From Ruminococcus sp. (GTDB lineage Bacteria; Bacillota; Clostridia; Oscillospirales; Ruminococcaceae), in assembly GCA_017519145.1 (NCBI GenBank), contig JAFWTA010000044.1:1-53423 (forward strand): a stretch of 53,423 bases of DNA, written 5' to 3'. Below are positions 1 through 53,423 of this stretch, piece by piece. Below the pieces are notes generated by a model, which saw only the letters and a program-made list of their open reading frames with translations, searched no databases and was not told the DNA's origin. Position numbers and translations under genes: made by a program. Positions within the stretch are counted from its first letter, which is position 1. Every line of letters starts with the position of its first letter.

Positions 1-54
1 CTGTCGACCTCCTGCGTGACAGGCAGGCGTTCTAACCAACTGAACTACGAGGCC
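1..54 (-). tRNA. tRNA-Asp (GTC), partial
   Basis: The minus strand begins GGCCTCGTAGTTCAGTTGG and carries an anticodon loop reading CTGTCAC, giving anticodon GTC for Asp. The T-arm and 3' end lie beyond the left edge of the window. It is downstream of the tRNA-Val gene on the same strand, so the two are probably co-transcribed from the promoter at 182-210. Confidence 0.9.
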
Positions 55-61
55 AAAGAAT

Positions 62-137
62 TGGTGGGGACTACAGGGCTCGAACCTGTGACCCTCTGCT
101 TGTAAGGCAGATGCTCTCCCAGCTGAGCTAAACCCCC
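62..137 (-). tRNA. tRNA-Val (TAC)
   Basis: The minus strand folds as a complete 76-nt cloverleaf with acceptor stem GGGGGTT/AGTCCCC (one G-U), D-arm TTAGCTCAGC, anticodon loop CTTACAA (anticodon TAC) and T-loop TTCGAGC. The CCA end is encoded (62-64). It is followed 7 nt later by tRNA-Asp. Confidence 0.95.
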
Positions 138-181
138 ACTTTTTCTTCCGTTCATCGGTTATCAGTTCCGACGACTTTAAT

Positions 182-210
182 ATTATACCACGGTATTTTT
201 GATTTGTCAA
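182..210 (-). promoter_or_regulatory. Promoter of the tRNA-Val/Asp operon
   Basis: The minus strand has TTGACA (205-210), a 17-bp spacer and TATAAT (182-187). This is a perfect sigma-A consensus about 45 bp before tRNA-Val. Confidence 0.85.
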
Positions 211-242
211 CCCTTTTTTGAAATTTTTTCAAAATTTTTTTC

Positions 243-272
243 AGCTGCGATATATAGCCGAATATCGCAGCT
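243..272. terminator. Terminator-like hairpin after the serine acetyltransferase gene
   Basis: Ten-bp arms AGCTGCGATA/TATCGCAGCT surround a 10-nt loop just past the stop of the 281-1240 gene. The T-run is better on the plus strand (TTTTA), while the minus strand has an A-run then TTTT, so efficiency for the minus-strand gene is uncertain. Confidence 0.55.
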
Positions 273-280
273 TTTATACG

Positions 281-1240
281 TTATATTATATAGAACCAGC
301 TCTCATCAGGATCAAGGTCTGCTTTTTTCACTGTCTCGATCGCTGAATCAAAATTATATCTCAGCTCCTGATTTTTTATGCTGACCTTTGCGCCGGCAGG
401 GATAGAGCGTGTAATAAACGCATTACCACCAATAACAGCATCCTTGCCGACAACAGTTTCACCGCCAAGGATAGAAGCTCCCGAGTAGATGGTAACATTG
501 TCTTCGATAGTAGGATGACGTTTTTTGTTTCTGAGCGACTGACCGCCTCTTGTTGAAAGAGCACCGAGGGTCACGCCCTGATATATCTTGACATTATCAC
601 CTATCTCAGTGGTCTCACCTATTACTATACCTGTACCGTGGTCAATAAAGAAGTATTTTCCGATGGTTGCTCCCGGATGGATATCTATTCCGGTCTTACT
701 GTGAGCGTGTTCTGTCATTACACGGGGGATCAGAGGCACTCCCAGCAGAAACAGCTCATGCGCAAGGCGATTGACCAGTATCGCATAAAGTCCCGGATAT
801 GAGTAAATGATCTCATCCTTATTATATGCAGCAGGGTCACCGTCATATGCTGCCTGAACATCAGTCTCGATAAGCTCTCTTATCTTAGGCAGCTTATTGA
901 GGAACTCAAAGGTTATACGTTCTGCGTTGTCGGTTATCTCCTCGTCTCCAAGCATAACATACTTCTCATCGTATCTGAGTACGATGGAAATCTGCTTGAT
1001 GAGCTTGAAAATAACATCCTCAAGTACCATGGAGACATTATTTCTCACTGTATACACCCTGTAGCTCTTATTTCGGAAGTAGCCGGGAAAAATGATCCGT
1101 CTAAGCGACTCTATTATATTTATGATAACTTCATTATCAGGATGGTCGTAGGTTTTGACCTCGTCGATGGTCCTGCTGCCTTCATAATCGTTAAGTATAT
1201 TTTTGGTAATATCATTTATATCCTTTTCAAGCTTATGCAT
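281..1240 (-). CDS. cysE: Serine O-acetyltransferase (CysE/EpsC type)
   Basis: Transfers acetyl from acetyl-CoA to L-serine, giving O-acetylserine for cytosolic cysteine synthesis. The 319-residue protein has the all-helical N-terminal region with DVQAAYDGDPAA (127-138), then the left-handed beta-helix hexapeptide repeats. The active-site segment FIDHGTG (198-204), ETTEIGDNVKIYQGVTLGA and RHPTIED (241-247) are all present. The length fits the longer EpsC-like form, which has an extended N-terminus compared with the 273-residue E. coli CysE. A GAGGAG ribosome binding site sits 7-8 nt before the ATG. The gene stands alone, divergent from the TtcA-like gene, with its own promoter. The family assignment is secure; the symbol could equally be epsC or srpH. 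Confidence 0.92.
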   Translation of the reverse strand: MHKLEKDINDITKNILNDYEGSRTIDEVKTYDHPDNEVIINIIESLRRIIFPGYFRNKSYRVYTVRNNVSMVLEDVIFKLIKQISIVLRYDEKYVMLGDEEITDNAERITFEFLNKLPKIRELIETDVQAAYDGDPAAYNKDEIIYSYPGLYAILVNRLAHELFLLGVPLIPRVMTEHAHSKTGIDIHPGATIGKYFFIDHGTGIVIGETTEIGDNVKIYQGVTLGALSTRGGQSLRNKKRHPTIEDNVTIYSGASILGGETVVGKDAVIGGNAFITRSIPAGAKVSIKNQELRYNFDSAIETVKKADLDPDESWFYII

Positions 1241-1291
1241 TTACCATTCTCCTCTTGTATATGAAATAATACTATCGGTTTTCATTTTATA

Positions 1292-1320
1292 ATTATACAA
1301 TATTTTTCATATATAGTCAA
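1292..1320 (-). promoter_or_regulatory. Promoter of the serine acetyltransferase gene
   Basis: The minus strand reads TTGACT (1315-1320), 17-bp spacer, TATAAT (1292-1297), about 50 bp upstream of the start codon. Confidence 0.75.
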
Positions 1321-1363
1321 TAGACATTATATGAATGTTGCAGGCGGGTCTCACGCCTCAGCC

Positions 1364-1392
1364 TTGACAACTGGTAGTTTTCGCGGTATTAT
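1364..1392 (+). promoter_or_regulatory. Promoter of the TtcA-like gene
   Basis: TTGACA (1364-1369), a 17-bp spacer and TATTAT (1387-1392) lie 27 bp before the start codon. A small inverted repeat, AGGCG/CGCCT, sits just upstream at about 1342-1358. Confidence 0.8.
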
Positions 1393-1418
1393 AAATAATA
1401 ACGAAAGCGAGGTAACTT

Positions 1419-2255
1419 ATGAAAAACAGTATAGACAGCTCCCTGACAGGCGAATTCAGCAAAAGCATATGGTCAAAATTCCGCAAAGGCATCGAGGAAT
1501 ACCGTCTTATTGAAAGCGGTGACAGAATAGCTGTCTGTATATCGGGCGGCAAGGATTCCATGCTTATGGCAAAATGCATACAGCGTCTTCAGAGATACGG
1601 AAATATTGATTTTGAAGCGGAGTATATAGTTATGGATCCCGGATATGCTCCCGAAAACCGTAAAAAGATACTCGACAACGCCGAAACTCTGGAGCTTCCT
1701 GTCAGACTTATGGAAACTCGTATATTTGAGTCTACAGCAAACGCAGAAAAACATCCCTGTTTTCTATGCGCAAGACTGCGCAGAGGGTGGCTCTATAAGA
1801 CTGCTCAGGAGATGGGCTGCAACAAAATAGCTCTCGGACACCATTTTGATGACGTTATAGAGACTATCCTCATGGGTATGCTTTACGGTTCGCAGGTGCA
1901 GACTATGATGCCTAAGCTCCACAGCGAAAACTACAGGGGCGTACAGCTCATCCGACCGCTCTACCTCGTTCGCGAAAGTGAAATAATCCGCTGGACCGAA
2001 TACAACGATCTCAGCTTCATACAGTGTGCCTGCCGAATAACCAGAAGTGAGGGCAGTTCAAAACGTGCAGAAATAAAAAAGCTGCTCTGTCAGCTGCGCG
2101 AAACAAATCCTGCCGTGGACATGAACATCTTCCGAAGTGTGGAAAACGTCAACCTCCAGACCCTCATCTCTTATCATCTCGGCAGCGACTATCACCACTT
2201 TCTCGACGACTTTGACAAAGGGCTCAGCATAAAGGGCACCAATAACTTTTCATAA
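1419..2255 (+). CDS. ttcA: TtcA-family PP-loop ATPase (tRNA 2-thiocytidine synthesis)
   Basis: Members of this family adenylate C32 of tRNA and insert sulfur using an Fe-S cluster. The 278-residue protein shows the PP-loop ISGGKDSM (41-48), the CxxC pair C114/C117 in CFLCAR, GHHFDDVIET (140-149) and a later CAC (203-205) before the conserved tail. The start ATG has an AAAGCGAGG ribosome binding site. It is monocistronic, with its own promoter and a strong terminator. It is shorter than E. coli TtcA (311 residues), as is usual in Firmicutes. Some Firmicute homologues may thiolate another position, so the exact modified base is inferred. Confidence 0.82.
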   Translation: MKNSIDSSLTGEFSKSIWSKFRKGIEEYRLIESGDRIAVCISGGKDSMLMAKCIQRLQRYGNIDFEAEYIVMDPGYAPENRKKILDNAETLELPVRLMETRIFESTANAEKHPCFLCARLRRGWLYKTAQEMGCNKIALGHHFDDVIETILMGMLYGSQVQTMMPKLHSENYRGVQLIRPLYLVRESEIIRWTEYNDLSFIQCACRITRSEGSSKRAEIKKLLCQLRETNPAVDMNIFRSVENVNLQTLISYHLGSDYHHFLDDFDKGLSIKGTNNFS

Positions 2256-2262
2256 AGGCTAT

Positions 2263-2290
2263 CGGCTCACCTGCGGTGAGCCGTTTCTCT
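2263..2290 (+). terminator. Rho-independent terminator of the TtcA-like gene
   Basis: Perfect 8-bp arms CGGCTCAC/GTGAGCCG with a 5-nt loop are followed by TTTCTCTT. Confidence 0.85.
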
Positions 2291-2363
2291 TGTCGAATAG
2301 CATAATCAAAGCACTTCTTATTTGGCTATTATGCGGAAATATGGCGTAAAACCGCGAAATATG

Positions 2364-2392
2364 TTGAACCATCTCCCCGTTTGTGATATAAT
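2364..2392 (+). promoter_or_regulatory. Promoter of the DMT/NhaC transporter pair
   Basis: TTGAAC (2364-2369), a 17-bp spacer and TATAAT (2387-2392), with a TG two bases before the -10 element, lie about 50 bp upstream of the 2443 start. Confidence 0.75.
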
Positions 2393-2442
2393 GATTTCAT
2401 ATCTTGTTCCGCACCCTCGGGACATTAAATGGTGATACTTAA

Positions 2443-3381
2443 ATGCTGAAAACACTCCGCGGCAGTTTACTGCTGCTTATTACAGCCATCATCTGGGGAA
2501 CCGCTTTTGTTGCCCAGAGCGAAGGCATGAATTATGTCGGTCCGTTTACATATAACGCTGTTCGCACCATCATTGGCGGCATAGTTCTGATACCTGTTAT
2601 ATTGCTTTTCAAATTCACTCCCCTGCGCAGAACTCTCGCTGCAAAGTCTGCCTTTTCCGTAAAGGCGACCATAACAGGCGGAATATGCTGCGGTTTCCTG
2701 CTTTTTATAGCAAGCTCCTTTCAGCAATCCGGTATAAAACTTACCACCGCAGGAAAAGCAGGGTTCATAACAGCCCTATATGTAGTCATAGTTCCTCTGC
2801 TGGGAATATTTTTCGGGCGAAAGACCTCATTAAAGATATGGATATGCGCCGCAGCCGCAGTAGCAGGCTTCTATCTCCTGTGCATAAAAGAAGGGCTTAC
2901 CGTTTCCAAGGGAGACCTTCTTGTACTTGTGTGTGCTTTTTTCTATGCCCTCCATATCATGATCATAGACAGGTTCAATGAAGAAAAAGCCGACGGAATG
3001 ATAATGTCCTGTATACAATTCTTCACGGCAGGACTGCTGATGACTATATGTATGTTTATCTTCGAGAAGCCCTCTCTAAGCAGCATTTTTGCAGCCAGAA
3101 CCACAATACTATACGCCGGCATAATGTCATGCGGAGTCGCCTACACACTTCAGATAACAGGACAGAAATATACTCCGCCATCGGCTGCAACGCTTATAAT
3201 GAGCCTTGAATCAGTCTTCGCAGCTCTTTCGGGGTGGCTGATACTCAATGAAAGACTGAGCGTTAAGGAGTTTATCGGCTGTGTGCTTGTATTCGCCGCA
3301 GTAATACTCGCACAGCTGAACATAAAGACAAAATCAAAACAAACAAATGGAGAAGATGCGTATGAAAAAGAAGTATCTTAG
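2443..3381 (+). CDS. EamA/DMT-superfamily permease
   Basis: A 312-residue inner-membrane protein with about ten hydrophobic segments arranged as two EamA halves. The first starts with LLLITAIIWGTAFVAQ and the second with GDLLVLVCAFFYALHIM. The C-terminal motif PSAATLIMSLESVFAALSGW is typical of RhaT/RarD-like drug/metabolite transporters, which export amino acids or other small metabolites. No substrate can be assigned from the sequence. The 3' end overlaps the start region of the NhaC gene, so the two are probably translated from one message. Confidence 0.85.
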   Translation: MLKTLRGSLLLLITAIIWGTAFVAQSEGMNYVGPFTYNAVRTIIGGIVLIPVILLFKFTPLRRTLAAKSAFSVKATITGGICCGFLLFIASSFQQSGIKLTTAGKAGFITALYVVIVPLLGIFFGRKTSLKIWICAAAAVAGFYLLCIKEGLTVSKGDLLVLVCAFFYALHIMIIDRFNEEKADGMIMSCIQFFTAGLLMTICMFIFEKPSLSSIFAARTTILYAGIMSCGVAYTLQITGQKYTPPSAATLIMSLESVFAALSGWLILNERLSVKEFIGCVLVFAAVILAQLNIKTKSKQTNGEDAYEKEVS

Positions 3382-5143
3382 CAAAATCATTTTTGCGCTT
3401 ATCGTGGTAGCATTCATAATATGCTGCATGATACAGGCGCCCGTGTCAGAAGCTGTCGGCTCGCTGTGGTCGCTGCTGCCGCCTATCGTAGCCATTGGGC
3501 TGGCACTTATCACCAAGGAGGTATACTCCTCACTGTTTATAGGTATACTCACAGGCGGTGTTCTTTATTCCATCTCAACATCAGGCGGTTTCCCGGGTAT
3601 GTTCAAAGCAGTGGTGCAGGACGGCCTTATCGCCAACATCGCCGATTCATACAATGTCGGTATACTGGTATTCCTCGTTGTGTTGGGAATAATAGTTGTA
3701 CTCATGAATAAAGCAGGAGGAAGCCGTGCTTACGGCGAATGGGCTTCCGCTCATATAAAGACCCGCGCAGGTGCAAGTCTTGCCACGTTCCTGCTGGGTG
3801 TACTCATATTCGTGGACGACTACTTCAACTGCCTGACAGTCGGCTCTGTCATGCGTCCTGTAACGGACAAGCATAATATCTCACGTTCAAAGCTCGCCTA
3901 CCTTATCGATGCCACAGCTGCTCCCGTCTGTATCATCGCTCCCATATCATCATGGGCGGCCGCAGTCAGCGGCACAGTGGACGGTGTAAACGGCATCCAG
4001 CTTTTTATAAGAACTATCCCCTATAATCTCTATGCAATACTTACACTGATAATGGTAGTTTTCATAGCACTGAGCAATGCGGATTACGGTCCTATGCGAA
4101 TACATGAGAACAACGCCAAAAACGGCGACCTGTTCACCACACGCAGTACAGTTTATGCCGAGGACGCAAAGCCTTCTCACTCAAAAGGTAAGGTCATCGA
4201 CCTGCTTCTCCCTGTTATCATTCTTATTGCACTTTGCGTTATAGGAATGATCTACACAGGAGGATTTTTCAGCGGAGCAAGCTTCATCGACTCTTTCGCG
4301 GACTGTGATGCTTCATTCGGTCTGTCAGTAGGCTCGCTGGGCGCACTTATAATAATAATACTGTATTATCTCTGCCGCAGAGTCTTGACATTCAATGAGT
4401 GTATGGATTCTATCCCGGCAGGCTTCAAGCAGATGGTTCCTGCAATCCTCATCCTTACATTCGCTTGGACTCTCAAGACGATGACAAGCTTCCTCGAAGC
4501 CGGTCCTTTCGTATCCGGAATAGTTGAGAGCGCAACAGCCGTAAAGCTTCTGCTGCCTGTGCTTCTCTTTGCAGTTGCCATAGGTCTTTCGTTCGCGACA
4601 GGCACTTCATGGGGCACTTTTGGTATCCTGATCCCCATCGTAACAAGCGTATTCAGCAAGCAGCTTGCTGATGTAGGTTCATCGGGAGAGATCCCTTCCA
4701 TGGTAATAATCTGTATCTCAGCTTGTCTTGCGGGAGCAGTCTGCGGAGATCACTGCTCTCCTATATCAGACACGACCATCATGGCTTCAACGGGAGCACA
4801 ATGCGACCATGTAAACCATGTTTCAACACAGCTCCCCTACGCATTTACAGTCGCCGGCGTATGCGCAATAGGTTACCTTATCGCAGGAATAGTCCAGCAT
4901 TTCTTTGAGATGTCAAACGCATTCCTCAACGTCATCGTAACAGGCTTGTCGATCGTAATAATGCTCGGAATACTTCTCGTTATAAAGAAAGCAGGCTCAC
5001 AAGAGCCCGAGCCTGTTGTCGTCAATGCAGGTACAGCCTCTGTCAGGAAGACGGAGCCTGTAAAGAGTGCAGCCGCAGCAAAGCCACACAGCAATACAGG
5101 CAAGAAGAAAAACAGCAATAGCAAGAAAAAGAAGAAAAGATAA
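3362..5143 (+). CDS. nhaC: NhaC-family Na+/H+ antiporter
   Basis: A polytopic membrane protein of the NhaC family, which exchanges ions or organic acids (Na+/H+, malate/lactate type). Typical NhaC stretches are visible: FVDDYFNCLTVGSVMRPV, DATAAPVCIIAPISSWAAA, ATGTSWGTFGILIPI and GDHCSPISDTTIMAS. I chose ATG 3362 because GGAGAAG ends 6 nt before it; in-frame ATGs at 3347 and 3356 lie before or inside that site. The C-terminal tail (about 50 residues) is a basic low-complexity run rich in Lys, Ser and Asn, expected in the cytoplasm. The start lies inside the end of the DMT gene, implying translational coupling. Substrate is not determinable. Confidence 0.88.
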   Translation: MKKKYLSKIIFALIVVAFIICCMIQAPVSEAVGSLWSLLPPIVAIGLALITKEVYSSLFIGILTGGVLYSISTSGGFPGMFKAVVQDGLIANIADSYNVGILVFLVVLGIIVVLMNKAGGSRAYGEWASAHIKTRAGASLATFLLGVLIFVDDYFNCLTVGSVMRPVTDKHNISRSKLAYLIDATAAPVCIIAPISSWAAAVSGTVDGVNGIQLFIRTIPYNLYAILTLIMVVFIALSNADYGPMRIHENNAKNGDLFTTRSTVYAEDAKPSHSKGKVIDLLLPVIILIALCVIGMIYTGGFFSGASFIDSFADCDASFGLSVGSLGALIIIILYYLCRRVLTFNECMDSIPAGFKQMVPAILILTFAWTLKTMTSFLEAGPFVSGIVESATAVKLLLPVLLFAVAIGLSFATGTSWGTFGILIPIVTSVFSKQLADVGSSGEIPSMVIICISACLAGAVCGDHCSPISDTTIMASTGAQCDHVNHVSTQLPYAFTVAGVCAIGYLIAGIVQHFFEMSNAFLNVIVTGLSIVIMLGILLVIKKAGSQEPEPVVVNAGTASVRKTEPVKSAAAAKPHSNTGKKKNSNSKKKKKR

Positions 5144-5149
5144 CAAAAG

Positions 5150-5175
5150 AGCCGCCCTGATGGGCGGCTTTCTTA
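5150..5175. terminator. Bidirectional terminator between nhaC and glnN
   Basis: AGCCGCCC/GGGCGGCT with a 4-nt loop. T-runs occur on both sides (TTTCTTATT on plus, CTCTTTTGTT on minus) between two convergent genes. Confidence 0.85.
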
Positions 5176-7272
5176 TTATACATTGTAGATTATCTCTGAA
5201 TAGCATGGGATAGGCCACTTTGCGGAAGGCATATTAAGCTCTATCTCATCAGCAATGCTTCTCATGATGTCCATTTCAGCAAGAACTACATCATGGAAGA
5301 ACTCTGCCTGCTTCTGGATGCCTTCAACTGCATTTGCCTCATTGACACGCTGGTCAAGTCTTTCGATGGAGTCGTAGAAACGATCAGCAAGATCGTTGAG
5401 CTTCTTTGCGATCTTCTCGTCAGTGTTGCAGGTAAATCCTATCTGCTTCTTTGTAGCAATAGCGTCGCAGAGCGATTTAACGTGCTCCATAGTAGCGGGA
5501 AGGAGCTGCTTTCTTGCCATCTCTACCATTGTACGGGCTTCTATGCGGACTGTCTTGGAGTACTTCTCAAGGTGGATCTCTTTTCTTGCGGTTACCTCAT
5601 TGAGATTGTATATCTCAAACTTGCGGAAGATACGCACGTTCTTCTCATCGGTATAGTGAGGCATACAGTCAACTGTAGATGCATAGTTGGGAAGACCTCT
5701 TCTCTCAGCTTCTTTTACCCACTCGGGAGAATATCCGTCACCGTTGAAGATTATCCTTCTGTGCTCCTTGATAACGCTCTTGAGGAGCTTTCTTACTTCA
5801 GCGTCAAAGTTATCCTTGCCCTTGAAAGGCTCAAGTATCTCTGTGAACTGGCTCAGCTCTTCGCAAACGATAGTGTTGAGAAGTACATTGGGGCAAGCTA
5901 TATTATCTGATGAACCAACCATTCTGAACTCAAAGCGATTACCTGTGAAGGCGAATGGAGAAGTTCTGTTTCTGTCAGTTGAGTCCTTGGGGAATGAAGG
6001 AAGTGCGTCAACACCTATCTTGAAAGCTCTCGCCTCTGTCTTGTATACAGAATCATCCTCGATAGCCTGTAATACTGCTTCAAGCTCCTCTCCGAGGAAC
6101 ATAGAAACTATAGCCGGAGGAGCCTCATCGGCACCCAGTCTGTGGTCGTTGCCTGCTGAAGCCGCAGAAAGTCTCATAAGATCTGCATACTCATCAACGC
6201 CCTTGATAAGAGCACAGAGTATTGTAAGGAACTGGAGATTGTCCATGGGAGTATCGCCGGGATCGAGAAGGTTCTGACCGTCATTTGTGGACATGGACCA
6301 GTTATTGTGCTTGCCTGAGCCGTTTACGCCCTCGAAAGGCTTTTCATGAAGCAGGCAAACAAGACCGTGCTTCAGAGCCACCTTCTCCATGACCTCCATT
6401 GCCAGCTCATTCTGGTCGGTACCGAGGTTCGAGGTAGTGAAGATAGGAGCCATCTCATGCTGTGCCGGAGCAACTTCGTTGTGCTTTGTCTTTGAGTATA
6501 TGCCCAGCTTCCAGAGCTCTTCGTCCAGATCTGCCATATAAGCTGCTATTCTCGGACGGAGATTTGCAAAGTACTGGTCATCAAGATCCTGCCCCTTGGG
6601 AGGCTTAGCACCGAAAAGTGTTCTGCCCGTAAGGATGATGTCCTCACGCTGATCGTACATTTTCTTGTCAATAAGGAAGTATTCCTGCTCAGCGCCGACA
6701 GTGGAAGTAACTCTTGTTACTCTGTCGTTTCCAAAGAGCTTCAGGAAACGTACAGCAGTCTTGCTCAGCGCCTGCATAGAGCGGAGAAGAGGAGTTTTCT
6801 TGTCGAGGACCTCTCCTGTGTAGGAAACGAATACTGTGGGGATATAGAGACTTCCTTCCTTTACAAAGCAGTAAGATGTGGGGTCCCACGCGGTATATCC
6901 TCTTGCAGTACTGGTCCTTCTGAGTCCGCCCGAAGGGAAAGATGAAGCGTCAGGCTCGCCCTTTACGAGAGCCTTTCCCGAAAACTCCATAATAGCCATG
7001 CCGTTGGGGGCAGGATTGATGAAGCAGTCGTGCTTCTCGGCAGTAGAACCTGTCATAGGCTGGAACCAGTGAGTGTAGTGGGTAGCGCCTTTCTCTATAG
7101 CCCATTCCTTGATGGTATTGGCAACAACATCGGCTGTAGCCATATCCGCAAGAGGCTCATTGTTCTGCATAGTCCTCTTGAGGGCTTTATAGACATTTTT
7201 AGGAAGACGGGTCTTCATGACCTCTTCATTGAACACGTTACAGGCAAATATCTCGGGAATATTAACTGACAT
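5176..7272 (-). CDS. glnN: Glutamine synthetase type III
   Basis: Makes glutamine from glutamate, ammonia and ATP in the cytosol. At 698 residues it matches GSIII, the roughly 700-residue form common in Bacteroides and ruminococci, rather than GSI (about 450). Visible hallmarks are the N-terminal VFNEEVMKTRLPK, HYTHWFQPMTG with STAEKHDCF, TVGAEQEYFLID, KHNEVAPAQHEMAPIF, NGSGKHNNWSM and the late NRFEFRMVGS. A GAGGAGG ribosome binding site lies 6 nt before the ATG. The gene is monocistronic with a perfect consensus promoter. An AATATACCT/AGGTATATT inverted repeat (7406-7435) lies upstream of the promoter and could be a regulator site. Confidence 0.95.
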   Translation of the reverse strand: MSVNIPEIFACNVFNEEVMKTRLPKNVYKALKRTMQNNEPLADMATADVVANTIKEWAIEKGATHYTHWFQPMTGSTAEKHDCFINPAPNGMAIMEFSGKALVKGEPDASSFPSGGLRRTSTARGYTAWDPTSYCFVKEGSLYIPTVFVSYTGEVLDKKTPLLRSMQALSKTAVRFLKLFGNDRVTRVTSTVGAEQEYFLIDKKMYDQREDIILTGRTLFGAKPPKGQDLDDQYFANLRPRIAAYMADLDEELWKLGIYSKTKHNEVAPAQHEMAPIFTTSNLGTDQNELAMEVMEKVALKHGLVCLLHEKPFEGVNGSGKHNNWSMSTNDGQNLLDPGDTPMDNLQFLTILCALIKGVDEYADLMRLSAASAGNDHRLGADEAPPAIVSMFLGEELEAVLQAIEDDSVYKTEARAFKIGVDALPSFPKDSTDRNRTSPFAFTGNRFEFRMVGSSDNIACPNVLLNTIVCEELSQFTEILEPFKGKDNFDAEVRKLLKSVIKEHRRIIFNGDGYSPEWVKEAERRGLPNYASTVDCMPHYTDEKNVRIFRKFEIYNLNEVTARKEIHLEKYSKTVRIEARTMVEMARKQLLPATMEHVKSLCDAIATKKQIGFTCNTDEKIAKKLNDLADRFYDSIERLDQRVNEANAVEGIQKQAEFFHDVVLAEMDIMRSIADEIELNMPSAKWPIPCYSEIIYNV

Positions 7273-7329
7273 ATACTTTCCTCCTCAGAGCTTTCTAACT
7301 CTATATACAATACTCCATTATATTTAAAA

Positions 7330-7358
7330 ATTATACCACTATTGCGCCTGTTTGTCAA
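7330..7358 (-). promoter_or_regulatory. Promoter of glnN
   Basis: TTGACA (7353-7358), 17-bp spacer, TATAAT (7330-7335) on the minus strand: full consensus. Upstream, 7406-7435 holds a 9-bp inverted repeat (AATATACCT, 12-nt gap, AGGTATATT) of unknown role. Confidence 0.85.
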
Positions 7359-7460
7359 TATCAGCGAGCTATATACCGTTCACTTTTTATTGTTAGTACA
7401 AAATAAATATACCTCTTACGCAAAAAAGGTATATTTTGACAATGCAAGGCTTTGTTATGC

Positions 7461-7496
7461 ATAAAAATACTGCCGTTCCCCAAAAAGAACGGCAGT
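7461..7496 (-). terminator. Terminator of the 4,6-dehydratase gene
   Basis: Ten-bp arms ACTGCCGTTC/GAACGGCAGT around an A-rich loop. On the minus strand they are followed by ATTTTTATG. Confidence 0.88.
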
Positions 7497-7529
7497 ACAT
7501 CTTATCCCCTGAAAGGAATTATTTGTGTT

Positions 7530-9467
7530 TTATGCGGACTCCACTTCGGTCTCCATAGTTTCCTTCTTCAGTTCCTTGCTGTTGAACTGTTCCGGAGTCG
7601 TGAATGTGGGTACCATCTTATGCAGTGCATCAACAGCGACCTTCTCGTTGTTCTTCTGCGCCGCATTTCTCAGGAGATCAAGACGGAAAGCAAAGGTGCT
7701 CTCGTCGATCTCTATCTGTTTTCCTATAAAAATAAGCTTATTGGAAGTCTTCTGGAGTCCCTCCTCATTCATAAGGAGCTCTTCTTTTATCTTCTCACCG
7801 GGACGGAGACCCGTAAATCTTATCTCAACATCCTTGTACGGCTCCTTGCCGTACATACGGATAAGATTTTCTGCAAGTGTAACTATCTTAACAGGCTCAC
7901 CCATATCGAGGACAAATATCTCGCCGCCCTTTGCGATAGCTGCAGCTTCCATAACAAGGTTCACAGCTTCGGGGATGGTCATGAAGTATCTGATTATATC
8001 GGGGTGAGTAACGGTAACAGGCCTTCCCTGCTCGATCTGCTTCTTGAAGAGCGGGATAACCGAACCATTCGAGCCGAGCACGTTTCCGAATCTTGTTGTT
8101 ACAAACTCAGTTCTGCCCTCATGCTGCTGAGCAAGATACTGGACTATCATCTCACAGCAGCGCTTTGAGGCGCCCATGACATTGGTGGGATTTACGGCTT
8201 TGTCAGTGGATATCATAACAAACTTTCCTACATCATGATACTGAGCAAGAGTAGCAACATTAAATGTGCCGATAATGTTGTTCTTGATAGCCTCCATAGG
8301 CGACACTTCCATGAGAGGAACGTGCTTATGGGCTGCTGCATGAAAGACAACATCAGGCTTGTATGTATCGAAGATCTGATTCATACGGAAATAATCCCTT
8401 ACGGATGCGATAAGAGTTACAAGCTTCAGCTCGTCGCCGTATTCCATCTTGAGCTCCTGCTCGATCTCGTAAGCATTATTCTCGTAAATATCAACTATAA
8501 TGATCCTTTCGGGATCGTATCTGGCGATCTGTCGAACAAGCTCTGAGCCGATGCTTCCGCCGCCTCCTGTGACCATGCAGACCTTGCCGCCGATAAAGTT
8601 CCTGATATCAGCGTTATCAAATGTAATGGGCTCGCGTCCGAGGAGATCCTCCACTCTGATATCACGGATCTGATGGATGATAGTTTTGTTATTTTCATCA
8701 AAAACAAGATTGCCGATAAACGGTACCACCTTTACAGGCACCTTTGTATCCGAGCATATATCGAGTATACGCTTTCTTTCATCATCAAGGCATGACGGGA
8801 TAGCAAAGAGTATCTGTTCTATCTTGCGCTCCCTGACAAATCTGTGTATCTCGGCAGTTGTTCCGACGATCTCAACGCCGTCGATATCAGTACCTATCTT
8901 GTCCCTGTTATCATCAATGATGCACACGGGATCAAATACTGTCACCTGCTTGTCCCCTGCATAAGGAGAAGTCTGGGCGTTGTGTATCTCCTTGAGTATA
9001 GTCCTGCAGGCCTGTCCGCCGCCGATGACCATTGTACGCTTGCCATTCATCGCCTTTGGCTTGACAAGAGTTATAAAAGCACTCTTGAAAAGATAGCGGA
9101 AAAGGCATACGCCTATCGTCAGAAAAACAAGATGGAGAATAGTGTACAGTGGATAGAAAGTGTTAGCAATAATGTATACGATGGAAGCTGCAACGACTAT
9201 TCCGACGACAGAACCGTAAATACAGGTGAGGTAATCCTTGCTGTTGAAGTATCGCCACATCCTGCTGTATGCTCCCGATATCAGAAGACCGCCGGTACAG
9301 CAGATAGCGCTGACAGCACCTGAGACTATCAATCGGGACTCGTCTATTTCTTTACCCCAGAACGAAAGAATGAAATTGGCGATCAATGCTGCAACACATA
9401 CAATAAATACATCAGCGACTGCAAGAACGATCTTTCGGCATTTGAAACTCCTGAAGAAGTCTTTCAT
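7530..9467 (-). CDS. Membrane-anchored UDP-sugar 4,6-dehydratase (PglF/WbpM/CapD family)
   Basis: First step toward bacillosamine/QuiNAc-type sugars for surface polysaccharides: NAD-dependent 4,6-dehydration of UDP-GlcNAc. The start at 9467 (MKDFF) has GGAGGG 8 nt upstream; the reading frame extends upstream but without a comparable site. Four hydrophobic helices fill residues 1-140, a CoA-binding-like Rossmann domain with VIGGGQACR follows, then the SDR domain with TGGGGSIGSELV. The catalytic region STDKAVNPTNVMGASKR has Met in place of the usual SDR Tyr (MxxxK), the known signature of this 4,6-dehydratase group. Monocistronic with promoter and terminator. The exact sugar product is inferred from family only. 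Confidence 0.88.
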   Translation of the reverse strand: MKDFFRSFKCRKIVLAVADVFIVCVAALIANFILSFWGKEIDESRLIVSGAVSAICCTGGLLISGAYSRMWRYFNSKDYLTCIYGSVVGIVVAASIVYIIANTFYPLYTILHLVFLTIGVCLFRYLFKSAFITLVKPKAMNGKRTMVIGGGQACRTILKEIHNAQTSPYAGDKQVTVFDPVCIIDDNRDKIGTDIDGVEIVGTTAEIHRFVRERKIEQILFAIPSCLDDERKRILDICSDTKVPVKVVPFIGNLVFDENNKTIIHQIRDIRVEDLLGREPITFDNADIRNFIGGKVCMVTGGGGSIGSELVRQIARYDPERIIIVDIYENNAYEIEQELKMEYGDELKLVTLIASVRDYFRMNQIFDTYKPDVVFHAAAHKHVPLMEVSPMEAIKNNIIGTFNVATLAQYHDVGKFVMISTDKAVNPTNVMGASKRCCEMIVQYLAQQHEGRTEFVTTRFGNVLGSNGSVIPLFKKQIEQGRPVTVTHPDIIRYFMTIPEAVNLVMEAAAIAKGGEIFVLDMGEPVKIVTLAENLIRMYGKEPYKDVEIRFTGLRPGEKIKEELLMNEEGLQKTSNKLIFIGKQIEIDESTFAFRLDLLRNAAQKNNEKVAVDALHKMVPTFTTPEQFNSKELKKETMETEVESA

Positions 9468-9612
9468 AACGTATTCCCTCCAATTCGGCCACAGTAAAAG
9501 CAGTGACCGTTCACTGCACAAAAACGATAATAAAAAATAATACTAAATCTTTTGTACAGTAAACCAACCTTTTTATAAATATATAAATCCCCATCTATGC
9601 TTATATACATTT

Positions 9613-9641
9613 ATTATACTGTCAGTTTCAGAAAAAAGCAA
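9613..9641 (-). promoter_or_regulatory. Promoter of the 4,6-dehydratase gene
   Basis: Minus strand TTGCTT (9636-9641), 17-bp spacer, TATAAT (9613-9618), giving a leader of about 140 nt. The rest of 9522-9808 is AT-rich with no visible gene or clear hairpin. Confidence 0.65.
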
Positions 9642-9808
9642 TACAAAAACGGTAATCAATAAAAATCATTGTCGAATTTCGTTACATTTCACAAACAAAG
9701 CTTAATTTATCAGTTTAGAACTCACGTTTTTGTCTTTTCACAAAATTATCACAAGTAAAAAACAGTCTGTTTTTTACATTTTGTATATCACAAGAAAAAT
9801 CATCAGGT

Positions 9809-10471
9809 TCATCTGAACTTCATATCATTTTTGTGCTGTGAAACTTTTCTCCCTCTGATAATACGAGATGTCAATTTGCATATGAGGATCGTCATCCCCT
9901 TTATGTATCTTCTCGCTCTGAACGGCTTCATATACTCATCGTAGCCTTTTGATTTTTGCCGCCTGAGCTTTCCCTCAAAATAAAAATACCGCTCCAGAAG
10001 CTCGTCCATATCCTTTATGCTGTAACTGTAATAGTCCCTGTCCATTTTCACACAGCCGCTTAGCTGAATCACCCGAGCAGTAAAGGACATACAGTTATTC
10101 GCCTTGTTTATCCTCACGCCATGGAGCAAAGGCATAGTCATCATGGAAAACAGATTGAATATCTCCTCGGGATCGTTTTCACAGCTGCTGATAAAGCTTA
10201 ATACTCTCCCGTAATGCTCATCATCCGGGCACAGCCTGAATACTTTGATCCCGACGCTGTCATGCTTGCCAAAGGCATAGTAATCCCTGTATTCATGAGC
10301 AAAACCTGCCTCAAAAGGGTAATAATGATAGCGTCGGGAGTAGCTTACGAAGTCTGTCAGACTCCTGTCCTTACACACAGCTATATGAGTATATCCATAC
10401 CCCGTCAGCCTTCTCGCAACGCTTCCGAGACCCGTATGTGCGCGTATCATCACGATGTAAAGCTCATTCAT
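9809..10471 (-). CDS. Permuted NlpC/P60 (YiiX/LRAT-like) fold protein, last gene of lipid operon
   Basis: A 220-residue protein I cannot name firmly. Near the N-terminus it has GYGYTHIAVCKD, and about residue 125 NKANNCMSFTARVIQ. A His on the first core strand preceding a Cys at a helix N-terminus is the order seen in circularly permuted NlpC/P60 (YiiX, LRAT-like) thiol hydrolases and acyltransferases, so I infer that fold. The C-terminal 60 residues are very basic (RRQKSKGY, RARRYIKG, RGRKVSQHK), perhaps contacting membrane phosphates. It overlaps the CDP-alcohol transferase gene by 4 bp, which points to a lipid rather than peptidoglycan substrate. No signal peptide is seen. No terminator hairpin is obvious downstream. 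Confidence 0.55.
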   Translation of the reverse strand: MNELYIVMIRAHTGLGSVARRLTGYGYTHIAVCKDRSLTDFVSYSRRYHYYPFEAGFAHEYRDYYAFGKHDSVGIKVFRLCPDDEHYGRVLSFISSCENDPEEIFNLFSMMTMPLLHGVRINKANNCMSFTARVIQLSGCVKMDRDYYSYSIKDMDELLERYFYFEGKLRRQKSKGYDEYMKPFRARRYIKGMTILICKLTSRIIRGRKVSQHKNDMKFR

Positions 10472-11142
10472 TTTTCGTCAGCTTCCTTCAGCCTGTTGAA
10501 CAGCTTTATTGCCATTCTGACCATTTCATAATACATCGGCAGCATTCCGATAAACATAAGTATATCCAGTGTCTTGACGTCAAAGCTTCCGATCGAGAAC
10601 CATATCCTGTCTCCGAAGATCATTGCCATGACAGCTGATGCAGCATAGGCAATATGTGCTTCTATAGGTCCAAGACGAGGAAACTGGAATTCATTGAAGT
10701 AGATGATATAGTTCATCATTGTCACGTTCATTACTCCGTAAAGAGGTGCACCGAAAGCAGCCACCGCCATATTGCAGTACGGCGTCAGACCAAACGAAAG
10801 TATAAGGAACGTGGAGAAAAGAACGTCGGTTATAAGGTCAAAGTATGCTCCTGCTCTCGAGGACATCCCCCTGCTCCGCGCCACATATCCGTCAAGGTCA
10901 TCTGCCACAAGATGTACCGCCAGACCAAAGAGAGTACCGATAAAAAAGAGTGGGGACATATTCGCAAGGAGTGTTGAAATTATGGCAAAAAGTCCGCCAA
11001 GAGCCCCTATAAGCGTAACATCATTTGGGGTAAGGCTCTTGGGTATATGTTTCCCGACATACTTGTAAAGAAACTGCTGAAAGCCCGTTTCAAGCCTGCT
11101 TGGTATCATCTTTTTTACTGGATTTGTGTATTTTTCCGACAT
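10468..11142 (-). CDS. CDP-alcohol phosphatidyltransferase family protein
   Basis: Integral membrane enzyme of the PgsA/PssA/CHPT family, which transfers a phosphatidyl group from a CDP-lipid to an alcohol. The signature D-G-x2-A-R-x8-G-x3-D-x3-D is complete in DDLDGYVARSRG followed by AGAYFDLITD, around residues 85-110. Several hydrophobic helices follow. The N-terminal part (PSRLETGFQQFLYKYVGKHI, then LTPNDVT) is typical of the family. The acceptor alcohol cannot be read from sequence. It overlaps the NlpC/P60-like gene by 4 bp and starts 2 bp after the radical SAM stop, so it sits within one message with acyl-activating and acyl-transfer genes. Confidence 0.85.
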   Translation of the reverse strand: MSEKYTNPVKKMIPSRLETGFQQFLYKYVGKHIPKSLTPNDVTLIGALGGLFAIISTLLANMSPLFFIGTLFGLAVHLVADDLDGYVARSRGMSSRAGAYFDLITDVLFSTFLILSFGLTPYCNMAVAAFGAPLYGVMNVTMMNYIIYFNEFQFPRLGPIEAHIAYAASAVMAMIFGDRIWFSIGSFDVKTLDILMFIGMLPMYYEMVRMAIKLFNRLKEADEK

Positions 11143-11144
11143 TT

Positions 11145-12476
11145 TTATCCTCCGAATTTAAAAAGATTTTTGAGCATCGACTTTATGAAGAAGCCGTAGT
11201 CAAGGAAATCGTAAAGTCCGTCCCTCCAGCCTCTTACGAACAGCTTCACCACCAGAATATGATAGTACATATAATAGCGTCTTACGCTCATATTCTCGGG
11301 CTTAGCAACAACATGAAGATAGTCCCACTGCGATGGGTCATCGGTTATGAGCCTGCCTCTGTATTCCTCGAACTGTTCCGATGACATCTCAGGTGTGAAT
11401 ATGGAAATCGCAGCGTGCCTGAGGTCATTGCGCTTTATCCACTTGTAGACTCTGCGGAAGTCCCCTGCCCTGAAATCAAGGTCAACTATGAACATTCCCA
11501 TGATGTTTATGCCTGCATCGTTCAGTATCCTCACCGCTTCGGCGTTCGTCCTGACGCCTGTCTTCTTGTTGTATTTTTTCAGACGGCGGCTGTCAGCTGC
11601 TTCAAGACCCGTGAGAATATAATAGAAGCCTATATCTTTAAGTTTGCCCATAATATCGGAATTTGCTGAGATGAAATCTGCGCGTCCGTAGCATACATAT
11701 TTCTTGTGTATGCCTCTCTGATGAACAAGCTCGATAAAGCGCTCGACTCTTTTCCTGTCAACAAGGAAATCATCATCTATAAAATAAATGCTATCGCAGT
11801 CGATCGCTTCTATCTCATCAACTACCGACTCTATGCTGCGCACCGAATATGTTCCGCAGTTCATTTTGTTCCTGCAGCAGAAACTGCACCTGAAAGGACA
11901 GCTGTAGGATGTCCTCACATGAGCACATGGCTGCATCTCCAGATAACGATATCTGTCGCTGTGCTCATAAAAATAGGTCCTGTCAGGTGTCGGCAGTCTC
12001 TTTATATCAAAGGGCTCTGCCTTCTTTATAGTCCATCTGCCGTTATTATTGATACAGACACTGTCGGATGGCTCTTTCCCTTCAAGAATATCGACGATGT
12101 GGTAAATGTTGAATGAGGTAAGCACATTATCTGTATATTCACAGAAAAACCGTCTGAAATTAAGCTGTGCGTGGAGTCCGCCGATCATGGTGATACAGCC
12201 GTGCTCCTTGGCAAGCCTGCAATACTCCTTCATAAAGTTCTCCTGCCGTGTCCTTCCGCAAATATATACTGCAAATGGAGAGATCTCCGCCAGTCTGTCC
12301 GCATATTTATCCTTTTCTACCTGTCCGTCCCAGATATAGGGCTCGTACCCCTTTTCAGCCAGCAGAGCATATATATATTCAAGCTCCAGCGGCTCATTAT
12401 CGATTATCCCCGCAAAATTATATTTTGTACGCGATATCTCAGGATGAACAAGCAGTACTCTCCTGTTATCCGTCAT
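11145..12476 (-). CDS. B12-binding-type radical SAM protein
   Basis: A 443-residue protein with an N-terminal B12-binding-like Rossmann domain (VLLVHPEI, LEYIYALLAEKGYEPYIWDG, MIGGLHAQL) and a radical SAM core whose cluster motif is CPFRCSFC (CxxxCxxC, near residue 195). The B12 domain lacks the DxHxxG of His-on enzymes, as is common in this superfamily. The C-terminal region after about residue 345 has no family I recognise. Members perform methylations, C-C couplings and ring contractions. Packed between an acyl-CoA ligase (4-bp overlap) and a CDP-alcohol transferase (2-bp gap), a role on a lipid or its acyl chains is inferred. Confidence 0.85.
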   Translation of the reverse strand: MTDNRRVLLVHPEISRTKYNFAGIIDNEPLELEYIYALLAEKGYEPYIWDGQVEKDKYADRLAEISPFAVYICGRTRQENFMKEYCRLAKEHGCITMIGGLHAQLNFRRFFCEYTDNVLTSFNIYHIVDILEGKEPSDSVCINNNGRWTIKKAEPFDIKRLPTPDRTYFYEHSDRYRYLEMQPCAHVRTSYSCPFRCSFCCRNKMNCGTYSVRSIESVVDEIEAIDCDSIYFIDDDFLVDRKRVERFIELVHQRGIHKKYVCYGRADFISANSDIMGKLKDIGFYYILTGLEAADSRRLKKYNKKTGVRTNAEAVRILNDAGINIMGMFIVDLDFRAGDFRRVYKWIKRNDLRHAAISIFTPEMSSEQFEEYRGRLITDDPSQWDYLHVVAKPENMSVRRYYMYYHILVVKLFVRGWRDGLYDFLDYGFFIKSMLKNLFKFGG

Positions 12477-14119
12477 TTTTTCAGTTCCTCCGCTATAAGC
12501 TCGTTATATGCGATCTTGCCCACAAGAGTCTTCGGGAAGCTGTCCACGAAGCTTATCTCCGACGGAACGGCATATAAAGCTATGTTTTTTCTGAGAAGAG
12601 CCATTATCTCTTTCTCTGCACGTTCTTCCGAAGCTCCGCTCCTCAGCATTACAAATGCTTTGACTCTCTGACCGCGAAGCTCATCGGGTATCCCGACTAC
12701 CGCACACATTGCAACAGCTTTGTGAAGACTGATGACGTTCTCAATATTCTGAGGATAGATATTATAACCATTTGATACTATCATACGTTTCAGTCTCTGT
12801 CGGAAGTAGATGAGTCCCTCCTCGGACTTATATCCCAGATCTCCGGTATGGAGCCAGATATTCCCGTCGCTGTGCCTTCTCAGTGCAGAAGCAGTCTCCT
12901 CGGGTTCTTTGTAGTAACCCTTCATGACAGTAGGACCGCGCAGAATGATCTCTCCTGTTTCGCCGTCCGGAAGTTCCTCTCCGCTTGTTGGGTCAACTAT
13001 CTTGTAAAATGTATCCGCGTAGGGCATTCCGCAGGTAGCTGTATCATCGCATTCCTCGGGAGTAAGGCAGCTTCCCGTAACACATTCGGTAAGACCGTAT
13101 CCCTCACGGACTCTGCATTTACATCCATGACTGCCAAGCATTTCATTCAGCTTCACTCGTGTATTTGCTGCAAGTGAATCGCCGCCCGAAATAACACATT
13201 TGATAAAGCTGAGATCCTTGCCTTCAAGGCTGTCGCTCCTGAGAAGTGCTTCGTATATCGCAGGAACCCCCGCGATGACGTTTGGCCTTGTTTTCAGTAT
13301 GAGCTTGTCAAATTCCTTTATATTGAACTTCGGGAGCATTACCGCTGTTCCGCCGAAAGTAAGAACAGTGTGGATACATACTCCCAGTCCGAAGCCGTGA
13401 AAAACCGGCATGACCGACAGTACCCTGTCCCCCTTTTCAAGGCAGCCGCAGGCATCTATGCTCTGAAGCGCAAGTGCATTAAAGTTCAGATTTGTGAGCA
13501 TTATGCCCTTGGGCTTTCCCGTTGTACCGCCGCTGTAAAGTATAGCCGCACATTCGTCCGCGGCAGTATGCTCGTTGAAGTATCTGTCGGCAGGCGAAGC
13601 TCCTGCCATAAAGGTCTTCCAGTCCTTGAAGCCGTACTTTTTCTTTGGAGAAGCCAGACTTTTCAGACCGTAGCCCGTCTTGTACAGAATATTCATCTCA
13701 TCAGCAGGCGAGACCGCAACAGCAAGGCTTATGTCAGTCTTTCTGATGATACGTTCAAGTTTGTCGCTGATAAGATCGATGGCAAATATATACTTACTTT
13801 CTGTAAGCTCGATATAGCTGATTATCTCTTTCTCTGCAGACAACGGATGTATCATGTTTGCAACTGCGCCTATCTTGCTGACCGCATAGAACAGATAAAC
13901 CGCCTGCGGTATATTGGGGAGGCATATTGATATACTGTCCCCTTTTTCAACTCCCGCTGCAATAAGAGCACAAGCACACCTGTTTACCTCACGAAGGACC
14001 TCGCGATAGGATATCGAGCGTCCATAATAATCGATGGCACTAAGGCTTCCGTATTCAAGGGCGCTTTTTCTGAAGTGATCGTAAACCGAACACTCGGGAT
14101 ATTCAAGATGTCTTTTCAT
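12473..14119 (-). CDS. AMP-forming acyl-CoA synthetase/ligase
   Basis: A 548-residue ANL-superfamily enzyme that adenylates a carboxylate and usually passes it to CoA or a carrier. Core motifs appear in order: YSGGTTGKPKGIMLTN (A3, about 193-208), GYGLTECVTG (A5), LHTGDLGY (A7), RLKRMIVSNGYNIYP (A8) and a terminal GKIAYNEL with the catalytic Lys (A10). It lies between a PlsC-type acyltransferase and a radical SAM gene with 4-bp overlaps on both sides, so the activated acid likely feeds the same lipid pathway. Chain length is not deducible. No carrier protein gene is in the operon. Confidence 0.88.
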   Translation of the reverse strand: MKRHLEYPECSVYDHFRKSALEYGSLSAIDYYGRSISYREVLREVNRCACALIAAGVEKGDSISICLPNIPQAVYLFYAVSKIGAVANMIHPLSAEKEIISYIELTESKYIFAIDLISDKLERIIRKTDISLAVAVSPADEMNILYKTGYGLKSLASPKKKYGFKDWKTFMAGASPADRYFNEHTAADECAAILYSGGTTGKPKGIMLTNLNFNALALQSIDACGCLEKGDRVLSVMPVFHGFGLGVCIHTVLTFGGTAVMLPKFNIKEFDKLILKTRPNVIAGVPAIYEALLRSDSLEGKDLSFIKCVISGGDSLAANTRVKLNEMLGSHGCKCRVREGYGLTECVTGSCLTPEECDDTATCGMPYADTFYKIVDPTSGEELPDGETGEIILRGPTVMKGYYKEPEETASALRRHSDGNIWLHTGDLGYKSEEGLIYFRQRLKRMIVSNGYNIYPQNIENVISLHKAVAMCAVVGIPDELRGQRVKAFVMLRSGASEERAEKEIMALLRKNIALYAVPSEISFVDSFPKTLVGKIAYNELIAEELKK

Positions 14120-14760
14120 GATCTATCTCTCCATTCATCATATGATGTAAAATTTCTGCTGTCACGCTGGCTGTCCGGCATTGTATCTCTGAGCAGACCG
14201 GCTATCGTATCATACAGCTCTCTGTTGATGTCGTCAGGTTCTCTGCCGTCCGCATGAACCGGAGCCCCGAAAACGATCTTTATCCCTCGTCTGAACAGTC
14301 TGTATTCTCCTGTAATAGCATATGGGATCACAGGAGCTCCTGTTCTGTGAGACATCACCGCTGCTCCGAACTTGAACGGAAGCAGCAGCTCGTTGGTATA
14401 ATTTCTCTTTGCCTCGGGAGATACGTTTATCATACCGCCTGTTTGAAGCACCTTTATTGCGGCATCAAGAGCCGCAGGATTATGAGCACTGTGAAGATCA
14501 ACAGGTATAGTACCTGCTCCGCGGAAGAATGCTCCGAACCTGCCGTCATGCAGCTCCTTCTTGGCAAGGGTGTGGACTACTCTTTTAGTACAAACATCTA
14601 CAAGTATAGGGTCGAGAGCGTGTTTATGATTTCCTGCTATGACCACTGCTCCGTTCTTGGGAATATACTCCCTGCCGACTATAACAGGACGGTACAGTAT
14701 ATGAAAAAGCGGCTTGAACACTGCTCTGAGCAGCTTATATATGATATAACTGCGATCCAT
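14116..14760 (-). CDS. PlsC-type 1-acyl-glycerol-3-phosphate acyltransferase
   Basis: A 214-residue membrane-associated acyltransferase. It has the HX4D catalytic motif in GNHKHALDPIL (near residue 43), a hydrophobic N-terminal anchor (LLRAVFKPLFHILYRPVIV) and the later GAPVIPYAITGEY. The usual EGTR substrate motif is replaced by SPEAKRNY, so the acceptor or donor may differ from classical PlsC. The 4-bp overlap with the acyl-CoA ligase gene and 12-bp gap after the nitroreductase stop put it in the same operon. Confidence 0.85.
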   Translation of the reverse strand: MDRSYIIYKLLRAVFKPLFHILYRPVIVGREYIPKNGAVVIAGNHKHALDPILVDVCTKRVVHTLAKKELHDGRFGAFFRGAGTIPVDLHSAHNPAALDAAIKVLQTGGMINVSPEAKRNYTNELLLPFKFGAAVMSHRTGAPVIPYAITGEYRLFRRGIKIVFGAPVHADGREPDDINRELYDTIAGLLRDTMPDSQRDSRNFTSYDEWRDRS

Positions 14761-14772
14761 TGCTTATCCGCC

Positions 14773-15288
14773 TCACAGGTATCTGACCATGTCTCTGATG
14801 TCCTTATATTCACTGTGCATTGCCAGCGGAGAAGCATCCTCAGCAGGATATCCCATGGGCATTATAAGCACCGAGCGCTCATTTTCGGGAAGTCCCAATT
14901 CCTTTTCAAGTCTTGAATTGCTGAAATAATTGACCCAGCAAGTTCCTATTCCCAGCTCCCAAGCCTGAAGCATCACATGAGAAGCAGCTATGCTCACATC
15001 CTGTTCACCTGAATGAATGCCCTTCTCAAGGGGATTTTTCCAATCCTCATCCTTATTATAAGTAAACACAAGGACCGTCTTTGCACCGAAGATACATCTG
15101 CTTATCTCATTGAGTCTGCTGATGGCTTCTTCGCTTTCTGCGACATATATCCTCTGGGGCTGGTAGTTACACCCCGTCGGTGCAAGCTGTGCAGCTCTCA
15201 GGATGATCTGCATATCCTCTTTGCTTACAGGTCTGTCCTGAAACTTCCTGACGGAGTATCTGCTCTCCGAAAGCTCTGTAAAATCCAT
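14773..15288 (-). CDS. Nitroreductase-family flavoprotein
   Basis: A 171-residue FMN-dependent oxidoreductase of the nitroreductase fold. The N-terminal ESRYSVRKFQDRPV gives the FMN-phosphate-binding Arg cluster and QLAPTGCNYQPQRIYV the second binding strand. The C-terminal half has AWELGIGTCWVNYF and MGYPAE. An AAAGGAGG ribosome binding site precedes the ATG by 9 nt. It is first in a six-gene message and may reduce an intermediate of the lipid pathway, or may be a general reductase; the sequence does not decide. Confidence 0.85.
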   Translation of the reverse strand: MDFTELSESRYSVRKFQDRPVSKEDMQIILRAAQLAPTGCNYQPQRIYVAESEEAISRLNEISRCIFGAKTVLVFTYNKDEDWKNPLEKGIHSGEQDVSIAASHVMLQAWELGIGTCWVNYFSNSRLEKELGLPENERSVLIMPMGYPAEDASPLAMHSEYKDIRDMVRYL

Positions 15289-15317
15289 AAATACTGCCTC
15301 CTTTACATTATGTAGAT

Positions 15318-15346
15318 ATTATACCACTTTTCCGCGTGACTTTCAA
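15318..15346 (-). promoter_or_regulatory. Promoter of the six-gene lipid operon
   Basis: Minus strand TTGAAA (15341-15346), 17-bp spacer, TATAAT (15318-15323) 30 bp before the nitroreductase start. No other convincing promoter is seen down to 9809. Confidence 0.78.
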
Positions 15347-15394
15347 TACGATCGGCATATACATATGATACCACGGATCACCGAATTTTTTAAG

Positions 15395-15429
15395 ATGTCA
15401 TAAGTCACCCGATAAGTGACATTTGTCAT
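15395..15429. promoter_or_regulatory. Imperfect inverted repeat between divergent operons
   Basis: ATGTCATAAGTCAC and GTGACATTTGTCAT pair at 11 of 14 positions across a 7-nt centre. It lies about 50 bp behind the lipid-operon -35 and 25 bp before the -35 of the 15531 gene, so it could serve either. Role inferred. Confidence 0.35.
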
Positions 15430-15444
15430 TGTTAAAATGACGAA

Positions 15445-15480
15445 TAACACCTTACAATCCATGTGAAAAGGTGTTATGAT
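15445..15480 (+). promoter_or_regulatory. Promoter of the large membrane protein gene, embedded in a 9-bp inverted repeat
   Basis: TTACAA (15452-15457), 17-bp spacer, TATGAT (15475-15480). A perfect inverted repeat TAACACCTT (15445-15453) / AAGGTGTTA (15468-15476), 14-nt gap, covers the edges of both boxes, the classic position for a repressor operator. Confidence 0.6.
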
Positions 15481-15530
15481 ATAGTCACAGTAAACAACAG
15501 CAATATTCACTCAGAGAAAGGATGATGGAT

Positions 15531-17951
15531 ATGTTGACTATCTATATTTTTATCGCACTCTTCATTATTATCCCGTTTGCAGTGCCTTTCATTATTATAG
15601 GCGCTGTAAGAAAAACGGAAAAAGGCAGTTCGGCTCCCATACAGCCGCAAGCTCCTGTAAACAGAAATATGGCTCCGCCGCCTGTGTACAGAGCGCCCTA
15701 TCCGCCTCAGCCGCCCTATACGCCCTACAACGTACCTCCTCAGCAGATGTACGCTCCCGGAAAAGAAAAGCATGATATGACCGTATCGAATGTTCTTTTC
15801 CTCATCGGAACTATATTTGTAGTACTTTCAGGACTCGCTTTCGGAGTTGCAAGCTGGGTACACACTTCTCACGAAGGCAGAGTAGCTATAATCATTGCAG
15901 CTTCGGCAGTTTCATTCATCCTCAGCACAGTTATCGGAAAGTTCCTCAAACTATCAGGCACATCGATATCATTCTATATCCTTGGTACAGGCTTCGTCTC
16001 AACAGCTGTACTGACAGCAGGTTTCTACCACCTTATGGGAGAATGGCTCTCATTCAGCGGTGATGGTGTATTCGCTCTCCTTGCTCTTGGTTCGGCAGCA
16101 GCCGCAGCAATGATGTTCATAGGCAGGAAGATCTTCAAAAAGTCCGCTCTTATGTATACTGCTCTTTCAATAACCGCACTTGCACTATTCTTTGCAGCAT
16201 TCCAGCTCGGAGATGACTTTACAGGAACAGCTCCTATACTCATAGTTCTTCAGGCATTCATTACAGCTCTTCTCTACGGTCTTAAAGCAGCTGACAAGTC
16301 AGCAAACGCAAAGCCATACAAGCGGGTCGGCTCCATCGCGGCTCTCATTTATGGTTCGATAGCTGCAATATATGTTCTCACAGTTCTTTCTTCCCCCACT
16401 GTACAGGGATACTTCATAATCTATTTCATCATCGGTCAGCTCATCTTCTACGGAGTATATCTCAAGCTGTATGCTCTTATCTATGCCGAATCAGTTGTAA
16501 GCCTGCTCCTCGCATTGATGGCAAGCCTTACAGTATATGAGGAATACAGCAAAAGATACAGCGTCATCGTATTTTTCACCTTATCATTCATATTTTATAT
16601 TATGCACAGCATCATTCCCGTATTGAAACACATCTTCACAAAGAGCCTTACATTCGGCACATCGGTTATAGCTTCACTGGTTTGTCTCGCAGTATTATCT
16701 GTGACAGGATATGTACCCGAGATGATCATCGGTTTCCTTATGTCAGCTATTATCGGCGGATATGTGCTGAGCAAAAATAAGACAATAAGCAATATTGCAG
16801 GAATATGTGCCGTATTTATGCCCGCAGCAGTCTTCGCAAGACTTTCAGGCATAATATCCTATGAAACCGATTTTTCACAAAAGAGCGTTAGTCTTGTATG
16901 TTTCAGCATACTCGCCCTTATCTTCACAGCAGCTGCATTTATACTCAATAATACCTTCAAAAGATCAGAAGACAGAAAGCTCGCCGCTGTTTATACTGAC
17001 ATCTGCGCAGCAGGCATAATACTCATGAGTATGACCGCTTTCAGATGCCTCTATATCATTCCCGCAGCAGTTTGCCTCCTGCACTTCGCAGTATCCAACA
17101 GGCTCCGCAACAACGCCGCATCGCTTCTCTCAGCAGCTTCATTCGCAATAACGATATATGTATGGATCACCGACAGCTTTGAAGACGAGATCTTCAAACT
17201 CCTTGCAATGGCATCAGTATTTGCTGTCTATATGCTCATCTCAAAGCTTATCTACAATAACGGCATCCTTACTTTCGGAACAGAAAAGACCACCTTTGAT
17301 CCTATGCTCATAACAGGTTGGTTACCCATGATCCTTATGTTCGGTCCCAGCCGCAATGCAGTTTTCGCAGCACTTATTGCAGCAGCTATATACGCTGCCT
17401 GCTTCATCAAGAAGAATACCGGCGAAACCACGGCATCTGTACTACTCTCAGTCACAACCGGTCTTACAGCCATCGCACTTATCACCAGACCTTTCCTCGT
17501 TCCTTCATCCGAGCAGCTCTCATCCAAGATAACCATAGCTATCACAGCACTTACAGGAGCTGCCTGCCGCTATATCTGGCGCAAGCACTCTGTTGCAGCA
17601 AAATACAGCTCAGATTCAATTTTCATTCTCTCATTCATCGCTCTCCTCATAGACGCTATATACTTTGACAACGGTGCAAACACTATATTCGTAATGACAG
17701 TTATGTTATTCGTGCTCATCGTATCCATAATGACAAGATCAAAGACATGGTTCATCACTTCAGCAGCCTGCCTCTTCACAGTAACGGTTTACGCAACAAG
17801 AGAGTACCTCATGGCACTTAACTGGTGGATATACCTGTTCTTCGCCGGAATGCTGCTCATCGTTCTCGCTGCAGTCAATGAATACTGCAAGAAGAATAAT
17901 GAGACTCTCCGTTCATCGGTCGCAAAAAGATTCAGCAGCTGGACATGGTGA
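15531..17951 (+). CDS. Large polytopic membrane protein with Pro-rich N-terminal loop (DUF2157/DUF2339-like)
   Basis: About 806 residues. One N-terminal helix (IYIFIALFIIIPFAVPFIII) is followed by about 60 residues rich in Pro, Tyr and Gln (APPPVYRAPYPPQPP), then roughly twenty hydrophobic segments to the C-terminus. This layout resembles the poorly characterised DUF2157/DUF2339 membrane proteins; I cannot assign a function. ATG 15531 is preferred because AGAAAGG ends 9 nt before it, whereas ATG 15522 abuts the site. The gene is alone between its own promoter/operator and a strong terminator. No catalytic motif is seen. Confidence 0.72.
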   Translation: MLTIYIFIALFIIIPFAVPFIIIGAVRKTEKGSSAPIQPQAPVNRNMAPPPVYRAPYPPQPPYTPYNVPPQQMYAPGKEKHDMTVSNVLFLIGTIFVVLSGLAFGVASWVHTSHEGRVAIIIAASAVSFILSTVIGKFLKLSGTSISFYILGTGFVSTAVLTAGFYHLMGEWLSFSGDGVFALLALGSAAAAAMMFIGRKIFKKSALMYTALSITALALFFAAFQLGDDFTGTAPILIVLQAFITALLYGLKAADKSANAKPYKRVGSIAALIYGSIAAIYVLTVLSSPTVQGYFIIYFIIGQLIFYGVYLKLYALIYAESVVSLLLALMASLTVYEEYSKRYSVIVFFTLSFIFYIMHSIIPVLKHIFTKSLTFGTSVIASLVCLAVLSVTGYVPEMIIGFLMSAIIGGYVLSKNKTISNIAGICAVFMPAAVFARLSGIISYETDFSQKSVSLVCFSILALIFTAAAFILNNTFKRSEDRKLAAVYTDICAAGIILMSMTAFRCLYIIPAAVCLLHFAVSNRLRNNAASLLSAASFAITIYVWITDSFEDEIFKLLAMASVFAVYMLISKLIYNNGILTFGTEKTTFDPMLITGWLPMILMFGPSRNAVFAALIAAAIYAACFIKKNTGETTASVLLSVTTGLTAIALITRPFLVPSSEQLSSKITIAITALTGAACRYIWRKHSVAAKYSSDSIFILSFIALLIDAIYFDNGANTIFVMTVMLFVLIVSIMTRSKTWFITSAACLFTVTVYATREYLMALNWWIYLFFAGMLLIVLAAVNEYCKKNNETLRSSVAKRFSSWTW

Positions 17952-17959
17952 ATATCTGT

Positions 17960-17991
17960 AACGCTCCGCAAGCCGCGGAGCGTTATCTTTT
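17960..17991 (+). terminator. Terminator of the large membrane protein gene
   Basis: Ten-bp arms AACGCTCCGC/GCGGAGCGTT with a 5-nt loop, followed by ATCTTTTTT. Confidence 0.9.
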
Positions 17992-18003
17992 TTCGCAGCA
18001 CCA

Positions 18004-18043
18004 TATCTCCGTTTACCTTGCTTTATTTCAAATAATATGTTAT
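18004..18043 (+). repeat. Left 40-bp direct repeat (attL) of the 18-23.8 kb element
   Basis: Matches 23787-23826 at 37 of 40 positions, with the last 27 bases (CTTGCTTTATTTCAAATAAT and on to TATGTTAT) identical. It directly follows the terminator of the upstream gene. In this copy the -10-like hexamer reads TATTAA rather than TATAAT. Confidence 0.8.
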
Positions 18044-18130
18044 TAAAAAGCCACTGTACCGCTGCGCTGCATATCCGAGAGAAAACCGCACAGGATCGCA
18101 GGTTACAGCACTTAATGGCAGGCTGATACA

Positions 18131-18169
18131 AAACAGAGCTGTTGCTAAGTTACTGCAACAGCTCTGTTT
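18131..18169 (-). terminator. Terminator of the LysR gene
   Basis: A perfect 15-bp inverted repeat, AAACAGAGCTGTTGC and its complement, with a 9-nt loop. On the minus strand it ends in TTTTG. It lies just past the LysR stop. Confidence 0.8.
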
Positions 18170-18172
18170 CTG

Positions 18173-19042
18173 TTATAGACATTCCTCACAGCAAGCAACA
18201 AATCTCTCCGCAGCAAGTGACAGCGACCGCCTGCTTCTGTATGCAAGCCCGATCTCACGGTATGCAGGCACATCTATTGGCTTTGTGAGAATGTGATATG
18301 GGATCCTTTGGAGTATCAGTTCAGGCAGGATTGCAATGCCCAGCCCTTGCTCGACCATTGACATGACCGCATAATCGTCCCATGTTGTGAAGCGCACATC
18401 GGGGTGTATGCCGTTGCGTTCAAACAGCTCTGTGATCTCATAATTGCCGCCCTTTTCCAGCATCATGAACGGCTGACCGTCAAATGCCGTTATCGGAAAT
18501 TCTTTCTGCTCGGCGAGTGGGTGGCTTTCGGGGATAACTGCAAGCAGCGGGTCATGCTTCAGGCTTATCGTTTCAAACTCATGCTGCGTCGGCAGACGAA
18601 GAAAGCCGCAGTCTACTCGTCCCTCGGCGATCCACGCTTCGATCTCGCTGTAATCTCCGAGCAGCAGTTCATATTCGATATTAGGGTAGCTTTCCTGAAA
18701 CCGTTTGATAATACCCGGCAGCCAGTGTGTTGCAACGCTTGAAAAAGTCCCGATGCGGATAAGGCCCGACTGCAAGCCGTTCAGCTCGTCCACCTGCATA
18801 CAGAGCTTGTCATATTCCTCGCAGACGCTCCGCACATAGGGCAGTATCCTCGTTCCGTCCGAGGTGAGCCGAACTCCAGATTTTCCTCTTTCAAGCAGTG
18901 TTATCTTCCAGTCGTTTTCAAGATCGTTTATCATACGGCTGATGCCCGACTGCGAGTAGTTCAGCATTTCAGCAGCTTTGGTAAAGCTACCGTATTCGAT
19001 TGTTTTCACAAATGCAAGATACTTGCTGATATTCATTTCCAT
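18173..19042 (-). CDS. LysR-family transcriptional regulator
   Basis: About 289 residues. The N-terminal winged HTH is clear (MNISKYLAFVKTIEYGSFTK, then AAEMLNYSQSGISRMINDLE), followed by a substrate-binding domain (LIRIGTFSSVATHWLPGIIK, later MVEQGLGIAILPELIL). The start at 19042 is chosen because AGGAG lies 7 nt upstream; the frame extends further without such a site. It is divergent from the MATE gene and very probably controls it in response to an unknown ligand. Codon choice is more GC-rich at third positions than in neighbouring core genes, in line with acquisition on the element. Confidence 0.9.
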   Translation of the reverse strand: MEMNISKYLAFVKTIEYGSFTKAAEMLNYSQSGISRMINDLENDWKITLLERGKSGVRLTSDGTRILPYVRSVCEEYDKLCMQVDELNGLQSGLIRIGTFSSVATHWLPGIIKRFQESYPNIEYELLLGDYSEIEAWIAEGRVDCGFLRLPTQHEFETISLKHDPLLAVIPESHPLAEQKEFPITAFDGQPFMMLEKGGNYEITELFERNGIHPDVRFTTWDDYAVMSMVEQGLGIAILPELILQRIPYHILTKPIDVPAYREIGLAYRSRRSLSLAAERFVACCEECL

Positions 19043-19062
19043 ACTGCTTCTCCTATCTGATT

Positions 19063-19120
19063 TTATCATACTATCTATGATAAACATTCGCTTTTCAAAT
19101 CTATGATACTATGATATACT
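19063..19120 (+). promoter_or_regulatory. LysR operator and MATE promoter region
   Basis: A palindrome TTATCAT-N7-ATGATAA (19063-19083) has the T-N11-A layout of LysR boxes. The heptamer TATGATA occurs three times (19076, 19102, 19110), the last two 8 bp apart within the MATE promoter. That promoter is TTTTCA (19092-19097), 17-bp spacer, TATACT (19115-19120). Confidence 0.6.
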
Positions 19121-19150
19121 GAATTCAGCGAAAAGTCAAGGAGGAATTCT

Positions 19151-20488
19151 ATGAAAAAGGAAATAGATATGCTGAACGGCTCACTTTGGAGGAAGATCAT
19201 TCTGTTTGCACTCCCCATTATCACCACAAGCATCATGCAGCAGCTTTTTAATTCCTGCGATACAGCGATCATAGGGCGGTTTGGTGAAAACGGAGCACTT
19301 GCCGCTGTCGGTATAAACGGCGAGATCGCAGCTATGTTTGTGAGTCTTTCGGCAGGCTTGGCTGTGGGAGCGAATGTGCTGATCTCACGGTTCATCGGTG
19401 CGGGTGAAAACGGGCGAATAAAAAATGCGGTCTATACATCTGTACTGACTGCATTCATTTCGGGAATGATCCTGCTGCTATTCGGTGAGCTGTCCGCTTT
19501 GCCGCTTCTCAGGCTTATCCACACACCCGATGTAATCATTTCAGATGCCGTGACCTATCTGCGTATCTATCTGCTTTCCGTTCCTTTTTTGATGCTATAT
19601 GATTTCGGGGCAACGGTCTTTCGGGCAAGGGGTGACAGCAAGCGTCCGCTGATCGTGCTGACCTTTTCGGGCGGGTTGAATGTTCTGCTGAATATGCTGT
19701 TTGTGATCGTATGCAAGATGAATGTGATCGGTGTGGCTTTGGCGACCGTCCTTGCAACGGCGGTGAGTGCAGTCTCGGTCATCGTTTTGCTGGTGCGTGA
19801 GGAAGGCGAATACAAGCTGACACGGGGAACAATCGAAAAATCCGATATGAAGCAGATCGTTCAGATCGGTATTCCTGCGGCTTTGCAGGGAGCTGTGTTC
19901 TGCCTTGCTAATATATTTGTACAGTCTGCGGTCAACACCTTCGGACCGGACGCTGTGGCAGGCTCGGCAGTTGCAATGACCTTTGAATACTTTGCCTACT
20001 ATGTCATAATCTCGCTGGGGCAGGCAGCAACGACCTTTGTATCGCAAAATTTCGCCGCACATCAGCTTGACCGCTGCCGCAAGATCACAGTGATCTGCCT
20101 GATTCTCAGCTTTATCTCCTGTGCATTGTTGACCGTTCCGCTGTCGGTATTCTGTCACAGCGCATCGAGCCTGTTCACTCAGAATGCAAAAGAGATCGAA
20201 ATGTCCTGCCAAAGAATCCTGCTGATACTCGTTTTCGAGCCGATCTGCACCTTCTATGAGATACCAGCGGGTGCGCTCAGAGGACTTGGCTATTCAGCAC
20301 TTCCTGCTGCGGAAACGATCATCGGCACCTGCCTGTTCCGCATCATCTGGGTGTTCACTGTGTTCCGCCGCTTTGACAGCTTGCAAAGCCTTTATATTGT
20401 GTTCCCGATCACATGGGTAGTGACATCTCTGTTGGTAATGGGCAGCTATCTGCATTTGAAAAAGCGATTGATAATATCTGAATTTTGA
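19151..20488 (+). CDS. MATE-family efflux transporter
   Basis: A 445-residue membrane protein with about twelve helices in two MatE halves. The first begins WRKIILFALPIITTSIMQQLF with the signature DTAIIGRFGENGALAAVG; the second starts near MKQIVQIGIPAALQGAVF with AGSAVAMTFEYFAYY. Such proteins export cationic drugs or metabolites using Na+ or H+ gradients. AAGGAGG lies 6 nt before the ATG. It is cargo of the decayed element, with the adjacent LysR as likely regulator. Substrate unknown. A weak GGAACA/TGTTCC hairpin (20584-20599) follows, without a T-run. Confidence 0.92.
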   Translation: MKKEIDMLNGSLWRKIILFALPIITTSIMQQLFNSCDTAIIGRFGENGALAAVGINGEIAAMFVSLSAGLAVGANVLISRFIGAGENGRIKNAVYTSVLTAFISGMILLLFGELSALPLLRLIHTPDVIISDAVTYLRIYLLSVPFLMLYDFGATVFRARGDSKRPLIVLTFSGGLNVLLNMLFVIVCKMNVIGVALATVLATAVSAVSVIVLLVREEGEYKLTRGTIEKSDMKQIVQIGIPAALQGAVFCLANIFVQSAVNTFGPDAVAGSAVAMTFEYFAYYVIISLGQAATTFVSQNFAAHQLDRCRKITVICLILSFISCALLTVPLSVFCHSASSLFTQNAKEIEMSCQRILLILVFEPICTFYEIPAGALRGLGYSALPAAETIIGTCLFRIIWVFTVFRRFDSLQSLYIVFPITWVVTSLLVMGSYLHLKKRLIISEF

Positions 20489-20634
20489 ACTCCGGATTCA
20501 AAGTTTCGACGCTCAAAAGTAAATCTCTTTCATATTCTGCGGCATAGACGCAAACATCATTTATAAACAATCCCCTCGCCAAAGGAACACCCGTGTTCCG
20601 ATTGGATTCGTTTATTTTTCAGTCCTCATTACAA

Positions 20635-21582
20635 TTACTCCATTTCAATATCTATCCTCTGCTCCTGATACAGCTCATTATCAATGAGTTCAGGCTTATC
20701 TCCGACAAAAGCCTTCGCAGCTTCATCATCACCCTGCAACTGCCACATGAACCACGCTGTCACATAGCCGTCGGCAGAATAGAGCATCTTACCGTGTTCG
20801 CAGTCCTTTTTTCTTGCCATTGCTTTCGATGCGCTGATATCCTCATACATTTCAGGCAGCTTCTCGGAGGGAATGACTGTTTTCATCTCAAAATCGCCCT
20901 TTGTGCCTGCGACCATGAAAATGGGGATATTCACCTTTGAAATATCATAGGCCCATTCAAGACCAGCCGAAAGCTCAGGATTTGAGGGACTCTCTGCAAC
21001 TACAGTTTTATACATATCACCGTGCTTGGTATCGGTCACTGTATTGATCGCACCCACACCGCCCTGTGAATGGCCAAGAGAACCGATGTTGTCGGTATCT
21101 ATCTTCTGATAGAAAATGCTCTCTTTGTCATCGCTGCACTTGAGCAGATAGTTCAGGCTCATGTCGGACGCAAAGCCGTTCCGCGAATATTCCTCCTCGT
21201 TGCCGATAACGATGAAGCCCCAGCTTGCGAAATGCTCAAACATAGCCTTTGATTTCGAGCCTTTCACGCCTGTTCCGTTGCTTACAACGATAACGGGATA
21301 TTTCTTGTCAGCGGAGGTCAGTTCTTCGGGGTAATATATCTCATATTTCTTGTAATTTTCAGGCACTTTGGCTTCAGTATATGCCGTTTTGTATGTACCG
21401 TTTTTGAGATATTTCGCTTCGATCTCACCGCCTGCTTTCACGGTTTCGGTGTAATTCTTCAGGACAGCAGGAGTCAGCTCTATTACAAGCTCGTGCGGAG
21501 TTTCCGCAAATCCTCGTTCAGCCCAATCTAAAATAGCATTGAAGATAATGCCGTTCCAGGCAAGATGAAAAATCCGCATCAT
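20635..21582 (-). CDS. Alpha/beta hydrolase (lipase/dienelactone-hydrolase-like), probably 5'-truncated
   Basis: The frame encodes an alpha/beta hydrolase with the nucleophile elbow GHSQGG, an oxyanion-type YPVIVVSNGTGVKG, an acidic-loop candidate in VAGTKGDFEMK and the His candidate in CEHGKM. It resembles secreted poly(ester)/lipase-type hydrolases. The nominal ATG at 21582 has no ribosome binding site, and the frame stays open upstream to a TAG at 21640-21642 with no ATG, GTG or TTG. The natural N-terminus, presumably with a signal segment, therefore appears lost where the frame runs into the hairpin at 21635. Probably a pseudogene fragment; substrate unknown. Confidence 0.55.
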   Translation of the reverse strand: MMRIFHLAWNGIIFNAILDWAERGFAETPHELVIELTPAVLKNYTETVKAGGEIEAKYLKNGTYKTAYTEAKVPENYKKYEIYYPEELTSADKKYPVIVVSNGTGVKGSKSKAMFEHFASWGFIVIGNEEEYSRNGFASDMSLNYLLKCSDDKESIFYQKIDTDNIGSLGHSQGGVGAINTVTDTKHGDMYKTVVAESPSNPELSAGLEWAYDISKVNIPIFMVAGTKGDFEMKTVIPSEKLPEMYEDISASKAMARKKDCEHGKMLYSADGYVTAWFMWQLQGDDEAAKAFVGDKPELIDNELYQEQRIDIEME

Positions 21583-21634
21583 TTCGATGGTGAAAAGATC
21601 AGCCTTCCTGCTGAAAACTGAATAAGCATCTGAT

Positions 21635-21678
21635 AAGGGCTATGCCTTCCGTACACGGTCACGGAGGACATAGCCCTT
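21635..21678. repeat. Long near-perfect hairpin at the truncated end of the hydrolase
   Basis: An 18-bp imperfect inverted repeat, AAGGGCTATGCCTTCCGT against ACGGAGGACATAGCCCTT, with an 8-nt loop (two mismatches). It marks the point where the hydrolase frame ends. It could be a terminator left from a lost upstream gene or a recombination end. Confidence 0.55.
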
Positions 21679-21682
21679 TCCT

Positions 21683-22080
21683 TATGCTGTGATTATATCG
21701 GTCCTGAATCTCCTGTATCACAGTCGCACCGTCCTTGAAGCTAAACATTTACGATTGCGCACCGAGCTTTCATGTTCTGCCCGGTGTGTTATTTCTGATT
21801 ACATCGGGGAAAACTGAGTGTTTCCGAGAGTTAGTTCGCAATGCGGATAAACTTTCCGCTTCACTGCGCAATAAAAATTGATGTAACTGATTGAGTAGAT
21901 CCGCAGGGGTAACTGTTTTGGGCAAGGGCTCCCAAAACGAGATTTTTGACGGGCAGATGTTCAAAAAGCTTTGAAAGTGGAAAGTATGCACCACTTTCTG
22001 TGGCTTGCTATTCCGAGAAACACCCAAAGTATGACCATACTATGATATTTATCATTTCTTTTTGCATCGGCATAACCTCT
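21683..22080. other. Non-coding stretch with two inverted repeats, possible oriT remnant
   Basis: No convincing gene is seen. Two inverted repeats occur 51 bp apart: GTTTTGGG/CCCAAAAC (21915-21938, 8-nt loop) and AAAGTGG/CCACTTT (21974-21997, 10-nt loop). Paired short inverted repeats beside an integrase module are typical of transfer origins of mobilisable elements. The assignment is inference; no nick site can be proven. Confidence 0.3.
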
Positions 22081-22192
22081 CTTTCTGACTGAGCTTGTTG
22101 AGGACGAGCCTGCCGAGAAGCAGGAGAAGGCAAGTGCGGAAAAAAAGATCAGCAAGAAGTCCCTGTTTGACTATCTGAACGGTGCAGCCTGA
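22076..22192 (+). pseudogene. C-terminal remnant of an unknown mobile-element protein
   Basis: A frame of 38 codons without a start reads LTELVEDEPAEKQEKASAEK, then KISKKSLFDYLNGAA and stop. Charged Lys/Glu-rich tails like this end many relaxase or replication proteins of mobile elements, and a terminator-like hairpin follows at 22202-22254. I read it as the tail of a deleted gene. Family unknown. Confidence 0.35.
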
Positions 22193-22201
22193 TAAAGAAA
22201 A

Positions 22202-22254
22202 ATGTATGCTTTGGCAATGCGCACGAAAAAGAAAGCCTTTGCCAGAGCATACAT
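22202..22254 (+). terminator. Terminator-like hairpin upstream of the integrase
   Basis: ATGTATGCTTTGGCAA pairs with TTGCCAGAGCATACAT (15 of 16) around a 21-nt loop, 10 nt after the stop of the remnant frame. There is no good T-run, so it may be structural rather than a terminator. Confidence 0.4.
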
Positions 22255-22349
22255 ATTAAAGTGTAGAAAAACCAAAAGAATAGTGACGAGCAAAGCGAAT
22301 CATGGTATAATTGATAGTACGATATATTCGCTGTCGGAACGGAGGAATT

Positions 22350-22400
22350 ATGTTTAAGACAGTGAACGCCGTCATAATCAGAAAGGTGGCGGTCAGATGA
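22350..22400 (+). CDS. 16-codon leader frame before the integrase pseudogene
   Basis: ATG at 22350 is 3 nt after GGAGGAATT and encodes MFKTVNAVIIRKVAVR before a TGA that overlaps the integrase ATG (ATGA). A -10 TATAAT with upstream TGG lies at 22306-22311. It may be a leader peptide or the stump of an excisionase gene. Too short to identify. Confidence 0.35.
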   Translation: MFKTVNAVIIRKVAVR

Positions 22401-23574
22401 ATATTCAGGAACGCAGAAACAAAAATGGGAAGATCACTTCCTATGGCATCAGGGTGTTCGATCATCGTGATACACAGTCAGGCAGACAGGTTTTCAGGAC
22501 CTTGTCCATCAAGTATGATCCTGATAAGACCGAAGCGTGGAACAGGAAAAACGCAGAGAAGCAGGGTATCATTTTTGAAGAACAGGTCGAGGAACAGACC
22601 GCTAGCGACTCCCATATCACCATTGATAACTACTGCGATTATGCGCTCGGTATCAAGAAACAGACAGGGCTTTCCCCCTCGACTGTGTACACCTACAACG
22701 GCTATCGTCAGCGTGTTGCGACCTACATCGGGCATATACAGCTCAAACAGCTTACCCCTGCGGCGATCAACAAGGCATATTCCGATATGCTCAGCACAGG
22801 CGTGTCAAAGGCGACGGTCTATCAGTACCATCTGTTCATCCATTCGATCCTTGCAATGGCATTTAAGGAAAAACTGATTTCTCGCAATTATGCAAGTGCA
22901 GCAACTCCGCCCAAGCGTGACCAGAAGGAAGCCGAAGCTCTCTCGGAAGACGACATCAACGCATTTTTCAACGCTTTGTAAGCTGACAAGAAGCACTATA
23001 TGTATCATGTCATGTTCAGTGTAATGCTTGCGACCGGATGCCGTATCGGTGAGATCTGTGCACTGACGTGGGAGAACATAGACTTTGAGAATAACCGTAT
23101 TCACATCTGCAAGCACTTTATCGTTGACAAGACAGGCTCTCATATTCGTGACGGCTGCAAGACAAATGCAGGTGACAGCCGGCTCACAATGGACAAAGGT
23201 GTCATGGATATGCTCAGAGAGTACAGGGCTTTCTATGATGAAACGGCTGAGAAGTACGGCAGCAAGTGGAACTATGAGGATAACGCAGTTTTCTTTTCTC
23301 ATAAATAATACGGCACATTCTTAAATCCTGCAACAGCAAGAAGCTGGCTGAACAGTTTTACCGAAAAAAACGGACTGCCGAGGATACATCCGCATATGTT
23401 CCGTCATACATCGGTGAGCTTGCAGTTGCAGGCTGGCATCAGCATCGCAGACGCAGCTAAGAGAGCAGGTCATGCACGTCCTGATGTGACTCACACACAC
23501 TCAAAAAGAATGATCTGCATTGCTGTGAAGCTGTGACAAAAGCTATGCCCAAAATGCCGAAGCGTGAAGCGTAG
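22397..23574 (+). pseudogene. Tyrosine recombinase/integrase pseudogene
   Basis: Reading one frame with repair gives a complete phage/ICE integrase: N-terminal arm-binding domain (NIQERRNKNGKITSYGIRVF), SAM-like core-binding domain (GLSPSTVYTYNGYRQRVATY) and catalytic domain with the Arg in ATGCRIGEICALTW and HMFRHTSV. An in-frame TAA at 22979-22981 and a second at 23306-23308 break it. Near 23490 a small deletion shifts the frame and removes the segment that should hold the nucleophilic Tyr; after the shift the usual tail (THTLKKNDLHCCEAVTKAMP) resumes to a TAG at 23572. Excision activity is therefore lost. Confidence 0.88.
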
Positions 23575-23633
23575 TGACCGGATATGTCAAGTTGTGTAAA
23601 GTCTATCTTTTTGTGTCTTGAAGTGTCATGAAA

Positions 23634-23668
23634 GTTGACCGAATGTTGACCAAAGCACACAGTTGACC
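23634..23668 (+). repeat. Three GTTGACC direct repeats beside attR
   Basis: GTTGACC occurs at 23634-23640, 23645-23651 and 23662-23668 (11- and 17-bp steps), between the integrase and the right repeat. The position and phasing suit arm-type integrase binding sites. A perfect palindrome GTGAAATTTCAC follows at 23709-23720. Confidence 0.4.
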
Positions 23669-23786
23669 GCTGAAATCGCCCGAGAACATCATATTTTCGC
23701 AGTGAGGGGTGAAATTTCACGGTTAATATGATATAAGCGGCGAGCCGCCGCCCCTGTTTCGCGGCAATGCTTTGCAAAAAGCACTT

Positions 23787-23826
23787 TATCTCCGCGTATC
23801 TTGCTTTATTTCAAATAATATGTTAT
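23787..23826 (+). repeat. Right 40-bp direct repeat (attR), overlapping a promoter
   Basis: The partner of 18004-18043. It contains TTGCTT (23801-23806) and most of TATAAT (23824-23829) at 17-bp spacing, which is the only good promoter for the two-component operon starting at 23849. The element therefore inserted in this promoter, and the junction restores it. Confidence 0.8.
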
Positions 23827-23848
23827 AATTCAATTCAGGAGGTGCAAT

Positions 23849-25462
23849 ATGGTAAATAATATTGTCTCCGCCGTCCTGCTGGCTCTGGGACTGTGCGGTA
23901 TGATAGGCTCACTGACATGGGTGATCCGCCGCGGCAATAAAAACAGACTGACAAGGCTGTTCATAAGCTGTCAGGTTTCTATAGTACTCTGGCTCATATC
24001 CGAGCTGCTCATTCTCTTTTCCTACACAAGAACACAGTACTGGATAAGCTACTCCATCGGCAATGTGGGAATAAGCTGCTTCGGTCCGCTGTGGCTGATG
24101 CTCTCGGCTGAATACTCCGACTCAGGCGCAAGAGTCACAAAAGTGCTTAATCTGATGCCGCTGATCACTGTTTCAGCTATAATTATGACTTTTTCCAATC
24201 CGATACATCACCTGTATTACTCGGTATTTAAGGCAGGAAGCGTGGAATACGGTCCGTTTTTCTATGTCTTTCAGGTCATATACTACATATGTATAATCGC
24301 CGGCATAACTATAATATGTCTCAAACATACACGGCGTTCAGATCAGATAACCAAGCAGTCGATACTGCTCATACTGTCAGCCGCTATCCCCCTCGGTATA
24401 AATACACTGTCACTGTCAGGGATCTTCAAGTCAAAGGCTACACTGACTCCCCTTTTCTTCGGCTTTTCAAGCCTGCTCATAATCATCGCGCTGGGAAGAT
24501 ACGGACTGCTCAATATAAACAATATCGCTATCCGCGATACTATCGACAATATCAACAATGGTGTCATTATTTTTGATGTGAACAATAATCTTTCATATAA
24601 AAACAAGTATGCCGACTCAGTAAAGATCCTCTCGGGAGTCAACGATGTCCGGCAGTTTTTATCTGCTTTGTCGGCTGCTTCGGGACAGAGGGTCACAGAG
24701 GACTTCACATCTGCTGAGGTAAGACTCGACAATGACTATTACAGTCTCAATCAGTCCTGTATACGAAACAAGAGCGGCGACAATGTGGCAAAGGTCATAA
24801 CCATAAGCAATGTTACAGAGTATCATGAGCTTGCTTATGCGGAGAAAAAGCTCAGTCTCGAACAGGAGCGAAACCGCATCGCTCAGGAGATGCATGACTC
24901 CGCAGGCCATACATTTACAATGATCAGTTCACTTGCCAAAATGTTAAGATATGAAGCTGAAAAGGAGTCGCCCGATATCGGCTCAATGCTCGGCAATATA
25001 GCGGAGATAGACGGCCTTTCACGAAGCGGCGTAACTCAGCTCCGCTGCACTATCAACAACCTCAGGGATGACGAATTCATGACGTCGGTGACAAAAGCTG
25101 TTCAGACTGTCCTGACTGCTGTGCGCGGCATAGAGACAGAGCTCTGTATACAGGGTACTGAGGATGACAGATACAGCTTCTGTATCAAGGAAATGTATGA
25201 TAACTGCCGAGAGACCATTACAAATGCCCTGAGATACTCCGAGGCAGACCGCATAGATGTTATTCTGAAGTTCCTTGAAGACCGCGTTGAAATGTACATT
25301 CTCGACAATGGCAAGGGATGCAAGGAAATATCTGAGCATAACGGGCTTCGCGGTATCAGAGAACGTACCGAAGGTCTCGGCGGCTCGGTCAGATTCTCCT
25401 CCGTCAGCGGAGAAGGCTTCAACACGATTATTAAAATACCGATAAAAGAGGTGCAGATATGA
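23849..25462 (+). CDS. 7TM sensor histidine kinase (NarL/LuxR-type, HisKA_3)
   Basis: A 537-residue membrane sensor. Seven hydrophobic helices (about 5-230) form a 7TM-type input module. A PAS-like segment follows (INNGVIIFDVNNNLSYKNK), then the dimerisation helix with the phospho-acceptor His in RIAQEMHDSAGHTFTMI (HisKA_3 pattern). The ATPase domain has DNCRETITNALRYSEAD (N box), DNGKGC (G1) and NGLRGIRERTEGLGG (G2). AGGAGG lies 6 nt before ATG. It overlaps the response regulator by ATGA. Signal unknown. Confidence 0.9.
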   Translation: MVNNIVSAVLLALGLCGMIGSLTWVIRRGNKNRLTRLFISCQVSIVLWLISELLILFSYTRTQYWISYSIGNVGISCFGPLWLMLSAEYSDSGARVTKVLNLMPLITVSAIIMTFSNPIHHLYYSVFKAGSVEYGPFFYVFQVIYYICIIAGITIICLKHTRRSDQITKQSILLILSAAIPLGINTLSLSGIFKSKATLTPLFFGFSSLLIIIALGRYGLLNINNIAIRDTIDNINNGVIIFDVNNNLSYKNKYADSVKILSGVNDVRQFLSALSAASGQRVTEDFTSAEVRLDNDYYSLNQSCIRNKSGDNVAKVITISNVTEYHELAYAEKKLSLEQERNRIAQEMHDSAGHTFTMISSLAKMLRYEAEKESPDIGSMLGNIAEIDGLSRSGVTQLRCTINNLRDDEFMTSVTKAVQTVLTAVRGIETELCIQGTEDDRYSFCIKEMYDNCRETITNALRYSEADRIDVILKFLEDRVEMYILDNGKGCKEISEHNGLRGIRERTEGLGGSVRFSSVSGEGFNTIIKIPIKEVQI

Positions 25463-26085
25463 TCAATATTATACTTGCGGACGATGTTCAGATACTCCGT
25501 GCAGGTCTCAAGGCTGTGCTTGCAGGCGACAGCGAGCTGAATGTTGTGGGAGAGGCTTCAAATGGCAAGGATGCCTATGAGATGAGCGTAAGGCTCAAAC
25601 CCGATGTGGTTCTGATGGATATGCGTATGCCAGACTATGACGGCGGCTACGGCACAAGAAAGATAAAAGATACTCTCCCTGATGTAAAAGTCCTCGTGCT
25701 GACCACTTTCGATGACAAGGAGACCGTTGACAAGGCTATTTCCAGCGGTGCAGACGGATATATCCTCAAGGAGATGGACAACGACAAGATAATCAACTCC
25801 ATTAAAGCTGTGTCAGGCGGCATAAACGTTTTCTGTGATAACATATTCCGCTCGATCAAGAAGGATGTCTTCGTTCAGCAGGACGCCAGAAACTTCGACC
25901 TTACCGACCGTGAGATCGACTTTCTGAGGCTTATATGCGACGGCGCCGATAACAAGGAGATAGCTTCTAAGCTTTTCCTTGCCGAGGGTACCGTTAGAAA
26001 CGGCATTTCCCGCCTTCTGGAAAAGCTGGGGCTGAAGGACAGAACTCAGCTTGCGGTGTTCGCAATCAAGAACAACATAATATAA
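25459..26085 (+). CDS. NarL/LuxR-family response regulator
   Basis: Partner of the upstream kinase. The 208-residue protein has a receiver domain with acidic pocket DD (residues 8-9), phospho-Asp in VVLMDMRMPDYDG (about 54), the switch residue in VLVLTTFDD and Lys in YILKEMD. A C-terminal LuxR HTH follows (LTDREIDFLRLICDGADNKE, then IASKLFLAEGTVRNGISRLL). The DNA targets are not evident; no repeated motif was found near its own operon. A strong terminator follows. Confidence 0.93.
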   Translation: MINIILADDVQILRAGLKAVLAGDSELNVVGEASNGKDAYEMSVRLKPDVVLMDMRMPDYDGGYGTRKIKDTLPDVKVLVLTTFDDKETVDKAISSGADGYILKEMDNDKIINSIKAVSGGINVFCDNIFRSIKKDVFVQQDARNFDLTDREIDFLRLICDGADNKEIASKLFLAEGTVRNGISRLLEKLGLKDRTQLAVFAIKNNII

Positions 26086-26090
26086 ACAAA

Positions 26091-26118
26091 AAACGGAGCA
26101 TTTCAAGCTCCGTTTTTT
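26091..26118. terminator. Terminator of the LuxR-type two-component operon
   Basis: AAACGGAGC/GCTCCGTTT with a 7-nt loop and T-run TTTTTT on the plus strand. The mirrored A-run makes it bidirectional in principle. Confidence 0.9.
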
Positions 26119-26130
26119 ACCATAACAGTG

Positions 26131-26159
26131 TTGCATTTCACTTTCAAAGGTGTTATAAT
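26131..26159 (+). promoter_or_regulatory. Promoter of the ThrE-like exporter and lipoprotein
   Basis: TTGCAT (26131-26136), 17-bp spacer, TATAAT (26154-26159), 36 bp before the start codon. Confidence 0.78.
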
Positions 26160-26194
26160 ACACATTGGTCCAACTAATTATAAAGGAGTGCTTT

Positions 26195-27517
26195 ATGAGT
26201 AAATTCAGAAAACAGCATATGTCAATAGACTGGCATGAGATAGTTGACAGCGAAAGCATGGAGCCTGCTATAAATGCATCTCTCAGCGAGAAAGCTACCC
26301 TCGTGGGTAGAATAGGACTGATGATGCTTTCCGTAGGTACAGCAGCATGGCGTGTGAGAGCATCAATGAACAAGCTCGCCCGCGCACTGGATATTACCTG
26401 CAACGCAGACATCGGTCTGCTGTCAATAGAATACACCTGTATCGGAAACGGCGAGACCTACACCAATGCCATTTCGCTGAACAATACAGGTGTCAATACC
26501 GACAAGCTCAACGAGCTTGAAAACTTTGCTGACGGTTTTGCTGAGCGCGTGGGAAAATATTCTGTCCAGCAGTTCCATATGATACTGGATAAGTTTCAGG
26601 ATATGAAGGGCAACTACAAGGCGTGGAACCTCGGTCTGGCTTCCGCTCTCGCCTGCTGTGCCTTCACATTTCTCCTCGGCGGAGGTATAGTTGAGATGAT
26701 CTGTGCATTCTTCGGCGCAGGTATAGGAAACTTCGTCCGAAAGAAACTGCTTGAAAAACAAATCACACTGTTTGCAAATGTAGCTGTCGGCGTTGCATCT
26801 GCCTGCTGTACATATGTGCTTTTTATAAAGCTGGCAGAGCTTCTGATGAACGTATCCGACATCCATCAGGCAGGATATATATGTTCAATGCTGTTTGTTA
26901 TCCCCGGATTTCCGCTGATAACCGGCGGTATGGACCTTGCAAAGCTGGATCTTCGCTCGGGTATCGAACGAGTAACATACGCCCTGCTGATAATTCTTGT
27001 TGCCACTCTGACAGGCTGGGTATCAGCCCTCATATTCAATTTCCATCCTCAGGACTTTGAAGCATATCAGCTTGATCCCCTGCTCAGATTTGCTATCATA
27101 ATGGTGACCAGCTTCTGCGGAGTTTACGGATTTTCACTTATGTTCAACAGCACGAGAAAAATGGCTGCTACCGCAGGTCTTATCGGAATGATCGCCAATA
27201 CTCTCCGTCTGGAGCTCATCGATATGGCTGAGATACACGTTGGTCTTGCCGCTTTCATAGGCGCTCTTACCGCAGGACTTCTCGCCTCTGCAATACACCA
27301 CTGGATAGGCTATCCGAGAATAACTCTTACTGTTCCGTCCATCGTTATCATGGTTCCGGGAATGTTCATGTACAAGGGTATATACTACATCGCTCTGAAC
27401 GATATCGCAACAGGCGGTCTGTGGCTCACAAAAGCAGTCCTAATTGTTGCGGCGCTCCCTCTGGGACTTATCTTTGCAAGGATAATCACCGACAAAAACT
27501 TCCGCAAGAGCAGCTGA
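26195..27517 (+). CDS. Threonine/serine exporter family protein (ThrE, DUF1212)
   Basis: About 440 residues. The N-terminal cytosolic domain (ATLVGRIGLMMLSVGTAAWR, later LDITCNADIGLLSIEYTCIG) is the DUF1212 part, followed by about ten membrane segments including the ThrE_2-like C-terminal half (LIGMIANTLRLELIDMAEIH, TVPSIVIMVPGMFMYKG). Many genomes split this into two genes; here both halves are fused, as in Corynebacterium ThrE. ATG 26195 has AAAGGAG 7 nt upstream; an earlier in-frame ATG at 26165 lies within the 5' leader. Substrate inferred from family only. Confidence 0.87.
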   Translation: MSKFRKQHMSIDWHEIVDSESMEPAINASLSEKATLVGRIGLMMLSVGTAAWRVRASMNKLARALDITCNADIGLLSIEYTCIGNGETYTNAISLNNTGVNTDKLNELENFADGFAERVGKYSVQQFHMILDKFQDMKGNYKAWNLGLASALACCAFTFLLGGGIVEMICAFFGAGIGNFVRKKLLEKQITLFANVAVGVASACCTYVLFIKLAELLMNVSDIHQAGYICSMLFVIPGFPLITGGMDLAKLDLRSGIERVTYALLIILVATLTGWVSALIFNFHPQDFEAYQLDPLLRFAIIMVTSFCGVYGFSLMFNSTRKMAATAGLIGMIANTLRLELIDMAEIHVGLAAFIGALTAGLLASAIHHWIGYPRITLTVPSIVIMVPGMFMYKGIYYIALNDIATGGLWLTKAVLIVAALPLGLIFARIITDKNFRKSS

Positions 27518-27532
27518 CATGGAGGAAAACTC

Positions 27533-28129
27533 ATGAAAAAACAGCTTGTCCTTTTGTCAGCCGCTGTGATGAGCATTCTGTCAGGCTGTAGCAAGGTGAC
27601 TTTCACCGAGAATACCGCAGCGGTGACTACAGAGGCTGTAACTGTACAAACTACCGAAGAAGCAATAGCCACTGCCGCTCCGACTGACGCAACCGAGTCG
27701 GTAACGGAGTATACTGCATATGATACTTCTCTCCTGAGCTCTCCCGAGGATATCGGACTTTACGATACTGACGGAGAAGGCGCGAATTACATCTTCAGCT
27801 ACGGCGGTGAGGAGTTCTTGGCTCTGTATGAGCCCGACAACTGGCACATAACCGACTCATATAAGATAGCTGATGAGGACGATATCCTTTTGATATGTCA
27901 GGCGCTTATCTCCGTACACCCCATACACAGCGCTGATATGCAGAGCTACAGAGCTGCCGAGGATATGGCTTTTGAATGGCACCGGCATAACCTCGCCTAC
28001 AGTCTTCTTCCCGACAGCTCCGAATGGAAAAGCAATGCAAAAGATGTCGACCTCGACTCAAAGGACGAGGGTAAAGGCTTGTTCAACTTCCTTATGGACA
28101 GGCTGGACAGCAATGAACAAACCGAATAA
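27533..28129 (+). CDS. Predicted lipoprotein of unknown function
   Basis: 198 residues with a lipoprotein signal (KKQLVLLSAAVMSILSGC, lipobox LSGC, Cys at about 19), then a Thr/Ala/Glu-rich linker and a compact C-terminal region (YIFSYGGEEFLALYEPDNWH). No family recognised. GGAGG lies 8 nt before the ATG. It is 15 nt after the exporter stop and shares its message and terminator. Confidence 0.8.
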   Translation: MKKQLVLLSAAVMSILSGCSKVTFTENTAAVTTEAVTVQTTEEAIATAAPTDATESVTEYTAYDTSLLSSPEDIGLYDTDGEGANYIFSYGGEEFLALYEPDNWHITDSYKIADEDDILLICQALISVHPIHSADMQSYRAAEDMAFEWHRHNLAYSLLPDSSEWKSNAKDVDLDSKDEGKGLFNFLMDRLDSNEQTE

Positions 28130-28135
28130 CACGAA

Positions 28136-28165
28136 AAAGCCGCAGTTTTACCTGCGGCTTTTGTT
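28136..28165. terminator. Bidirectional terminator between convergent operons
   Basis: AAAGCCGCAG/CTGCGGCTTT with a 6-nt loop and TTTTGTTT on plus. The minus strand has a matching T-run (CTTTTTCG), so it can also end the ABC/TCS operon. Confidence 0.85.
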
Positions 28166-28169
28166 TATA

Positions 28170-30932
28170 TCAAAGGTTTTCGTTTTTAAGTGCGTCTATG
28201 GGGTTATCTTTCTTTATCTTGCTCATGGAGAACATCATTGTGGAGAATACCACAAGGAATACGCTCAGTACCGCAACCGCAACTGCTACCCACGGAACAA
28301 AGAAAGATGTGTCTATACCTTCATTGATAGAGAGATAGATGAGATAGGTCACGCCCACTGATACGGGAAGTCCGTACAGAAGTGCCTTTGTTCCGTAAAG
28401 CAGGCACTCGTAGTTCAGCATTCTTCTCATGCCCTTTGCTGTCATTCCCACGGATTTCAGCATTGCGAACTCTCTGCGGCGGAGGTTGATATTGGTGGTT
28501 ATGGTATTGAATACATTTGCTGCGGCGATAAGTGAGATAAGTACGATAAATCCGTATGCGAATACTTTGACGATGACTATCATGCTGCGTTCTGACTCAA
28601 TGCTTTCTGCATAGTTCCAGAACTCTCCGTCGGGAATACCGTTTTCCTTGAGTGTAGTTTTCAGTGCCTCATATCCTGCCTTGGTATCGTCGGCATTGAT
28701 AGCATATTCATACGAATACATATCATTAGTATAATCTCCGAGTATCTCTTTTCTGAAACTGTATGGATATATCACGGACACTCCATATGAGCTTACAAAA
28801 TAAGGACGCTTATCCGTTACCTTTCCTATATGCATTGTAATATCTTCAAGGCACTCATCATATGGGACATACATTTTGTCAAGCTCATCCTCAATGTTTA
28901 CATATATTGCGCTGTCAATATAATCACCACTATAATAATATCCTTCTATTTTCTTGTTTTTCAGGAGCGTTATGTCGAAATCATTATTATTGAATACCTT
29001 TGTCCGCTCCATCCTTCCGCTCTTTTCATTAAAAAGAAGAGTATTGTCAACAAGTATTCCGAGTGGATGATCTTTATTCATGAACTCGCTTTCGGATAAT
29101 CCTTCGCTTTTAAGAAGCTGTCTGAAAGAATCATCATCAACATAATAAAAATGCTGATCAATTAATCTGAATCCGTCATGATCAATGTGTTCATTTGTCT
29201 CGTCATACATAACACCATTTTTTTTGATATAATCCTCTTGTATATTACTTTCATCAGTATACACTCTGAAGCCATAATCTCTTAAATAGAAAGCTGAGTC
29301 GGTTATATGCTCGGTGTTTCTTATACAGTGGAGTATCTCGAGCGGATCATCGGATGCGTCCTCAACGCCGTCGGGCTCATATACATTGAGAATGTAGTCC
29401 ATTCCGAAAGAATTATTTGCGTCCTTTATTGCGGATACAAGATATGCCGTGAAGGAGTATGCCGAGATAAAGAGCACTATGCTCAGGAAAAGACTGATAA
29501 TAGTCGCACGGTACTTTTTCTTGCTTCTCTTGAAATACTTGTGTGCAAGCACGCCCGATACGCCGAAAAGCTTCTGAATTATCTTGGGAGTCTTTATGTG
29601 CTTCTTCTGCTTTATATCCTTGCTCTGGCGTATAGCTTCTACTGCTGTTATCCTTGTGGCTCTGATAGAGGGGATCCATGCAGAGATCATTATGGTCACA
29701 AATGCGATAACACAGGCTGCTGCGATAGCTATGGGCGATACACAGATACGCATTGGCTCGGGGTAACGGTCTCCCACAAATGCAGAGAACCTGCTTCCTA
29801 TTGCAAGGAAGGTCACCCACATACCCACTATTCCAAGAATTATACCCAGAGGGATACCGATAGCACCAAGGGAGATCGCTTCAAAGCGTACCATCTTGCG
29901 AAGCTGCTTCTTGGTAGCGCCTATGGAGGAGAGAAGTCCGAACTGCTTCGTTCTGTCAGCCACAGAGATAGCAAAAGCATTGTATATCAGCATTATGGAG
30001 CCGAACATGATGAGTCCGATAACTACAGTAGCAAGTCCGTATACCACACTGTAAAAAGTCTTGTACTTCGATACACCGCTGAACATGAGAAGGTCAGAAT
30101 GAGCCATACCATCAAGTTTATTTTCCTTCATGAAGTCATAGATATCCTTCATGTTGTTCATGCGGTAGTATACTGTGAACATAGTATCATCGGTGTACTC
30201 ATCGGGAACGGTAAGTGCGGTATAGCCTGCACAGTAAATATCCTCAAAATCAGGGCGCTCATAAAATCCGACAACCGTATATTCCCTTGTCTCTCTTACA
30301 ATAAGCTTTTCTGCTGAGACAGCATCGCCATCCTCATCGTCAAATCCTAAAAACGGAGAATCCTGTTTCAGTATATAGTCATCGAATGCCTCATCGGGAA
30401 TGTCTATATATTCGGGAATATCCGCAATTCCCTTGACTTTTTCGGGAGCAGGCATTCTGTCACCTATTTCGAGAGTGAGCTTGTCGCCCTCATGGAGCTC
30501 CACTTCACCGTTTGCGCTGAGATGTTCGGGAAGAAGTATCTCGCTGCTGTTCTCGGGCATACGTCCCGAGATCATGTGTATGGGGATTATTCCCGTCTCG
30601 TCTTCCTCATAACCCGAGATGTAGAGATAGGGCTTGTAGCTGTTAGTGCTGCCGATATCAGCATAACCGATATAGCTCAGGACTCCTGTGTCCTTAACCT
30701 TGTCGGAGCCTTCTATCAGGTCGTATGTATCCTTGTCTGTATACTGTTCAAGTCCGTGCCACTTTCCTTCGGTGTATTCGTAATACCCGATAGCAAAGTT
30801 CCTTGCAGAGGCAAATGATGTAGTAACAGCACATATAAGCGCCGTGGAAAGCATGATACCTATTATGGTTACGATAGTACGCGCTTTGTTCTTCTTCAGA
30901 GACTGGAGCGTTACTTTGTTGAATATTTTCAT
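28170..30932 (-). CDS. FtsX-like ABC transporter permease
   Basis: A 920-residue permease with an N-terminal helix (RTIVTIIGIMLSTALICAVTT), a large extracellular domain (about 45-290), three helices, a middle helix (about 490) starting a second extracellular domain (about 510-760), and three C-terminal helices with the FtsX repeats (MKSVGMTAKGMRRMLNYECL). It ends in IKKDNPIDALKNENL. Size and layout fit the MacB/BceB-like class that handles antimicrobial peptides or envelope lipids. It overlaps the ATPase gene by 4 bp; the cognate two-component system lies upstream. Confidence 0.9.
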   Translation of the reverse strand: MKIFNKVTLQSLKKNKARTIVTIIGIMLSTALICAVTTSFASARNFAIGYYEYTEGKWHGLEQYTDKDTYDLIEGSDKVKDTGVLSYIGYADIGSTNSYKPYLYISGYEEDETGIIPIHMISGRMPENSSEILLPEHLSANGEVELHEGDKLTLEIGDRMPAPEKVKGIADIPEYIDIPDEAFDDYILKQDSPFLGFDDEDGDAVSAEKLIVRETREYTVVGFYERPDFEDIYCAGYTALTVPDEYTDDTMFTVYYRMNNMKDIYDFMKENKLDGMAHSDLLMFSGVSKYKTFYSVVYGLATVVIGLIMFGSIMLIYNAFAISVADRTKQFGLLSSIGATKKQLRKMVRFEAISLGAIGIPLGIILGIVGMWVTFLAIGSRFSAFVGDRYPEPMRICVSPIAIAAACVIAFVTIMISAWIPSIRATRITAVEAIRQSKDIKQKKHIKTPKIIQKLFGVSGVLAHKYFKRSKKKYRATIISLFLSIVLFISAYSFTAYLVSAIKDANNSFGMDYILNVYEPDGVEDASDDPLEILHCIRNTEHITDSAFYLRDYGFRVYTDESNIQEDYIKKNGVMYDETNEHIDHDGFRLIDQHFYYVDDDSFRQLLKSEGLSESEFMNKDHPLGILVDNTLLFNEKSGRMERTKVFNNNDFDITLLKNKKIEGYYYSGDYIDSAIYVNIEDELDKMYVPYDECLEDITMHIGKVTDKRPYFVSSYGVSVIYPYSFRKEILGDYTNDMYSYEYAINADDTKAGYEALKTTLKENGIPDGEFWNYAESIESERSMIVIVKVFAYGFIVLISLIAAANVFNTITTNINLRRREFAMLKSVGMTAKGMRRMLNYECLLYGTKALLYGLPVSVGVTYLIYLSINEGIDTSFFVPWVAVAVAVLSVFLVVFSTMMFSMSKIKKDNPIDALKNENL

Positions 30933-31612
30933 TTGCGGATCACCTCGTCACGAGTTATCCTGCCATCCTCAATGGCTATGATACGGTCTGCCTGAAGTGC
31001 GATATTCTCATCATGAGTGATGATGACAAGTGTCTGACCGTACTTCTGATTTGATACCTTCAGAAGATCAACTATCTCTTTGCTGTTCTTGCTGTCAAGG
31101 TTGCCCGTAGGCTCATCTGCAAGAACTACTGCAGGTGCATTCATCAGTGCCCTGCCTATGGAGACTCTCTGCTGCTGACCGCCCGAAAGCTGATTGGGAA
31201 GATGCTCCTCACGACCCTTGAGCTTGAGTATGTCAAGGAGTTCCTTCAGCCTCTCCTCGTTGACCTTCTGCCCGTCCATAAGTACCGGAAGTGTAATATT
31301 CTCGGTCACATTGAGCACAGGGATGAGATTGTAGAACTGATATATAAGGCCCACCTGTCTGCGGCGGAAAATAGCCAGCTGTTCGTCATTCTGTGAATAC
31401 ACATCGTTGCTATCCATGAATACCTTACCCGATGTGGGCTTGTCAACTCCTCCGAGAATGTGCAGCAGTGTGGATTTTCCCGAACCGGAAGGACCGATTA
31501 TAGCAACAAATTCTCCTTTTTTTATCGAAAAGCTCACATTGTCAAGAGCGCGGACCTCGTTTTCGCCGCTTCCGTATGTCTTGCAAAGATTTTCAACTCG
31601 TAATATTTCCAT
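30929..31612 (-). CDS. ABC transporter ATP-binding protein (MacB/LolD/BceA type)
   Basis: 227 residues with Walker A GPSGSGKST, the Q-loop in VGLIYQFYNLIPVLNVTEN, signature LSGGQQQRVSIGRAL, Walker B VVLADEPTGNLD and the H-loop VIITHDE. The signature and EPTGNLD are typical of the MacB/LolD/BceA branch. ATG 31612 is preferred: AAAGGAAG lies 8-9 nt upstream. The reading frame extends to 31669, but through the likely promoter. It energises the adjacent FtsX-like permease. Confidence 0.93.
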   Translation of the reverse strand: MEILRVENLCKTYGSGENEVRALDNVSFSIKKGEFVAIIGPSGSGKSTLLHILGGVDKPTSGKVFMDSNDVYSQNDEQLAIFRRRQVGLIYQFYNLIPVLNVTENITLPVLMDGQKVNEERLKELLDILKLKGREEHLPNQLSGGQQQRVSIGRALMNAPAVVLADEPTGNLDSKNSKEIVDLLKVSNQKYGQTLVIITHDENIALQADRIIAIEDGRITRDEVIRK

Positions 31613-31653
31613 TAGTGTATCTTCCTTTCTGAGTTTATGTGTATATCTTACCA

Positions 31654-31666
31654 TGTCAATATGACA
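31654..31666. promoter_or_regulatory. Palindrome TGTCA-ATA-TGACA upstream of the ABC genes
   Basis: Perfect 5-bp arms with a 3-nt centre, 40 bp before the ATPase start. It is a plausible site for the neighbouring OmpR-type regulator, since BceR-like regulators control the adjacent transporter. No firm promoter hexamers could be fixed. Inference. Confidence 0.4.
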
Positions 31667-31706
31667 CAACAGTGACTTTAAAATAACAAATCCGTCACAA
31701 AAGAAA

Positions 31707-31728
31707 AAGGCAGGATGTTTCCTGCCTT
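31707..31728 (-). terminator. Terminator of the OmpR-type two-component operon
   Basis: AAGGCAGGA/TCCTGCCTT with a 4-nt loop, then a T-rich run on the minus strand (TTTCTTTTG). The hairpin begins inside the kinase stop codon and separates this operon from the ABC genes. Confidence 0.85.
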
Positions 31729-32731
31729 AAACCGTGCTCTCATAAAGCCTTATACTGAACATTGCTCCGCCGTCCTGAGCGTTTTCTGCTTTGATCGTTC
31801 CGTTCTGCTCTGTCACTATCATACGCGCAAGTGCAAGACCTATTCCGAATCCGCCCTTATCCTCAGAAGCCCTTCCCTTGTAAAACCGCTCAAATATATG
31901 CGGAAGATCCTCGGCGGATATACCTTTTCCGCTGTCGGTTATAACTATCTCGGAATAAAGGGGATTTCTTGTGCCCCTTACAGTGATCGTGCCGCCGTCG
32001 GGAGTATGCTCCATACAGTTCTTGACTATATTGCCGATAGCCTCGCAGGTCCATGACAGATCACATTCCAGCTCACCATCCGCCCTGATATCCAGCTCCT
32101 GTCCGCGAAGCTCGATAGGAACTCTTACAGGCATACACGCCTTGTCAAGAAGCTCCTGCATAGTAACCCTTTCCTTGCGGAACCTTATGGTTCCCGCATC
32201 AAGCTTTGACATTTTCAGAAGCGCTGTTATCAGCCAGTCTATACGGGACAGCAGTCCGTAAAGCTTATGAACCGTCTGTTCACGCTTCTCCGCAGACATA
32301 TCGGGATGGGAGATCATGGACACAAGTATGTTTATTGAGGTCAGAGGCGTCCTGATCTGATGAGATATATCCGCAAGAAGATCCGCAAGATAGACCTTGT
32401 CCTGCATAAGTCCTGCCTTTTGCTCACGGAGCCTTATAGTCATCTTGTAGACCTCGCTCTGGAGCACTCCGATGTCTCCCTCAGTGTAATTCTCGATATT
32501 TATATTCTCCTCGCCGTGAAGTATCCTGTCGATATCCTCCGAGAGCTTGGTTATCCTTCTGTATCTCAGGAAAGATGGTACAAGAAAGACAGTTATCATT
32601 GCAATACACAGAATTAGTACGGGGATAACCAGCTTTATGTCATAAAACAGCGCACAGACTGCTGCTATTACTGTTATCGCGGCCATTATCGATGCGGAGA
32701 CAGCTATCTCGGTATTTCTCATAAACTTCAT
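31727..32731 (-). CDS. Sensor histidine kinase (HisKA type) paired with the ABC transporter
   Basis: 334 residues. Two closely spaced N-terminal helices (about 9-51) leave almost no extracellular loop, the intramembrane-sensing layout of BceS-like kinases. The H box is LADISHQIRTPLTSI (near residue 125), followed by an N box around AIGNIVKNCMEHTPDGG, G1 ITDSGKGIS, F box IFERFYKG and G2 GGFGIGLALA. The gene follows the response regulator by 2 bp. With so small a sensor loop, it likely reads the transporter state rather than a ligand. Confidence 0.9.
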   Translation of the reverse strand: MKFMRNTEIAVSASIMAAITVIAAVCALFYDIKLVIPVLILCIAMITVFLVPSFLRYRRITKLSEDIDRILHGEENINIENYTEGDIGVLQSEVYKMTIRLREQKAGLMQDKVYLADLLADISHQIRTPLTSINILVSMISHPDMSAEKREQTVHKLYGLLSRIDWLITALLKMSKLDAGTIRFRKERVTMQELLDKACMPVRVPIELRGQELDIRADGELECDLSWTCEAIGNIVKNCMEHTPDGGTITVRGTRNPLYSEIVITDSGKGISAEDLPHIFERFYKGRASEDKGGFGIGLALARMIVTEQNGTIKAENAQDGGAMFSIRLYESTV

Positions 32732-32733
32732 GA

Positions 32734-33402
32734 TCAGTCCACCCTATATCCCAGACCTCTGACAGTCTTTATTATAACAGGATCAGAGGGATCTTCCTCT
32801 ATCTTCTCGCGGAGGCGCTTTATATATACAGTAAGGGTATTGTCATTTACGAACTCTCCTGCAATATCCCATATGGACTCAAGAAGCTTTGTCCTCGTCA
32901 TTACAGCTCCCCTGTTGTTGATAAAAACAAGAAGGAGTCTGTATTCAAGTGCCGAAAGGAAAAGATCTCTGCCGTTTTTGCTTGCAGTTCCCTTTACGGT
33001 ATCCACGAGAACATCTCCCAATTGTGTGACGGAGCCAGTGCTTCCGGTAAGTCTCAGGACGTTCTTTATGCGGGAAACAAGCTCACGGGGACGGAATGGC
33101 TTTGCGATATAATCATCGGCACCGAGATCAAAGCCTGTTACTGTACTGAATTCGTCACCCGATGCAGTCAGAAAGATCACAGGCAGACAGGTATTTGCCT
33201 TTATTGCTGAACATACCGCAAATCCGTTGCCCTCGGCAAGGGAAACGTCAAGGAGCACAAGATCAAACTCTCCGCTTTCTACCATCTCAAGCGCCTTGGT
33301 CTGACCGGTTGCATTTTTCACACTAAAGCCTTCAGCTGTAAGAAATTCGGTGAGATTGGCAATTATTTCTTTATCATCTTCTACAAGAAGTATTCTGTTC
33401 AT
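32734..33402 (-). CDS. OmpR-family response regulator
   Basis: 222 residues from MNRILLVEDD (33402). The receiver domain has ED at 8-9, phospho-Asp in FDLVLLDVSLAEG and Lys in YIAKPFRPRELVSR. The C-terminal winged helix reads LFLSALEYRLLLVFINNRGA, later NTLTVYIKRLREKIEE. The frame extends to 33447, but the internal ATG begins the canonical first strand; an AAAGGG lies 12 nt upstream. It pairs with the downstream kinase and probably controls the ABC genes. Confidence 0.92.
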   Translation of the reverse strand: MNRILLVEDDKEIIANLTEFLTAEGFSVKNATGQTKALEMVESGEFDLVLLDVSLAEGNGFAVCSAIKANTCLPVIFLTASGDEFSTVTGFDLGADDYIAKPFRPRELVSRIKNVLRLTGSTGSVTQLGDVLVDTVKGTASKNGRDLFLSALEYRLLLVFINNRGAVMTRTKLLESIWDIAGEFVNDNTLTVYIKRLREKIEEDPSDPVIIKTVRGLGYRVD

Positions 33403-33552
33403 AGTATTCAGCGCCCTTTCTTTTTCATACACTATATAATAACACATTTTTTATTAAATAGCAAGATGTGCGGAGAAAACTGCTGTTATGCAGATCTATA
33501 CCGCAAAAAACCGCCGGGAACTCACGCTTATGATACATACTCACAAAATGTA

Positions 33553-33580
33553 ATAAAAAAGCAGCTCATCTGAGCTGCCT
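33553..33580 (-). terminator. Terminator of the small lipoprotein gene
   Basis: GCAGCTCA/TGAGCTGC hairpin followed on the minus strand by TTTTTTATT. Confidence 0.8.
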
Positions 33581-33584
33581 TCCT

Positions 33585-33794
33585 TTAGTTTATACTTACA
33601 TAAAACTTCATATCTGCCTTCTGAGGAGCTGTCGTTGTCTCCTCTGCGGCATTGGCTTCCGTCTCTGACTGATCAGCAGGTGAGACGTAGATAACGGAGC
33701 CGTTTTCGTCCTCGGGCATCTCTATATCAGTTCCGCATGAACCGAGCAAAGCTGCCGTGACACACAGTGTTGATAAAATCAGAAATTTCCTCAT
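33585..33794 (-). CDS. Small lipoprotein, 69 residues
   Basis: A signal peptide RKFLILSTLCVTAALLGSC ends in a lipobox (LGSC, Cys at about 20), leaving a mature peptide of about 50 acidic, Thr/Ala/Glu-rich residues. No domain recognised. It has its own terminator and stands between the two-component system and the end of the cobalamin operon. It could be a tail gene of that operon, 70 bp away, but no continuity is shown. Confidence 0.65.
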   Translation of the reverse strand: MRKFLILSTLCVTAALLGSCGTDIEMPEDENGSVIYVSPADQSETEANAAEETTTAPQKADMKFYVSIN

Positions 33795-33864
33795 ATCATT
33801 ACCCCCAAATATTTATATCGGTATCATAATAATCCCTAATCCTTAAAGCAATCTTAAATTAGTC

Positions 33865-34812
33865 TTAAAGAGCAGTTTTTTCTGTCCTGTGTAGTTTCGG
33901 TGCAAAATTTACTATAACTATTCCCAGAGCTACCAGTCCGAGGGCTGCGATAACACGCAAAGGTCCAGCGGCACTTCGCTCCGAGAGCAGCAGGAACGAC
34001 AGTATAACGCCAAAAACCGGATTCATGAAACCAAAAACAGATATCATGGAAACAGGATTGTGCTTCAGCAGAGTTCCCCATATGGAAAAGGCTGCTGCGG
34101 AAACTATGGCAAGATAGACCAGCATTGCTATTCCGCGGAGATCGGTGTTCCCCATGCGTCCGCCAAGGAAAACACCAAGTACAGTCATGAATGTGCCGCC
34201 GATAATGAACTGCCAGCCGCTGAGCAATACAGGATCCTCCTCAGAGGAAAAACGCTTTATAAGAGCTGCGGAAAAAGCGTATGACAGTGCTGAAAGAAAT
34301 ACAAAGCCCTCGCCTGTCAGTCTGAATCCTCCGCCGATACCGCTGAGATTAATGAGTACAACCCCCGAAAAGCCTACTAAACAGCCGAGCATCTTTCTGA
34401 GCGTGAGCTTTTCTGTTCTGAATATCAATGAAGCTACCAGTATTGACAGAAACACGTTTGAGGCAGTGATGACAGAACTTTTCATGCCTGTACTGCGGGC
34501 AAGTCCTATATAAAAGAATGTGTACTGAAGTATAGTCTGAAAAAGCGAAAGCAGCGCTGCCTTGGGAACAGTTTTTCCGCGGGGGATCAGAGGCTTTCGC
34601 GCCGCGATACTGCCTATGATTATTGCAAGAACGCCTGCAAGTGCAAAACGGAGTCCTGCGTAAAGAAGCTGTGAAGCCGTATCATCAGCGCTTATGGATG
34701 AATATCCGTATCCCAGCTTTATACAGGGAAAAGCGCTACCCCACAGGAGACAGCACAGCATCGTCAGCGGAATTACCGCTGTTTTTCTTGTGAGAATACT
34801 GCTGTCCTTCAT
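33865..34812 (-). CDS. EamA/DMT-superfamily permease in the cobalamin-regulated operon
   Basis: 315 residues and about ten helices in two EamA repeats (VIPLTMLCCLLWGSAFPCIK; GEGFVFLSALSYAFSAALIK). It overlaps the ABC ATPase gene by 4 bp, so it belongs to the riboswitch-controlled message. DMT proteins transport small metabolites; one co-regulated with corrinoid uptake may move a corrin precursor, lower-ligand base or linked amino alcohol. The substrate is pure inference. It has only 35% of its length shared in arrangement terms with the 2443 DMT protein, i.e. it is a different member, not a recent duplicate. Confidence 0.83.
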   Translation of the reverse strand: MKDSSILTRKTAVIPLTMLCCLLWGSAFPCIKLGYGYSSISADDTASQLLYAGLRFALAGVLAIIIGSIAARKPLIPRGKTVPKAALLSLFQTILQYTFFYIGLARSTGMKSSVITASNVFLSILVASLIFRTEKLTLRKMLGCLVGFSGVVLINLSGIGGGFRLTGEGFVFLSALSYAFSAALIKRFSSEEDPVLLSGWQFIIGGTFMTVLGVFLGGRMGNTDLRGIAMLVYLAIVSAAAFSIWGTLLKHNPVSMISVFGFMNPVFGVILSFLLLSERSAAGPLRVIAALGLVALGIVIVNFAPKLHRTEKTAL

Positions 34813-35918
34813 ATGTTTTTCTCATCCTCCAGTATGCCGAGAGCTTCAGCTTCCTCTGCAAGTCTGCGGCAGCCTTCGTTCATAGCTCCGAATGTTCTTA
34901 CAGTACACACTGCCCTGCCGCATTTTTTCATAAGCTCCGAAGCCCTTTCAATGTTCTCCTGTGTAACTTCTTCAAAGGGCTTCTCGGTAATGACCTCAGC
35001 TGCAAGTGCCTTTACAGCAGGGTACTCGATATCGTTCTCATGTATGACGCCTGCCGCAAAGGGAACGCCAATGCGCCTTAGTCTGCGGTACACGGCAATA
35101 CCGCTGCCGGCTCCGCCAATGACGAATATCTTTGGCTCACCTTTAATCCTCCCGAGTTCGGGTGAGCCGTATGCCTCGCAGAAGCTTCCCTCGGGAACTC
35201 CGTACAGCTCCTCGATATAGTCGCCCGAAAAAATCTCCTCAGGGGTTCCTATCCTGTCAGCAGCAGAGTCCTTTATGCAAAGAATCATGTCGGAGACACG
35301 CTGTGCCAGCTCCAGCTCATGGAGCGAAAGAATAACAGCAATGTTCTGCTCGGAAGCCAGTTTTTTCAGCAGATCCATAAGCTCCAGCTTAGCTCTTACA
35401 TCAAGGAAAGTCGTCGGCTCGTCAAGTATGAGCACATCAGGTCTGCGGCAGATGGCCCCCGCAAGAAGAACTCGCTGACGCTGCCCGTCGCTTATACGCT
35501 CAAAATCGTAGTCTGCAAGCTCAGTCACCCCGACAAGCTCCATAGCCTGACTGACAAACTCACGATCTTCCGCGGAAAGGAGTCCCAGCCTGCCCGTGTA
35601 GGGATAGCGTCCCATTTCCACAACATCGATACACCGCATATACTCTGTCTTAATCCTGCCCGTAAGAAGTACCGAGACCTGCCGTGCAAGCTGACTTCCG
35701 CTGAATGAACCGAGCTCTCTGCCGTCAATATATACCGCGCCGCCAAGAGGCTCAAGCTGTCGGCAGATGGTCTTCAGAACAGTTGACTTTCCCGCTCCGT
35801 TGGGACCTATGAGAGTCAGTATCCTGCCTCGCTGAACGTCTATGGTGATATCTTTGACTATGGTCTTCTTTCCGTAGCCAGCGGAGAGCCCCTCTGTGCG
35901 AAGCATGATCTCAGACAT
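34809..35918 (-). CDS. FecE/BtuD-type ABC ATPase with extra C-terminal domain
   Basis: The first 250 residues are a complete iron-siderophore/B12-type ATPase: Walker A GPNGAGKST, Q-loop region VSVLLTGRIKTEYM, signature ISDGQRQRVLLAGAI, Walker B VLILDEPTTFLD and H-loop LSLHELELA. A further 110 residues follow (GEPKIFVIGGAGSGIAVYRR, later CGRAVCTVRTFGAMNEGCRR), unlike ordinary FecE/BtuD (about 250-260). The added part begins with a Rossmann-like GGAGSG strand-turn and may bind a nucleotide or act as a regulatory domain. It overlaps the permease gene by 8 bp and the DMT gene by 4 bp. Confidence 0.88.
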   Translation of the reverse strand: MSEIMLRTEGLSAGYGKKTIVKDITIDVQRGRILTLIGPNGAGKSTVLKTICRQLEPLGGAVYIDGRELGSFSGSQLARQVSVLLTGRIKTEYMRCIDVVEMGRYPYTGRLGLLSAEDREFVSQAMELVGVTELADYDFERISDGQRQRVLLAGAICRRPDVLILDEPTTFLDVRAKLELMDLLKKLASEQNIAVILSLHELELAQRVSDMILCIKDSAADRIGTPEEIFSGDYIEELYGVPEGSFCEAYGSPELGRIKGEPKIFVIGGAGSGIAVYRRLRRIGVPFAAGVIHENDIEYPAVKALAAEVITEKPFEEVTQENIERASELMKKCGRAVCTVRTFGAMNEGCRRLAEEAEALGILEDEKNI

Positions 35919-36942
35919 TGGCTCTCCTCCTCTCTCTGTGAAGAAGCATATACACTACAACAGGAGCGCCGAAAAACGCTGTAACTGTACTGATACTCAG
36001 CTCCGTAGGTGCAAACAGCGTTCTCGTTATCAGGTCACAAAGCAGGCAGAAAACTGCTCCCCCGAGAAAGCAGGCAGGCAGTATCCGCACAGGCTTTGCA
36101 GTACCAAAAGTGCTTTTAATAATGTGAGGAACTGCGACTCCCACAAAGGAAACGGGTCCTGCAAACGCCGTAACGCAGGCAGAAAGTACGCTTGAAAGCA
36201 GTATGAGCGAAACTCTGAACGCCTTTATCCTTACGCCGGAATTCACGGCATAGCTCTCCCCCAGCTGATAGGCGTTCATGGGCTTTGACAGCATGAATGC
36301 GGCTATAATCGCAGGAAATACTACTGCCGCCGCAGTCATTGCTTCCCCCTTGCCAATACCTGAAAAGCTTCCCATTGACCAGTTGTGCAGGTTCACGATA
36401 TTCGAGTCATCTGAGAAGTTGACCACAAGCTCAGTGACTGATGAGCAGATATATCCTATCATGACTCCACATACGATAAGCACGGACATACGCTTTACCC
36501 GCCCGGATATCATAAGGACTATGCCCATCGACAGCATGGCTCCGATAAATGCAGCGCATATCATTCCGATGGAACTTACCGCAAATCCCTGTGACAGTGA
36601 CAGCACCATCAGCAGAGCAACAGTCAGCTTTGCTCCCGAGGAAATTCCCAGTATATATGGACCTGCAATGGGATTGGCGAAGAAATTCTGGAGCAGAAAT
36701 CCCGATACTGCCAACGCTCCGCCAAGGATAGCTGCCGCAGCTGTTCGTGGAAATCGGAGCTGAGTTATGATGTTATAGGCAACTTTGTCAGACTCAGGAG
36801 CTGCAAGAGCACTTCTGAGCCTTGATATGGTAATATCAGCGCTGCCTGCACATATATTCAGCAAAGCCAGCGCTATTAGCAGCAGAAAAAGCACTGTATA
36901 GCCTGCTATCAGGCGAACCCTCTGAGTCTTCAGGTTTATCAC
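35911..36942 (-). CDS. FecCD/BtuC-type ABC permease
   Basis: A 343-residue permease with about ten helices. Family stretches include LRFPRTAAAAILGGALAVSG, NPIAGPYILGISSGA, the coupling-helix region SYAVNSGVRIKAFRV and GPVSFVGVAVPHIIK. Such permeases import siderophores, haem or corrinoids with a FecB-type lipoprotein and a FecE-type ATPase, both adjacent. It overlaps the binding-protein gene by 4 bp. The riboswitch upstream points to corrinoid or cobalt-linked cargo. Confidence 0.93.
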   Translation of the reverse strand: MINLKTQRVRLIAGYTVLFLLLIALALLNICAGSADITISRLRSALAAPESDKVAYNIITQLRFPRTAAAAILGGALAVSGFLLQNFFANPIAGPYILGISSGAKLTVALLMVLSLSQGFAVSSIGMICAAFIGAMLSMGIVLMISGRVKRMSVLIVCGVMIGYICSSVTELVVNFSDDSNIVNLHNWSMGSFSGIGKGEAMTAAAVVFPAIIAAFMLSKPMNAYQLGESYAVNSGVRIKAFRVSLILLSSVLSACVTAFAGPVSFVGVAVPHIIKSTFGTAKPVRILPACFLGGAVFCLLCDLITRTLFAPTELSISTVTAFFGAPVVVYMLLHRERRRANV

Positions 36943-38054
36943 TCCAGTCTGTACATGAAATTCATTCTGTCATCAGCTTCATCTGTAAATATCCGATGCA
37001 GTTCGGATATAAGGTCGGCAGCTCCGGTGGTCTGCTGGAACATATTCTTTTCCGTACACCACACATTTCCGTTTTTTACCGCCGTAAAATCCGCGAGCAG
37101 AGGATATTTCTCCATGAGCTCATCAACAGTCTGCACACTTCCGGCAATATCAGAATTATATATGAGAACATCTGCGTCCCATGCCTTTTCGTAGAAGGTC
37201 TCAGGCTGAATGGTCATGGTAGAAAGTGCGTTGTCATCGGTGCCAAGGTCGCTGTTTGAGAAAACATACTCTCCTCCTGCCATCCTCATCATCTCGGGAA
37301 CATAGTCCGAAGGCTTGCGGACAACGACTCCCCCCGATGAATTGATATAAAAGAATGCGGCTGTCATGCCGCTGCTGTCCTCGGTGAGTATATCATCGAT
37401 AAGCTGTGTCTTTTCATTGAAAAGCTGCTCTGCCTGTTCCTCACAGCCGAAAAGTATGCCATAGAGCTTTATCCACTCCATCCTGCCGAGAGGATCTTTC
37501 TCATAGCTTGAACGCTCTACAAGCACAGGAATGCCCAGTGCCTCTATCTGCTCCCTGACCTCGGGACTGTGGTATATCATAGTGGACTCGACAGCCAGTC
37601 CGCAGCCCTCCTCAAGGAGTACTTCATAATCAGGAGCACTGTATTTACCGATATAGCTTATATCTCCCCTGTCCATCGCATCTCTGACCGCGGGAAGGCA
37701 CCAGTCCTCATACTTAGTGGAGGTCATGGATACTTTGCCAAGCGCTCCTGCGCCGTCAATAAGATCCATAGCCGAAGAAGCGGCATTGTACACGCATTCA
37801 AGGGGCTGCTGTATAACAGCTGCATCCGGATACCCGGACGGAACGCTCTCTCCTTCGGGTACGACGATATATCTGTCATCTCCGATAGTGACAAGAGTGC
37901 AGCCGTTATCAACATAATCAGCCGTGAACTGCTTTGCATATTCAAGCTTCAGGCTGTTATGGTGAGTCTGCGGCTCTGAGAGCGCTGTCCCATTAGCAGA
38001 ACAGCCTGCAAGTATAATACAGGCTGCTGCCGAAAAAAATATACGATTCAGCAT
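36939..38054 (-). CDS. FecB/BtuF-type substrate-binding lipoprotein
   Basis: 371 residues with a lipoprotein signal (LNRIFFSAAACIILAGCSAN, Cys at about 18) and a two-lobed periplasmic-binding fold of the helical-backbone class. Core segments are GCTLVTIGDDRYIVVPEG, the loop GALGKVSMTSTKYEDW, YSAPDYEVLLEEGCGLAVES, the Glu-rich YGILFGCEEQAEQLFNEKTQ and DVLIYNSDIAG. It delivers a metal complex or corrinoid to the FecCD/FecE importer. The stop overlaps the permease ATG by 4 bp and the start lies 1 bp after the preceding gene's stop; no strong ribosome binding site is seen, suggesting coupling. Confidence 0.9.
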   Translation of the reverse strand: MLNRIFFSAAACIILAGCSANGTALSEPQTHHNSLKLEYAKQFTADYVDNGCTLVTIGDDRYIVVPEGESVPSGYPDAAVIQQPLECVYNAASSAMDLIDGAGALGKVSMTSTKYEDWCLPAVRDAMDRGDISYIGKYSAPDYEVLLEEGCGLAVESTMIYHSPEVREQIEALGIPVLVERSSYEKDPLGRMEWIKLYGILFGCEEQAEQLFNEKTQLIDDILTEDSSGMTAAFFYINSSGGVVVRKPSDYVPEMMRMAGGEYVFSNSDLGTDDNALSTMTIQPETFYEKAWDADVLIYNSDIAGSVQTVDELMEKYPLLADFTAVKNGNVWCTEKNMFQQTTGAADLISELHRIFTDEADDRMNFMYRLE

Positions 38055-38055
38055 A

Positions 38056-38994
38056 TCACTTTATGGTATCGGGATCAAAAATAAGGGTGTAGCTTATCTC
38101 ATGAGGAGTGCTCATAGCAGTTGTATCGGCAGATACTGCCATCCTGCCAAATGAAGCAACAGGAATATCAAACACAGAGAACTCATCTGTGCTCGCGGGA
38201 AGTATCTTCTCGTCGTCAACCACCATGTAGTCGTACTTATTGCTGCTCCAGATGATCTCAGCATAAGCCTGTCCGTTTTCGACGGTAAGCTTTGCGGGAG
38301 ACTGAACGGAAGCCTTTCCCGAGCCTCCTTCAAGGGATACTTCGATGGTGTATTCACCGTCAGATAGTCCAAGTGATTCGGGAGTTACATCCTCTGCTCC
38401 GAGCAATGCGCCTTTGGGGAGAGAATCAGCGCGGAAAACGAGCTTTCTGTCGTACCACTGCTGCTTTTTCTTGCTGAATGCGGCACAGTCTGTCTCCTTA
38501 TCAAGAGCTTCAACAGGAACCGTGAAAGCCACAACATCTCCCTCTTCCTCAGCAGAGATGAATTCTGACTCATCCGCATTTTCGGCTTCCTTTCCCGTTC
38601 CCATGAACAGATACTCATAGCCGCTGCCGCTCATTGTAAGCCTTGCGGTCATGCTTCCGTCGGCAACTGTAAGCTTGCAGGCGGTTATCTTGAACATAGT
38701 AGAGCTCGAATCCACTTCGATATCGTATTCACCCTCGGCTACACCATCAGCATAGACAGCTTCCATGCCCTCATAGCCCACTTCCTGCTGCGGAGCTGTT
38801 ACCTGTTCCGTTGTCTTCTCCGCAGTGGTCTCCTCGGCAATTGTTACTGCTGCGGCAGTAGTCTCCTGTACAGCTGACAATGATGAGCTTGTCTTATCTG
38901 AGCAAGAACAGAGTGAAACTGCTGAGATCAGCAATGCTGAAATAAATAAAGTAGTCTTTCTCATATTATCACCTTTTAAAGAAGCAGCCGACAC
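38056..38994 (-). CDS. Two-repeat surface lipoprotein of the cobalamin-regulated operon
   Basis: 312 residues. After a lipoprotein signal (TLFISALLISAVSLCSC) and a Thr/Glu-rich linker come two copies of an about 100-residue beta-rich unit. Copy 1 opens GEYDIEVDSSSTMFKITACK with GSGYEYLFMG; copy 2 opens DGEYTIEVSLEGGSGKASVQ with SSNKYDYMVV. The repeated Y-x-Y/Y-D-Y-M pattern on a late strand is reminiscent of haem-binding NEAT-type domains, but I cannot place it firmly. Its place between CbiK and the binding protein suggests it captures or passes a tetrapyrrole or metal at the cell surface. Confidence 0.75.
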   Translation of the reverse strand: MSAASLKGDNMRKTTLFISALLISAVSLCSCSDKTSSSLSAVQETTAAAVTIAEETTAEKTTEQVTAPQQEVGYEGMEAVYADGVAEGEYDIEVDSSSTMFKITACKLTVADGSMTARLTMSGSGYEYLFMGTGKEAENADESEFISAEEEGDVVAFTVPVEALDKETDCAAFSKKKQQWYDRKLVFRADSLPKGALLGAEDVTPESLGLSDGEYTIEVSLEGGSGKASVQSPAKLTVENGQAYAEIIWSSNKYDYMVVDDEKILPASTDEFSVFDIPVASFGRMAVSADTTAMSTPHEISYTLIFDPDTIK

Positions 38995-39016
38995 TGAGTC
39001 GGCTGCGGATCATTTA

Positions 39017-40051
39017 TCACTTGATAGAATCAATTGCTGCCTGTGCATGGTCAACATAGATGCTGCGGATGTCCTCGTTTTCACCGAGACCTCTCAGCAC
39101 GCATTCAACATCATAGCCCTCGGCTAAGAATGCGGACTTCCATGAGTCCTCCTCATCGCCTGCCATATCGTTATTTGCGTGATCGCCGGCAACTACCATA
39201 AGGGGCTCAAGGATGACTCTCTTGTAATTGCCTTCCTTGACCTTTGCAATCACATCGTCAAGTGAAGGTGTAGCTTCAACTGTACCCACATAGTAATTTG
39301 CATAACCATCAGCTGTAAGCAGCTCCTGCATCTTAGCATAAACGCCGTTTGACTCAGCCTCTGTACCGTGTCCCATGAAGCAGATGGCAGTCTCGCCGTC
39401 ATCGTACTCCTTTGTCCAGTCTGTGATAGCCTTTTCAACTCTTGTGAAGTCCTCGTCTGTGGTGAGGAGAGGCTCACCTATAACCACCTTGTCAAATGCA
39501 TCGGAATACTCGGCTACCTTCTCTGAAAGCTCATCATACTCAAGACCGTTCATCAGGTGTGTGGGCTGTACAACAAGGTTCTTTACATCGTTGTCAACAG
39601 CTCTCTGAAGAGCTGCGTCAAGATCGTCGATAAGGATGCCGTCACGTCTGTTGACGTGGTCGATGATGATGTTTGCTGTAAAACCGCGGCGAACCGAATA
39701 ATCGGGGAAAGCCTTTTCAAAGGCGTCCTCGATGGCACCAATGGTAAGACGTCTGCTGTCATTGAAGCTTGTACCGAAGCTTACAACGAGAAGCTCATTG
39801 TCGCCGATCTCGTCCTGATTGCGGACATTATCCAGTGAAGCGTCGCCCGTGTCGTAGTTCTCTTCGTCGTCCATTTCCTCTTCCTCCGCTTCTGTTGTGT
39901 CTTCCTCAGTAGCTTCCTCGGCAGTAGTCTCGGCTGCTGTCGCTGCCTCGGTTGCGGACTCGGACTTGCTGTCCTTGCTGTCGCTGCTGCATGATGCAAA
40001 GCAGGCTGCTGTCAGTGTGATTGCAGATATAGCTGCGATAAACTTTTTCAT
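39017..40051 (-). CDS. cbiK: CbiK-family chelatase with lipoprotein signal
   Basis: CbiK inserts cobalt into sirohydrochlorin in anaerobic B12 synthesis and is normally cytosolic. This 344-residue protein instead has an N-terminal lipoprotein signal (KKFIAAISAITLTAACFASC, Cys at about 20) and an acidic Thr/Glu linker to about residue 68. The CbiK domain starts LLVVSFGTSFNDSR and keeps both His sites expected for metal binding, CFMGHGTEAES and VVAGDHANNDMAG. It should sit on the outer face of the membrane, like the exported Desulfovibrio CbiK-P. First gene after the cobalamin riboswitch; AGGAGG ribosome binding site. Chelation, de-metallation or corrin binding at the surface are all possible. 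Confidence 0.88.
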   Translation of the reverse strand: MKKFIAAISAITLTAACFASCSSDSKDSKSESATEAATAAETTAEEATEEDTTEAEEEEMDDEENYDTGDASLDNVRNQDEIGDNELLVVSFGTSFNDSRRLTIGAIEDAFEKAFPDYSVRRGFTANIIIDHVNRRDGILIDDLDAALQRAVDNDVKNLVVQPTHLMNGLEYDELSEKVAEYSDAFDKVVIGEPLLTTDEDFTRVEKAITDWTKEYDDGETAICFMGHGTEAESNGVYAKMQELLTADGYANYYVGTVEATPSLDDVIAKVKEGNYKRVILEPLMVVAGDHANNDMAGDEEDSWKSAFLAEGYDVECVLRGLGENEDIRSIYVDHAQAAIDSIK

Positions 40052-40058
40052 ATTTTTC

Positions 40059-40076
40059 CTCCTGTTTCTTCAGGAG
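40059..40076 (-). promoter_or_regulatory. Hairpin occluding the cbiK ribosome binding site
   Basis: CTCCTG/CAGGAG arms with a 6-nt loop. The 3' arm (on the transcript) is part of the CAGGAGG ribosome binding site of cbiK, so folding would hide it. Possibly a second control layer after the riboswitch. Confidence 0.45.
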
Positions 40077-40090
40077 ACAAAGGTCGTGCG

Positions 40091-40120
40091 CAAAAATGCC
40101 CTCCGCAAGGCAGAAGGCAT
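40091..40120 (-). terminator. Riboswitch-linked intrinsic terminator
   Basis: On the minus strand ATGCCTTCTG/CGGAGGGCAT (G-U pairs included) with a 5-nt loop is followed by TTTTTG, between the riboswitch and cbiK. It suggests control by transcription attenuation. Confidence 0.75.
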
Positions 40121-40194
40121 GACAAAAGCACTCATTGTCTGAGCAATGGTACGATCAATGCCTCGTGATCCGAGCTTTCAGCTCTGTACCGACA

Positions 40195-40390
40195 AACGGC
40201 AGGTCTCCTGACTTCCGTACAATAACACACTTCTCCGCCTTCCCGCTTTTCGCAGTGGCTGCACCCTCGGGCACATGGATGATGCTGTACGGTCACAGTG
40301 ACGAGATCGTGCAGGTCTCTCACCTGCTTCCCTTTTACCTTCCTGCAACGCTCACGCGATAGGAAGCACCGTTCACCTTGAAATATTAAA
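40195..40390 (-). promoter_or_regulatory. Cobalamin riboswitch
   Basis: The minus strand carries the B12-box core AAGTCAGGAGACCTGCC (40198-40214), preceded by GGGAAGGC (about 40237) and GCCACTGC (about 40252), with the 5' GGTGCTTCC helix near 40365. This order and spacing are diagnostic for the AdoCbl riboswitch. A terminator follows at 40091-40120, so high cobalamin should switch off the whole 40051-to-33865 operon. Confidence 0.92.
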
Positions 40391-40409
40391 TATTCATGAA
40401 TACCTGTAC

Positions 40410-40438
40410 ATTATATCACAGTATTGCGGACTTTCCAA
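40410..40438 (-). promoter_or_regulatory. Promoter of the cobalamin-regulated operon
   Basis: Minus strand TTGGAA (40433-40438), 17-bp spacer, TATAAT (40410-40415). Transcription would begin about 15 nt before the riboswitch. Confidence 0.75.
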
Positions 40439-40567
40439 GAGTTTCCCGAAAAATCGGAACTTTCGACAAAATCACAACACATTTGGCGTACAATTCTATG
40501 TATCTGCCTTATACCCTTATGCACATTATATGTAATGAATTGCATACTTTTCTGCACGCCGCCCACA

Positions 40568-40596
40568 TTGACATTTCTGACAAAAATAGTTATAAT
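40568..40596 (+). promoter_or_regulatory. Promoter of the GH43-dockerin gene
   Basis: TTGACA (40568-40573), 17-bp spacer, TATAAT (40591-40596): full consensus, 32 bp before the ATG. Confidence 0.85.
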
Positions 40597-40628
40597 AAAA
40601 GCAACTATTTTATTAAAGGAGGACGTTT

Positions 40629-43379
40629 ATGAAGCTAAAAAAACTCCTTGCGTCTGCACTGTCAGGACTGATGATAATGTCAGTTCAGACTGCGGCGCCA
40701 TCAATTGCTGCAAACTCCCGTGTATCGGTACACGATCCATCTATCATAAAGGATAGCGGAACATATTATGTTTTCGGCTCACATATCGAAGCTGCAAAAT
40801 CCACGGATCTCATGAACTGGAGACGGTTCAGCAACGGTTATGCAACAACTAATAATGTAGAATTCGGCAACCTTTCCCAGAATCTGAAAAAAGCATTCGC
40901 TTGGGCAGGCGAAGACCTCGAGGACTGCGAGGGCGGTTTTGCAGTCTGGGCTCCCGATGTTGTTTGGGACGGTGATTACGTCAACAGTGACGGCTCAAAG
41001 GGCGCATACCTCATGTATTTCTGTACATCTTCGACCTATATGCGCTCAGTAATCGCATATGCAGCATCCAAGACTATCGAGGGTCCCTACACATTTGTGG
41101 ATACACTGATATACTCGGGCTTCACCAATAATGATGCCTATGTCAGGAGCTCCACCAAGAACGTGAACAAGAAATACACCTCCACCAATATCGATGAGCT
41201 TATAGCGTCAGGTCAGGTAAACTTCAATAACAGCTGGTTCAGAAACAACGACTTCAATAACCAGCTTTTCCCCAACGCCATAGATCCCACTATATACTTC
41301 GATACCAACGGAAAGATGTATATGTGTTACGGCTCATGGTCGGGCGGTATCTTCACTCTGGAGATTGCCCCTGCCACAGGTCAGTGTATACACCCCAAAA
41401 CGGGACAGACCTCCGACGGCCGTATGGTAGACAGCTACTTCGGCACTAAGATATCAGGCGGCTACGGCAAATCGGGCGAAGGTCCCTTTATTGAGTACAA
41501 TGCCGATACAGGCTACTATTACCTGTGGGTAACATATGGCGGTCTTACCTCCAACGGCGGCTACAATATGCGCGTATTCCGCTCCACATCACCTCTCGGA
41601 CCGTTCACAGACCCGGCAGGAAGGCAGGCTGTTCTGCCCACAAATCCCAACCTTGACGCAACAGGTCTGAAGGTAATGGGCAATTACAAGTTCAGCTCCC
41701 TCGAAAAGGCTTATATGGCCTGCGGACACAATTCCGTGCTCCGCGACGATGACGGCAAGTGGTATCTTTTCTATCACGCCAGATTCGACGACGGAGGAGA
41801 GTTCCATGAGGTCCGTGTACACTCGATGTACTTCAACGAAAAGGGCTGGCCGGTTGTGGCTCCCTTTGAGTATGCAAGGGACGAAATGTCCGCAACAGGC
41901 TACAATACCGAGGATATCGTCGGTGATTACGAGTTTATTGACCACGGAACAGCTACCGACGGAAAGATAATCAATTACAGCAATATAAAGCTCAATGCTG
42001 ACGGAACTGTCAGCGGTGCAGCCACTGGTAAATGGTCGCAGGCGAAAGATACCTCCGCCGCTGAACTGACAATCGGCGGTCAGGTCTACAACGGCTATTT
42101 CCTCGCTGCCAAGGACGAGAACGGTAAAAAGGTCATGTCATTTACTGCTGTGGGCACCAACAACCACACCATATGGGGCGCTCAGACAAAGCAGTTCACA
42201 GGCTCTCTGCGTTCAGCAACTGCCGACTTCACCGACAGTGAATCTCAGCTCATAAACAAAGCCGACACTGTATCGGGAACGGGTGCAGAGCCGTATCTCA
42301 GCGGCACTTCGCTTCTAAGCGGCACATCATATTACATAGTGAACCAGAACAGCAGCATGGCTGTCGACCTGCCAAACGGCAAGCTGGACGAGGGCACCAA
42401 TATCCAGCAATGGGAGCGCAACAACAGCTGGGCTCAGCAGTGGCGTATCATCTCCGTTGACAAAGACTATTGCAGGATAGTATCTATGGGCGACGAGTCC
42501 ATGTGTATCGCCGTTGCTGATAATTCAGCCGCAGACGGCGTAAACATTGAGCTCCAGAAGTACAGCGGCAAGCCCAATCAGCTGTTCAGACTGGTAAAAA
42601 GCGGTCTGGACTACGGAATAGTCTCCAAGTGCTCCGAGGACAAGGGCGGTCTTGACGTCTACGAATGGTCCAAGGAAAACGGAGGCAACATCAACCAGTG
42701 GAACTACTGGGAGGGCGGCTGCCAGCTGTGGAGCCTGCTCCCTGTTCACCCCGCAGTCACCGACGGAAGCTACACTGTCAGAAACGTCAGCAGCGGTCTG
42801 TATATGTTCAATATGAAGGGTAAAATAGTTCAGTTCAATGCTGAGGGCATCAGTGTTCAGCCTGATATTTTCGGCAATATGCCCTTCACTCTTAACGATC
42901 AGATATGGAGCTTTACACGCCTTTCAGACGGAAGCTACTCTATCAGGGACAAGCGCGGAAAAGCTCTCACCTCCAACGAGGGGCAGTATTATGAGCTGAA
43001 GGAGTTCACAGGTGATGACTCCCAGAAATTCAATGTCATCTGCAACAGCGACGGAAGCTACTCACTCACTCAAGGAATTACCTGCGCGGATCTTCCCTAT
43101 CCCACTGATGAATCGGAGAAGGAGTTCTGCGTGAACCTGTTCACGGGAAGTGATACCCAGAAATTCGTTCTCGAACCTATAATTCCCGAGGAAACAGCAC
43201 CTGTCCCCGGCGATATCAACGGCGACGGAGCACGAAATGTCTCCGATCTGGTGCTTCTCCAGAAATACCTGCTTAAAGCCGAAACTGTCATAGACAACGA
43301 TGCTGCCGATCTCAACAGCGACGGTGTTATTGATGTATTCGACAATATAAGGTTGAGAAAGCTTCTCACCAATAAGTGA
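40629..43379 (+). CDS. Secreted GH43 arabinanase-like enzyme with beta-trefoil and dockerin modules
   Basis: 916 residues, exported (signal KLKKLLASALSGLMIMSVQT, then AAPSIAA). The GH43 five-blade propeller (about 30-420) shows the catalytic set: Asp in VHDPSIIKDSG, Asp in NAIDPTIYFD and Glu in GEGPFIEYN. An extracellular-arabinanase C-terminal barrel follows (about 430-540, YEFIDHGTATDGKI, NNHTIWGAQTKQF). Then come two ricin-type beta-trefoil regions (NIQQWERNNSWAQQWRI; later SDGSYSIRDKRGK). The end is a type I dockerin with two calcium loops (DINGDGARNVSDLVLLQKYL and DLNSDGVIDVFDNIRLRKLL). AAAGGAGG precedes the ATG. Endo-arabinanase or related hemicellulase activity inferred; dockerin implies attachment to a scaffoldin. 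Confidence 0.9.
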   Translation: MKLKKLLASALSGLMIMSVQTAAPSIAANSRVSVHDPSIIKDSGTYYVFGSHIEAAKSTDLMNWRRFSNGYATTNNVEFGNLSQNLKKAFAWAGEDLEDCEGGFAVWAPDVVWDGDYVNSDGSKGAYLMYFCTSSTYMRSVIAYAASKTIEGPYTFVDTLIYSGFTNNDAYVRSSTKNVNKKYTSTNIDELIASGQVNFNNSWFRNNDFNNQLFPNAIDPTIYFDTNGKMYMCYGSWSGGIFTLEIAPATGQCIHPKTGQTSDGRMVDSYFGTKISGGYGKSGEGPFIEYNADTGYYYLWVTYGGLTSNGGYNMRVFRSTSPLGPFTDPAGRQAVLPTNPNLDATGLKVMGNYKFSSLEKAYMACGHNSVLRDDDGKWYLFYHARFDDGGEFHEVRVHSMYFNEKGWPVVAPFEYARDEMSATGYNTEDIVGDYEFIDHGTATDGKIINYSNIKLNADGTVSGAATGKWSQAKDTSAAELTIGGQVYNGYFLAAKDENGKKVMSFTAVGTNNHTIWGAQTKQFTGSLRSATADFTDSESQLINKADTVSGTGAEPYLSGTSLLSGTSYYIVNQNSSMAVDLPNGKLDEGTNIQQWERNNSWAQQWRIISVDKDYCRIVSMGDESMCIAVADNSAADGVNIELQKYSGKPNQLFRLVKSGLDYGIVSKCSEDKGGLDVYEWSKENGGNINQWNYWEGGCQLWSLLPVHPAVTDGSYTVRNVSSGLYMFNMKGKIVQFNAEGISVQPDIFGNMPFTLNDQIWSFTRLSDGSYSIRDKRGKALTSNEGQYYELKEFTGDDSQKFNVICNSDGSYSLTQGITCADLPYPTDESEKEFCVNLFTGSDTQKFVLEPIIPEETAPVPGDINGDGARNVSDLVLLQKYLLKAETVIDNDAADLNSDGVIDVFDNIRLRKLLTNK

Positions 43380-43459
43380 CCTCTTGAGCGCTGTCGCAGT
43401 ATCATCCCTGCGGCTGCGCTCATTTTTTGCCGATATACCAATTTGTAACCGCTTTTAAC

Positions 43460-43488
43460 TTGACATTCTCTGTGAAAGTGTGTACAAT
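43460..43488 (+). promoter_or_regulatory. Promoter of the clostripain-family gene
   Basis: TTGACA (43460-43465), 17-bp spacer, TACAAT (43483-43488), 51 bp before the chosen start. Confidence 0.82.
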
Positions 43489-43539
43489 ATATGTATGCAG
43501 GCTTTTGCCCTGCTAAAGAGAAAAAATACGGAGGTTATT

Positions 43540-45909
43540 ATGGATCCTAATCAGAACAGACCACAGGGCAGACGTAAAAACGTCACCTCTGGCGGCAGCG
43601 GAGCACATAGACGCGGCGACGGTCTCGGCACTGGTCCCGTAGGTTCCGGCAGCTATTCAGGCGGTCAGACAGGCGGAGGCGGCGGTGCCAAAAGAGCAGC
43701 TGCCGGCGGCGGCGGTCTCGTAACTCTGCTTATTATCGGTTTCATCATCTTCAAATTGTTCAGCGGCGGCAGCGGAGGCGGCGGCGGAGATCTTCTCGGC
43801 TCCCTTACAGGCGGCAGCGGCGGCGTTGATATCGGCTCAGTTCCATCAGGATTCGGTTTCAGCACCGAGGACACTGCTTCAGGAAGCCTTACCAGCGACA
43901 ATGCCGTTGACACAAGCGTTGCAACCGGATCACGCGAAAAGAGAACTGTCATTAAGGGCAATAACGAAGACGTAGTTACCATTATGGTCTATATGTGCGG
44001 TACCGACCTTGAGTCCAAGTACGGCATGGCATCCTCGGATATGGAGGAGATGAGAGCTGCTACCTACGGCGACAACGTAAATATTATCGTATTTACAGGC
44101 GGCTGCTCCAAGTGGAAGGTAAGCGGTATCAGCAACAAGGTCAACCAGATCTACCAGATCAAGAACGGTCAGATCGGCAGACTGGTTGATGACGCAGGCA
44201 GCAAGCCTATGACAGACCCCAACAACCTTGCATCTTTCATTCAGTTCTGCTCAAAGAATTTCCCTGCTAACAGAAACGAGCTCATTCTCTGGGATCACGG
44301 CGGCGGATCCGTTACGGGATACGGATATGACGAAAAGAACAAGAACAGCGGTTCAATGAGTCTTGCAGGCATCAAGCAGGCTCTCAAGAGCGGCGGCGTT
44401 CAGTTTGATTTCATCGGCTTCGATGCATGCCTTATGGCTACTGCCGAGACAGCTCTTATGCTCAATGATCATGCTGACTACCTTATCGCTTCTGAGGAAA
44501 CAGAGCCCGGTATCGGCTGGTACTACACAAGATGGCTCACAAACCTCGGCAAGAATACTTCAATGCCTACTCTGGATATCGGCAAGAATATCGTTGATGA
44601 TTTCGTTTCCGAGTGCGGCAAGAAGTGCAGAGGTCAGAAGACTACACTTTCAGTTATCGACCTTGCCGAGTTCTCAAACACAGTTCCTTCAAAGCTTTCG
44701 TCCTTCGCTAAGTCTGTAAGCACAAAGATCTCAAATGACGAGTACAAGGATATCTCAAACGCAAGATATGCTACCCGCGAATTCGCAGAGAGCTCACGCA
44801 TAGATCAGGTCGATCTTGTAAATCTTGCAGAAAATGTCGGAACTGCTGAGGGTAAGGCTCTCGCTGATGCTCTCAGAAATGCTGTAAAGTATAACCTCAC
44901 TTCTTCAAATATGACAAACGCTTACGGCGTTTCCATTTATTTCCCGTATCAGCGTACTTCCTACGTTGATTCAGCCTGCAATACATACGACAAGATTGGT
45001 ATGGACGCCGAGTACTCAAAGTGCATCAAGCAGTTCGCTAAGCTCGAAACAGGCGGTCAGATCGCCGCAGGCGGTACAGGCTCGGCACTCGGCTCACTGT
45101 TCGGTCTGGGCGGTTCTTCAGGCTCATCTGGCAGCTCTGATATGATCGGTTCGCTGCTCTCAAGCTTCCTCGGCGGAGGCGGCGGCAGGAGCATTGAAGG
45201 TCTGGACAGCTCCAATACCGCATTCATGGACGACACGGATGTAGACGATACAGCGGATTACCTCTCCACTCACTACTTCGATCCTTCTAACCTCGTATGG
45301 ACACAGAAGGACGGCAAATACACTATGTCGCTTGAGGATGCTCAGTGGGAAATGGTACACAAGCTGGATCTCAATATGTTCTACGATGACGGTTCCGGTT
45401 ATATAGACCTCGGTCTGGACAACCTGTTCACATTCAATGATGATAACGATCTTGTGGCTGATACCGAAAAAAACTGGCTCTCCATCAACGGCAATGTAGT
45501 AGCATACTATCACACAGATACTACCTACAATGGCACAGAACAGATAATCAGAGGCTATGTTCCTGCTCTCCTCAACGGAGAAAGAGTCAACCTCATTATC
45601 GTCTTTGATGATGAACACCCCGATGGTTACATCGCAGGAGCTTCAACAGACTATGTAAACGGCGAAACAGACGCTGTTGCAAAAAATCTGACAGAGCTTA
45701 CAGTCGGTGATACTCTCGACTTCATCTGCGACTACTATTCATACGACATGGAATATCAGGACAGCTACTTCATCGGCGATCAGGTAACTGTTACGGATAA
45801 TATGACAATCAGCAACACCGATGTTGGAAGCGGCGCCTGCCACATTCTCTATCGTTTCTCTGATATCTACAATCAGGACTACTGGTCTGAACCTATCGTT
45901 ATAAAATAA
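43540..45909 (+). CDS. Membrane-anchored clostripain-family (C11) cysteine peptidase
   Basis: About 789 residues. The start MDPNQN (43540) has GGAGG 6 nt upstream; the frame extends upstream through the promoter. A short basic, Gly/Ser-rich cytosolic segment precedes one helix (LVTLLIIGFIIFKLF, about 62-76), a Gly-rich linker, then the C11 domain. That domain has TIMVYMCGTDLESKYG, the catalytic His in ELILWDHGGGSVTGYGYD and Cys in DFIGFDACLMATAE. The propeptide/light chain split of secreted clostripain is not obvious. After a second Gly/Ser-rich stretch (about 515-565), a beta-rich C-terminal domain of unknown family follows. Arg-specific cleavage at the cell surface is inferred from family. 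Confidence 0.9.
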   Translation: MDPNQNRPQGRRKNVTSGGSGAHRRGDGLGTGPVGSGSYSGGQTGGGGGAKRAAAGGGGLVTLLIIGFIIFKLFSGGSGGGGGDLLGSLTGGSGGVDIGSVPSGFGFSTEDTASGSLTSDNAVDTSVATGSREKRTVIKGNNEDVVTIMVYMCGTDLESKYGMASSDMEEMRAATYGDNVNIIVFTGGCSKWKVSGISNKVNQIYQIKNGQIGRLVDDAGSKPMTDPNNLASFIQFCSKNFPANRNELILWDHGGGSVTGYGYDEKNKNSGSMSLAGIKQALKSGGVQFDFIGFDACLMATAETALMLNDHADYLIASEETEPGIGWYYTRWLTNLGKNTSMPTLDIGKNIVDDFVSECGKKCRGQKTTLSVIDLAEFSNTVPSKLSSFAKSVSTKISNDEYKDISNARYATREFAESSRIDQVDLVNLAENVGTAEGKALADALRNAVKYNLTSSNMTNAYGVSIYFPYQRTSYVDSACNTYDKIGMDAEYSKCIKQFAKLETGGQIAAGGTGSALGSLFGLGGSSGSSGSSDMIGSLLSSFLGGGGGRSIEGLDSSNTAFMDDTDVDDTADYLSTHYFDPSNLVWTQKDGKYTMSLEDAQWEMVHKLDLNMFYDDGSGYIDLGLDNLFTFNDDNDLVADTEKNWLSINGNVVAYYHTDTTYNGTEQIIRGYVPALLNGERVNLIIVFDDEHPDGYIAGASTDYVNGETDAVAKNLTELTVGDTLDFICDYYSYDMEYQDSYFIGDQVTVTDNMTISNTDVGSGACHILYRFSDIYNQDYWSEPIVIK

Positions 45910-45915
45910 AACAGC

Positions 45916-45942
45916 GGAGCAGCCTTTGGGCTGCTCCTTTTG
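45916..45942 (+). terminator. Terminator of the clostripain gene
   Basis: GGAGCAGCC/GGCTGCTCC with a 4-nt loop, followed by TTTTG. Confidence 0.88.
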
Positions 45943-45985
45943 TATTGTAAAAAAATAAAAATAATTACATAAAATTTATTTGCAC

Positions 45986-46014
45986 TTGACATTACTTCCC
46001 GTTTGTAGTATAAT
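45986..46014 (+). promoter_or_regulatory. Promoter of the tRNA-Pro/tRNA-Leu locus
   Basis: TTGACA (45986-45991), 17-bp spacer, TATAAT (46009-46014), 12 bp before tRNA-Pro. Confidence 0.88.
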
Positions 46015-46025
46015 ATTAATGCTGT

Positions 46026-46102
46026 CGAGGTGTGGCTCAGTTTGGTAGAGTACTACGTTCGGGACGTAGGGGCCGCAGGTTCAAATCCTGTCACCTCGAC
46101 CA
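46026..46102 (+). tRNA. tRNA-Pro (CGG)
   Basis: A 77-nt cloverleaf with acceptor CGAGGTG/CACCTCG, anticodon loop TTCGGGA (anticodon CGG) on the stem CTACG/CGTAG, T-loop TTCAAAT and encoded CCA. Confidence 0.93.
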
Positions 46103-46141
46103 TAAGGACAGTATTGTTTTCATTATACTGTCCTTTTATAC

Positions 46142-46186
46142 GCCGCTGTGGTGGAATTGGCAGACACAAGGGACTTAAAATCCCGT
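46142..46186 (+). pseudogene. Truncated intronless 5' half of tRNA-Leu (UAA)
   Basis: The first 35 nt equal exon 1 of the intact tRNA-Leu at 46384 except one D-loop base (AATTGG versus AATAGG). The sequence continues without an intron through the anticodon loop CTTAAAA and into TCCC. After that the variable arm, T-arm and acceptor 3' strand are missing, so it cannot make a tRNA. It sits where a tRNA-Leu would follow tRNA-Pro. Confidence 0.85.
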
Positions 46187-46383
46187 GAACGATTTTTAGT
46201 CACTTTGTACTTCCGATTGCCGCTGACAGCTCGCGCTTAGCGTATCTACAAGGTTTTCTGAAAAGGTTGGTAGAAAAGACCTGTTATGTTATCGAGTTTT
46301 TCTACCATTTTTCTACCACTTTTTCGATTCCGTGCAGATTGTTGAAATCTTCTGAAAAAGAAGAAGCAGTAAAAATTGAATAT
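46187..46383 (+). other. Spacer between the two tRNA-Leu copies
   Basis: No gene. Contains repeated TTTCTACC motifs (around 46301-46318) and their complement GGTAGAAAA (46267-46275), forming a GGTAGAAAA/TTTTTCTACC inverted repeat. TTTTCTACC also recurs past the tRNA at about 46767 and near the integrase start, so these may be integrase arm sites. Confidence 0.4.
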
Positions 46384-46709
46384 GCCGCTGTGGTGGAATA
46401 GGCAGACACAAGGGACTTTGATGTTTGTACACACTTCAACAAGTGTGTCTACGGTTGATCCGTAGAGAGTGCCTACAGAGAAATCTGTAGAGTAGAAGTC
46501 GGCTAAAACGGTGAAGGCACAAACAGAACGCCGTGCTAACCCGTCAGGGTGAGTGTAGAGACTTTACACCGACTACCTAAGTCCGAAAGGATATGGTAAA
46601 GACCAAGTCCAGACTACAACACACTTTCGTGTGGCTATGGTAACATAGAGTAGTACGAAAATCCCTCGCTGGAGACAGCGTACCGGTTCAAGTCCGGTCA
46701 GCGGCACCA
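46384..46709 (+). tRNA. tRNA-Leu (UAA) split by a group I intron
   Basis: Exon 1 is 46384-46418 and exon 2 is 46658-46709. Joined, they give an 87-nt tRNA-Leu with acceptor GCCGCTG/CAGCGGC, anticodon stem AGGGA/TCCCT, loop CTTAAAA (anticodon TAA), long variable arm CGCTG/CAGCG, T-stem ACCGG/CCGGT and encoded CCA. The 239-nt insertion falls between U34 and A35. A terminator-like TAAAATCGA/TCGATTTTA hairpin follows at 46721-46751. Confidence 0.93.
46419..46657 (+). ncRNA. Group I intron (IC3-like) in the tRNA-Leu anticodon loop
   Basis: The insert follows a U (U34) and ends in G (46657), the universal group I boundaries. The internal guide GAGT (46467-46470) pairs with exon ACUU, giving the U-G splice-site pair. 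P2 is CTACAGA-GAAA-TCTGTAG (46473-46490). The catalytic core is recognisable: GTGTAGAGACTTTACACC, then CTACCTAAG, then ATGGTAAAGACC with AAGTCCAG. These track the Azoarcus tRNA-Ile intron order. Two extra hairpins (ACACACTT/AAGTGTGT, CTACGG/CCGTAG) extend the P1 loop. No ORF inside. Confidence 0.92.
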
Positions 46710-46720
46710 CAAAACATCGT

Positions 46721-46751
46721 AAAATCGAGCTTTTTCGGAAGTTCGATTTTA
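46721..46751. terminator. Terminator between tRNA-Leu and the integrase
   Basis: TAAAATCGA/TCGATTTTA with a 13-nt loop and T-run TTTTTTT on plus. It can serve the tRNA on plus and, less well, the convergent integrase. Confidence 0.7.
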
Positions 46752-46792
46752 TTTTTTTGCCTTACTTTTCTACCAAACAGCCTAAATTCGGT

Positions 46793-48085
46793 TTAATCCG
46801 TTGTGTCATTTTCCGTATCAGGACTTTCTACCCGCCCATTATTTGCAGAGATAGGCGGTTTCTTGACAGCACCACTACCGAGGGCATTGGCAATCGTATT
46901 TGCCGAATCAATCTTAGAGTTGAAATCCAAGTGGCTGTAAAAATCAGCGGTTACATGGAATGTGGAGTGTCCGAGCCACTCCTGAATTGCTTTCATAGGA
47001 ACGCCGTTAGCGAGAAGCAGACTTGCACAAGAATGTCTCAGATCGTGAAAACGAATCTTTTTCAGCCTGTACTTCTTAATAACGTTAGCGAAATGGTCAG
47101 TAACATAATTGGGCGTGATCAGCTTGCCCAGCTCATCGGTGCAGATGTAGTCATCGTATTCGTGGTCATATCCGCTTTTCAGAACAACTGAAAGATAATC
47201 GTCCTGTTCCTTTTTGGCTTTCAGCACATCAGCGATGTACGGAATCAGCGGAAGGGTTCTATGACTTGCTTTAGTTTTCAGCTTGTTCGCAAATTTCACC
47301 ACGAGTTTACCGTCTTCATAGATGTTGTATGCCTTTTCGTGAATCGTGATAGTCTGCTTATCAAAATCGATAGCGTCCCAACGCAGACCGATGATCTCAC
47401 TTCTGCGCAGTCCGTAGTAGGCAGCGATCAGCACCACTACCTCCATTCGATCTCCTCTGAAAACAGAAAACAGCCTTTCAAGCTCTTTGGAATTATAAAA
47501 TGTCGCTTCATACTTGTCGAGCTTCGGGCGGTCTGTCTTTTCAGATTCGTTGCAGGTTAAATACCCCATCTTAACTGCATACTTCAAAGCCTTATGAATA
47601 TTTGCGTGATAATGCTTGATTGTGTTGGCGGTCATTCCCTCTGCAAACTTGTCGTTATAGAACTTCTGAAGCTCCACAGCCGTCACCTCAGCAAGTGTAA
47701 TGTCGGGAAATACCGTATCGAAGTAGCGAACCACGCTGTTGAGCTTCTGGCTGTAACTCTCATACGTTGTTTCGGCAATCGTAGGCTTGATGGCTTCAAG
47801 CCAGTCACGCATAAACACTGTAAACTTGTAATCAGCAGCCGTGAGCTTTGCTCTTGCCTGTTCCTGAGCCTTTTTGAAGAGCTGTCCGTTGATATAGTCC
47901 TCATAGAACTGCGTCACGATCTCCTCGACCTTGACGTTCAGTGCCTTCTTAGGGCATTTCTCAGGCAGATCTGTACCGATCCATTTTCTCTTGCGTTTTC
48001 CTTCGTTATCCTTATAGTCAAAGACAACATAGTGTTTACCGCCTTTGACAGCGGTAATGTACTTAAAGGGCAGACTTGCTTTCAT
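46793..48085 (-). CDS. int: Intact tyrosine recombinase/integrase
   Basis: 430 residues of the Tn916/phage-type integrase class. It has an N-terminal arm-binding domain (KYITAVKGGKHYVVFDYKDN), a SAM-like core-binding domain (TTYESYSQKLNSVVRYFDTV) and the catalytic residues: Arg in AAYYGLRRSEIIGLRW, HxxR in IRFHDLRHSCA, His in WLGHST and the Tyr in TADFYSHLDF. All are intact, so it should be active. It converges on tRNA-Leu, 80 bp from the tRNA 3' end, with the excisionase gene just upstream, the usual att-proximal arrangement. Confidence 0.93.
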   Translation of the reverse strand: MKASLPFKYITAVKGGKHYVVFDYKDNEGKRKRKWIGTDLPEKCPKKALNVKVEEIVTQFYEDYINGQLFKKAQEQARAKLTAADYKFTVFMRDWLEAIKPTIAETTYESYSQKLNSVVRYFDTVFPDITLAEVTAVELQKFYNDKFAEGMTANTIKHYHANIHKALKYAVKMGYLTCNESEKTDRPKLDKYEATFYNSKELERLFSVFRGDRMEVVVLIAAYYGLRRSEIIGLRWDAIDFDKQTITIHEKAYNIYEDGKLVVKFANKLKTKASHRTLPLIPYIADVLKAKKEQDDYLSVVLKSGYDHEYDDYICTDELGKLITPNYVTDHFANVIKKYRLKKIRFHDLRHSCASLLLANGVPMKAIQEWLGHSTFHVTADFYSHLDFNSKIDSANTIANALGSGAVKKPPISANNGRVESPDTENDTTD

Positions 48086-48210
48086 TTCCTTTTATCCTCC
48101 TGTTCGTGATGAAAGCTTGGTAGAAGTCTGCTGTTGCACTATTAGTATAGCGCAGAATATTGGGAAATTCAAGCATTTTTGAAAGTCCCGTCCGCATTTC
48201 TACCAACCAG

Positions 48211-48453
48211 TCATTTTTGTTCAGGATCGTTGCCATTATGTTGTGCGCATTGTCGAACGTAAATATATTCGATAACCTCGATTTTGGCGGCCTTAAATGT
48301 GTTGCCACATCGAAAAGCCCGTATTTCTCCGGTGCGAAGAAGCCTATATGCTTTCTTTAAGCCGATGCCCACCATTTCAGCCACATCTTTAGCAGACACT
48401 ACATCAGGGTAATCCTTGAACATCTTGTTATAGTTTCTTTTAGAAAGACTCAT
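48211..48453 (-). CDS. xis: Excisionase-like small HTH protein
   Basis: 80 residues containing a winged-helix/MerR-like excisionase domain: YPDVVSAKDVAEMVGIGLKK, then AYRLLRTGEIRAFRCGNTFK. This is the pattern of Tn916-family Xis and helix_turn_helix_17-type proteins that bend DNA for excision. It is 125 bp upstream of int, with a GGGAGG ribosome binding site 12-13 nt before the ATG. The family is clear; that it works with this integrase follows from position. Confidence 0.82.
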   Translation of the reverse strand: MSLSKRNYNKMFKDYPDVVSAKDVAEMVGIGLKKAYRLLRTGEIRAFRCGNTFKAAKIEVIEYIYVRQCAQHNGNDPEQK

Positions 48454-48983
48454 AAGCCGTTCTACACCTCCCGTCTAACCCTTGTAGATTTAGCATAAGT
48501 GATTGTATTCAGTTTTCAAGATACTGAGGTTGCTGTTCTAAAGGCAGATACAGCTAATACATCGTCTATCCGTTATTTTTATGCCTGATATTTGATGTAC
48601 TGTTGGCAGCTTCCCCTCAGATCGAGAGGAAGCTCCCGACAGCATATCAGCCGTCAAACAAAACTAAGAGGAATGTGTGAGATGCCTTTGGCAATGTCCG
48701 CCCCGAAAGACGGACACTCCCAACAGCATCTCTGCTGTTGATAGAAAATAAAAGGAATTAACATGAAAGCATAGTTGAAAGTATGGGACGGTGCGGCAAA
48801 TGGAAGAACCGTACCGTCCCTCATCACGGAGGATAGGATATGTCAGCGAGTGATCCATACCCCTTTTAGAGATCAGTGGTATGAACCCCTCTATCTATCA
48901 ACCGAGGATTTTGCAAAATCGGGAAGGATTTTCCCATATTTCTTTCTCCAAAAAGAAAAAATCGGCGTTCTGCACATATTTCT
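48454..48983 (-). other. Structured non-coding region between the sigma-like gene and xis
   Basis: No credible gene in 530 bp. At least three inverted repeats occur: GCTTCC/GGAAGC (about 48607-48627, flanking CTC/GAG), TGTCCG/CGGACA (about 48694-48715) and GGGACGGT/ACCGTCCC (48783-48818, 20-nt loop). In Tn916-like elements this interval carries regulatory RNA and terminators upstream of xis-int. Function here inferred. Confidence 0.45.
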
Positions 48984-49415
48984 TTATTCGTTTTCGTGCA
49001 AGATGATATACTCCTTGAGCTTCTGCTTGGCGATCTTGATTCGGTAACGTACCTTATCAATTGATAAACCGTATTTTTCAACGAGATACCACATTGTTAC
49101 CTTGTCCTCTCTCAGAAAGTAGTCCTGTATCAGCTCATACCCTTCAGGAAAATCCGCTTTCAGCAGTTCTAAGGCATCAGGCAGATAATCAAGCCTGTTC
49201 CGGTGCCTGATCTGCTCCTGTTCTTCTTCCTCACTTATGGGGATACTCGCAGGATCGGGATTCGCAGCGAGAACATCGTCAAAATCGGGATAGATCATTC
49301 CGTTTTCTGCATCTCGCTCCTCAAGGTATCGCTCTTTTCGCAAAAGCTTGTTGTACTCTCTCTCTATGTTACGGGGAACGTCATCACCGAAATGGACATA
49401 CATAAATCTCCCCAT
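48984..49415 (-). CDS. Sigma-70-like regulatory protein of the mobile element
   Basis: 143 residues, acidic in the middle. The C-terminal half (FPEGYELIQDYFLREDKVTM, then WYLVEKYGLSIDKVRYRIKI) looks like sigma region 4 with its HTH, as in the Orf7-like proteins of Tn916-family elements. No region 2 is visible, so it may act as an activator rather than a full sigma factor. Its ATG overlaps the XRE stop (TAATG), so the two are coupled. Confidence 0.7.
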   Translation of the reverse strand: MGRFMYVHFGDDVPRNIEREYNKLLRKERYLEERDAENGMIYPDFDDVLAANPDPASIPISEEEEQEQIRHRNRLDYLPDALELLKADFPEGYELIQDYFLREDKVTMWYLVEKYGLSIDKVRYRIKIAKQKLKEYIILHENE

Positions 49416-49909
49416 TACTCGCCGTCCTCCTTAACAGAGGTCAGGTTTGTAAGAGGTTTTGCATGGATTGCCATCAACTGGTCATTGCAGGCAGTCAGTG
49501 TATATCGATTGTCAAAGGCACAACCGTCAAGATATGCCCTGATGATATATTTATCTGATTGACTGAAATCACGCTCACAAGGCATCTCATACAGCAGGAG
49601 CGAAAACAAGTGACGCTGCCTGCAAGGGTGAAGTCTGAGTGCTATACAGACCGCACAGAGATAATCATAGCGTATCTTCCTTTTTCCTGAAAGATAGCGT
49701 GAGAGCGTAGAGGAAGCAATCCCCGTCACCTTTGACAGCATATTTTGGCTAATGCCGATCTCGCCTAAATACCGACCTATCGCCAAGCTAAAGCTGTCCG
49801 TATGCTGCTCAATTAGATCATCAGTCCCGTAAACGTAGACTTCGTAGCTTTGCGGCTCCTCCAGTTCGCTGAATAATGGAATCTGAGGAGTATGTAAATC
49901 ATTCATCAT
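49415..49909 (-). CDS. XRE-family regulator of the mobile element
   Basis: 164 residues. A central HTH (GEIGISQNMLSKVTGIASST, then LSRYLSGKRKIRYDYLCAVC) is an XRE/Cro-type domain; the N-terminal 45 residues and C-terminal 55 are unassigned. Likely the maintenance or derepression switch of the element, co-translated with the sigma-like gene. The two adjacent in-frame ATGs (49909, 49906) follow AAAGGAC that lies in the loop of a hairpin (49915-49938). Confidence 0.78.
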   Translation of the reverse strand: MMNDLHTPQIPLFSELEEPQSYEVYVYGTDDLIEQHTDSFSLAIGRYLGEIGISQNMLSKVTGIASSTLSRYLSGKRKIRYDYLCAVCIALRLHPCRQRHLFSLLLYEMPCERDFSQSDKYIIRAYLDGCAFDNRYTLTACNDQLMAIHAKPLTNLTSVKEDGE

Positions 49910-49914
49910 ACTGG

Positions 49915-49989
49915 TTCCGTCCTTTCTGTCGGACGGAAATCAGCAAATGAACATAGTAAGCCTGTCATTCGGAATATACCCGTCCGACA
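49915..49989 (-). promoter_or_regulatory. Hairpin and inverted repeat upstream of the XRE gene
   Basis: TTCCGTCC/GGACGGAA (49915-49938, 8-nt loop) holds the XRE ribosome binding site in its loop. TGTCGGACGG (49927-49936) recurs inverted and perfect as CCGTCCGACA at 49980-49989, a plausible pair of XRE operator half-sites. Confidence 0.45.
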
Positions 49990-50340
49990 ATCAAACATTA
50001 CTCGTCCATTCGATTGTTCCATATTCAGTTTCCATACAGTGATCGAGTAACCCTCCTGCGCAGTAAGGTTCACCGTTGGAGCAACGCGCCGATGCGTTCT
50101 ATATTATTATGAACCATTACAGCGTAAAAAGCAACTTCTCAGCGTTCCCGTTCGGGAACACCCGAATTTTATAAAAGCCCCCTCTTTCCTGCACTTTTCG
50201 ATAATGCACTACCGATTCAACATTTCCACCTAACTGATTCAAACCGCAGTCCCATGTTGAAAACAACTCTTTGTGCAAAATTATAGTGCGGCAACTTTTC
50301 ACCAAAATTTCATCTTTCTATCACATTAGGCATAGGAAAA
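49990..50340. other. Non-coding stretch beyond the mobile-element regulators
   Basis: No credible gene. A GTTCCCG/CGGGAAC hairpin lies near 50144-50160. No tRNA-Leu 3' fragment or other repeat of the 46.1-46.7 kb region was found here, so the right end of the element is not fixed. Confidence 0.4.
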
Positions 50341-50343
50341 AGG

Positions 50344-50371
50344 GCGGCCTGATCTGCTCAGACCGCCCCTT
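50344..50371 (-). terminator. Terminator after the tiny TGA-interrupted frame
   Basis: GGGCGG-C-CTGA / TCAG-A-CCGCCC with a 5-nt loop. On the minus strand it runs into TTTTTCC. Confidence 0.75.
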
Positions 50372-50382
50372 ATGCCGAGAGT

Positions 50383-50475
50383 TTACAGCATAACATACTC
50401 AACTTCTGTATCAGCACAAACAAATCCGCAAGGCAATCAATGCAGACCGTGATCTATTATCATCGTCCAGTACAC
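50383..50475 (-). other. Tiny frame with strong ribosome binding site and in-frame TGA
   Basis: TAGGAGGTGA lies 8 nt before GTG 50475. The frame encodes VYWTMIIDHGLH, then TGA (50437-50439), then LPCGFVCADTEVEYVML and TAA. A terminator follows directly. It could be a 12-residue leader, a decayed gene or, less likely, a selenocysteine or Trp read-through. No recognisable bacterial SECIS was found after the TGA. Confidence 0.35.
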
Positions 50476-50670
50476 AGCTATCACCTCCTAAAGACCGTAA
50501 TGGATTACCGATCAAGTCTTGTATGGAACTGTTCAATGACATCACAAAAGTATCGAGTTGTATGCTTGTCTGCTTCCATTATACGAAACCAGTTGGACAA
50601 AATTTGGCTTTCTGGAAACATCTTTTCATTTTTTATTATATCATTTCAGATAGACAGAATTTGTACTTCT

Positions 50671-50706
50671 GAAAAGAAAAGAGCCGTTGCATTGTCACAA
50701 CAGCTC
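50671..50706 (-). terminator. Terminator of the exonuclease gene
   Basis: GAGCCGTTG/CAACAGCTC (one G-U) with an 8-nt loop and TTTTCTTTTC on the minus strand. Confidence 0.82.
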
Positions 50707-50722
50707 AGATAATCGCTAATAT

Positions 50723-51253
50723 TTATAGTCGGTATTCCTTCACATATTCTTTCACATCAACACCGCTTTCAATATATCTCAGCAGTATTTCCGCACAGGC
50801 ATGACTATCACTGTCTGCCTGATGATGATCGAGGGCGATACCGTAATGGTCACACATCACATCGAGGTTGTGTCTCATATCAGGCAGAACACGCCTGCCG
50901 ATCTGTACCGTGCAGAGGTATCCCACAGTCGATTTCCAGGAGATACCGTAGTCACGCAGACACGCACGGAGAACGCTCATATCGAACACAGCGTTATGGG
51001 CAACGAGGACACCCTTGTTCATGATAGGCTCTATCTTCTTCCAGAGCTCTGTAAAGTTCGGAGCGCCCTTGACCTTATCCGCATCTATGCCAGTGAGCTG
51101 AGTGTTGAAGTAGTCGAAGTGAGCTTCAGGATCAACGAGAGAAAAATAGTTCGCTACGATTTTGTTATCCTTGATTGCAGATATGCCTATCGCACTCATT
51201 CGGTCATTTGCCCGATTGGGCGTTTCAACGTCAAAGACTATGTAGACTGCCAT
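50723..51253 (-). CDS. DEDDh-family 3'-5' exonuclease (DnaQ-like)
   Basis: 176 residues forming a stand-alone exonuclease domain. Motif I is VFDVETPN, motif II lies in VLVAHNAVFDMSVL and motif III is HHQADSDSHACAEIL (H-x4-D), so the DEDDh set is complete. Homologues proofread or degrade DNA/RNA ends, or act as DNA polymerase III epsilon-like proteins. No polymerase or helicase domain is fused. It has its own terminator and stands apart from the flavoprotein/Hcp pair by 147 bp with another terminator. Confidence 0.88.
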   Translation of the reverse strand: MAVYIVFDVETPNRANDRMSAIGISAIKDNKIVANYFSLVDPEAHFDYFNTQLTGIDADKVKGAPNFTELWKKIEPIMNKGVLVAHNAVFDMSVLRACLRDYGISWKSTVGYLCTVQIGRRVLPDMRHNLDVMCDHYGIALDHHQADSDSHACAEILLRYIESGVDVKEYVKEYRL

Positions 51254-51333
51254 ATCGTATCACTCCCAAGCAAAGCAGATTATAGATTAATTATACCACA
51301 CCGGAACGGAAAGGTCAATCGGCAGAAAAGGAA

Positions 51334-51363
51334 AAAGGGCTGTTTCCGCAGTAACAGCCCTTT
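51334..51363 (-). terminator. Terminator of the Hcp/flavoprotein operon
   Basis: AAAGGGCTGTT/AACAGCCCTTT with an 8-nt loop, then TTTTCC on the minus strand. Confidence 0.88.
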
Positions 51364-51400
51364 CACCGTAACTTTGACTCCACTGGGTTCAAAGTTAAAA

Positions 51401-51874
51401 TTATTTGACAGCCTTACGCTTACCCGTTACGCTTTCGACTTCCAAAGCGTATACAAGTGTCCTCGGAACAGCCGCTGTGCTGAACGGTACATCTTTTCCG
51501 TCATGATAATGCGCCATCAGCAATTTCAGTGCTGGGAGCTTTTCCTCATCGGGAAGGATACGGATACGCCCTCTGCCGAAAACGCTCTCATACGCCATCG
51601 TGCAGTAGCCCTTATCCTCAAAGTATTGCAGCTCATGCTTGCAGTCCATTTCAAATGATGCTCTATTATCCTTTTGGATAAGCCCGACCTTATAGCCCTC
51701 CAAAGCACTATGAAAATATAGCGTGATCTTATCTCCGTTCACAGCCATACCGAAGTTCAGGGGCAGGATATACGGATAGCCGTCATCGTTCAGTGCAAGC
51801 CTGCAAACATCGCAGTTCTCCATTATACCGATAATATCGCTCAGGTCGGTGACTTCTCTGTCTTTTCTTCTCAT
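51401..51874 (-). CDS. Pyridoxamine 5'-phosphate oxidase-fold flavoprotein
   Basis: 157 residues with the FMN-binding split-barrel fold seen in NimA-like nitroimidazole reductases and PNPOx relatives. The key stretches are [38 protein letters not shown] and the late [14 protein letters not shown]. The His-containing [11 protein letters not shown] pattern fits the Nim-like subgroup. It overlaps the Hcp gene by 4 bp, so the two are co-translated. A redox or nitrosative-stress role is inferred from that pairing. Confidence 0.85.
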
Positions 51875-53423
51875 AAGCCGAATATCCTCATATCTTCTTC
51901 AACAGTTGTGATACCTGCAATACCAAAGTTTTCTACAAGCACGCTTGCAACATTCGGTGACAGGAATGCAGGCAGAGTCGGTCCGAGGTGGATATTCTTC
52001 ACGCCGAGATACAGCAGAGCCAGCAGTACGATAACGGCTTTCTGCTCATACCACGCAATATTATAGGCGATAGGCAGATCGTTCACATCGTCAAGTCCGA
52101 ATACCTCTTTCAGCTTCAGGGCGATAAGAGCAAGTGAATAAGAATCGTTGCACTGTCCTGCATCAAGCACTCTGGGGATACCGCCGATGTCACCGAGGTT
52201 CAGCTTGTTGTACTTGTATTTCGCACAGCCTGCTGTCAGTATAACGGTATCTTTCGGCAGTGCCTTTGCAAAATCCTCATAGTAGCTTCTGGACTTCGCC
52301 CTGCCGTCACAGCCTGCCATGACAACGAACTTGCGGATAGCACCTGACTTCACGGCATCTACGATCTTATCGGCAAGGGTAAAAACCTGTTCGTGAGCAA
52401 AGCCGCCGATGATTGTGCCTGTTTCTATTTCGGTCGGAGGAGGACAGTTTTTTGCCTGCTCGATAATGGGTGAAAAGTCCTTGACCTCGCCGTAAGGAGC
52501 GTCGATGTGCTTGCACCCCGGATAGCCTGCTGCACCCGTAGTCCACAGCCTCTCCTTGTAGCTGTCCTTCGGAGGAACAATGCAGTTCGTGGTCATAAGC
52601 ACCGGACCGTTAAAGCTCTCAAATTCTTCTTTCTGCTTCCACCACGCATTTCCGTAGTTTCCTGCAAAATGCGGATATTTCTTGAAGAACGGATAATAGT
52701 GCGCAGGGAGCATCTCCGAGTGGGTGTAAACATCAACGCCTGTGTCCATTGTCTGTTCAAGGAGCATTTCGAGGTCTTTCAGATCGTGACCGGAAATCAG
52801 TATCGCAGGATTTTTGCGTACACCGATGTCAACGCTGGTTATTTCGGGGTTGCCGTATGCGGAAGTATTTGCAGTGTCGAGGTCAGCCATACCCTGAACG
52901 CCGTACTTGCCGACTTCAAGCGTTAGAGCCACAAGGTCATCAACGGAAAGGCTGTCATCAAGCGTTTTGGCAAGCGCCGACTGCATAAACGCATCAAGCT
53001 CCTCGTCATCACTAAGCAGAGCATTTGCGTGTTTGGTGTATGCCGCAAGTCCCTTCAGACCGTAGGTTATCAGCTCACGCAGAGAGCGTATATCCTCATT
53101 CTCTGTTGCAAGTACGCCGACAGTCTTTGCTTTCTCGGTATAGTCCGAACCGTTCCAAATAGCTGCTTCGGGGAGTGATTCTTTATTCTGCACCTGTCCG
53201 AGCAATTCTTCTTTGACTGCAAGTGTTTCAGTAACCTTAGCGGTAATGCTGTCGAGATCGAAATTTGCATTGGTGATCGTGATAAACAGGTTCACGCTGA
53301 TAAGATGATTGACAGCCTTATCGACTGCCTGTCCCTCTGCACGGATCTGAGTTGTCAACGCAGACAGCCCCTTTGTAACGTACACAAGCAAGTCCTGCAT
53401 TGCTGCGACTTCAGGCTGTTTAC
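51871..53423 (-). CDS. hcp: Hydroxylamine reductase (hybrid cluster protein), 5' end beyond window
   Basis: Reduces hydroxylamine, or NO in the modern view, using a [4Fe-2S-2O] hybrid cluster in the cytosol. Cluster-binding segments are visible: [50 protein letters not shown] and the QCNDSY motif, with the Glu in [15 protein letters not shown]. The frame stays open to the window edge, and codons before the first internal ATG read [19 protein letters not shown], matching Hcp just after its N-terminal Cys motif. So the true start and the N-terminal cluster lie outside; 53400 is not the start. Its usual partner Hcr is not seen here. Confidence 0.93.

Follow-up and report, generated by a model that had tools for sequence, protein, structure and literature searches.

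A tyrosine-integrase element that splits tRNA-Leu(UAA) in a Ruminococcus genome and very probably brought a replacement copy interrupted by a group I intron

Introns in tRNA-Leu genes occur sporadically and usually without homing genes, and their mode of movement is a long-standing problem. The group I introns in tRNA-Leu(UAA) of cyanobacteria and plastids share both the insertion site between U34 and A35 and the ribozyme type of the intron described here; the tRNA is the same, and size and core order are similar. The core order may also resemble that of the Azoarcus tRNA-Ile intron, as the first-pass annotation had it, and subgroup IC3 is a candidate assignment. The present intron differs in its carrier, a replacement tRNA borne by an integrative element of Ruminococcus-like bacteria, and in that the element type has an insert of about 50 nt, comprising two hairpins, before the guide. 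IStrons likewise tie a group I ribozyme to bacterial mobile DNA, but there it belongs to an IS-type element, whereas here it lies in a cargo tRNA, has no ORF of at least 80 aa and is neighboured by an integrase gene instead of being joined to an IS transposase. Archaeal tRNA introns are spliced by proteins, and Tycheposons carry a whole tRNA.

Three described systems resemble parts of the present locus. The tRNA-Thr(GGU) of Caldiarchaeum has introns at 24/25 and 45/46, with a 5' tRNA fragment upstream of the intron-bearing tRNA and a recombinase beside it, and the authors who described it suggest that the intron brought by the element prevents further invasion (PMC3293823). The locus described here differs in having a group I ribozyme within an anticodon-loop core, in several genomes, together with an empty site and an attR. 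Anticodon-centred islands of the Islander collection have a tyrosine integrase, a crossover in the anticodon loop and a displaced tRNA fragment at the far end, and they make the target gene whole again through tDNA carried in attP as a fragment (PMC4383910). The present element contains a whole tRNA instead, about 200 nt in from its left end. As here, Tycheposons have a tyrosine recombinase and a tRNA at the border; the accessible portion of that paper mentions no intron (PMC10872708), and the element in the window has one. Titles and the opening lines of abstracts in the open-access literature, which leaves most subscription papers outside and is therefore weak evidence of absence, yielded no group I intron in a Firmicute tRNA-Leu and no self-splicing intron of a bacterium in a rescue tRNA carried by an element. 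The present locus provides a carrier for a tRNA-Leu intron, for which both ends, the empty site and forms resembling stages of loss are all observed. It may also offer a bacterial, ribozyme-based case for the protection of attachment sites by tRNA introns, which has so far been argued for archaea (PMC3293823).

The window is the whole stretch of DNA analysed, 53,423 nt of contig C53 in a draft Ruminococcus genome (G000). On its forward strand, a tRNA-Leu(UAA) is divided into a 5' exon (46384–46418) and a 3' exon with an encoded CCA (46658–46709) by an insert of 239 nt (46419–46657). ARAGORN reads the joined exons as an 87-nt tRNA-Leu(taa), bearing out the first-pass annotation, which had described a perfect tRNA interrupted between U34 and A35 by an insert that follows a U and ends in G. 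The terminal G is present in all 11 other extracted introns as well. The guide GAGU (46467–46470), which serves as the IGS, is complementary to the exon sequence ACUU, as had been proposed, and the splice-site U·G is found in all nine aligned introns. With its intron option, ARAGORN returns an insert of the same 239 nt; it sets the joint at another position of the loop, however, and so calls the tRNA Phe or Gln. According to the ORF list, no ORF of at least 80 aa lies inside the intron.

We drew a group I model by hand on the window sequence, comprising 13 helices and 65 pairs with a P3/P7 pseudoknot: P3 (46498–46502/46569–46573), P4 (46508–46513/46529–46534) and P7 (46560–46564/46605–46609), all on the forward strand. 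The alignment consists of nine introns with splice sites and includes L025 and L198, the latter from a large uncultured phage. Under the hand-drawn structure, 97.5% of the alignment cells are paired, compared with 27–43% in slid controls, over which a structure drawn on the window sequence has an advantage. Changes on both sides occur at 26 of the 65 pairs, a number that none of 500 shuffles reached (mean 8.1). Four of the five P3 pairs covary; all five pairs of P7 are invariant, and this helix therefore has no covariation of its own. The predicted stability of the fold exceeds that of shuffled sequences (z −4.1, 0 of 200). No P5 helix was found in the element-type introns, and the two-hairpin insert is present in the seven of them that were aligned and absent from L025 and L198. 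On comparative grounds, the insert is a group I intron: the P3–P9 core with its pseudoknot and the compensatory changes sustain the original assignment.

The covariance check that had been suggested for this assignment speaks against it. RF00028 gives the window intron only 17.4 bits, far below the gathering score of 50 (E 0.1 in 1.1 kb), and in a whole-genome Rfam scan the intron is absent from the seven sub-threshold matches listed; Rfam alone was rejected as a detector for these two reasons. The gathering score is a detection cut-off and not a property of the molecule. The relative L025, from another genus of the family and 72% identical to the window intron over 103 nt, passes it with 59.1 bits, and L024, L028, L196 and L198 do not reach E 0.01 with this model.

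The first-pass annotation recognized the split tRNA-Leu and its intron and was silent on a broken native copy just upstream, and hence on the status of the interrupted gene as a replacement. Starting 39 nt downstream of the host tRNA-Pro(CGG) (46026–46102, forward; ARAGORN) is the orphan 5' half of a native, intronless tRNA-Leu(UAA) (46142–46184, forward), recognized by a direct repeat and by its match to the empty site in L254. This half ends in GGGACTTAAAATCCC, after which foreign DNA begins, and its last 12 bp are the att core ACTTAAAATCCC, the attL (46173–46184, forward), again identified as a direct repeat. The native 3' half is on contig C45 (110028–110077), where other foreign DNA extends up to the same core, ACTTAAAATCCC; by the orientation of attL and attR, this is the right end of the element.

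The undisturbed arrangement is found in relatives. tRNA-Pro(CGG) stands beside an intact tRNA-Leu(UAA) in four of the nine relatives inspected (L030, L031, L032 and L037) and also in L254. The latter, in G994, represents the empty site: tRNA-Pro and an unbroken tRNA-Leu(UAA) are followed by the dockerin gene known from C45, the flanks match, the spacer is nearly the same, and the downstream gene product is 90% identical to its C45 counterpart. Among four further relatives, L250 and L251 have an intact tRNA-Leu(UAA) between the left gene of the window (809 aa) and the symporter gene of C45, L249 has the left genes only, and L252 has neither flank. Because the two halves, the core and the intact locus of relatives agree, we take C53 and C45 to be opposite flanks of a single insertion, which divided a host tRNA. 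Its core repeat at both ends and the empty site in relatives are those of a tRNA-targeting element.

An attR with a homologous right arm and an orphan 3' half was located in four genomes: the window's (G000), G973, which holds the Ruminococcus albus 8 locus L116, G974 and G976. Five intron-bearing genomes were searched besides the window's, and in two of these, G975 and G977, neither attR nor right arm was found. In L230 (G974:C8:198500-210500), attL and attR face in opposite directions with about 8.4 kb between them, an arrangement that suggests an inversion or a misassembly and counts against the insertion model. Three candidates for attR were rejected: the tRNA-Leu 3' half of L218 (G978) because its left flank is unrelated, and those of L207 and L208 because they belong to a CAA tRNA. 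The other leucine tRNA genes of the window's assembly are GAG (two), CAA, TAG and CAG; no second tRNA-Leu(UAA) was detected among its tRNA genes, although another may be absent from this draft, which is 94% complete in 65 contigs.

The tRNA-Pro/tRNA-Leu locus has a sigma-70-type promoter, TTGACA-17-TATAAT (45986–46014, forward), that matches at 12 of 12 positions and is the sole promoter-like match in 45850–46850 (shuffles, mean 1.4 at 9/12 or better). L114, L116, L140, L028 and L129 also have a promoter upstream of the native half, and no promoter was found in the left arm of these loci or of the window; in L148, none was found at all. The left arm (46185–46383, forward) resembles arms beside native halves in L114, L116, L140 and L148, and carries TTTCTACCA-type repeats at about 46266–46277 (inverted), 46299–46308 and 46310–46319. 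Since these repeats also occur beside integrase relatives that lack a tRNA, they are probably arm sites of the integrase. Next to the arm, about 200 nt from the left end of the element, lies the complete second tRNA-Leu(UAA), followed by a terminator-like hairpin of 15 pairs with a T run (46719–46752, forward).

The integrase noted next to the interrupted tRNA at first pass is a tyrosine integrase of 430 aa (46793–48085, reverse), as the family search confirmed (PF00589, E 4.7e-23; PF14659). The nearest named integrase loci are mostly from Ruminococcus and related MAGs, which fits the earlier description of the genome as ruminococcal-type. Beyond it is the gene for a small HTH_17 protein (48211–48453, reverse; PF12728, E 5.6e-7), a candidate excisionase that has a counterpart in the same place in L040. 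The remainder of the contig (48454–53423) is probably further element DNA, judged by the orientation of attL and attR; stretches up to 51337 are common to the window and L040, L140 or L118, and beyond 51337 there is no match in the loci compared. The C45 side of the element encodes HTH_36, DUF6017 and DUF3801 proteins. The related element L040 has relaxase, MobC-like, SSB and ParA-like proteins, and by this relatedness the window element is probably an integrative mobilizable element; transfer-gene families number 0 among 10 proteins scanned from an element that is divided over contigs. The window's genome contains a second integrase of this clade, cut by the contig end and 50% identical (G000:C40:1-840).

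Taken as a whole, the locus is best explained, and with high probability, by an element that split the native tRNA-Leu(UAA) and brought an intron-bearing replacement copy. The anatomy and the empty site show that the tyrosine-integrase element inserts at ACTTAAAATCCC, which spans parts of the anticodon loop and stem in the host tRNA-Leu(UAA), and halves the gene. A 3' fragment in attP does not repair it: the native halves stay broken, and a whole second tRNA is supplied. Because no promoter was found in the arm, transcription of the replacement probably starts at the upstream promoter of the host tRNA locus. No other tRNA-Leu(UAA) was detected in the assembly, and the ribozyme would have to splice for this one to be made. 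The intron enters the att core ACTTAAAATCCC after its fourth base (ACTT), and the core is at least ACTTAAAATCC in the element of L140; the DNA of the replacement tRNA is thus without an intact core. The site of the integrase is missing from the rescue tRNA at the DNA level, and the spliced RNA would be normal.

The role that we favour, tentatively and at slightly less than even chances, is concealment: the intron would protect the rescue tRNA both against renewed integration and against recombining with att sites of the same element. It would then spread by riding on the element, without a homing endonuclease of its own. Just as likely, it is a passive passenger, an old tRNA-Leu(UAA) intron already resident in some hosts of this family that was captured with the replacement tRNA without benefit to the element. 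The anatomy is the same in both cases; a passenger would be kept because it splices well, and only the role of the intron differs.

Integrase relatives bear on this choice. We compared 111 integrase loci: the window, 29 other loci, the best 80 of 178 relatives and one viral locus, the single relative that the integrase search returned from viral contigs, which has no detected tRNA. An intron-bearing tRNA-Leu(UAA) is present at 8 of the 111, and a whole intronless tRNA lies within 500 nt at 59 (29 Leu-CAA, 17 Ser-CGA, 8 Leu-UAA and 5 Gln-UUG). Only a tRNA 3' half is present at two loci, and none of these forms was detected at 42, six of which have less than 600 nt of flank. A core copy without a 3' half stands upstream at 33 of the 59 intronless loci (19 Leu-CAA, 13 Ser-CGA and 1 Leu-UAA), and in most cases a 5' half can be recognised in it. 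The tRNA at these 33 is most naturally read as a whole replacement, whereas that at the remaining 26 could be either native or restored. Bringing a whole replacement tRNA is thus a habit, of which the intron is a variant. Integrases of the clade (e.g., L078, L085, L119 and L190) bring complete intronless Leu-CAA or Ser-CGA tRNAs, not 3' fragments. The stronger proposal that every element must hide its core was rejected, most tRNAs beside these integrases being intronless.

The integrase phylogeny is a quick tree without bootstrap, from which 7 of the 111 integrases, that of L148 included, were excluded as shorter than 330 aa; labels were assigned by hand, "none" includes incomplete loci, and L086 and L100 are labelled Ser. 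On it, the intron label changes four times, three of them forced by well-supported branches, and introns occur in the group of the window and L114–L116, in L120 (on a long branch) and in L140/L167. The integrases and introns of these loci are, respectively, 54.5% and 89.5% identical to those of the window in L140, 47.9% and 88.3% in L167, and 65.5% and 94.6% in L120. Among 39 rows with no tRNA, 31 form one clade, which seems to use another target.

The occurrence of the module beside integrases on separate branches suggests transmission or retention, which speaks against a mere passenger. A passenger would also have come to lie inside the att core by chance, though this is the usual site for such introns. 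Speaking for a passenger, intronless tRNAs are commoner beside these integrases, and introns exist without a found integrase at seven element-type loci (L024, L028, L233, L234, L235, L242 and L247) and four short-P1-type loci (L025, L237, L238 and L239). As for protection, stacked units of a half plus an arm are found at L078, L085 and L088, and a lone 3' half beside the integrase at L086 and L100; these arrangements suggest repeated targeting of intronless replacements whose cores are intact. Signs of re-targeting occur at 5 of 61 intronless and 0 of 8 intron loci, a comparison without power (Fisher p = 1). Points against protection are that (i) 59 of the 111 loci have a whole intronless tRNA, one of them a UAA with a native half (L129); (ii) L117, with an integrase of 89% identity, is intronless; and (iii) L115 lost its left arm despite the intron. 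L117 has a promoter and no arm, and may have lost arm and intron together in one deletion via the shared AAAATCCC.

Queried with the window intron, 6 of 197 family genomes gave a match at E 0.01, four of which (the window's, G096, G097 and G138) have tRNA-Leu introns; at E 1e-6, matches came from 4 of 125 genus genomes, the window's included. A search with L025 gave matches in 12 of 396 genomes of the family, again including the window's. The totals are 15 element-type intron loci, two of them in G096, and four of the short-P1 type, repeat loci being judged by sequence and counted once (L240=L114, L241=L116, L244=L148, L246=L167, L243=L028, L248=L023 and L120=L023). One element-type locus is in the record of Ruminococcus albus 8, which is not marked as a MAG; the other sources are mostly drafts or MAGs.

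Several of these loci appear reduced. L115 keeps intron and integrase, is missing the left arm and has a promoter directly before the tRNA. L028 has a native half, arm and intron-bearing tRNA and then another gene, hydrolase-like by reading, in place of the integrase; L242 is similar without the native half. L024 has a promoter and an intron-bearing tRNA and no integrase in its contig of 10.8 kb, and in L233, L234, L235 and L247 no integrase was found in the downstream DNA, which is at most about 1.5 kb and less in L233. By their anatomy, L115, L028, L242, L024, L233–L235 and L247 may be stages of element loss, and recombination between the repeated exons would yield such forms. The self-splicing intron might be a disguise at the DNA level against the element's own and rival integrases, the ribozyme spreading with the rescue tRNA and settling by exon-repeat recombination, a proposal that we hold a little less probable than its negation. 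If true, it would provide a route by which tRNA introns without homing endonucleases become clean resident introns, and Ruminococcus albus 8 is a host in which the protection of the attachment site is testable.

We also considered that splicing regulates, setting the supply of tRNA-Leu(UAA) or sensing the state of the element, with UUA a rare codon; this is improbable, with roughly the chances of a long shot. UUA occurs 0 or 1 time per gene in the four genes counted. GGCACAAACA (46516–46525), in J4/5, where it replaces P5, can pair with UGUUUGU at the start of the intron (46422–46428) and with GUGCC overlapping the guide (46469–46473), and these pairings are a possible switch. However, GGCACAAACA and its pairs are invariant among the 10 introns aligned and so offer no covariation, and complementarity over 7 nt is not unusual by chance alone.

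A decayed, non-splicing insert or an assembly artefact is very improbable: the RF00028 score is below the cut-off and the genomes are mostly drafts and MAGs, but the intron type recurs at 15 loci, including one whose record, from Ruminococcus albus 8, carries no MAG label, its helices have compensatory changes, and no other tRNA-Leu(UAA) was detected. Least credible of all is that the interrupted gene is native to the host and an integrase inserted nearby: intron copies without a found integrase do exist elsewhere, but the native gene is intronless in relatives, as in L254, which contradicts this reading, its two halves flank the element, and the native half in L148 comes from a different tRNA-Leu(UAA) than the element's copy.

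Beyond the family, a strict core pattern matched 3 of 391 genomes of the class, and the two besides the window's are tRNA-Asn(GUU) introns by exon reading. These group I-like introns (L196 and L197, in G970 and G937 of one genus) lie in an apparent tRNA-Asn(GUU) directly after a 5S rRNA. The core pattern had 0 matches in viral contigs, and plasmids and phages gave tRNA-exon matches only, except for a 79% core match in two records of an uncultured 735-kb phage. One such record, LR756501, encodes a tRNA-Leu(UAA) with a group I-like intron of 205 nt at the same site (L198, 1361–1647).

Two intron loci have features of their own. The copy in L235 has an insertion of about 300 nt before the guide, and in L234, CRISPR-like repeats (GAACTATAGTAGTGT...) lie a few hundred bases upstream of the interrupted tRNA-Leu. 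At the left end of the window, a tRNA-Val (62–137) occupies the same place as one at G000:C43:62-137; because two contigs begin in this way, the window probably starts at an assembly repeat. An ordinary cobalamin riboswitch (40181–40388, reverse; 92.9 bits) precedes the ORF at 39017–40051.
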